A DNA stretch of 31,591 nucleotides from the IMG/VR virus record IMGVR_UViG_3300017753_002195, positions 1 through 31,591 of that record; one strand, 5' to 3'. Position numbers and translations under genes: made by a program. Source of the stretch: a virus. Shown piece by piece: positions 1 through 31,591 of this stretch. Under the pieces are notes generated by a model. It ran no database searches, had not been told where the DNA came from, and saw only the letters and a list, made by a program, of their open reading frames with translations. Position 1 is the stretch's first letter. Every line of letters starts with the position of its first letter.

Positions 1-686
1 ACAACATTGTCACTAGGATTTAAGTACGTAATCATATCTGGGTTACTAAAATCAACAGAATATCCTTCTTGCATTGCTAGGTATGTATAATGTATATTAC
101 CATTACTTAACAACCACTCAGATAAAGGATCATAACCATAAGGTTCAGCTAATCTTTGTACAAAACCAGAGTTTACAGAAAACTTTTTAGTAATGTTGTA
201 CTTGTATCTTTGCGATGCTTCAAAATATTCAATATCAGCAAAACCATCTTGAAGATATTCTATCTTAGCAATCCAGTCGTCAGCAACATATCTTAAAAAA
301 TGATGTTGATCTATATAGCTTTTACCTTGTACTCTTTTAAGATCACCTTCAAATAAAAATTCAAAACCTTTAATCTTACCTATATTAGCAGCGTCAGAAT
401 ATGTGTTTTCTGTACCATTGTAAAATGTACTAGCTCTATTTTCATATTGAAAACGTGCTATTTTTCTTACACCTAAGTTAATAGAGTAATCAAAAGGTGT
501 TTCAACTACACCTGATGTTAATTGACCAGTGTTTACTGAAAATGTATTAACATCTGATAATGATGTACCACCGTTTACAGCAGCGTAAAAAGTAGAAAAT
601 TTAAATGTTTTTTTAACCGTTTCTTTTAAGGTTTGACCAAAAATTAGACACGGAAATAATAATAGTATAAATAGTATCTTTTTCAT
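1..686 (-). CDS. Secreted/envelope protein of unknown function, 3' end cut off by the window
   Basis: About 228 codons are present from an ATG at 686; the C-terminus lies beyond base 1. The ATG overlaps the stop of the upstream T9SS-substrate gene by one base (TAATG), so the two are probably translated together. The N-terminus reads MKKILFILLLFPCLIFGQT: a basic start, a hydrophobic core and a cleavage site giving Gln at +1, which is typical of Bacteroidota secreted proteins. The mature part is rich in aromatic and polar residues in an alternating, beta-like pattern (for example GVRKIARFQYENRAS and YIDQHHFLRYVADDW), with no catalytic motif I recognise. It could be an outer-membrane or periplasmic beta-rich protein, or a virion fibre component. 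I vaguely recall similar proteins next to structural genes in marine phage genomes but cannot name a function. The signal peptide is what the sequence shows; location is inference. Confidence 0.8.
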   Translation of the reverse strand, partial: MKKILFILLLFPCLIFGQTLKETVKKTFKFSTFYAAVNGGTSLSDVNTFSVNTGQLTSGVVETPFDYSINLGVRKIARFQYENRASTFYNGTENTYSDAANIGKIKGFEFLFEGDLKRVQGKSYIDQHHFLRYVADDWIAKIEYLQDGFADIEYFEASQRYKYNITKKFSVNSGFVQRLAEPYGYDPLSEWLLSNGNIHYTYLAMQEGYSVDFSNPDMITYLNPSDNV

Positions 687-3289
687 TATTCTTTTATAAT
701 TCGTTTGTTATATGTGTTACCATCATGTTCTATAGTTAAGAAATAAACTCCTGATGGTAAGTCCGAAAGATTTATTTGTTTGTCTGTTACTTTAGATTTT
801 AATGATCTACCCGTAGAATCATAAAGGTTAGTACTTATATCTAAATCTGTAACGATGTTTAATATATCGTTTGTTGGGTTAGGATAAACTATAACACCAC
901 TAAATCTATTAAACTTACCTTCAATATTAAATCCTTCTGGCCAACCATCTTCACAATAGTTGTACATCTCTTGACATATTGGATCCCAATCATTATCACA
1001 GCAATAGCTATCAACATCAATAACCCAAGCGTAACAATTGTTATTTAACCAATATGGTTCACCTGGTCCTGTAATACAACCAGCATCGTATAAACACGAA
1101 TCTGGATCAGATACGTTTGCGTCTGGATTATAATTGTAAGAACTAGGATCAGTACAACCAACCACTGGTGTTATACAGCTACCATTGTCTGTGTTAGCTA
1201 ATGGGTTATAGTTAACAGAGTCAGGGTTTGTACAGCCGTATACAACATCTACACAGCTATCATTATCTGTATTAGCATCTGAGTTATAATTAAATGACGC
1301 GGGATTTGTACAACCGTATATAACTGGAACACAAGAACCATCGTCTATATTAGCACTAGGATTATAATTAAATGCTAAATCATTCATACAACCCTCTACA
1401 ACTGGAATACAATCGCCAGGTGTATTAGCGTCTGGATTATAATTAAAAGCTTCAGGATCCATACAACCAACTACAGTATCTTCACAAGAACCATCATCTA
1501 CAGTCGCTTCAGGATTATAGTTGAAAGCAAACTCGTTCATACAACCGTATATTATTGGAATACAAGAACCATCATCTACATTAGCATCTGGGTTATAATT
1601 TAACGAATCTGGATCCATACAACCTTCTACTATTGGAATACAAACAGTACCGCAGAAAGGCATTGCTTCATAAAATACATAGAAAGGTGAATCAAAAGAC
1701 TGTAAAGCTCCTTGACCATTGTTTTCAAATGGGTTTTGACCTTCACCAATAAGTATCTCACCATCTAATCCTTCTATTATAAATGAGTTATGCCATGTTT
1801 GAAACTGTACTTCTTGAGGAGGTGTTTGTGGTCCTCCAACTTGGAAGTAGTAAATTTTAACAGGTTCGTCAGAGTTTAAATTTAAAGGAAAAACTTGTTC
1901 ATATAAACCTGGTCCCATAGTATATGTTCCTAATGGAACATCACCTTGAGTTACACCTATAAACGAATTACCCCATCCATCAGCAGCCGCATCAAATATT
2001 ACTAAGTTATATTCACACACAGGTACTAATTCTTGTTTAGTAGCATCAGGATTATAGTTTATAGAGTTTTCATCCATACAACCCACTATGTGTTCAGTAG
2101 CACAAGAGCCATCATCAATAGTAGCTTCAGGATTATATTCAATATAGTTAGAATCTGTACAACCATATATTTCTTCTGTAACATCACAAGCTACACCACT
2201 TTGTGGTCCAGAGTATAATACATTATCAAAAGCAGGATCTTCCATCTCCCAAACAACATCACCATTACAATCATAAATTACAATTGTACCATCTACATCA
2301 CCACCTGATGTTGATCCAGCCATACCGTCTCCATAGGTATCATTTACTATAAGTTCAAAACCAGCGCCTTGATTTACACAAAAACTATAAGTATATGTTT
2401 GTCCAATATCGTTAAAGTTATAATCACCAACTTCTGCTTGACCTATTATTCCGCCACTATTCATAATCCAACTAGTTTCATTAGGCCAGTTATCAAATGT
2501 TATTTCCATTGTGATTTGATAAGTAGAATCAGTATCACACGTTGTTCCAGAACAAGAACCATCGTCTACGGTTGCCCACGGATTAAATGTTGGTTGAGTA
2601 GGGTCCATACAACCTTCTATACAGGAATAAGGCGTATATGGTATAGGATCTGATAAAGATCCGTCAGAAAATTCAACTTGTAAGTAGTGTTCAACACTCC
2701 AGTTTGGTGGCATTTGTCCATTACCAGCAAAAACACCAAAGTTATTTGCTTGACCAGCACCGTATTCAAATGGTCCTAAACCTTCAGCCGTTGAATAAAA
2801 AACTTTAACAGGTTCAGCATATCCTTCATATTCCCACTCAAATACAATTAATGCTTGACCATTATCTAAACATTGTTGGTAAGCATTTGTTGACGTAAAA
2901 CCATCAAAAGATGGAGGAGGACAAGCTAATAAATTAACTACAGTTTCATATTGTTCAAAATCAAAAGTAGCATCTAAGTTTAATATTTCACCTTGACAAT
3001 CATTTGATATTACAACACCAGCATAGTTACCTTGACCATCAGCCCAGCCATCACCCCAACTATCAAAAAGAGATATAGTTAAGTCACCTGAGTTAGCATA
3101 TACTAGAGTTTCAAAAAACTCACCAGGATTTGTTGGAGCATGATTTACTAATGTATCACCAACTTGATCAACAACTATAAATGATTCTTGAGGACCATAG
3201 CTATCAAATTGAACTTGTATATTAAACCAACTATCTTGTGATAAGATAAGTTGTGGTATTAATAATACTAATAAAATTAATTTTCTCAT
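686..3289 (-). CDS. T9SS-targeted secreted repeat protein (signal peptide, Cys-rich repeats, C-terminal sorting domain)
   Basis: 867 residues. A signal peptide (MRKLILLVLLIPQLILSQD) gives Gln at +1. Residues about 20-130 and 255-370 hold two beta-rich segments with FDSWGDGW- and DTYGDGM-like signatures common in extracellular marine Bacteroidota proteins. Ten copies of a short Cys-rich unit (GC-M/T-D/N, NYNP, DDGSC) follow: one near residue 225, two near 375-420, and seven in tandem at about 555-733. Residues about 799-867 form a classic T9SS (Por) C-terminal sorting domain: VYPNPTNDIL, LYDSTGRS, LPSGVYFLTI and a final KRIIKE. In the host family, such proteins pass Sec, fold in the periplasm, cross the outer membrane through T9SS, lose the sorting domain and are anchored or released. 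The start overlaps the upstream gene by ATGA. It may be a cell-surface modifier made during infection or a fibre-like adhesin; the gene looks host-derived. Confidence 0.92.
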   Translation of the reverse strand: MRKLILLVLLIPQLILSQDSWFNIQVQFDSYGPQESFIVVDQVGDTLVNHAPTNPGEFFETLVYANSGDLTISLFDSWGDGWADGQGNYAGVVISNDCQGEILNLDATFDFEQYETVVNLLACPPPSFDGFTSTNAYQQCLDNGQALIVFEWEYEGYAEPVKVFYSTAEGLGPFEYGAGQANNFGVFAGNGQMPPNWSVEHYLQVEFSDGSLSDPIPYTPYSCIEGCMDPTQPTFNPWATVDDGSCSGTTCDTDSTYQITMEITFDNWPNETSWIMNSGGIIGQAEVGDYNFNDIGQTYTYSFCVNQGAGFELIVNDTYGDGMAGSTSGGDVDGTIVIYDCNGDVVWEMEDPAFDNVLYSGPQSGVACDVTEEIYGCTDSNYIEYNPEATIDDGSCATEHIVGCMDENSINYNPDATKQELVPVCEYNLVIFDAAADGWGNSFIGVTQGDVPLGTYTMGPGLYEQVFPLNLNSDEPVKIYYFQVGGPQTPPQEVQFQTWHNSFIIEGLDGEILIGEGQNPFENNGQGALQSFDSPFYVFYEAMPFCGTVCIPIVEGCMDPDSLNYNPDANVDDGSCIPIIYGCMNEFAFNYNPEATVDDGSCEDTVVGCMDPEAFNYNPDANTPGDCIPVVEGCMNDLAFNYNPSANIDDGSCVPVIYGCTNPASFNYNSDANTDNDSCVDVVYGCTNPDSVNYNPLANTDNGSCITPVVGCTDPSSYNYNPDANVSDPDSCLYDAGCITGPGEPYWLNNNCYAWVIDVDSYCCDNDWDPICQEMYNYCEDGWPEGFNIEGKFNRFSGVIVYPNPTNDILNIVTDLDISTNLYDSTGRSLKSKVTDKQINLSDLPSGVYFLTIEHDGNTYNKRIIKE
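1093..1625 (-). repeat. Seven tandem Cys-rich repeat units inside the T9SS substrate gene
   Basis: Seven consecutive units of about 25 residues (about 75 bp), each of the form GC-M/T-D/N-(5-6 residues)-NYNP/S-(D/E/P/L/S)-A-N/T-(3-5 residues)-C, separated by three- to four-residue linkers such as IPI, EDT and PVV. Three further copies lie upstream in the same gene (around 2618-2550, 2165-2105 and 2090-2010). Each unit has two Cys that could form one disulphide, and a run of Asp/Asn that could bind calcium; the latter is inference. The units are degenerate at the DNA level, so the array is not freshly amplified. Confidence 0.9.
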
Positions 3290-3636
3290 TTTTTATTTTT
3301 TTTATTTTTTTTCTTTTTCTTTTTTAACAAATCACCTACGTCTATTGTAATAGATAATGTTAAACCGCCTAATGCTGTTGCGGCTAAATCTTTTGTGTCA
3401 AATATATTATTTGGTTGTGTAGAGTCATAAGTTTCTTTTGCAACACCTGCTAGCAACGATGCTAGTATTCCTGCTGCAAAAGCTTTTTTCCTATCTTTTG
3501 TTTTGCTATACACATAATCATAACCAACAGAGCTTGATAATATGCCAGCTGCAAAATGCAGTTGTTTGTCTTTTGGTATGTCTTGTGCGTTAGTAATACT
3601 CAACGTAAAAAATAATACTACCGCTAGTTTTTTCAA
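3286..3636 (-). CDS. Small exported YfiM/DUF2279-like protein with poly-Lys tail, TTG start
   Basis: 116 residues. The start must be TTG at 3636, because the previous in-frame codon is the stop of the giant gene (TAA directly abutting TTG) and no ATG lies before the signal peptide. The signal peptide MKKLAVVLFFTLSITNAQD gives Gln at +1. The mature part carries DKQLHFAAG, a central glycine-rich hydrophobic stretch, GVAKETYD, and FDTKDLAATALGG. These match the spacing of the YfiM/DUF2279 family (HF...G..KE..D...D...T..GG), short envelope proteins also found near phage lysis genes. The C-terminus is almost pure Lys/Asn, encoded by long A runs that also serve as the leader of the next gene, with which it overlaps by ATGA. 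A periplasmic or outer-membrane role, possibly in lysis, is inference. Confidence 0.72.
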   Translation of the reverse strand: MKKLAVVLFFTLSITNAQDIPKDKQLHFAAGILSSSVGYDYVYSKTKDRKKAFAAGILASLLAGVAKETYDSTQPNNIFDTKDLAATALGGLTLSITIDVGDLLKKKKKKNKKNKK

Positions 3637-6600
3637 TTAATTTATTCTTTTTCTTTTTCTTATAGTTCTTTTTAATTTTTTTCTACCTCCTGATTTTTTA
3701 GGCTCATCATCTATACCTAACTCCCAAGCTTGCCAACCACCTAATAAAGCAAAACGCTCCCATAATTCTAAGTCTTGTGACACAGCTGTGTTAACATTGT
3801 TAGCTTTTCTCACTAATCTATCAACAGGTACGTTAGTTGCGGCTGATATAACATTAGCACCAGCCATTAATGCTGGGTTATCAATTGCAAAACCTTTTTC
3901 ACGCATCTCTTCTTTTTGCCATTGGAAAGCTCTACCAGCCTGATTTAATCTTGAAAGCTTAGAAGATATTGGAGGTGATATTCTAGCTAAATCAAAACTA
4001 ATTTTTTCGTACTTAGGATTTTTCTTTTGTGACTCTTTAATAACTCTAACTATTATGTTTTTACCAACAGAAGTAAAAGCACCAGCTATACCTATACCTC
4101 TTAATAACGAGTCTAACATACCGTTAGCAGTGTTTAAATATTTTTCTTTTTCATCTTCTTCATCTTCTATGTTACCAAATCCAATAGCAAATATAGCTTG
4201 CTGTAAAGCGTTAAATATTAAGTTCTGTACAAAACCATAGTAAATAATCTTAGATATATTAGTTTTTACATCTCCTCTACGATTTTTAAGGTCAGAAACA
4301 GCTTTTTTAATTAATCTTGCATACTGCATAGGTGTATTTGCAAAAGCTAGTATAATTCTACCAAGTGGTCCAGCTTGTTGTTGTGATATACGATCAGGTC
4401 TACTTGACTGTTGAGACTCTTCAGCTATTTCTCTAAAATCATTAAACGCTTTTTCTTGCGCTTGTTGATCAGATAAACCTTGTTTTTTATAAGTGTTTAT
4501 TCTATTTCTATAAAACGTAGCACCACCAGAAGCAATTGCAAAACTATCAGCTATTTGTGTAGGTAAAAATCCTATTTCTAACATTTTAGCCACAACACCT
4601 CTTGCACCGCTTTCATTTGCCATATTAGCAATATCAGCTTCGTTTACATTTATTCTTAAACCTCTACGTCTATCAACTAGAAACTCAGAGTTCATTAAAC
4701 TCATAAAGTCTTTCCAAAACTGTTTTTGGTTAGCATATGCTTTACCAGCTTTAAATATATTGTTATCTGTAAAGTTAACAAAGTTAACAGCGGATATAGT
4801 TTGCAGCAATGCTGATCTAGTATTAAAGAACATGATAGTACCAATACTATTAGTTAACCAGTCTGTAACTTTACCTGTCACGCTATCACCAGTAAAACTT
4901 CTATTTCTACCGGTTTTCATACGTTGTAGTATACCTTCTAGTGCAACTCTATAAGGTTTGCCGTTTGCAGCTTCTAATTTATTTAAATTCTTTTCAGAAA
5001 ATATTATATCAACATTTTGTTGCCATTGTTGTAAGTGTTTAGCTCTTTTTGTAGTACCTAAACCTCTCATTATATCTGTAGTCGTAGTACCAGCTAACCA
5101 GCCAGATGTTGGAGCAGCATAACCATCATCTTTATTTATAGCTATTAGTTGATCACCAAACACTTTTAATTCAGGTTTATTGTCAATATAATCAGTTAAC
5201 TCTTTTAAATCAGCTTTACTTAAACCAGGTATGGTCATACCTTGTTTATTCCAAATATAAACTCTTACAGCCTGCTCATTAGTATATATGTCACCAGGTA
5301 TTTTTTTATTTAAATCTTTTGGTACAACACCTAATTGTTTTTTAAGTGCTTTATAATCTTCCATTAAAGTTATACGCTCTCTTGATATTGCAGACATAGC
5401 GCTAGCATAAGGATCAAGCAAGTTCTTTTTATACCAAGCCATTTGACTGTCACCAAGCCTACCTTTTGATAATGTGTTGTATAATAATCCTACAAAATCT
5501 TCGGCTGATGGTGGTATAAAAAATGTAAATTTACCTTTATTAGCACCTACAACTTCAGCTTTAGTTTTACCATATTCTTTTTCTGCAGCAATACCTGTTT
5601 TAGCTTCTATTATATCATTAAAATCTCTATCAAGCTTTTTAACTCTATCACTATATGCTAACCTAGTTTTTGATTTAACATCAACAACTTCTAATGCTTC
5701 TTGTACTGCTTTAACATTTTTATACACATCATCAGTAAAATAAAAATCATTATAACCTTCACCAGCTTTACCTATAACCCAGTTTGCTTTTGCTTGTGGC
5801 GTACCATCTTCTAAACCAGTTATATTTTGTAATGGTACTTCTAAACCAATACCTTTTAAAAAATCAAATATAGCTTGCGCGGATGCTTGTGGTCTAGCTG
5901 TTAAAACAAATACATCTTTATTACCAAACTTATCAATAGCTTTTTTAAGCTTAGCGGCGAGTGGTCCAGGTTTACCATCAACAACTTTATTAAACTCGCT
6001 AAAATCAAACTCAACACCTTGTTCTTCTAATTTACTATGCTGTTTTGCAAACTCAGAAGGTGTTATTTTTTTAGTTTTACCATCAACAGTAACTATAACT
6101 TTACTTTTACTAGTAGCTAATGTATCGTCAAAATCAAATATACTAATACCTTTTACAGGCGCGTTTAAGTTTCTAGCGTTGTTTAAAGCTTTATCATAAT
6201 TGTTTAAATCATTTAATAAACCATCATTATTAATTGCTTTGCTAAATTTTGATTTAGGATTTTTATTAAAAGCTTTTTCTTTATTAGTTTCTATATTTTT
6301 ATTTGTTGATCTACCAGCAGCATCAACATTAAAAGTTTCTGCAAAAGTTTTACCATCTAAACTTATTATTGAATTAGGGTCTATACCACCTTTTTGAGCA
6401 TATACAATATCGTTAAAATATCTTTGCCACCAATTACCTTCTATTACACTCCAGTCATCTGGCATACGTCTTTGTAAACTATAACCTTTTTTAGTTCTAG
6501 CGCTTTTAAGCTTATCGTCCATAGCCTTATCTAAAACTATCAACTTATAATTTTTAATAATTAAATCATAAGAAGTATTAAAGTTAGAGTCTGATAAAGC

Positions 6601-9600
6601 GCTATCCATTAAATATAAATAAGCCGCGGTGGCAGGCATAGCGTGTTCAAACTCTATGTTTTCATTTTTACCACCCTCTCTACTTGTTATTTTACTAGAA
6701 TAACCAGCTATTTGAGCACCAAGCCTGTGCCAAGCTTGAGGATCATTTGCAACTAGTTTTAAATATGTTCCAATACCTCCTGAAATTACACCATCTTTAT
6801 TTTTAGAAATAACATCATTAAATCGACTCCACATTTCTTTATGTATTACTGCTACATTATTATTCCATTTATCTATATCGCCATTTTTAATACCTTGTTG
6901 TATTTTATCTACAAAATTACCTTTTTTACCAAATATTGTAGTGTAGTTTTTAGTTAAAGTCCAATCAACACCTTGTATAGGTTTTCCAAAATTTGTAAAA
7001 TCTTTACCTATTGTAAATATTTCGTCTTTAAATTTATTATAAGATTCAGCCTCGTTGTCTTTAGACATACTTAAACCATAATTTTTATTAGTATAGGTAA
7101 ATACGGAGCTAGTTACATTACCATCTTTATCATAGTTAAACCAAAACTCTTTAGGCATTAGAGGTAATAAATCACTTTTAACAAACTCTATAAATTCAGC
7201 TCTACCAGTATCGCTTTTAATATTAAATGTAGAGTTTTGACCATATAAATCTAAAAGTTTATCTATACCGTTAGTTTCTAATTCAAACAAACTTCTTATA
7301 TTTATTATATCCCTAACAGCTTTACTAAATTTTGCTCTAGGATCAACAATAAGTTTTTCAGACACTTTAGCTACATCTTCTTCTACAATATTAGCTCTAT
7401 TCATAACGCTAGGTACTATATCTCTAAACAAACTAAATGATATAGCGTTTACTAAACCATCTTTTCTAGTTCCTTTAGTACTAGCACCTACATCAAAGAA
7501 AAACTTTTTAACTTGTTCTATAGTAGGTTTTTTTCTAGGATATTTTGATGGCCCTTGCTTTTCGTTTTCTACATAAAAATCACCTTCATCAATAGCTTTG
7601 TCTATTTGAGCTTGTGTAGTTAATCTAGTAGGTTCATCTGTAAATATTCTATCAGCAGCTGGTGTTCTACGTTCCATTGCTACAAGTGTAGCTATAGGTA
7701 GATTTTTACCACCAAATAAAACATTAATATTATCTTCTAAAAACTTATCAAAGTTTTTTAACTTATTTTTAACAGATTTAAATGATTTTTGCTGAGCAGC
7801 ATCTTTAACAAACGTTTTAAAGTCTTTATCGTTAGTTTCAGGTGTTACACCTTCAACTATTTCAATAGTATTAGCTTCTATTTCATCTTCTATTTTTTGA
7901 TCAACAAACTGCTCGCCGTCAACTCTTAAACCTTGTTTTAACTCTGATCTCGGAGCTTCTGTAGTTTCTATATCTAAATCAGCTTCATCAGCGATAGGTG
8001 TTCTTATAGAACCAGTTTCACCAACTTGAACATCTAAACTACCGGCTTGCTCTCTTCTATATCTATTGACTACATCACCTATTCTAAACTGTTGTAACTC
8101 ACTAACAACAAAGCCACCTAAATCGTCGTTTGTTTCAGGATTAAATCTTGTTAAACTTCTTTCAAACAATTGTTGTTTAACATCTTCCACGAAGTTGTTT
8201 ATAGGTTTACCAAATACATTATCACCAGTAACACCAAATTTGTTTAATTGACCTCTAATTAAACCGTTTAACGTAGTACCGACAACTAGATCATTATACA
8301 CATCACCAATAACTTGACTATCGTATTCTTGTTTAGTGGTTCCTTGTGGTACTAAAGCTTTTATTTGATCACCTACAGGTTTAGATAACTTTACTTCTTC
8401 TTGCTCTTCTGGCGCAGATGCTATAACTTGTTGTTTTTCTACTTGTCTTTTAAAGTTTTTAGCAAACCTTAATACATCATTAGAATCACTTAAATCAAAC
8501 ATCCAGCTATACTCACCAAACACATCACCAACAAATCCTCTAACAAAATCTTGAAAACCATACATAGTTTCTATATCAGAAATATCTAATAAACCTAAAA
8601 CTACAGCGTTCTTAATTTGTTCTAATATTTCTTCAGAATCACCTTCATAAGCATTTAATCTTCTTATTAAAGCATTATAATCGTCTTCTTTTATTTTATT
8701 TAATTCTTTCTTTTCATTAAGTACTTTTACAGCTTCTTCTACTGCTTTTTTACTTTTTTCAGTCATTTGACCGTCTTTATCAACAAGTCCGTATGCTCTA
8801 TTTCTTATGTGTGATAATTCTTCTAGCGGTGCTATCGCGGCGTATTTTGCATCACCTCTAGCACCTTCTAGTATGTTTTTTATTAAAGCTTTTTCATTAA
8901 TTATAATATTGTTACCTGCTTGAGCAGCGTTTGCCCCTTCACTAAAATTAACTTTTACAGCGTCTATTGTAGCTTGATCTATACCTTTTTCGATTAATTT
9001 ATTTTCTATAGCTTCAAAATTAGTTAAATTAAAACCTACATTACTACCTGGTTTTATTTCAATTAATTCGCCTTCTGTATATTCAATATATTCACCATTT
9101 TCAGGCAACATTATTCTAGCCGCGTCTTTATAAAAATCATACAAACCTAAATGATAAGCGGCATTAGGCCCGGATTTTAACTCAAAACCAAGACTACTAG
9201 CATGTTCTTTTAAAATATTATCAATTTTTTTTCTATTTTTAATTTTTTTACTTGATAATAAAGTTTCTAACTTTTCTTGTAAAAACTCATAATCTTTTTG
9301 TATTTTTTCAACCTCAGTATCCGCACTAGCACCTGTTTTACCAGCATCAGCTATTCTACCAGCTAGATTTTTTAGCTGTCTCATCTCTCTTTTTATGTCA
9401 GCCGCTTCCTCTATTTGATCACCAGTCATTGAGTTTAACTTCTGTATAGAGGTTGCATTCGCAAGTGCTAACTCTTGTAGTATTTCGTTTTTTCTCTTTC
9501 TTTTGTCAAGAAGCTCTTGTCCTTCAGAGTTTTTAATATCTACTCTTATATTATCTAATTCTAGTCTTAATTTTCTATTATTTAAAACTTCATCTCTTGT

Positions 9601-11631
9601 AGCAAATTCTTGAGTTATAGCGTTTATAACGTTTGACGCAACTTTAGGAGCGGTAATAGATCCAATAGTTACAAAGTTATTAGCAAAAAATTCTTTATTT
9701 ACACCGCTTAGTATACTTTTATTTTCTTTTAAAATAAATATATCAAGAAAGTTTTGACCTGTTAACGTACCAAGCTCTTCAAGTTGTTCAATAGTACCAC
9801 CTCTTAATAAGACTTTACCACCTTCTTTACCAACATTACCTAATAAATTTAAACTAAAATTAGGTATTTTACCGTAAACTTCTTTTTTAAACTTATTTCT
9901 ACCATACTTTAAACCATAATTACTAGCTTCTTGTAAAAACTTTAAAGGTAGTCTTTCAAAAGCAGAAGCAATAACACCTGAACCATATGCTGTAAAAGCT
10001 TTTTGAGCTAATGAATAACTACTCATTCTTTGTAAATCTTTTATTTGTTGATTTAAGTTTTTTGCTTCAAAACTTTCAGGATCCAAGTTTTTTAATTCTT
10101 CATTTAACTCTGGTAATATCTGCAACGCTGTTCTTTGTCCAAGCTCTTTGTCTATAGCGTCACTACCAGTTTCAACACCACCAAAAGTACCTAATGTAGT
10201 GTTCATAGCAAACCTATTGTATTTCAAGGTTTTTTTCTTTGCCTCTAAAGTAATTTTACTTTTATAAGCAGGTGACAATACTAGCGACTTAGTTTTACTA
10301 GCGGCTTTAGCAAGTATAGATCTACCAACAAGAGCAGTTCCCGCGCCTAAAGTACCTATTAATATTGAAGGACTGTTATTAACAGCGGCTTCCGCAATCC
10401 AATCACCATAACCTATATTATTACTACCAATATCATCTAAAGTTATAGGAGCTGGTAAATTAACTTCTCTTCTTTTAGCTAACATCTGGTTATAATCAGT
10501 AGCATGGTTTAACGCGTAGCTACCAACCATATCAACCATTTTATCAACTTGACCCTCAGTTAATTCATCTATATAATCTAATCCTCTACTTATTATTTGA
10601 CCAGGTATACTACCGCCACCAGTTTTTCTAGCAAGTTTTGTTAAAACTTTACTTGTTAAACCAACAAGTTCAGCACCTGATCCTAAAAAAAACTCTTCAA
10701 AAACTTGAGATGCTCTAGCGCTTAAGCTATAATCTTTACCTAATGCTTTTGATATTATAGCAGCGTCATTTAACTGGCTATTTTTATTTTTAATATTTTT
10801 AAGCATAAAGTCTAAAGACTCGCTTTGTAGTTTTATATCATCAAATCTAGCTGTTAAGTCTGGTTGGTTTTCAGATATAATTTGATTACGTTGGTTTATC
10901 AACTCGTTAAATTTTTCTATTCTTACAGGTGAATCAAGCTGAGGATCCATTTTAAAATCACCTTGAGATAATTTTTCTAACTCGCTATCTATATTATTTA
11001 TTTTATCAGAAAAAACTTTAACTTCATTCTTATATGTTAAGTAATTTTTATTATTTTCTTCAACAGACTTTTTATATAAATTACTTTGATCTTCAATAAA
11101 TTTATCGCCTTGATCAAAACTTTCAAAACCAGTCATATCACCAACGCTTATTCTATCTGCAACCTCTTTAGGTATATTTCTTCTTAATAGCTCAGCGTTT
11201 TTAGTTTTTTGCTCAAATTTATATTTTTCACCTAACGAATCAGTTTGATCATTTTTAACAAGTATACCATCTTCATTAAATAAAACATAGTCATCATACC
11301 TGTCTCTATAAAAACTTTTTAAATAATTATCGTATTCTTCATCTGACCTGTATTTTTTTACACCACTAGGTGTTAAAACGTTCTTATCGTCTACATTATT
11401 TAAATCAAAATACTCGTTAGCAACGCTAGAGTTTATTTTGTCATTATCTATTTTGTTAATATTAACAATATAATCTTTAGCTTCAATACTAGCTTTTACT
11501 TGTAGCTCTTGCTCTTTTTGCTCAGCAATTTCTTCTTGTTTAGCAAGGTATCTAGGATCTCTTTGAGGATCTTCTATACCTTCTTTTTGTAAAGATAAAA
11601 CAAGATCTCTTAACTCATTTCCGTTAGCCAT
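3637..11631 (-). CDS. Giant 2664-residue multidomain virion/polyvalent protein with HAD-type phosphatase domain
   Basis: The largest gene, 2664 codons, probably an internal virion protein ejected with the DNA. N-terminal residues 1-300 are charged and coiled-coil-like. Hydrophobic segments lie near 410-435 (ILIGTLGAGTALVG) and 2460-2485. Around 937-941, EELSH sits where a zincin would have HExxH, lacking the first His. Residues 1162-1173 (RFNPETNDDLGG) resemble a signature seen in large phage polyvalent proteins. A HAD-superfamily phosphatase fold spans about 1828-1990: FDFDDT with D1833/D1835, LTARPQ with T1911, and TDDVYKN with D1967/D1968. The final 600 residues resemble C-terminal domains of phage 'large polyvalent' proteins (SALLQTISAVNFVNFTDNN), and the tail is basic. 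No DxDxD polymerase motif was seen, so I do not call it a virion RNA polymerase. HAD call firm; virion location inferred from position and size. Confidence 0.78.
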   Translation of the reverse strand: MANGNELRDLVLSLQKEGIEDPQRDPRYLAKQEEIAEQKEQELQVKASIEAKDYIVNINKIDNDKINSSVANEYFDLNNVDDKNVLTPSGVKKYRSDEEYDNYLKSFYRDRYDDYVLFNEDGILVKNDQTDSLGEKYKFEQKTKNAELLRRNIPKEVADRISVGDMTGFESFDQGDKFIEDQSNLYKKSVEENNKNYLTYKNEVKVFSDKINNIDSELEKLSQGDFKMDPQLDSPVRIEKFNELINQRNQIISENQPDLTARFDDIKLQSESLDFMLKNIKNKNSQLNDAAIISKALGKDYSLSARASQVFEEFFLGSGAELVGLTSKVLTKLARKTGGGSIPGQIISRGLDYIDELTEGQVDKMVDMVGSYALNHATDYNQMLAKRREVNLPAPITLDDIGSNNIGYGDWIAEAAVNNSPSILIGTLGAGTALVGRSILAKAASKTKSLVLSPAYKSKITLEAKKKTLKYNRFAMNTTLGTFGGVETGSDAIDKELGQRTALQILPELNEELKNLDPESFEAKNLNQQIKDLQRMSSYSLAQKAFTAYGSGVIASAFERLPLKFLQEASNYGLKYGRNKFKKEVYGKIPNFSLNLLGNVGKEGGKVLLRGGTIEQLEELGTLTGQNFLDIFILKENKSILSGVNKEFFANNFVTIGSITAPKVASNVINAITQEFATRDEVLNNRKLRLELDNIRVDIKNSEGQELLDKRKRKNEILQELALANATSIQKLNSMTGDQIEEAADIKREMRQLKNLAGRIADAGKTGASADTEVEKIQKDYEFLQEKLETLLSSKKIKNRKKIDNILKEHASSLGFELKSGPNAAYHLGLYDFYKDAARIMLPENGEYIEYTEGELIEIKPGSNVGFNLTNFEAIENKLIEKGIDQATIDAVKVNFSEGANAAQAGNNIIINEKALIKNILEGARGDAKYAAIAPLEELSHIRNRAYGLVDKDGQMTEKSKKAVEEAVKVLNEKKELNKIKEDDYNALIRRLNAYEGDSEEILEQIKNAVVLGLLDISDIETMYGFQDFVRGFVGDVFGEYSWMFDLSDSNDVLRFAKNFKRQVEKQQVIASAPEEQEEVKLSKPVGDQIKALVPQGTTKQEYDSQVIGDVYNDLVVGTTLNGLIRGQLNKFGVTGDNVFGKPINNFVEDVKQQLFERSLTRFNPETNDDLGGFVVSELQQFRIGDVVNRYRREQAGSLDVQVGETGSIRTPIADEADLDIETTEAPRSELKQGLRVDGEQFVDQKIEDEIEANTIEIVEGVTPETNDKDFKTFVKDAAQQKSFKSVKNKLKNFDKFLEDNINVLFGGKNLPIATLVAMERRTPAADRIFTDEPTRLTTQAQIDKAIDEGDFYVENEKQGPSKYPRKKPTIEQVKKFFFDVGASTKGTRKDGLVNAISFSLFRDIVPSVMNRANIVEEDVAKVSEKLIVDPRAKFSKAVRDIINIRSLFELETNGIDKLLDLYGQNSTFNIKSDTGRAEFIEFVKSDLLPLMPKEFWFNYDKDGNVTSSVFTYTNKNYGLSMSKDNEAESYNKFKDEIFTIGKDFTNFGKPIQGVDWTLTKNYTTIFGKKGNFVDKIQQGIKNGDIDKWNNNVAVIHKEMWSRFNDVISKNKDGVISGGIGTYLKLVANDPQAWHRLGAQIAGYSSKITSREGGKNENIEFEHAMPATAAYLYLMDSALSDSNFNTSYDLIIKNYKLIVLDKAMDDKLKSARTKKGYSLQRRMPDDWSVIEGNWWQRYFNDIVYAQKGGIDPNSIISLDGKTFAETFNVDAAGRSTNKNIETNKEKAFNKNPKSKFSKAINNDGLLNDLNNYDKALNNARNLNAPVKGISIFDFDDTLATSKSKVIVTVDGKTKKITPSEFAKQHSKLEEQGVEFDFSEFNKVVDGKPGPLAAKLKKAIDKFGNKDVFVLTARPQASAQAIFDFLKGIGLEVPLQNITGLEDGTPQAKANWVIGKAGEGYNDFYFTDDVYKNVKAVQEALEVVDVKSKTRLAYSDRVKKLDRDFNDIIEAKTGIAAEKEYGKTKAEVVGANKGKFTFFIPPSAEDFVGLLYNTLSKGRLGDSQMAWYKKNLLDPYASAMSAISRERITLMEDYKALKKQLGVVPKDLNKKIPGDIYTNEQAVRVYIWNKQGMTIPGLSKADLKELTDYIDNKPELKVFGDQLIAINKDDGYAAPTSGWLAGTTTTDIMRGLGTTKRAKHLQQWQQNVDIIFSEKNLNKLEAANGKPYRVALEGILQRMKTGRNRSFTGDSVTGKVTDWLTNSIGTIMFFNTRSALLQTISAVNFVNFTDNNIFKAGKAYANQKQFWKDFMSLMNSEFLVDRRRGLRINVNEADIANMANESGARGVVAKMLEIGFLPTQIADSFAIASGGATFYRNRINTYKKQGLSDQQAQEKAFNDFREIAEESQQSSRPDRISQQQAGPLGRIILAFANTPMQYARLIKKAVSDLKNRRGDVKTNISKIIYYGFVQNLIFNALQQAIFAIGFGNIEDEEDEKEKYLNTANGMLDSLLRGIGIAGAFTSVGKNIIVRVIKESQKKNPKYEKISFDLARISPPISSKLSRLNQAGRAFQWQKEEMREKGFAIDNPALMAGANVISAATNVPVDRLVRKANNVNTAVSQDLELWERFALLGGWQAWELGIDDEPKKSGGRKKLKRTIRKRKRIN

Positions 11632-11632
11632 A

Positions 11633-13282
11633 TTATTTATTTAATTCTTTCAATAAAGAGTCTCTATTTTTAGCATTTGATTGACCTTTAAGCAATGGTA
11701 AGCTTAAATAATTAGTATGCTCTAAAAGATCTTCTACGCTTCTTAAATCATATGTTTTACTTTTCTTTATAGGTTCACCAGCATCATCTTCATATTTTTC
11801 AAAGTCCGCGTCTATATATTCTATATTCAAACTACCAGCGCTTCCTGTGACATTTGTTATAACTCCTTCTTTAAATCCAGGTATTTTTATTGACTTGTCA
11901 ATTAATCTTTTTCTATCCTCACCTAACACACCTTCTGTGAAGTAAGATTTTATTTCACTAGCTAATTTAGTAGTGTCTTCTAGTGTAAATGAAGCTTCAT
12001 CTTCAGGTTTTTGCTCAGTTCTTGCAACTTCAAAAAAGCTAGCGTTTTCTATAGTTTTAGCAACAGCTCTTCCTCTTGAATCATCTCTATCATCAAGAGT
12101 ATAGTAATCACTACCGTTACTTAACTTAAAATTCTCGTTTAAATAGTCTTTAACTATAGCTTCAGAATATTGTTTTTGTAATAAACTATAACCAGGTGTT
12201 TTAGGGTCTGATTCTGTAATTAGTCTTCTATACTTTAAAACGTTAAATTTATCTTCACTTTCATCTGTAGGTAAAGAAAAATTACCACTGTTTATTTGTT
12301 CAATTATTTGTCTTCTTGCAGATGGTAATTCGTTACTATTTTTTAAATCAAAAAACTCTGTATTTGAAAAAACATTAGATTTTCTTTCAAAGTTAGCTAA
12401 ATCACCTTTTTGATAATAAGATCTTTCATTAGTAACTTGAAAAGTTTTATTATTTTTATCTTGAAAAGTTTTACCTGTAAACTCAACAGGGTTAAAATTC
12501 ATGTTTTTAACAGAATCATAGCCTACCATTATATTACTAGACACATCATACATAGGCTTTAGCTTTGAATCTGTCCAATTTTTATCCGCAGCCTCTAAGT
12601 TTATGAACTCTTTAGTATTTACATCTCTAACGCCATGATATTCAACACCATTATAAGTTTCAACATGAGGTTCAAGAGTTCCATTATAAAAACCTTTATT
12701 CATGTCATTTATAGTAAAGTTACTTTCTTCTCTTGGATTTGCTCCTGGAAGCTTTAAACCACCAAGCTCATTAGTAGCTAGATAATCTATTTCACCAGGT
12801 TTGGTTACTTTGCTATAAATATAAGATAAATTAGAATCTTTTTGCCCAAACGCTTTATTAAAACCATTTAAATTGTTTGATAATTTTCGCTCTTCTACAC
12901 TACCAGGCAATGCGTTAACAGCTGCTTGTGCCATGTTAGGTAGACTGTATTCACCGCTACCTGCTTCCCATATTCTTAAAAAATTTTTACTAGATACTTC
13001 ATCTACAGAATAATTGATAATGTTACCTTGCTCGTCTTTTTCACTAAAAAAAGCATTTTGTTCAGTAGCATCTTCTTTGGCTAAAGTAATAGGATCTATT
13101 TTAATTATTTTTGGATCTTTTTTTGTTTTTTGCTCAGGTACTCTAAAAGTAGAAGCCATACCTCTACCAAAAGCAGTGTAATCTTCTATGCCTAGTCTAG
13201 GATTTGTGTAAGATCCACCTGTAGTTGTTCTAGCGCCGCTACCTAAATTAGCGCTTATTTGATTTGTTCTTCTCGATGCCAT
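11633..13282 (-). CDS. Putative internal virion protein, 549 residues
   Basis: I do not recognise a domain. The protein is hydrophilic and rich in Asn, Lys, Glu and Ser. It starts with a Gly/Thr/Arg-rich flexible stretch (SGARTTTGGSYTNPRLG), has no signal peptide or membrane segment, and no cysteine-based or catalytic motif stands out. It sits between the small Gln/Ala-rich internal protein and the giant gene, with one base between its stop and the next ATG, so it is almost certainly co-translated with them. By position it corresponds to the internal or cargo proteins that follow the tail genes in short-tailed phages. That assignment is inference from synteny only. Codon use matches the surrounding AT-rich genes. 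Confidence 0.7.
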   Translation of the reverse strand: MASRRTNQISANLGSGARTTTGGSYTNPRLGIEDYTAFGRGMASTFRVPEQKTKKDPKIIKIDPITLAKEDATEQNAFFSEKDEQGNIINYSVDEVSSKNFLRIWEAGSGEYSLPNMAQAAVNALPGSVEERKLSNNLNGFNKAFGQKDSNLSYIYSKVTKPGEIDYLATNELGGLKLPGANPREESNFTINDMNKGFYNGTLEPHVETYNGVEYHGVRDVNTKEFINLEAADKNWTDSKLKPMYDVSSNIMVGYDSVKNMNFNPVEFTGKTFQDKNNKTFQVTNERSYYQKGDLANFERKSNVFSNTEFFDLKNSNELPSARRQIIEQINSGNFSLPTDESEDKFNVLKYRRLITESDPKTPGYSLLQKQYSEAIVKDYLNENFKLSNGSDYYTLDDRDDSRGRAVAKTIENASFFEVARTEQKPEDEASFTLEDTTKLASEIKSYFTEGVLGEDRKRLIDKSIKIPGFKEGVITNVTGSAGSLNIEYIDADFEKYEDDAGEPIKKSKTYDLRSVEDLLEHTNYLSLPLLKGQSNAKNRDSLLKELNK

Positions 13283-13299
13283 TTTAAAATTTTTTTAAA

Positions 13300-14061
13300 T
13301 TAAAGGTTGCCCGAATAGCTAATTCTACGTTGCTCCTGTTGTCCAAAATTAGTTTGAAGATTTTTCATAAAACTACCCTCACCTGTGTTCGGGCCAATAA
13401 GACCACCTAAACCTATTGTTGCCGCGCTACCTACTGCTTGACCTATCATTTGTGAGCTTTGTGCTCCGTATGCTGCTGCTTGTTGACTGTAAGAGCTTTC
13501 TAAACTAGCTTGTCTATCTAACTGTTGCATTTCTCTAGCTTCTTGTGCTTGAAACTGTCTGACCTGAGCTTGTTGTCTCATTTGTGCGGCTTGTACTTCA
13601 CCCTGTGCTCTTAACTGTGCGTTTCTGGCCTCTTGTTGTTCTATTTGAGCTGAAACACCTCTTTTGCTTTGTGCAGCTGCTCTAGCAAGCGCAGTAGCTC
13701 CACCAGCACCCGCACCTGTAGCTCTTAGTGTATCTAGTGTACTAGCTAAAGATATATCAACTTGTTCAGCTTGTATTTCAGATGCTCTAGTTGCTACCTG
13801 TAAATTAGAGTAAGGATTTTCAAACTCTTGACCAAAAGTAGGTATATCTTGTCTATTAGCTTCTAATTCCATACGTTGTCCAGCGGCTGCTCTTTCTTGT
13901 CTAGCAGCTCTTCTTTTAGCAGCACCAGCAGATACACCGCCAAATATACCGGTAAGCGCGCTAACGCCTGCTGATATTAAAAGCCCAGTACTTACTGGTT
14001 CTGCAAAAGCTGGTATTGTTACAAAGAACAAACCTAAAAACAAATATAATTTTTCTTTCAT
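13300..14061 (-). CDS. Gln/Ala-rich internal (ejection-type) virion protein with signal-like N-terminus
   Basis: 253 residues. Residues 1-45 contain two hydrophobic stretches: a signal-like segment ending TIPAFAEPVS, then a Gly/Ala-rich segment (LLISAGVSALTGIFGGVSAG). Residues about 48-195 are an Ala/Gln/Arg-rich helical, coiled-coil-like region (EQQEARNAQLRAQGEVQAAQ), followed by a second Gly/Ala-rich hydrophobic patch (GQAVGSAATIGLGGLIG) near 207-223. Membrane-active tip plus long amphipathic helix is the general pattern of podovirus internal core/ejection proteins such as T7 gp14; homology is not claimed. It lies two bases after the stop of the muzzle/stabilisation gene and upstream of two larger probable cargo proteins. 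Whether the N-terminal segment is cleaved as a signal or used as a membrane insertion helix cannot be told from sequence. Confidence 0.72.
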   Translation of the reverse strand: MKEKLYLFLGLFFVTIPAFAEPVSTGLLISAGVSALTGIFGGVSAGAAKRRAARQERAAAGQRMELEANRQDIPTFGQEFENPYSNLQVATRASEIQAEQVDISLASTLDTLRATGAGAGGATALARAAAQSKRGVSAQIEQQEARNAQLRAQGEVQAAQMRQQAQVRQFQAQEAREMQQLDRQASLESSYSQQAAAYGAQSSQMIGQAVGSAATIGLGGLIGPNTGEGSFMKNLQTNFGQQEQRRISYSGNL

Positions 14062-14063
14062 AA

Positions 14064-17000
14064 TTATTGTGATGAATATACAGTTTCACTGTTTACAGCG
14101 TAAAGCTCACCTTTACTTACAGCTGAAGCTATTGCTTCATCTGGTTTCCAGTACTGCATTTTTACTTTATTAAAATATCCTTTTATTCCTGATAAATCAA
14201 CACCTACTATTTGATTTAAAGCAGTTGTTGTTGTGTTATTTCTTATATGACCGTAATACTTGTTTTCTTTATTTACAAAGTTAACAGGTATTGATAAAGA
14301 TGATACAGTTGTATCACTACTTAAAACAGGGTATGCAACATGCATGTCTGTTTGTGCTGAGGCCATTTTCCAACCTGTAGTACCTTCATACTCTACAGTG
14401 TGAAAGTTTTTAACAGTACTTGGCTGGTCATTAAATACAAATTCTATATTAGCTGGATCATTATATGTACTAGTATAAAACTTACATCTTTGAACAGTAT
14501 CGCTATAATGTTGGTATATATCTTGATTATTATAAGTATAAAACTCGTTACTTAAACTAAAACCAAATGTAGGTTTATAAGTGTAAAATGATACCCAACC
14601 TTTAGATGCTTCGTCATATGATAATGTAGCATAAGTGTCTTTAGTTGAAGATATAGAACCATCTGCAGAACCATATTCAAATAAATATGTTGAAGCTTCT
14701 GTTTCGTTTTGTAATGATACTACGTATTTATTTTTTTGCTCGTCATACATACCGTATATACGTTTTGTATTAGGTAGGTTATCTCTAAAAAAACTACGCA
14801 TACCAGCATCAGATATAGGCGTCAAACCATCTTGTGACAACCTCATTATAGTACCTCTGTTTCTATCAGCAAAGTATTTTCTACCGCCGTGCACCGCAAA
14901 GCTTTCAGGGTTTTTACATATACCGTATTTACCACCAAAAGATCCTATTTGACCTATAACTACTTTTGATGAAGTTGTTAATGGTTGTCCTTCAGCTGTA
15001 AATATAGCGTCTTTATCTATTAATGCTCTACTAACTTTATTTTCTTGAAATATAATCAAGTTTGTATCTTCAGCATATAACTTTTGTATGCTACCGTTTT
15101 GTATATCAACAGCTTTTGTTATGCTTTCACCAATAGAAAACTGATTTGTTTCGTTTACTTGTGTTTTAGCATTGAATATACCAGAGTGTATTAAAGCATT
15201 TGTTCTAACTCTTGAAGCGTAATTATCGTCAACAATGTGAGCTTTAACGCCATAATCTGTAGATATACCATTATACTCACCTTTTATCCTTGACTCTTCA
15301 ATATGAAAAATACCAGGCTTATTTACTGAAGATGTACCTCCACCTGCTAGTATAAATGTATTAAAGTATGAAACTTCTATTTGTTTTAAGCCAGGTATAT
15401 CAATTAAGTTACCAGAACCTGGATCAAAATCATTTAAATCTTTTATTAAACCACTGGTTGACGACTCGTAAAAAATATCTAAATTAGATTTAACTGGATC
15501 TGTTTCTAAAACAGTTAAACCAGTTGATACAGCTATGGGTTTTTCTTCTATGTTTTGTATAACTAAAGTTTGATTAGCTATAAAATCTAAATCATGAGAT
15601 AATTTAATTTTTTGAAAATACTTTATTTCACCATCAATAACTCTAGATTTTGTTTCTACAGACTCTATTAATATTGGATCATATAAACCCATCATTTGAT
15701 TACCACCATCTGTTGGAGTATAAATACCTAATTCTATTAATTTTTCTTTAGTTCCAGAAGGAAAAACTCTTCTATCACAGTGTATAGACATTCTAGTTCC
15801 AGCTTCATTAAATTCTATTTTTTCTACAATAGGTCTTCTGACTGTAGTTTCATCACCGTGTTCTACAGTAGTAGCGGTTGTAAAAATAAAACCAGTTGAT
15901 TCAAAATCTGAAACACTAGCAATACCAAAGTATCTAAATCTAGCAGCAGATTCTGGACTATCATCTTCATTAGAAGATCTATAATCAATAAATTGACCAA
16001 CAGCTGCTTTTGTCATGTTGCTAATAAAAGCAGAACCATCTTCTATAACAGTTTTACCTTCCCAGTCATCTTGTTCGTCATTATCTATTCTAATTTTTTG
16101 AACAAGTTTACCTAATCTAACAGGTTCAATAGTTCCACCACTTGATAACGCGGTGCTAAATCCAGCTTCTGATATTTGTTGCCCAACTCTAATAAAAGGA
16201 TTTATAACATTACCATCTCCAACTAGAACGTAAGAATTATCATCTTCGTTTGATTCAAAAATAGGAACAGTTATTTTATATAAAACCCTATTATTCTCAC
16301 TGTTATTTAGTGATTTAACCTGTGCTAGTAAAGGATTACGCTTTGCCATAACAAAATCATGAACACGATCTTTATCTCTATCACCTTGCGTTAGTATACC
16401 TTGTTCTCTAGCGGTACCAACAGTCATAACCTCTACAGGATCTTGGTCTTGACCCATTACAGATAAATTATCTCCTTCAACAGAAGATTTTACAACTTTA
16501 GGAAATAACTTAGTATCTGATCCGGCAACATTTTCTGTTACATCACCTACTTCTGTTACATCTCTAGGTACTTTATTTATATTATCACCATATAGACTTA
16601 TCCAAGAAAAACCTAAAACATCATCATGACTATTAGATTCATTATTCCAGTGATCAGCAGGGTGATTAGTATATACATTATAATACTCTTGCTCTTGTTG
16701 TTTTACAACTACTTTGTAAGAATACCAACCATAAGGGTTATAGTATTCATCATTTACATCTCCATTGTAAACCTCTTTAAAAGGTATAATTTTATTTTCG
16801 TTAAACTTTATAACAAGGGTTTGACCTACAGCCACTTGATGAATAGACCAGCTATAAAACTTATTACCAGTACCAGCTTCAGTGTATAATTCAGATAAAT
16901 CACTTGTTTTATAATCTACTTTTATAGTATCTATTTCTTCAGGAATAACTATATTAGGATCAAGATCTTGTTGGCTAGCTGTTGATAATACAACAGGTGA

Positions 17001-18446
17001 TTTTCTACCAAACTTATCAGCCAATATAATACCAACTTGATATTCTCTTGCTTGTTTTATAGAGTGATTTTTATAAACATTGTTATTGTTTTCTTTTCTT
17101 ACATAACCACTAGGAGTAAACATAGATCTATTATGTTCTATATCACCTTTACTACCTATTCTTATTACATAATTTAGACCTGTTTTACCGTTATCGTCTT
17201 TTGGCAAATCGTAGTTTTCTGTAAAATTACCGTATATAATTCTGTTACCAGATATTTCTTGAGCTTGCGCTCTTAGTGGTACTTGATCAAATACTCTTGT
17301 AATTTGTTTATCTTCTAATATTTTATAAGGTTGTTCTGATCTGTAAGTGTGCTTATAAACTTTTCTATAATAAACATCAGTGCCATTAGGTGATAAGCTA
17401 TAATTTTCAACGTTACTTGTAAAGTCTTGCAAAGTACCACCTCTTTCATCTACTACATCTATTTCTTTAATAACTTTTACAACATCTTGATCAGATTCTT
17501 TTATTAAAATTTCTATTTTAGATATACGTAGTTCGTTGTCCCAGTTTGCACCAGCATCTGTTTCTGCATCTTCACCAGGTAAAGGCACTCTAATTTCTAC
17601 TTTATTGTAATGGTTTTTCATTACATCTACTATAGTTTTAGAATAAACGTCTTGGTTATCTGTTTTTTCTCTGTCTGTAGTTAATACAGAGTCTATTAAA
17701 CCATCACTTAAAGGTTTAAAAACTATTTGCGTAAACGGTGCTATAGTAGTATATTCACCATCTTCATATTTATATCTATATGAAAATCTAACAAATTTAT
17801 CTTTTAAGTAATCAGACGTAACATCTTCGTCGCGTGTTAATGTAACACCATCAGCAGCGCCTGTTGAATCGTGTAATATTGGTGCTAAATAAGGAGCTAC
17901 TTTAGCTACGGATATTTGTTTTTCATTTACATAATACCTAGGGTCAGCTATTGCTTTTGTTACGTTTATTTTTCTTGGTTGATTATAATTGTCTGTCCAA
18001 AACAGCAAATCATCTATTAAGTTAACACCTGTAATTAAATGATCTTTGCTGAAGTTTAAAAAATGACCACTAACTAATAACTTAGCACTAGTTTCAGAGC
18101 CGTTTAAATCACCCATTATTATACCACAAGTATTAGTTGATTGCGCTCTAGACATATTTCTTATATCACCATCGTCACCAGTAAAATTTGTAACAAACCA
18201 AAAAGCTCTTTTATTTAAAGTATCTGCAAAGTAACCAATAGTTTCTATAGTAGAGTCTTCTCTTAAAAAAGCACTACTTAAAATCTTAGCGTTACCTTGT
18301 ATGTTTTCTACAGCGCCTACATCAGAGTTTTCTGATTGTGTAATTAATATATTTTGTGCTTCACGATATTCACCTTTTGGCACTAGCCTTTCATCAAGGT
18401 CTTTATTCATTTTACCTTTTAGAAAGCTATTTTGAATTTTAGGCAT
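14064..18446 (-). CDS. Tail stabilisation/muzzle-like protein, 1460 residues
   Basis: The N-terminus has a GKMNKDLDERLVPKGEYREA block (residues about 11-30), a signature I associate with the long 'stabilisation' (muzzle-like) tail proteins of crAss-like and related marine phages. Near residues 1160-1225, IGSFGGKYGICKNPESFAV, KYFADRNRGTIMRLS and DGLTPISDAGM form a second conserved block typical of the same family. The intervening 1100 residues are beta-rich, with many Asp/Asn/Gly turns. Such proteins form the distal part of the short tail below the ring proteins, and the gene lies directly after the two ring/adaptor genes (3-base gap upstream), which fits. No enzymatic or receptor-binding motif was seen. 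Family assignment rests on remembered motifs, not on a search. Confidence 0.82.
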   Translation of the reverse strand: MPKIQNSFLKGKMNKDLDERLVPKGEYREAQNILITQSENSDVGAVENIQGNAKILSSAFLREDSTIETIGYFADTLNKRAFWFVTNFTGDDGDIRNMSRAQSTNTCGIIMGDLNGSETSAKLLVSGHFLNFSKDHLITGVNLIDDLLFWTDNYNQPRKINVTKAIADPRYYVNEKQISVAKVAPYLAPILHDSTGAADGVTLTRDEDVTSDYLKDKFVRFSYRYKYEDGEYTTIAPFTQIVFKPLSDGLIDSVLTTDREKTDNQDVYSKTIVDVMKNHYNKVEIRVPLPGEDAETDAGANWDNELRISKIEILIKESDQDVVKVIKEIDVVDERGGTLQDFTSNVENYSLSPNGTDVYYRKVYKHTYRSEQPYKILEDKQITRVFDQVPLRAQAQEISGNRIIYGNFTENYDLPKDDNGKTGLNYVIRIGSKGDIEHNRSMFTPSGYVRKENNNNVYKNHSIKQAREYQVGIILADKFGRKSPVVLSTASQQDLDPNIVIPEEIDTIKVDYKTSDLSELYTEAGTGNKFYSWSIHQVAVGQTLVIKFNENKIIPFKEVYNGDVNDEYYNPYGWYSYKVVVKQQEQEYYNVYTNHPADHWNNESNSHDDVLGFSWISLYGDNINKVPRDVTEVGDVTENVAGSDTKLFPKVVKSSVEGDNLSVMGQDQDPVEVMTVGTAREQGILTQGDRDKDRVHDFVMAKRNPLLAQVKSLNNSENNRVLYKITVPIFESNEDDNSYVLVGDGNVINPFIRVGQQISEAGFSTALSSGGTIEPVRLGKLVQKIRIDNDEQDDWEGKTVIEDGSAFISNMTKAAVGQFIDYRSSNEDDSPESAARFRYFGIASVSDFESTGFIFTTATTVEHGDETTVRRPIVEKIEFNEAGTRMSIHCDRRVFPSGTKEKLIELGIYTPTDGGNQMMGLYDPILIESVETKSRVIDGEIKYFQKIKLSHDLDFIANQTLVIQNIEEKPIAVSTGLTVLETDPVKSNLDIFYESSTSGLIKDLNDFDPGSGNLIDIPGLKQIEVSYFNTFILAGGGTSSVNKPGIFHIEESRIKGEYNGISTDYGVKAHIVDDNYASRVRTNALIHSGIFNAKTQVNETNQFSIGESITKAVDIQNGSIQKLYAEDTNLIIFQENKVSRALIDKDAIFTAEGQPLTTSSKVVIGQIGSFGGKYGICKNPESFAVHGGRKYFADRNRGTIMRLSQDGLTPISDAGMRSFFRDNLPNTKRIYGMYDEQKNKYVVSLQNETEASTYLFEYGSADGSISSTKDTYATLSYDEASKGWVSFYTYKPTFGFSLSNEFYTYNNQDIYQHYSDTVQRCKFYTSTYNDPANIEFVFNDQPSTVKNFHTVEYEGTTGWKMASAQTDMHVAYPVLSSDTTVSSLSIPVNFVNKENKYYGHIRNNTTTTALNQIVGVDLSGIKGYFNKVKMQYWKPDEAIASAVSKGELYAVNSETVYSSQ

Positions 18447-18449
18447 ATA

Positions 18450-19637
18450 TTAATTTTTTATATGTTTACTTTTTCCTCTCATTACTTGAGATATTTCCTC
18501 AAGATTTATTTTAGATAATCTTAACTTAGCGTTTCTTAAAGCTGCTCTTCTTTCTTTTTTATATCTTTGTACTATATATTCTGGAATATTTCTTTTAGTT
18601 GCTAATACGTTAAAAGCTACATGCTTGTATAAAGCTTCTTCAGCAAATTTATGCACTTTCATTTCAGCGTCAGTACCTAAACTATCTGATACATATTCTA
18701 AAACAATAACTTTACCAGATAAATCACTACTAAAAGCAAAGCTACCTGTAGCTTCATCTATAGTAAAATAACCGTTTATTTGTTGATGCTCAGGTTCTAA
18801 ACCATATCTTCTACCAAAGTTTTCATCTAAATGATTGTCTTTACCTATAAAGTAATCACTCTCTCTATTTAAATTACCAGTTATATTGTCTGTATCAAAA
18901 TCTTGCCATCTTTCGTTGGTCAAAGGAGTTGTTTTTAACAATGTACCGTCATTATTAAATAAATACTCGTAATTATTATCTTGAGCTGGTGCTTCTGTAG
19001 GATTTATAGTCAACCTAGTAGGATATATAATCCTTTTTATACCGTCTGTACCTATATATGATAGTTTTACATAACTAACATAATCTTGAGGCATAGGCAT
19101 TGTTAAAGAAGGACTAAGTTCTATTTCTTGTGATTTTACAGTTTTTAACACATCATAGCTAAACTCTTGTAAACCTCTTTTTGCATGAAACAAAACATCA
19201 GATTTAGCAACGCTATTTATTAATTTACCGTTACCTACATAAGCAACCATAAAATTATTCACAACATCTGATAATGAAGAATATCTGTAACCTCCAAACT
19301 CATGGTCTACTAATTCAACTCTAAGAGAACCATCTGTATTTAGTTCAGATAATTCATCAAAAGCTTGGTCACCATCACCACCTGCTTCACCAGATGTTAA
19401 TATTGTTAATACACCATCTACTACAGTAAAATCAAATACTTCTCTATCAGTAAAATCAGTACTACCAGACTCAACATAAACTCTTATGTCAGATGCTACT
19501 AAATCACTACCGTGCTCTGTTTGTATGTTAGTTAGTGAATACGTGTAAGCAGGAGAGTTTGAATCTATACCACTAATATAAAATAACTGACTACCAGTGT
19601 AATATGTTTCTTGTGTTCTATTGTCTAATAATCCCAT
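18450..19637 (-). CDS. Ring/tail-tube structural protein (crAss-like ring protein type)
   Basis: 395 residues. The N-terminal half (1-130) is beta-rich. The middle holds LSPSLTMPMPQDYVSYVKLS, a head-tail connector signature I associate with tail tubular/ring proteins of short-tailed phages. The C-terminal 70 residues are helical and very basic (ALYKHVAFNVLATKRNIPEY, then an RYKKERRAALRNAKLRLSK stretch), also a recurrent feature of these proteins. It starts 3 bases after the preceding adaptor gene and is followed 3 bases on by the 1460-residue tail protein. The likely role is a stacked ring between portal and muzzle. Assignment to one particular ring layer is not possible here. Confidence 0.75.
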   Translation of the reverse strand: MGLLDNRTQETYYTGSQLFYISGIDSNSPAYTYSLTNIQTEHGSDLVASDIRVYVESGSTDFTDREVFDFTVVDGVLTILTSGEAGGDGDQAFDELSELNTDGSLRVELVDHEFGGYRYSSLSDVVNNFMVAYVGNGKLINSVAKSDVLFHAKRGLQEFSYDVLKTVKSQEIELSPSLTMPMPQDYVSYVKLSYIGTDGIKRIIYPTRLTINPTEAPAQDNNYEYLFNNDGTLLKTTPLTNERWQDFDTDNITGNLNRESDYFIGKDNHLDENFGRRYGLEPEHQQINGYFTIDEATGSFAFSSDLSGKVIVLEYVSDSLGTDAEMKVHKFAEEALYKHVAFNVLATKRNIPEYIVQRYKKERRAALRNAKLRLSKINLEEISQVMRGKSKHIKN

Positions 19638-19640
19638 TTA

Positions 19641-20339
19641 TTATGAATTTTCTAGTTGTATTTTTTGTGTTGTTTCTGCTGTAGCACCTTGTATAACAGA
19701 AGGATCTTTTATAACCACACCTGTATATCTTAGTATTTCTAACACTAAATCAACTTCGCTTGAAGGATGTAGTGTAAAATCTGTAGAACCAGTTGCGTCA
19801 TATGTTAAAGCTCCATTAGCATCAACTGTTGAGTCCCAAACAGGATCACTAGGCACTGATACATAATCCATACGTACACTTGTAAAACTGCTAGGATTAA
19901 CTGTTATAGTACCACCTGTTATATAATATATTGGAAATGTTGTTGACGGCGCTGTCAACGGTGAAGATAATAAAAAGTTTAGTTTTGATTTTTCTACTCT
20001 TTCTATATTTGTTAGCATTGTTTTTTCTACAGATACATTTATAATGTTATAAAATGTAGGTAAAGTTCCTATGCCACTTGTAAGTGAAATACTTTCTGAA
20101 CTGTAAAAAGGATCTATACGATCTTGTATTTTTTTAGGTATATCAGCATAGCCATCACCAGTTCTACCAGCTGATTCTCTTAGCACAGCTCTGTTGTAGT
20201 CGTGAAAAGCTTTATCTAATAAATCAAGTTGAGCTTGAGAAGCTATTTTAGAAAACTCATCTGGTGTTAAAAAACCTCTGGATTCTTTGTTTAGTATAGC
20301 TAATACTTTTCTATATACTCTATCTACTGATATTGCCAT
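19641..20339 (-). CDS. Head-tail adaptor/ring protein
   Basis: 232 residues. The N-terminal 60 residues (SVDRVYRKVLAILNKESRGF, LTPDEF, ASQAQLDLLDKAFHDYN) form the helical start typical of adaptor/ring proteins encoded just before the tail tube gene in crAss-like phages. The rest is beta-rich with a C-terminal helix (VDLVLEILRYTGVVIKDP) ending in a Gln/Thr tail. ATG at 20339 is preceded by an A/T-rich leader without a Shine-Dalgarno sequence, and 18 bases before that by a strong hairpin. The position between a capsid-associated gene and the ring/tube gene supports a connector role. Confidence 0.75.
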   Translation of the reverse strand: MAISVDRVYRKVLAILNKESRGFLTPDEFSKIASQAQLDLLDKAFHDYNRAVLRESAGRTGDGYADIPKKIQDRIDPFYSSESISLTSGIGTLPTFYNIINVSVEKTMLTNIERVEKSKLNFLLSSPLTAPSTTFPIYYITGGTITVNPSSFTSVRMDYVSVPSDPVWDSTVDANGALTYDATGSTDFTLHPSSEVDLVLEILRYTGVVIKDPSVIQGATAETTQKIQLENS

Positions 20340-20356
20340 TTTTATATATTGTTATA

Positions 20357-20385
20357 ATCACTGGCCCTAATTAAAGGGCCGTGAT
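20357..20385 (-). promoter_or_regulatory. Strong intergenic RNA hairpin upstream of the adaptor gene
   Basis: On the minus strand ATCAC and GGCCCT pair with AGGGCC and GTGAT around a six-base TTAATT loop, giving an 11-bp stem with a single bulged A (plus-strand T at 20362). It lies in the 55-base gap between two genes. No T run follows (TATAACAATATATAAAA leads into the next ATG), so it is not a standard intrinsic terminator; mRNA processing, stability or attenuation are possible. Confidence 0.7.
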
Positions 20386-20394
20386 CATTAGTTG

Positions 20395-21201
20395 TTAGTT
20401 TATTCTTTTTTGAATTGACTTGTAAACTTCAACACCTTCATCTGTTTTTAACCACGCAGCAAAAGCTGAGTAAGGGTTTTCGTCAAAAGGTACTTCCATT
20501 AGTTTTCTACCAGTTGATCCCCAAGTAAAATTTCTTTGGTCTTGTGATAATTTTATAACACCCATTTCATTAGCTTTAATAGCTAAGTTTCTAAGTATTA
20601 CATTTTCATCATTTACAAGATCTAAGAATAATAATGGGTTGTTTTTTGCAAATAGATATAAATCTCTTTTTAATTCTGCAGAACTCATTTTATCAACTGA
20701 AGAGCCTTTTTCAACTCTTAGTATTGCTTCAGCTTGATCAATGTCAATTGAAACAGCTGTGTTTAAAGCTTCCATTTCAGTTTCTATACTTATAAGATCT
20801 TCTTTAGCTTCAGCTACTTGATCTTTTTCAAAGTAAGCATATTCTTTTTTAGGGTGATACAAAGATAATAATTTTTGTAACGCTTGGTTTCTTTTTGAAA
20901 CAAACAAACCTCCGTTTTCAAATATAATGTGTTCTAGTATTGCATTGTCATCTTGTTCATCAACAAAGACAGACTCTTGATTACTAGCATATCTCATTTC
21001 TCTATTAATACGTTTATCTTCGTCCCACCATAATAAAGGTTTTTTTCTTGTAGATTTAGACTGTAAAACGTAAGTTAGAGGATTACCTCTACCTTTTAAT
21101 AAATACATTCTGTCTTTAATTTCCCATTTAGGGCTTTGAGATTCTACTGTCTCAACCTTTTCTTTTTTAGCCTTTTTAGGCTTTTGAACTTTCGTTTCCA
21201 T
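20395..21201 (-). CDS. Capsid/virion-associated protein of unknown function, 268 residues
   Basis: The N-terminus is Lys-rich (KPKKAKKEK), followed by a compact beta-containing region (KDRMYLLKGRGNPLTYVLQS, then WWDEDKRINREMRYASNQES, then DEQDDNAILEHIIFENGGL) and a long helical region (residues about 110-210), ending near KTDEGVEVYKSIQKRIN. I recall such proteins between capsid and connector genes in marine phages but know no function for them. The gene is bracketed by two hairpins: a terminator upstream (21224-21262) and the 20357-20385 hairpin downstream, so its expression level may differ from its neighbours. It lacks a signal peptide or membrane segment. A head-completion or internal head role is inference. 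Confidence 0.68.
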   Translation of the reverse strand: METKVQKPKKAKKEKVETVESQSPKWEIKDRMYLLKGRGNPLTYVLQSKSTRKKPLLWWDEDKRINREMRYASNQESVFVDEQDDNAILEHIIFENGGLFVSKRNQALQKLLSLYHPKKEYAYFEKDQVAEAKEDLISIETEMEALNTAVSIDIDQAEAILRVEKGSSVDKMSSAELKRDLYLFAKNNPLLFLDLVNDENVILRNLAIKANEMGVIKLSQDQRNFTWGSTGRKLMEVPFDENPYSAFAAWLKTDEGVEVYKSIQKRIN

Positions 21202-21223
21202 AATATAATATAATTAAATAGTT

Positions 21224-21262
21224 AAAAAATAAAGGGCTAGGCGCCGAAGCGCCTATTCCTTT
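21224..21262 (-). terminator. Intrinsic terminator with UUCG tetraloop after the capsid genes
   Basis: On the minus strand, TAGGCGC pairs with GCGCCTA around a TTCG loop (21238-21255). Beyond a 2x2 internal loop the stem extends with AAAGG pairing to CCTTT (21231-21262), and six T follow at 21224-21229. It lies 15 bases beyond the stop of the small capsid gene and would cut or reduce transcription out of the capsid block. It is the best-formed terminator in the window. Confidence 0.85.
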
Positions 21263-21276
21263 AATTATTGATTGAC

Positions 21277-21627
21277 TTATGAGTCGTGTGTTATTGCACA
21301 TCCTGTGATATCTGAATCAGCAAATACTGAATTCAAAGCGTCACAAACAACGATAAGACCGCTATTGTCATCAAAACTTGCAGCGTTAATAGCTTTAGTA
21401 ATTGATTCGATAACTTTCTTATGTTTTGCAGATGTAATTACCAAGCTAACTGTATCAATTTCAGTTGTCGCGCCAGGTCCTGTAACAGCAGACACAAACT
21501 TCATTGCTACTGAAACAGCATCACTTGCATCAACACTAAATCCTAAAAAAGAACTTAGAGGATAACAAGCCATGTCAGCGGCAGCATCGATAGTGTCTCC
21601 ATCTGTAAAAAATAAATATTTATCCAT
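21277..21627 (-). CDS. Small capsid-associated protein (possible decoration/head protein)
   Basis: 116 residues starting MDKYLFFTDGDTIDAAADMA, with a beta-rich core and segments such as VSLVITSAKHKKVIESITKA. There is no signal peptide. The gene follows the major capsid gene by 26 bases, shares its A-rich leader (AAACAAAATG at the start codon), and precedes a strong terminator, so it should be made in capsid-like amounts. Small proteins in this position are often decoration or head-stabilising proteins; I infer the role from position and expected dosage, as I recognise no fold. Confidence 0.7.
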   Translation of the reverse strand: MDKYLFFTDGDTIDAAADMACYPLSSFLGFSVDASDAVSVAMKFVSAVTGPGATTEIDTVSLVITSAKHKKVIESITKAINAASFDDNSGLIVVCDALNSVFADSDITGCAITHDS

Positions 21628-21653
21628 TTTGTTTAGTTTTTAAAGGTTATTAA

Positions 21654-23084
21654 TTATGATTCTTTCAATAGAACAAAGTTATTAGCACCTTGTACTACTA
21701 AACATCTTTCAGATAAATAGTGTACTTCCATGATATCATCTCCAATATAAGAAGCAGATCCAACAGAACCAGTAACCCAAGATTTCATTCTTCTGTCATC
21801 AGTTTGTGAAGCTCTATATCTTACATGTAAGAAAGGTCTTTTAATGTTTTTACCCATTGATTGGTCATAAACACTAGAAGTACCAGCAGGAACTAAAATT
21901 CCAGAGATATCTCCAAAACCGCCTCTACCAGCAGCATCATTTAGGTATTTCCAGTCAGACTTATAGAAGTCATAAGAACCTCTTCTAAATCCAGAGAAAC
22001 CTAAATTAAGCGCCATATCAGCACTGTTAGAAAATACTCCAAAAGAAGCACCACCTTGGTAATTAGCATTTAACCCAGCAACCATATCATCGATTGTAAG
22101 AGCTAATGATCTATTTACGTAAAGCATGTTTTCTTCAATTGCTCCTTGCTTATCAAGATTTTTAAGAACTAAATCGAAGTCAGCTAAAGAAGCTAGATCT
22201 TCAAAGATATTTCCTCTTGAAGTTACAGCAGCAAATAAACCTTCAGAACCATTAACGTTACTAACGTGGTCAGCAACACCAGAAGAAGCTTCAGTAAGCT
22301 CAGCTTCAATCATCATAGACTCTAGGTAATCTTCAAATCTCATTCTAGTTTCACCAGCAGATTTTAAGTACCAAGAATATCCTGAAGCACCACTTTCATC
22401 AGTAGTTTCAACCCAACCAATTTGAGCAGTATCAGAACCATCAATCTTAAAGTGATCTTTAATAATTAAAGGTCTGTTGTTATACTGAGTAAATTGAGGC
22501 TTAAGCTCACCTGACATAGAAGCAGAACCTTTAGCAAATTCAGAACCGTAAACGAATATGTTTACTTTATCAGCATCAGCAAAAGTAACTTCACCAGAGT
22601 TAAGTTCATCTTGAGTATAAGGTTTAAGTGTAAAAGTTTGACTACTTACAGCAGAAACGTAGCACTTAAGAGTTTTAAGTCCAGTTGCAGCGTCAGTAAT
22701 TAACGCTGTGTTACCTACTCTCATAGAGTTACTTAAAGCACTTCCTAAGGTACAAAGACCAGAAGCAGCAGTAGTAACAACTACAGTTGAGTTAGCAGTA
22801 ACGTCATCATTTCTATAAGCAATATGTAATCTGTTTTGCTCAGACCAAATTACTTGATCAGAACTCATAGGCATTTCAGCCCCTACCATTTGTAAAAATC
22901 CACTAATTGAACGATTTCCGTATCTTTCGATTTCTTGTTCGTACAATTCTGGTAGATATTGTTGCGCCCAACCAGCTGTAGTTGATGATGTAAAATCAAT
23001 ATAATTTTGATCACTTACAGTAGGAGAAGGCATAGGAGATAGAGAGTATGAACCCGCTAATCCTAAAGACGTATTAAATCCCAT
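21654..23084 (-). CDS. Major capsid protein (HK97-fold, crAss-like/marine phage type)
   Basis: 476 residues. The order scaffold-capsid, the length and the features fit a major capsid protein: an N-terminal SDQNYIDFTSSTTAGWAQQY with YLPELYEQEIERYGNRSISG, a mid region with repeated beta segments, a helical stretch with EENMLYVNRSLALTIDDMVA, and a C-terminal part including PFLHVRYRASQTDDRRMKSW. I associate these with HK97-type capsid proteins of marine and crAss-like phages. Codons tend to A-ending GCA, GTA and GAA, unlike the T-ending bias around it, consistent with high expression. The leader is A-rich (AATTAAAACAAAATG) without a Shine-Dalgarno sequence, as in Bacteroidota. No cleavable signal or proteolytic pro-domain is evident, and the scaffold is encoded separately just upstream. 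Confidence 0.88.
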   Translation of the reverse strand: MGFNTSLGLAGSYSLSPMPSPTVSDQNYIDFTSSTTAGWAQQYLPELYEQEIERYGNRSISGFLQMVGAEMPMSSDQVIWSEQNRLHIAYRNDDVTANSTVVVTTAASGLCTLGSALSNSMRVGNTALITDAATGLKTLKCYVSAVSSQTFTLKPYTQDELNSGEVTFADADKVNIFVYGSEFAKGSASMSGELKPQFTQYNNRPLIIKDHFKIDGSDTAQIGWVETTDESGASGYSWYLKSAGETRMRFEDYLESMMIEAELTEASSGVADHVSNVNGSEGLFAAVTSRGNIFEDLASLADFDLVLKNLDKQGAIEENMLYVNRSLALTIDDMVAGLNANYQGGASFGVFSNSADMALNLGFSGFRRGSYDFYKSDWKYLNDAAGRGGFGDISGILVPAGTSSVYDQSMGKNIKRPFLHVRYRASQTDDRRMKSWVTGSVGSASYIGDDIMEVHYLSERCLVVQGANNFVLLKES

Positions 23085-23104
23085 TTTGTTTTAATTTTAA
23101 GTTG

Positions 23105-24337
23105 TTATTTATTTCTAATTTTAAATTTCAAACCAGAACTATTATCACCATCTAATACTTTAAACTTTAAACCACCAGCATCAATAGAAGGTGCAGCTGT
23201 TTTTCTAGGAGACATATCAATGTTTTTAGCACTAATACTACTCTCTTTTATTGCATCTGCTTTACCTTGATCGTAGAAATGTTTAACAATTCTGTCGATA
23301 TTTTTACCAGCGTATAAAGCTTTGTGGTATCCTTTTGCATCTTGCATCATATTATTATCGTCAAGAAACTCTCTTACGAAATTGCTTATGTCGCTTTGAT
23401 AACCTTTAACATCTTGAACATTGTTCACATTATATCTATAAGTCTTATCTCCAACATTAAAATCAAAACCTTTGAAGTTATTGTTAAAAACATTATCAGT
23501 AGATTTCTGAAAACGCTCTAGCTGTTGTTTTTGAATCTCACTATTAGTAGTTTGTTCTTGTTTGTATTTATCGTAAAAGTCTACTGCCTCTTTCTGCTCG
23601 CTGGTCAACTTAGAACCCAACTTGACTTCTTTGTAATACTGATCCTTCAGGCCAGTAAGGTGCTTTCGAGCTTTTACAATTTCTTCTTTGAAAGCCAATT
23701 TTTTCTTTTTTATATCTCTTGGCTCATCAATTTCCTCATCAAACTGAAAGTTGTCTTCAATTAAGAAGTTTAATTCTTCCATATTTAGATGTGGTTTAGT
23801 ATTTTTATAGTACTCCATTAATAGAGCACTGTCATCTATATCTGAATAATCAGCGTTTAATCTAGCGTAATCTTGTAAACTACCACCTGTATCTTCCATA
23901 AACTTAACTAAATCTTGTAAGTTTTCTGGAACTACAACTTGTGGTTCTTGTTTAACTTCAGGAGTAGGTTCCTCTACAACTAAATTTTCTTGTTGCTTTT
24001 CTTCTTCAGCTAATTGTTCTTGTGAAACTTCTTCAAGTATTACCTCTTCTTTTTCTTTAGCTTCTTCGGCAGGCTTTTCAGCTTGCTCTTTTTTGTTTTC
24101 TTCAGAAACTTCTTTGCCAGCGTCGGATTCGTCGCGTACAGAAACCTCATCTGTGCTTTGCTCTTGAACGGGCTCATTTTTCTTTTTTAATTTAATCTTA
24201 AAATCTCCGCCTTCTTCAACAACTCTGTGTTGAACTTTAGGCGCTTCTTGTTTTTGTTCCTCAACGTTTTGTTCAACAGCTACTTGTTCTGTTTTAACTT
24301 CTTGAAGAACTTCTTCTTGTTTTTCAGCGTTTGCCAT
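23105..24337 (-). CDS. Acidic scaffold-like protein upstream of the capsid gene
   Basis: 410 residues. The first 150 are extremely Glu/Gln/Lys/Val-rich and low in complexity (ending near VVVPENLQDLVKFMEDTGGS), followed by helical, charged segments. Near residues 42-55 sits DFKIKLKKKNEP, and the C-terminal end holds two related patches, GLKFKV and SGLKFKIRNK. Charge-rich, helical proteins immediately before the major capsid gene are usually internal scaffolds whose C-terminus binds capsid subunits; the role is inferred from position and composition. A local codon shift appears near 23581-23690 and 24121-24180. The gene follows the portal C-terminus by 25 bases. Confidence 0.75.
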   Translation of the reverse strand: MANAEKQEEVLQEVKTEQVAVEQNVEEQKQEAPKVQHRVVEEGGDFKIKLKKKNEPVQEQSTDEVSVRDESDAGKEVSEENKKEQAEKPAEEAKEKEEVILEEVSQEQLAEEEKQQENLVVEEPTPEVKQEPQVVVPENLQDLVKFMEDTGGSLQDYARLNADYSDIDDSALLMEYYKNTKPHLNMEELNFLIEDNFQFDEEIDEPRDIKKKKLAFKEEIVKARKHLTGLKDQYYKEVKLGSKLTSEQKEAVDFYDKYKQEQTTNSEIQKQQLERFQKSTDNVFNNNFKGFDFNVGDKTYRYNVNNVQDVKGYQSDISNFVREFLDDNNMMQDAKGYHKALYAGKNIDRIVKHFYDQGKADAIKESSISAKNIDMSPRKTAAPSIDAGGLKFKVLDGDNSSGLKFKIRNK

Positions 24338-24362
24338 AATAAAATATTATATAATTAGTAAA

Positions 24363-24974
24363 TTACCTAGGTTCAAATTGTTCTAGGCCAAAACCTTCTA
24401 AATTATCAAATCCAGCAGATTCAAAGTTTTTAGGAGCTTTATCTTTTTTTCTTTGATCAATTAACTCGCTTTGTTGAGTTGCTTGTATCTTAGTTCTTTC
24501 GTCTTTACGATCTTCTTTTTGTCTTTCTCTTTCTTTTAAAACATTTGACTCAGCTTGTCTTAACTGTAAGTTCATGTTAAACTCTATTTCCATAAGCTCT
24601 TTTTTAAGTTGAGCTTCTCTTTCAAGTTTTTGCATTTCAAGTTGTGATTTAACTTGTAGCATCTGAGATTCAGTTTGCGCTAATGCTTGTTGTTTTTGCA
24701 TTTCAGCAGCGGCAGCTCTTTCAGAAGCAGCAGCGTTAGCTTGTGCTTGAGCTTGTATATTTTGTTGAGCTATTTGTTGATCTAAAACTTGTTTCTTTTT
24801 TCTTCTTATTTTAAGTAATTGATTAGCTAGTTTTATATTTCTAACTTCTCTAACATCAATAGCGTCTTCTAAATTTATACTGTTTTGCTGTAAAGCCATT
24901 TGTATATTATTCTCTAGTCTTTGCTTTTCTTCTTCATCAGGCGCTAGCTCTAAGAATATACCAAAATCATGTAG
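24363..24974 (-). CDS. Portal protein C-terminal part, out of frame with its N-terminal part
   Basis: Reading from base 24974 in the -1 frame gives LHDFGIFLELAPDEEEK, QRLENNIQ and then MALQQNSINLEDAIDVREVR, followed by a long Gln/Ala/Glu-rich coiled coil to residue 803 of the reconstructed protein. The block around DFGIF, ELAPDEEEK and ANQLLKIRRKKK is what I recall as the usual C-terminal end of portals in crAss-like and marine phages. The ATG at 24899 inside it is therefore probably an internal Met, not a start. If the stop at 24950 is real, this part could be lost or made as a separate coiled-coil protein. Confidence 0.8.
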   Translation of the reverse strand, partial: LHDFGIFLELAPDEEEKQRLENNIQMALQQNSINLEDAIDVREVRNIKLANQLLKIRRKKKQVLDQQIAQQNIQAQAQANAAASERAAAAEMQKQQALAQTESQMLQVKSQLEMQKLEREAQLKKELMEIEFNMNLQLRQAESNVLKERERQKEDRKDERTKIQATQQSELIDQRKKDKAPKNFESAGFDNLEGFGLEQFEPR

Positions 24975-26773
24975 TGTAAGCTAGCCATTTCTTCTAATGT
25001 ACCAACATTAAATTTACCTAATGATTTTATAAATGATTCCCTTGTAGGTGAATATTCTATAACGTCTGATATTCTCATTGCTATACACTCTGCAGTAGAT
25101 AAAGTTATATACAAACTAGACTGTAATAAATGTCTTGTAGCTGTGTTACTATTAGCAGCTGCTAACTTTTGTATACCAACTAATGCGTTTTTATCTGGCA
25201 TACTACCATCTCTAGCTTCATTTAAACCAGTTACATCACGCATCATTTGTAAATAGTAATTATAAGTTTGTATTAAACTTTGTATCTTACCACCTTTAGA
25301 ACTAGTATTTAATTCTTGAATAGGTCTATTACCTCTATTCATATCACCATCTTGCGTCATTGATCTACCTATAACAGAACCTGTTTGGAAGAACATATTT
25401 AATGCTTCCGCAGGATTATAATTAGTACCATTACCAAGATCTATCTCAGCTAAAGCATCTGCATCTAAATAAACACCATCTGGCACCATTTTAGACATCA
25501 CTTGTTGAAGCTTTAAATGAGTTATTTGTATCATATCTGCAAAACCAGTTATTCGTCCTACTAATGATTCTATTCTACCTTCATACATTTTAGGAGCACA
25601 TATACTATAGCTCATAACAGCTTTTGTTGTATCTGCCTTAGGTCTTATCATGTTCTTTTTTAATTCCCATTTAAGAATTTTATCATAGCCACTACCTAAT
25701 ATTTTAGCTCCTTCATATACAACTTCTATTACTCTTTCAACTTTTTCAAAGTCTTCATTTTTAGGTGGATTAAAGCTACTATCTTTTTTTATAGCTCTAC
25801 TACCACCTGTAGAAGTTTTCTTAACCTTATATACTTCACTCATATAAGTTTTGTATTCAAAATATAAAATACTTATAGAGTTGTTTTCATCGTTCTTTTT
25901 ATTATAACTAGTTTTATTTGAGTAAGAGCTGCTACTAGTTATATATTGCTCTAATTCTTCATCTGTTATTTCAGGAAACTCTTTTTTAAGCTCATTAGCA
26001 TACACTTGTTTTACTTCACCAACATAATATATATCATCAAAATAAGGTGAGTCAGTATAAGAATAAACTAAATTAGCTGGATCTACATAATCAATTTTAA
26101 TACCTTCTGATTTATTAAAAGAGTTTTTAACAGCACCAATACCTAATACAACTAAATCATTATTTACTCTTTTAGATAAATACTCGTATTTGTTTTTATC
26201 AAAAATACTATTTATAGCTTCTTCTTCTGCTATTTCAATGCTTTGCTTATAATCAAGTTGCATGTGCAACTCTAGCTCTTCACTAGTTTCAGGTAGTTTT
26301 GTTTGATCTGTTTTATACATATCAATACCAAACTGACTAGCTACTTGATCATTAAAACCTTTTGCTTGCATGTCTGAAACTATATTACTAACGTAATCAG
26401 TTCTTTCTTTAATAGCAGCTGGATCTTGTGAGTATGCTTTAATATCATAAGATCTATCAGCCATACCGTTAACAACTATATCTACAAACTTTGGTATAAT
26501 TGGAACTGGTTTCCAGTCTAAATTAAGATATGACAAATCACCATTAATAGATAATTCATCTTTATATTTTTTAATTGACTGCTCACCTCTTGAATATAGT
26601 CTCAATGAGTGAAAAGATTGTTTGTATGTATTATATCTATTAGAGTTGTCATTTTTATTAAACCACTCGTGCTCTATAGCAGAACCTACTCTAGAGCCAT
26701 ATTCTAAACTCATCTTCTCCACATCGCTAACAGCTTGACTAGGGAAATAGGTTTTGATACCTTTTTTAATCAT
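24950..26773 (-). CDS. Portal protein, N-terminal 600 residues, truncated by a -1 frameshift
   Basis: 607 codons as read. The N-terminal domain and residues up to about 560 have portal features: SLVGRITGFADMIQITHLKL, a VPDGVYLDADALAEIDLGN segment, and LQMMRDVTGLNEARDGSMP, KNALVGIQK and ATRHLLQSSLYI, a pattern seen in portals of this phage type. It forms the vertex ring through which DNA is packaged and ejected, and lies two bases after the TerL stop. After H600 (CAC at 24976-24974) the reading frame runs only into YMILVYS and a stop, while the -1 frame gives the expected portal C-terminus. The intact protein would have about 803 residues (24363-26773). A missing base near 24971-24980, real or from sequencing, or a programmed shift explains this; no classic slippery heptamer is visible. 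Confidence 0.85.
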   Translation of the reverse strand: MIKKGIKTYFPSQAVSDVEKMSLEYGSRVGSAIEHEWFNKNDNSNRYNTYKQSFHSLRLYSRGEQSIKKYKDELSINGDLSYLNLDWKPVPIIPKFVDIVVNGMADRSYDIKAYSQDPAAIKERTDYVSNIVSDMQAKGFNDQVASQFGIDMYKTDQTKLPETSEELELHMQLDYKQSIEIAEEEAINSIFDKNKYEYLSKRVNNDLVVLGIGAVKNSFNKSEGIKIDYVDPANLVYSYTDSPYFDDIYYVGEVKQVYANELKKEFPEITDEELEQYITSSSSYSNKTSYNKKNDENNSISILYFEYKTYMSEVYKVKKTSTGGSRAIKKDSSFNPPKNEDFEKVERVIEVVYEGAKILGSGYDKILKWELKKNMIRPKADTTKAVMSYSICAPKMYEGRIESLVGRITGFADMIQITHLKLQQVMSKMVPDGVYLDADALAEIDLGNGTNYNPAEALNMFFQTGSVIGRSMTQDGDMNRGNRPIQELNTSSKGGKIQSLIQTYNYYLQMMRDVTGLNEARDGSMPDKNALVGIQKLAAANSNTATRHLLQSSLYITLSTAECIAMRISDVIEYSPTRESFIKSLGKFNVGTLEEMASLHYMILVYS

Positions 26774-26775
26774 CT

Positions 26776-29010
26776 TTATATTATTTGTGATCTTACACCT
26801 TTATTATCGTATCTTTTAATACCAAGATCTATTGATTTTATTTTTCTTTCTTGAGTTGGTTTATATAGGTTTTTATTACAAGCCATTAAAGCTAAACCAG
26901 AACTTATTGACGCATCAAATTTAGTTCTATTGTTTATATCAAATTTAGCCCAGTCTTCTAACGTTCTTTGAAAATACATATCACCGTAACTATCACTCAA
27001 TTGTCCTACGTAATTTTCAATATAACTTTCTATAGCAGCAGCATGTGCTTGCTTAATATCTTCACTTGAATTAGGTATACCACCTATTTCTTTTTCTGTA
27101 ACTGATAGTTTATTGTAAACTTTATCAGGTCTGTTCATAGAATATCCTCTGTAACCTCTACGTTTTAAGTAATACAATAATCTAGGTTTATTATTTTCAC
27201 ATAGTATTGGCATACCATAAAAAACTAAAGCCATTAAAACATCTTCAAAAAATATCTCAGCTGTTTGTGGTCTAGCTACGTATTCTAAAAAAACTCTATT
27301 AGGTGGCGCGTTTTCCATGCTAAACTTAGTAACACCGTGCAAAGCACCATTAGAACCTAATCTATCTACTGTTCCTGATATGTCATAAGAGTCACATCCA
27401 AATGCTCCTACGTGTTCGTTACCAGGATACTTAATACCATTTTTAGTTATTACTCTGTTTTGTAAACTAATTTCAGGCACCCAACTAATTTTAAACCTAC
27501 CGTTATTGCTTGGCATAAATTCTACAGCAGTATCTTTTATACCACTTTTCCACTGAAAACTACCTTTTGTTACAAGGCCAGACATTTTAACTTCTTCGTT
27601 GTAATCTATTTGTTGGTAGATTTTAGTTAGATTAAATAAACTTTGTTTTGTTTCATCTCTAAAAGCATGTTGCTCTGTGCGAGGAAACTGTCTGTAATAT
27701 TCATTTAAAGCATCTTGATCAGACTTTAAACCTTCAACTTCATTATTCCAATAATCTATTACTCCATCTGTAATTTCATCTCCATAAGGTCCAATAATTT
27801 TCTTTCCTGGATTTTCGAATACAGGTAATCCATGAGAATCAATGTATCCTTCGTAGTTCCATTCCATAGGTATGAACAAACTATATAGTCCTGAGCGAGT
27901 CTGTCCATTGGCGTTTCTTTTTCTAACATCTGAGTCATAATACAGTTTTTTAAAGTTATCACCACCTTTGTTAAGCGCGTTAGATGTTGATCCCATCATG
28001 CACTTACCTATTATTTTACTACCTAACCTTAGTGTGGTTTTCGTGACCCTCCAGTTGTTGAGGATGTTGTTGGGCCTTTCCCACTTCCCCGACTCATCAT
28101 GTACGAGGAGTTTGAGTTTCTCCCCATCGTAGGAGTTATCACCGGTGTTCTTCCAATCGATGGTCGTGTCAAGTCCCTTGAGATCCTGTAATGCTTCATC
28201 GGCCGAGGCGGAGGAGGCGGAGGAGGTGGAGGTAAGTTTACGACGGGTGAACTTACTTGCGGGGACACGGTAGGCAAGTTCGGTTTTTGGACGGTCCATT
28301 CCGTCCTGGGTCGGTTTGAAAAAGAATGGGTAATTGACGGATATGGGTACCACCTTATCGGTGAACATACTCTTCGCGTCAGGTCCGGACTTGGATAATA
28401 TACCATACCTACTGTCACTTGATATGGTTGCCAAGTTGACAACCTCTCCGCTTGCCATGAAAGAAAACCCGGAACGCCTGTTCTTAAGGTAACACATCCC
28501 AAAGGATCGTGAATCTGCCTTACAAGCTTCCCAGAAAATAAAGAATAATCTATTTGACTCCCTAAAGTTTGGTGCCCCAACATCAATCTTGGACCACTGC
28601 AAGTACATGTAATGAGTACCAGTAATGTAAGTAGGAATATCTTTGTTATAAAACCAAAAACCTTCCTCCCTACGGGTAAACTCATTATCGATGTAATCAT
28701 ACCACTCTTCTTTAAATTCTTCTGGATATTGTTTAAAATCAAAAACTGTTTTAATTCTTGATAAAGCTTTTGGATAATCAAACTTACTCCATTTATTATC
28801 TTCAAACTTATAAATATTTTTTTGTTTAGGTAAAGCTATTTTTAAATTTTGTATTTCATACACCTCACCTATTTCACCTGTTCTACTTATAACTACAAAG
28901 TCGTGTTCTTTATTATAACCGTACTCCCATTTTTTATACCTATTTTTTTTAGCTAAAACTTTAGGTTTAACATAATCAGTAAGTACTTTTATTAAATCTT
29001 GCTCGTACAT
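26776..29010 (-). CDS. terL: Terminase large subunit (ATPase and nuclease)
   Basis: 744 residues. It is the DNA-packaging motor: ATPase plus RNase H-like nuclease that cuts concatemers at the portal. A deviant Walker A lies at about 176-183 (KNRRSGFS); Walker B with D305/E306 in LLVHDESGKW; motif III MGSTSN near 335-340; and nuclease acidic residues in FGCDSYDISGTVDR (D540, D543). The gene lies between the small terminase candidate (TAATG overlap) and the portal (two-base gap). Codon use is strikingly mosaic: residues 171-330 use GC-rich codons and residues 369-416 use GGA for every Gly, yet the protein reads through intact. Function is secure; the mosaic is described separately. Confidence 0.92.
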   Translation of the reverse strand: MYEQDLIKVLTDYVKPKVLAKKNRYKKWEYGYNKEHDFVVISRTGEIGEVYEIQNLKIALPKQKNIYKFEDNKWSKFDYPKALSRIKTVFDFKQYPEEFKEEWYDYIDNEFTRREEGFWFYNKDIPTYITGTHYMYLQWSKIDVGAPNFRESNRLFFIFWEACKADSRSFGMCYLKNRRSGFSFMASGEVVNLATISSDSRYGILSKSGPDAKSMFTDKVVPISVNYPFFFKPTQDGMDRPKTELAYRVPASKFTRRKLTSTSSASSASADEALQDLKGLDTTIDWKNTGDNSYDGEKLKLLVHDESGKWERPNNILNNWRVTKTTLRLGSKIIGKCMMGSTSNALNKGGDNFKKLYYDSDVRKRNANGQTRSGLYSLFIPMEWNYEGYIDSHGLPVFENPGKKIIGPYGDEITDGVIDYWNNEVEGLKSDQDALNEYYRQFPRTEQHAFRDETKQSLFNLTKIYQQIDYNEEVKMSGLVTKGSFQWKSGIKDTAVEFMPSNNGRFKISWVPEISLQNRVITKNGIKYPGNEHVGAFGCDSYDISGTVDRLGSNGALHGVTKFSMENAPPNRVFLEYVARPQTAEIFFEDVLMALVFYGMPILCENNKPRLLYYLKRRGYRGYSMNRPDKVYNKLSVTEKEIGGIPNSSEDIKQAHAAAIESYIENYVGQLSDSYGDMYFQRTLEDWAKFDINNRTKFDASISSGLALMACNKNLYKPTQERKIKSIDLGIKRYDNKGVRSQII
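27763..27906 (-). other. terL tract with exclusive GGA glycine codons
   Basis: All eight Gly codons between 27763 and 27906 are GGA, whereas the Gly codons I read on either side (27480-27740, 27961-28020) are nearly all GGT. The encoded stretch links the ATPase and nuclease lobes. The reading frame is intact, so this is a synonymous patch, probably of foreign origin. Confidence 0.6.
28021..28500 (-). other. GC-rich codon island inside terL
   Basis: By hand count GC is about 50% over these 480 bases and about 60% over 28201-28320, against 28-38% immediately outside. Codons switch to TCC, ACC, GCC, TTC, CGT, CGG and AGG instead of the AGA/ACA/TCA/TTT preferred elsewhere. The island covers Walker A to just past Walker B and ends close to the start of motif III. 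The protein is continuous across both edges. Confidence 0.85.
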
Positions 29011-29285
29011 TATTTAGACCTTCCTTCTGCAAAACCTTTAAAAGTTTTTTCTTTTTTAACTTCTTTAGGTTTTTCGTTTAACATATCTTCTTCTTCTTGT
29101 ATACGTTTAAGTATTTCAAAAGCATCAAATATTGCTAGTTTTTTTGTAGCAGCTGCGTTTTTTAATCTGTCAGCACTGATGTCATCTTCTGAGTCTACAA
29201 TAGGTTCTTTAGCAACTTTAATAAGTTCGTCCACAGCCACTTGCCCAGCTTGGATTATATTCAACTTCGTCTCCTTTGTATTCAT
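29010..29285 (-). CDS. Small protein before terL; small terminase subunit candidate
   Basis: About 91 residues if started at the ATG at 29285 (MNTKETKLNIIQAG...). An upstream start at 29330 would add 15 residues without conservation features, and the later one shortens the overlap with the preceding gene to 68 bases; no Shine-Dalgarno sequence helps either. Features: DELIKVAKEPIVD, ADRLKNAAATKKLAIFDAFE as a helical block, and a Lys/Glu-rich end. Its stop overlaps the terL start (TAATG). Position, size and helical character suggest a DNA-binding small terminase subunit, but no helix-turn-helix is clear, so this stays a candidate. Confidence 0.62.
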   Translation of the reverse strand: MNTKETKLNIIQAGQVAVDELIKVAKEPIVDSEDDISADRLKNAAATKKLAIFDAFEILKRIQEEEDMLNEKPKEVKKEKTFKGFAEGRSK

Positions 29286-29841
29286 ATTTAATTGTAATAT
29301 CATTAGTTCGCATACGGTATAATCTGTCATTATCTATAACAAATTCATACTCGCTGCTTGGGCTGAACCCAACAAGGCTCCCCTCGTTCACTTTAAAAGC
29401 ATTTAAGGAACTATTACCATATTTTAGTATACCAACACGAGGACGTTCTTTTTGAACAGTTACAAGTTGTTTTTTATTTTCAACTATAGGTTTAACAAAA
29501 CAAAAATCAAATGGTGCCTTCCACTCATTATCTTGTTTATATAAAAATATTTGATCATAAAAACAAAAATATAAATCTTCTTTGAAATATGATGAACTGT
29601 TTTTTTCAATACCTCTTACGTCATAAAACCTTCTAAAAACATTATGGTGTACAATTACTTCATCACCTATTTTTATATTTGTTTTACCTATTTTTGGTAT
29701 TGATTTTACAACACCTACTCTATTAACGTACTTATGATCGTCCATCGTAGTATTAATAATAAGTTTTTTACCATCAATATCTACCTCGTTATCGTATCTA
29801 CCGTTTTTTGGTTCTACTATAAAGCTAAATAAACTTTGCAT
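29218..29841 (-). CDS. Possible tandem GroES-like (chaperonin co-factor) protein
   Basis: 207 residues. Two half-repeats can be seen: residues about 38-110 (NRVGVVKSIPKIGKTNIKIG, then DEVIVHHNVF) and 120-190 (RVGILKYGN, then VNEGSLVGFSPSSEYEFVID, then RLYRMRTNDI). Each has the order G-x-V/I, a loop, G-D/S-x-V, F, then a hydrophobic strand ending in an LYR-type residue, which is the layout of the GroES beta-barrel. T4-like phages encode such a cofactor (gp31) for capsid folding. This is a weak fold-pattern call and not a sequence match I can prove. It overlaps the preceding small gene by TAATG. Confidence 0.5.
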   Translation of the reverse strand: MQSLFSFIVEPKNGRYDNEVDIDGKKLIINTTMDDHKYVNRVGVVKSIPKIGKTNIKIGDEVIVHHNVFRRFYDVRGIEKNSSSYFKEDLYFCFYDQIFLYKQDNEWKAPFDFCFVKPIVENKKQLVTVQKERPRVGILKYGNSSLNAFKVNEGSLVGFSPSSEYEFVIDNDRLYRMRTNDITIKYEYKGDEVEYNPSWASGCGRTY

Positions 29842-30068
29842 TAGTATTCTAAATTATATTCGATTGAAATAGCCATGTTAGAATTAAATTTTTTCCAAGG
29901 TATGGTTTCACTTTCTTTTTCAATATATATATTATATGAGTTATCTTTTTGATCAAATAATATATTAGATATACAATGTCCTCCGTAGACCTGTTGACCT
30001 ACGGAGTAGTGCATTGCTTCATTTTTATAGTCAGTTCCTATGCTTATTTTTCTAATTAACTTAGCCAT
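29841..30068 (-). CDS. Small conserved hypothetical protein, 75 residues
   Basis: The protein reads from MAKLIRKISIGTDYKNEAMH to EYNLEY, with a central YSVGQQVYGGHCISNILFD patch; it is beta-rich and has no signal peptide. The stop overlaps the next start (TAATG) and 11 bases separate it from the upstream gene, so it is part of the same operon. Function unknown. Confidence 0.65.
   Translation of the reverse strand: MAKLIRKISIGTDYKNEAMHYSVGQQVYGGHCISNILFDQKDNSYNIYIEKESETIPWKKFNSNMAISIEYNLEY
29981..30006 (-). repeat. Perfect 8-bp inverted repeat inside a small gene
   Basis: CTCCGTAG (29981-29988) and CTACGGAG (29999-30006) form a GC-rich stem around a 10-base loop. It lies within the 75-residue gene, where codons change to TCC, GTC, CAG and GGA. 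It may be a chance result of that local codon shift. Confidence 0.6.
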
Positions 30069-30079
30069 AGGAATTGATT

Positions 30080-30349
30080 TTATTTTTCTTCTACTTCTTC
30101 TTTTTCTTCTTCTACTTCAACAACTTCGTAAGAACCATCTTCAAGATTAATATTAATCTTACCGTATTCTTTTTCTAACTCGTCAGCAGTTTCTTTAGTT
30201 TTCTCCATTACATTATTTAAAGCATGTAATAGTTCGTGTTTCTGTGCTTCTACAGCACCAATGTCATTCACTAATTGTGATCTAACTTTTACTTGAGCTT
30301 GAATTTTTTTCAATTGCTCTTCACTAATTTTCATTTCTTTTTTACTCAT
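30080..30349 (-). CDS. Small coiled-coil protein with acidic tail, 89 residues
   Basis: Helical heptad-like sequence through most of its length (EEQLKKIQAQVKVRSQLVND, then EAQKHELLHALNNVMEKTKE), ending in an acidic VEVEEEKEEVEEK. No domain recognised. It lies in the small-gene operon between a holin candidate and the 75-residue gene. Confidence 0.7.
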   Translation of the reverse strand: MSKKEMKISEEQLKKIQAQVKVRSQLVNDIGAVEAQKHELLHALNNVMEKTKETADELEKEYGKININLEDGSYEVVEVEEEKEEVEEK

Positions 30350-30380
30350 AATTTTGGATTTTTGGTTTAATTAAACTTAA

Positions 30381-30839
30381 TTATTTTTTAAATATACTAG
30401 CTGCCTTTTCACCACTTCGTCCTCCAAAGTAGGCTAAAACGACTGCCATCATAACTTTTTCAAAAGTATCATTCCATGTATTATTTATTTGGAACGGTAT
30501 ACTTTCTACACTATCTAAGATACCAGCTAAAGAAAATATAACAATACACCACACTAATACTAGTGGACGTACGTTTTTCGACATCCATGAGTCAGACATT
30601 GAGTCTGCTTCCCATCTTGATGTTATAGCTTGTATTTCTTTATTTTGTTGCTCATATATCATTTGCTGTAACTTTACTTTGTCATCTGCAGGTGCATCTG
30701 ATTTAGTAATAGCTTCAATAGCTTCTTTAGGTGATGTAACACCTTGTAACACATTACCTAATGTAGGATTTATTACAGAAGCCGCACCAAACAATAATTG
30801 TCCAACAGTGGTATCTTTAAATTTCTTTTTACTTGACAT
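30381..30839 (-). CDS. Holin-like membrane protein (3-TM holin family pattern)
   Basis: About 152 residues from the ATG at 30839. An upstream ATG at 30872 adds 11 residues and a longer overlap with the previous gene; the later start has the A-rich AACAACAAAA leader and reads MSSKKKFKDTTVGQLL. The N-terminal half is hydrophilic. The C-terminal part contains KNVRPLVLVWCIVIFSLAGI and, after a loop, KVMMAVVLAYFGGRSG, giving two clear membrane helices. The conserved RP...W in the first helix recalls the GTA/3-TM holin family (pfam11351-like). The likely role is timed permeabilisation of the inner membrane at lysis. An alternative is another phage membrane protein. Confidence 0.65.
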   Translation of the reverse strand: MSSKKKFKDTTVGQLLFGAASVINPTLGNVLQGVTSPKEAIEAITKSDAPADDKVKLQQMIYEQQNKEIQAITSRWEADSMSDSWMSKNVRPLVLVWCIVIFSLAGILDSVESIPFQINNTWNDTFEKVMMAVVLAYFGGRSGEKAASIFKK

Positions 30840-31203
30840 TTTTGTTGTTATTTTGAAACTTGAATTTTTCACCTGTTATAGATAATTTATCTATCACATC
30901 AGTTTGAATATCTCTTAATAGTTTCTCAAGTTTATCTTTTTCAACAACCATGCCAGATACTTTATCTTCTAAGGCATCGTTCTTAGCTTTTAATGCTTCT
31001 ACCTCTTCTGGATTTTTACCTATAAAAGTATAGATAACAACAGAAAGTGAACCAACTAACATACCTACAATTACTTTAAATATATCGTTGTTTGTATCTG
31101 GTATTTCAAAAAATGCTAAAAATAGCAAAAGTCCCATTACAAGTAAAAATACTGTAGCAGCACCTATATACCCTCTTAATTCTTTATCTTTAAACACGTT
31201 CAT
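30829..31203 (-). CDS. Membrane protein with C-terminal coiled coil, possible second holin/lysis protein
   Basis: 124 residues. Two hydrophobic helices (AATVFLLVMGLLLFLAFF and IFKVIVGMLVGSLSVVIYTF) separated by a short polar loop are followed by a charged coiled coil (EEVEALKAKNDALEDKVSGM). The stop overlaps the next gene by 11 bases at 30829-30839, and the start overlaps the upstream stop as TAATG. Two-TM hairpin plus coiled coil fits holin or lysis-accessory proteins, but membrane-anchored phage proteins of other kinds are equally possible. Confidence 0.65.
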   Translation of the reverse strand: MNVFKDKELRGYIGAATVFLLVMGLLLFLAFFEIPDTNNDIFKVIVGMLVGSLSVVIYTFIGKNPEEVEALKAKNDALEDKVSGMVVEKDKLEKLLRDIQTDVIDKLSITGEKFKFQNNNKNVK

Positions 31204-31436
31204 TATTTTTTAGTTTTTCTACCTTTACGATCTTCACCTTTTAAAGCGTTGTCAATATCACCTATTTGGTTACCAACTTCTTTAAAAGCTTTAACTACGT
31301 CTTGTAATTCTTGAGTAGTTAGCTTAGCTCTTTTTTTAACTTCTTTAATGGTTGCAATAGCTTTTTCATCAACAGTGGTTTTACTCCATAGAGCTTTCCA
31401 CATATCTTTCCAGTATTGTTTAGTTAAATTCCACAT
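31203..31436 (-). CDS. Small hypothetical protein, 77 residues
   Basis: The N-terminus is aromatic/basic (MWNLTKQYWKDMWKALWSKT) and could be an amphipathic membrane-binding helix; the rest is a charged helix (KRAKLTTQELQDVVKAFKEV) and a Lys-rich end. The ATG at 31436 follows the stop of the truncated upstream gene by three bases. No function is recognised; linkage to the two membrane-protein genes makes a lysis-related role plausible. Confidence 0.62.
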   Translation of the reverse strand: MWNLTKQYWKDMWKALWSKTTVDEKAIATIKEVKKRAKLTTQELQDVVKAFKEVGNQIGDIDNALKGEDRKGRKTKK

Positions 31437-31439
31437 AGC

Positions 31440-31591
31440 TTATAATTTTAAAGCATCTATTTTAGCTTTTTCATCTACTGATAAACCAGATACAAATTGT
31501 GTAATAGCCATTTTAAGCTGTATGTGTCTTTCGTTTCTAACTAATTCACCTACTTGATCTTCAGTTCTATCTGCTTCTTCAACAGCTCTAA
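31440..31591 (-). CDS. 3' end of a hypothetical gene, N-terminus beyond the window
   Basis: About 49 codons remain, ending VRNERHIQLKMAITQFV, SGLSVDEKAKIDALKL and TAA at 31442-31440. The sequence is helical and charged, with no recognised domain. It continues on past the right edge. Confidence 0.6.
   Translation of the reverse strand, partial: RAVEEADRTEDQVGELVRNERHIQLKMAITQFVSGLSVDEKAKIDALKL

Follow-up and report, generated by a model that had tools for sequence, protein, structure and literature searches.

Does a phage whose portal gene is spread over two reading frames make this protein in an unusual way, or is the split an accident of one genome record? The question is raised by a stretch of 31,591 bp (hereafter the window) that constitutes a whole IMG/VR virus record, in which the minus strand carries a terminase large subunit gene (29010-26776; PHROG 6681) followed by a portal gene (26773-24950; PHROG 6547) whose main frame stops early, at 607 amino acids. 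An earlier note on this DNA had proposed that a missing base, a sequencing error, or programmed frameshifting would give a full portal of 803 residues, and 803 amino acids is indeed the length found in intact relatives. As we describe below, the split is almost certainly a sporadic one-base deletion confined to this record, arising either by error or by recent mutation.

Two frames that together encode one portal

The main portal frame agrees with its family up to residue 600, a histidine, after which it reads YMILVYS-stop, i.e., seven out-of-frame codons. The -1 frame, in turn, is open from just past an in-frame TAG, through LTLHDFGIFLELAPDEEEK, to a stop at 24363, and it is in this frame that we found LHDFGIFLELAPDEEEK along with the remaining portal coding up to 24363. 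The reading of the frames thus bears out what had been described from the sequence, namely that the main frame ends seven codons after H600 and that the -1 frame carries the rest. The same picture emerged from profile matching: The two open reading frames (ORFs) hit adjoining parts of one portal profile, PHROG 6547 (827 positions), with the upstream ORF covering positions 4-624 and the downstream ORF positions 652-824, while the intact portal of a relative, locus L001, covers 4-823 (E 1.9e-144). Taken together, the two ORFs match the family profile along the length of the protein; the single uninterrupted ORF of ~800 amino acids that is the other mark of the family is broken in the window's record alone. 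Aligned by tblastn to residues 599-803 of the L001 portal, the 3′ part is 99.5% identical. The ATG at which the downstream ORF of 178 amino acids was called sits within the -1 portal frame, 50 bases past the main-frame stop (Table 1).

Table 1. Features of the split portal gene in the window.
Feature	Position	Strand	Basis
Portal, 5′ part	24950..26773	-	PHROG 6547, E 1.1e-102; residues 1-600 genuine, identical to L001 and L002; last seven out of frame
Site one base shorter than in all relatives	24973..24975	-	Sole indel versus L001 and L002; 347 one-frame loci
Portal, 3′ part (last wing strand, crown, barrel helix), -1 frame	24363..24973	-	tblastn; PHROG 6547 positions 652-824; model
ATG called as start of the 178-aa ORF; internal Met, residue 626 of the intact portal	24897..24899	-	Alignment
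GCTAGC, coincidental	24943..24948	.	Chance frequency; present in intact L001 and L002
GCTAGC, coincidental	24980..24985	.	Chance frequency; present in intact L001 and L002

All relatives read through the site in a single frame

Scanning IMG/VR with the 607-amino-acid protein as a query, we obtained 80 loci, none of which matched the query past residue 600. Matches extended over residues 1-600, or nearly so, in 79 of them, the remaining one (L026) being cut off at residue 528. In all 79 loci that reach the site, the frame runs on unbroken across it, and in most of these the ORF extends to the usual end of the family; two break later, at about residues 738 and 720 (L029 and L066, respectively), and four meet no stop ahead of the contig end (L028, L058, L063, and L072).

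The DNA of two near-identical loci pinpointed the lesion. L001 shares 99.96% identity with the window across 4,814 bp, and L002 99.79% across 9,884 bp; both have an intact 803-codon portal whose residues 1-600 are 100% identical to those of the window, and in each the sole indel relative to the window is exactly one base, at 24974. Apart from this base, a single synonymous substitution sets L001 apart from the window, and L002 has 20 substitutions, most of them synonymous. These intact copies strongly support the proposal of one missing base or a sequencing error.

The comparison with intact homologues that had been called for was then widened to 347 loci that span residues 570-640; the set is partly redundant, and the number of distinct portal 3′ sequences came to 302 overall. 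Every one of the 347 reads this segment in one frame, and the window's copy alone is split. The exact altered junction occurred in no other IMG/VR contig, and a degenerate version of the deletion pattern returned 10 IMG/VR hits, all of them one-frame intact portals that fit the pattern via their own codons. A homologue with the same stop, which the earlier note had named as the case that would speak against its reading, was sought among the IMG/VR relatives and not found. The portal of Maribacter phage Panino, a relative that has been cultured, is encoded by one ORF of 814 amino acids (WZE63605.1); it shares 46% identity with the intact L001 portal, with which it is colinear through the break segment. 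The window thus has the gene, and the order of terminase large subunit followed by portal, of the PHROG 6547 portals of marine Flavobacteriia-type podoviruses (L001, L002, and Panino), but whereas these have one ORF of ~803-814 amino acids, the window is one base short and hence in two frames. This one-base difference is unique to the record.

A portal ending at residue 600 would lack the crown, the barrel, and the last wing strand

What the missing base would cost the protein was read from a structure model of the intact portal of L002 (mean pLDDT 71.5, pTM 0.62; domain borders are approximate). The model displays the wing, stem, crown, and barrel architecture of P22-like portals, and its best structural matches include the portals of phicrAss001, Pan3, and P22. 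The likeness to P22 gp1 (PF16510; 3lj5, 5jj3) lies in the modeled portal fold, with Z of about 20-25 for P22 chains, and in a long C-terminal helix that corresponds to the P22 barrel, whereas the sequence identity is ~9% and the match to PF16510 scores 23.3 bits, under the curated cut-off of 26.1. Searching the PDB by sequence turned up nothing relevant.

In the model, the break is soon followed by a strand (604-610), then by helices (614-643) and a long helix (647-776). Structural alignments to several P22 chains stop at model residue 610, which aligns with P22 gp1 residue 522, and in P22 the crown spans residues 525-600 and the barrel 600-725 (PMC5290284). Since residue 610 thus precedes the crown, a product truncated at 600 would be left without its last wing strand, its entire crown, and its barrel. 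The segment immediately after the break is also well conserved, with a mean majority fraction of 0.81 for residues 601-660, compared to 0.73 for residues 1-600 and 0.71 for 661-803. Given these lost domains and this conservation, a real mutation would probably destroy the function of the portal. We also considered a functional barrel-less core in the style of P22 portal-602, a construct that was purified and crystallised (PMC5290284), and discarded it: With its position before the counterpart of the P22 crown, the break at 600 is harsher than the portal-602 truncation and does not mimic that core.

No mechanism joins the two frames

A -1 shift would, if programmed, yield portals of both 607 and 803 amino acids from one gene. 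Phage genes with programmed -1 frameshifting include those of the tail assembly chaperones and T7 gene 10, and the window resembles them in that two overlapping frames jointly encode a longer protein; the downstream frame is moreover intact and retains its 99.5% identity to an intact portal. The window's site differs from these genes, however, in lacking conservation, a phased slippery site, and structure, with all relatives intact. The zone in which a shift could be used is bounded by two TAG codons, one in the -1 frame immediately before CTTACACTA and the other closing frame 0, and no slippery heptamer was found in it. The sole X XXY YYZ-like heptamer within the last 75 nt, AAATTTA, lies out of phase, upstream of the zone; a ribosome shifting at this point would run into the TAG that precedes CTTACACTA. 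Pseudoknot-free RNA folding of 111 nt around the site was no better than that of shuffled sequences (z = +0.53), giving no sign of a stimulatory structure. Because the two-frame arrangement occurs in 0 of 347 loci, the exact junction recurs nowhere else in IMG/VR, and intact near-identical copies contradict it, we consider programmed frameshifting, as the earlier note had entertained, to be extremely improbable. Among the papers listed by literature searches for portal frameshifts, no title or abstract opening reported such a case. If the shift were programmed or tolerated, it would constitute a new way to tune the portal barrel, which the relatives argue against.

The gene might instead be split into two separately translated proteins of 607 and 178 amino acids that assemble together, and an ATG 50 bases past the stop, as well as the considerable length that both halves retain, would fit such a division. 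In 55 aligned portals, however, residue 626 is M in 20, V in 17, and I in 12, so that the ATG at 24899 is no conserved start but only an internal Met, just as had been suggested. Starting there would also lose residues 601-625, with invariant positions among them, and no homologue is divided at this place; the chance of a two-protein portal is therefore next to nil, and an internal start at 24899 was rejected. A similarly negligible probability attaches to the two GCTAGC copies that flank the break site, one on each side, as a hairpin or recombination site that causes or regulates the break. The earlier note had located the first copy correctly and the second at 24979-24984, one base off its actual position, and had suggested that the two could pair across the site. 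GCTAGC occurs six times in the window versus 5.1 expected by chance, intact L001 and L002 have the two flanking copies as well, and the predicted RNA fold, which is not unusual, pairs neither copy with the other. Neither a hairpin nor any other role is left for them. No mechanism, then, joins the two frames, whether the base was lost by error or by mutation, and the split is most likely not a biological feature of the phage, nor a new way of making a portal.

Assembly error or recent mutation

We suggest that the portal gene of the window is an ordinary one, of the P22 type and from a marine Flavobacteriia-type podovirus, hit by a sporadic single-base deletion at ~24974 in one record. If the base was lost in assembly or sequencing, the virus population would make a normal 803-amino-acid portal; alternatively, one sampled genome may have suffered a real, very recent, and probably lethal frameshift. 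Sporadic lesions do occur in this gene family. Singleton breaks occur elsewhere in 3 of ~247 other portals covering residues 60-780 (L275 at ~329, L066 at ~720, and L029 at 738), i.e., portal lesions run at about 1%; for the terminase, 1 of 119 is broken. The three portal breaks are nonsense or frameshift changes in the portal genes of related contigs. Upon comparing the window's ORFs with 26 relatives, the portal break was the only uncompensated frameshift found. In L002, the major structural protein gene carries a stop codon close to both its own end and the contig end, at a point where the window is intact (window-equivalent position 21747). In a marine virome study, viral assemblies built on short reads were reported to contain <2 indels per 100 kb, as against several hundred in unpolished long-read ones (PMC6487183). 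The short-read rate corresponds to under about 0.6 expected indels in 31.6 kb, so that one error in this record would be unremarkable.

On balance, an assembly or sequencing error is the likelier origin of the missing base, and we hold it to be probable. A real recent frameshift, by which the sampled phage would be a dead or decaying variant, is a less likely but still sizable possibility: Single-base deletions happen in nature, other portals have singleton breaks, and position 24974 lies outside any long homopolymer, the usual hotspot of sequencing indels, which counts against an error. Against a mutation stand the lack of a second IMG/VR contig with the altered junction, the intact long genes across the rest of the window, the high conservation of the lost portal part, and the mostly synonymous differences from L002, as in a functional lineage. 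That a real frameshift variant circulates, with a barrel-less portal that is tolerated or complemented by intact siblings in co-infection, seems very improbable. For annotation, the portal of this record is best entered as a single disrupted gene rather than as two proteins, and the ORF of 178 amino acids should not be treated as a separate gene.

Other genes in the window

Further along the minus strand, a gene at 3637-11631 encodes a protein of 2,664 amino acids with no match in Pfam or PHROG. It is followed by a gene for a 116-amino-acid protein (3286-3636, minus strand) that resembles the YfiM family and phage lipoproteins (NF008028, E 1.7e-09, below the cut-off of that model; PHROG 26616, E 8.8e-09). 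A minus-strand gene at 686-3289, located where the block of phage structural genes ends, encodes a protein of 867 amino acids whose start resembles a signal peptide and which carries a C-terminal sorting domain, type A, of the type IX secretion system (T9SS; TIGR04183, E 6.6e-15; PF18962, E 4.7e-14). Of the related loci retrieved, only two showed any similarity to this protein (43% in L262 and 29% in L148). Judged from its sequence, this phage-encoded protein looks addressed to the type IX secretion system of the host.
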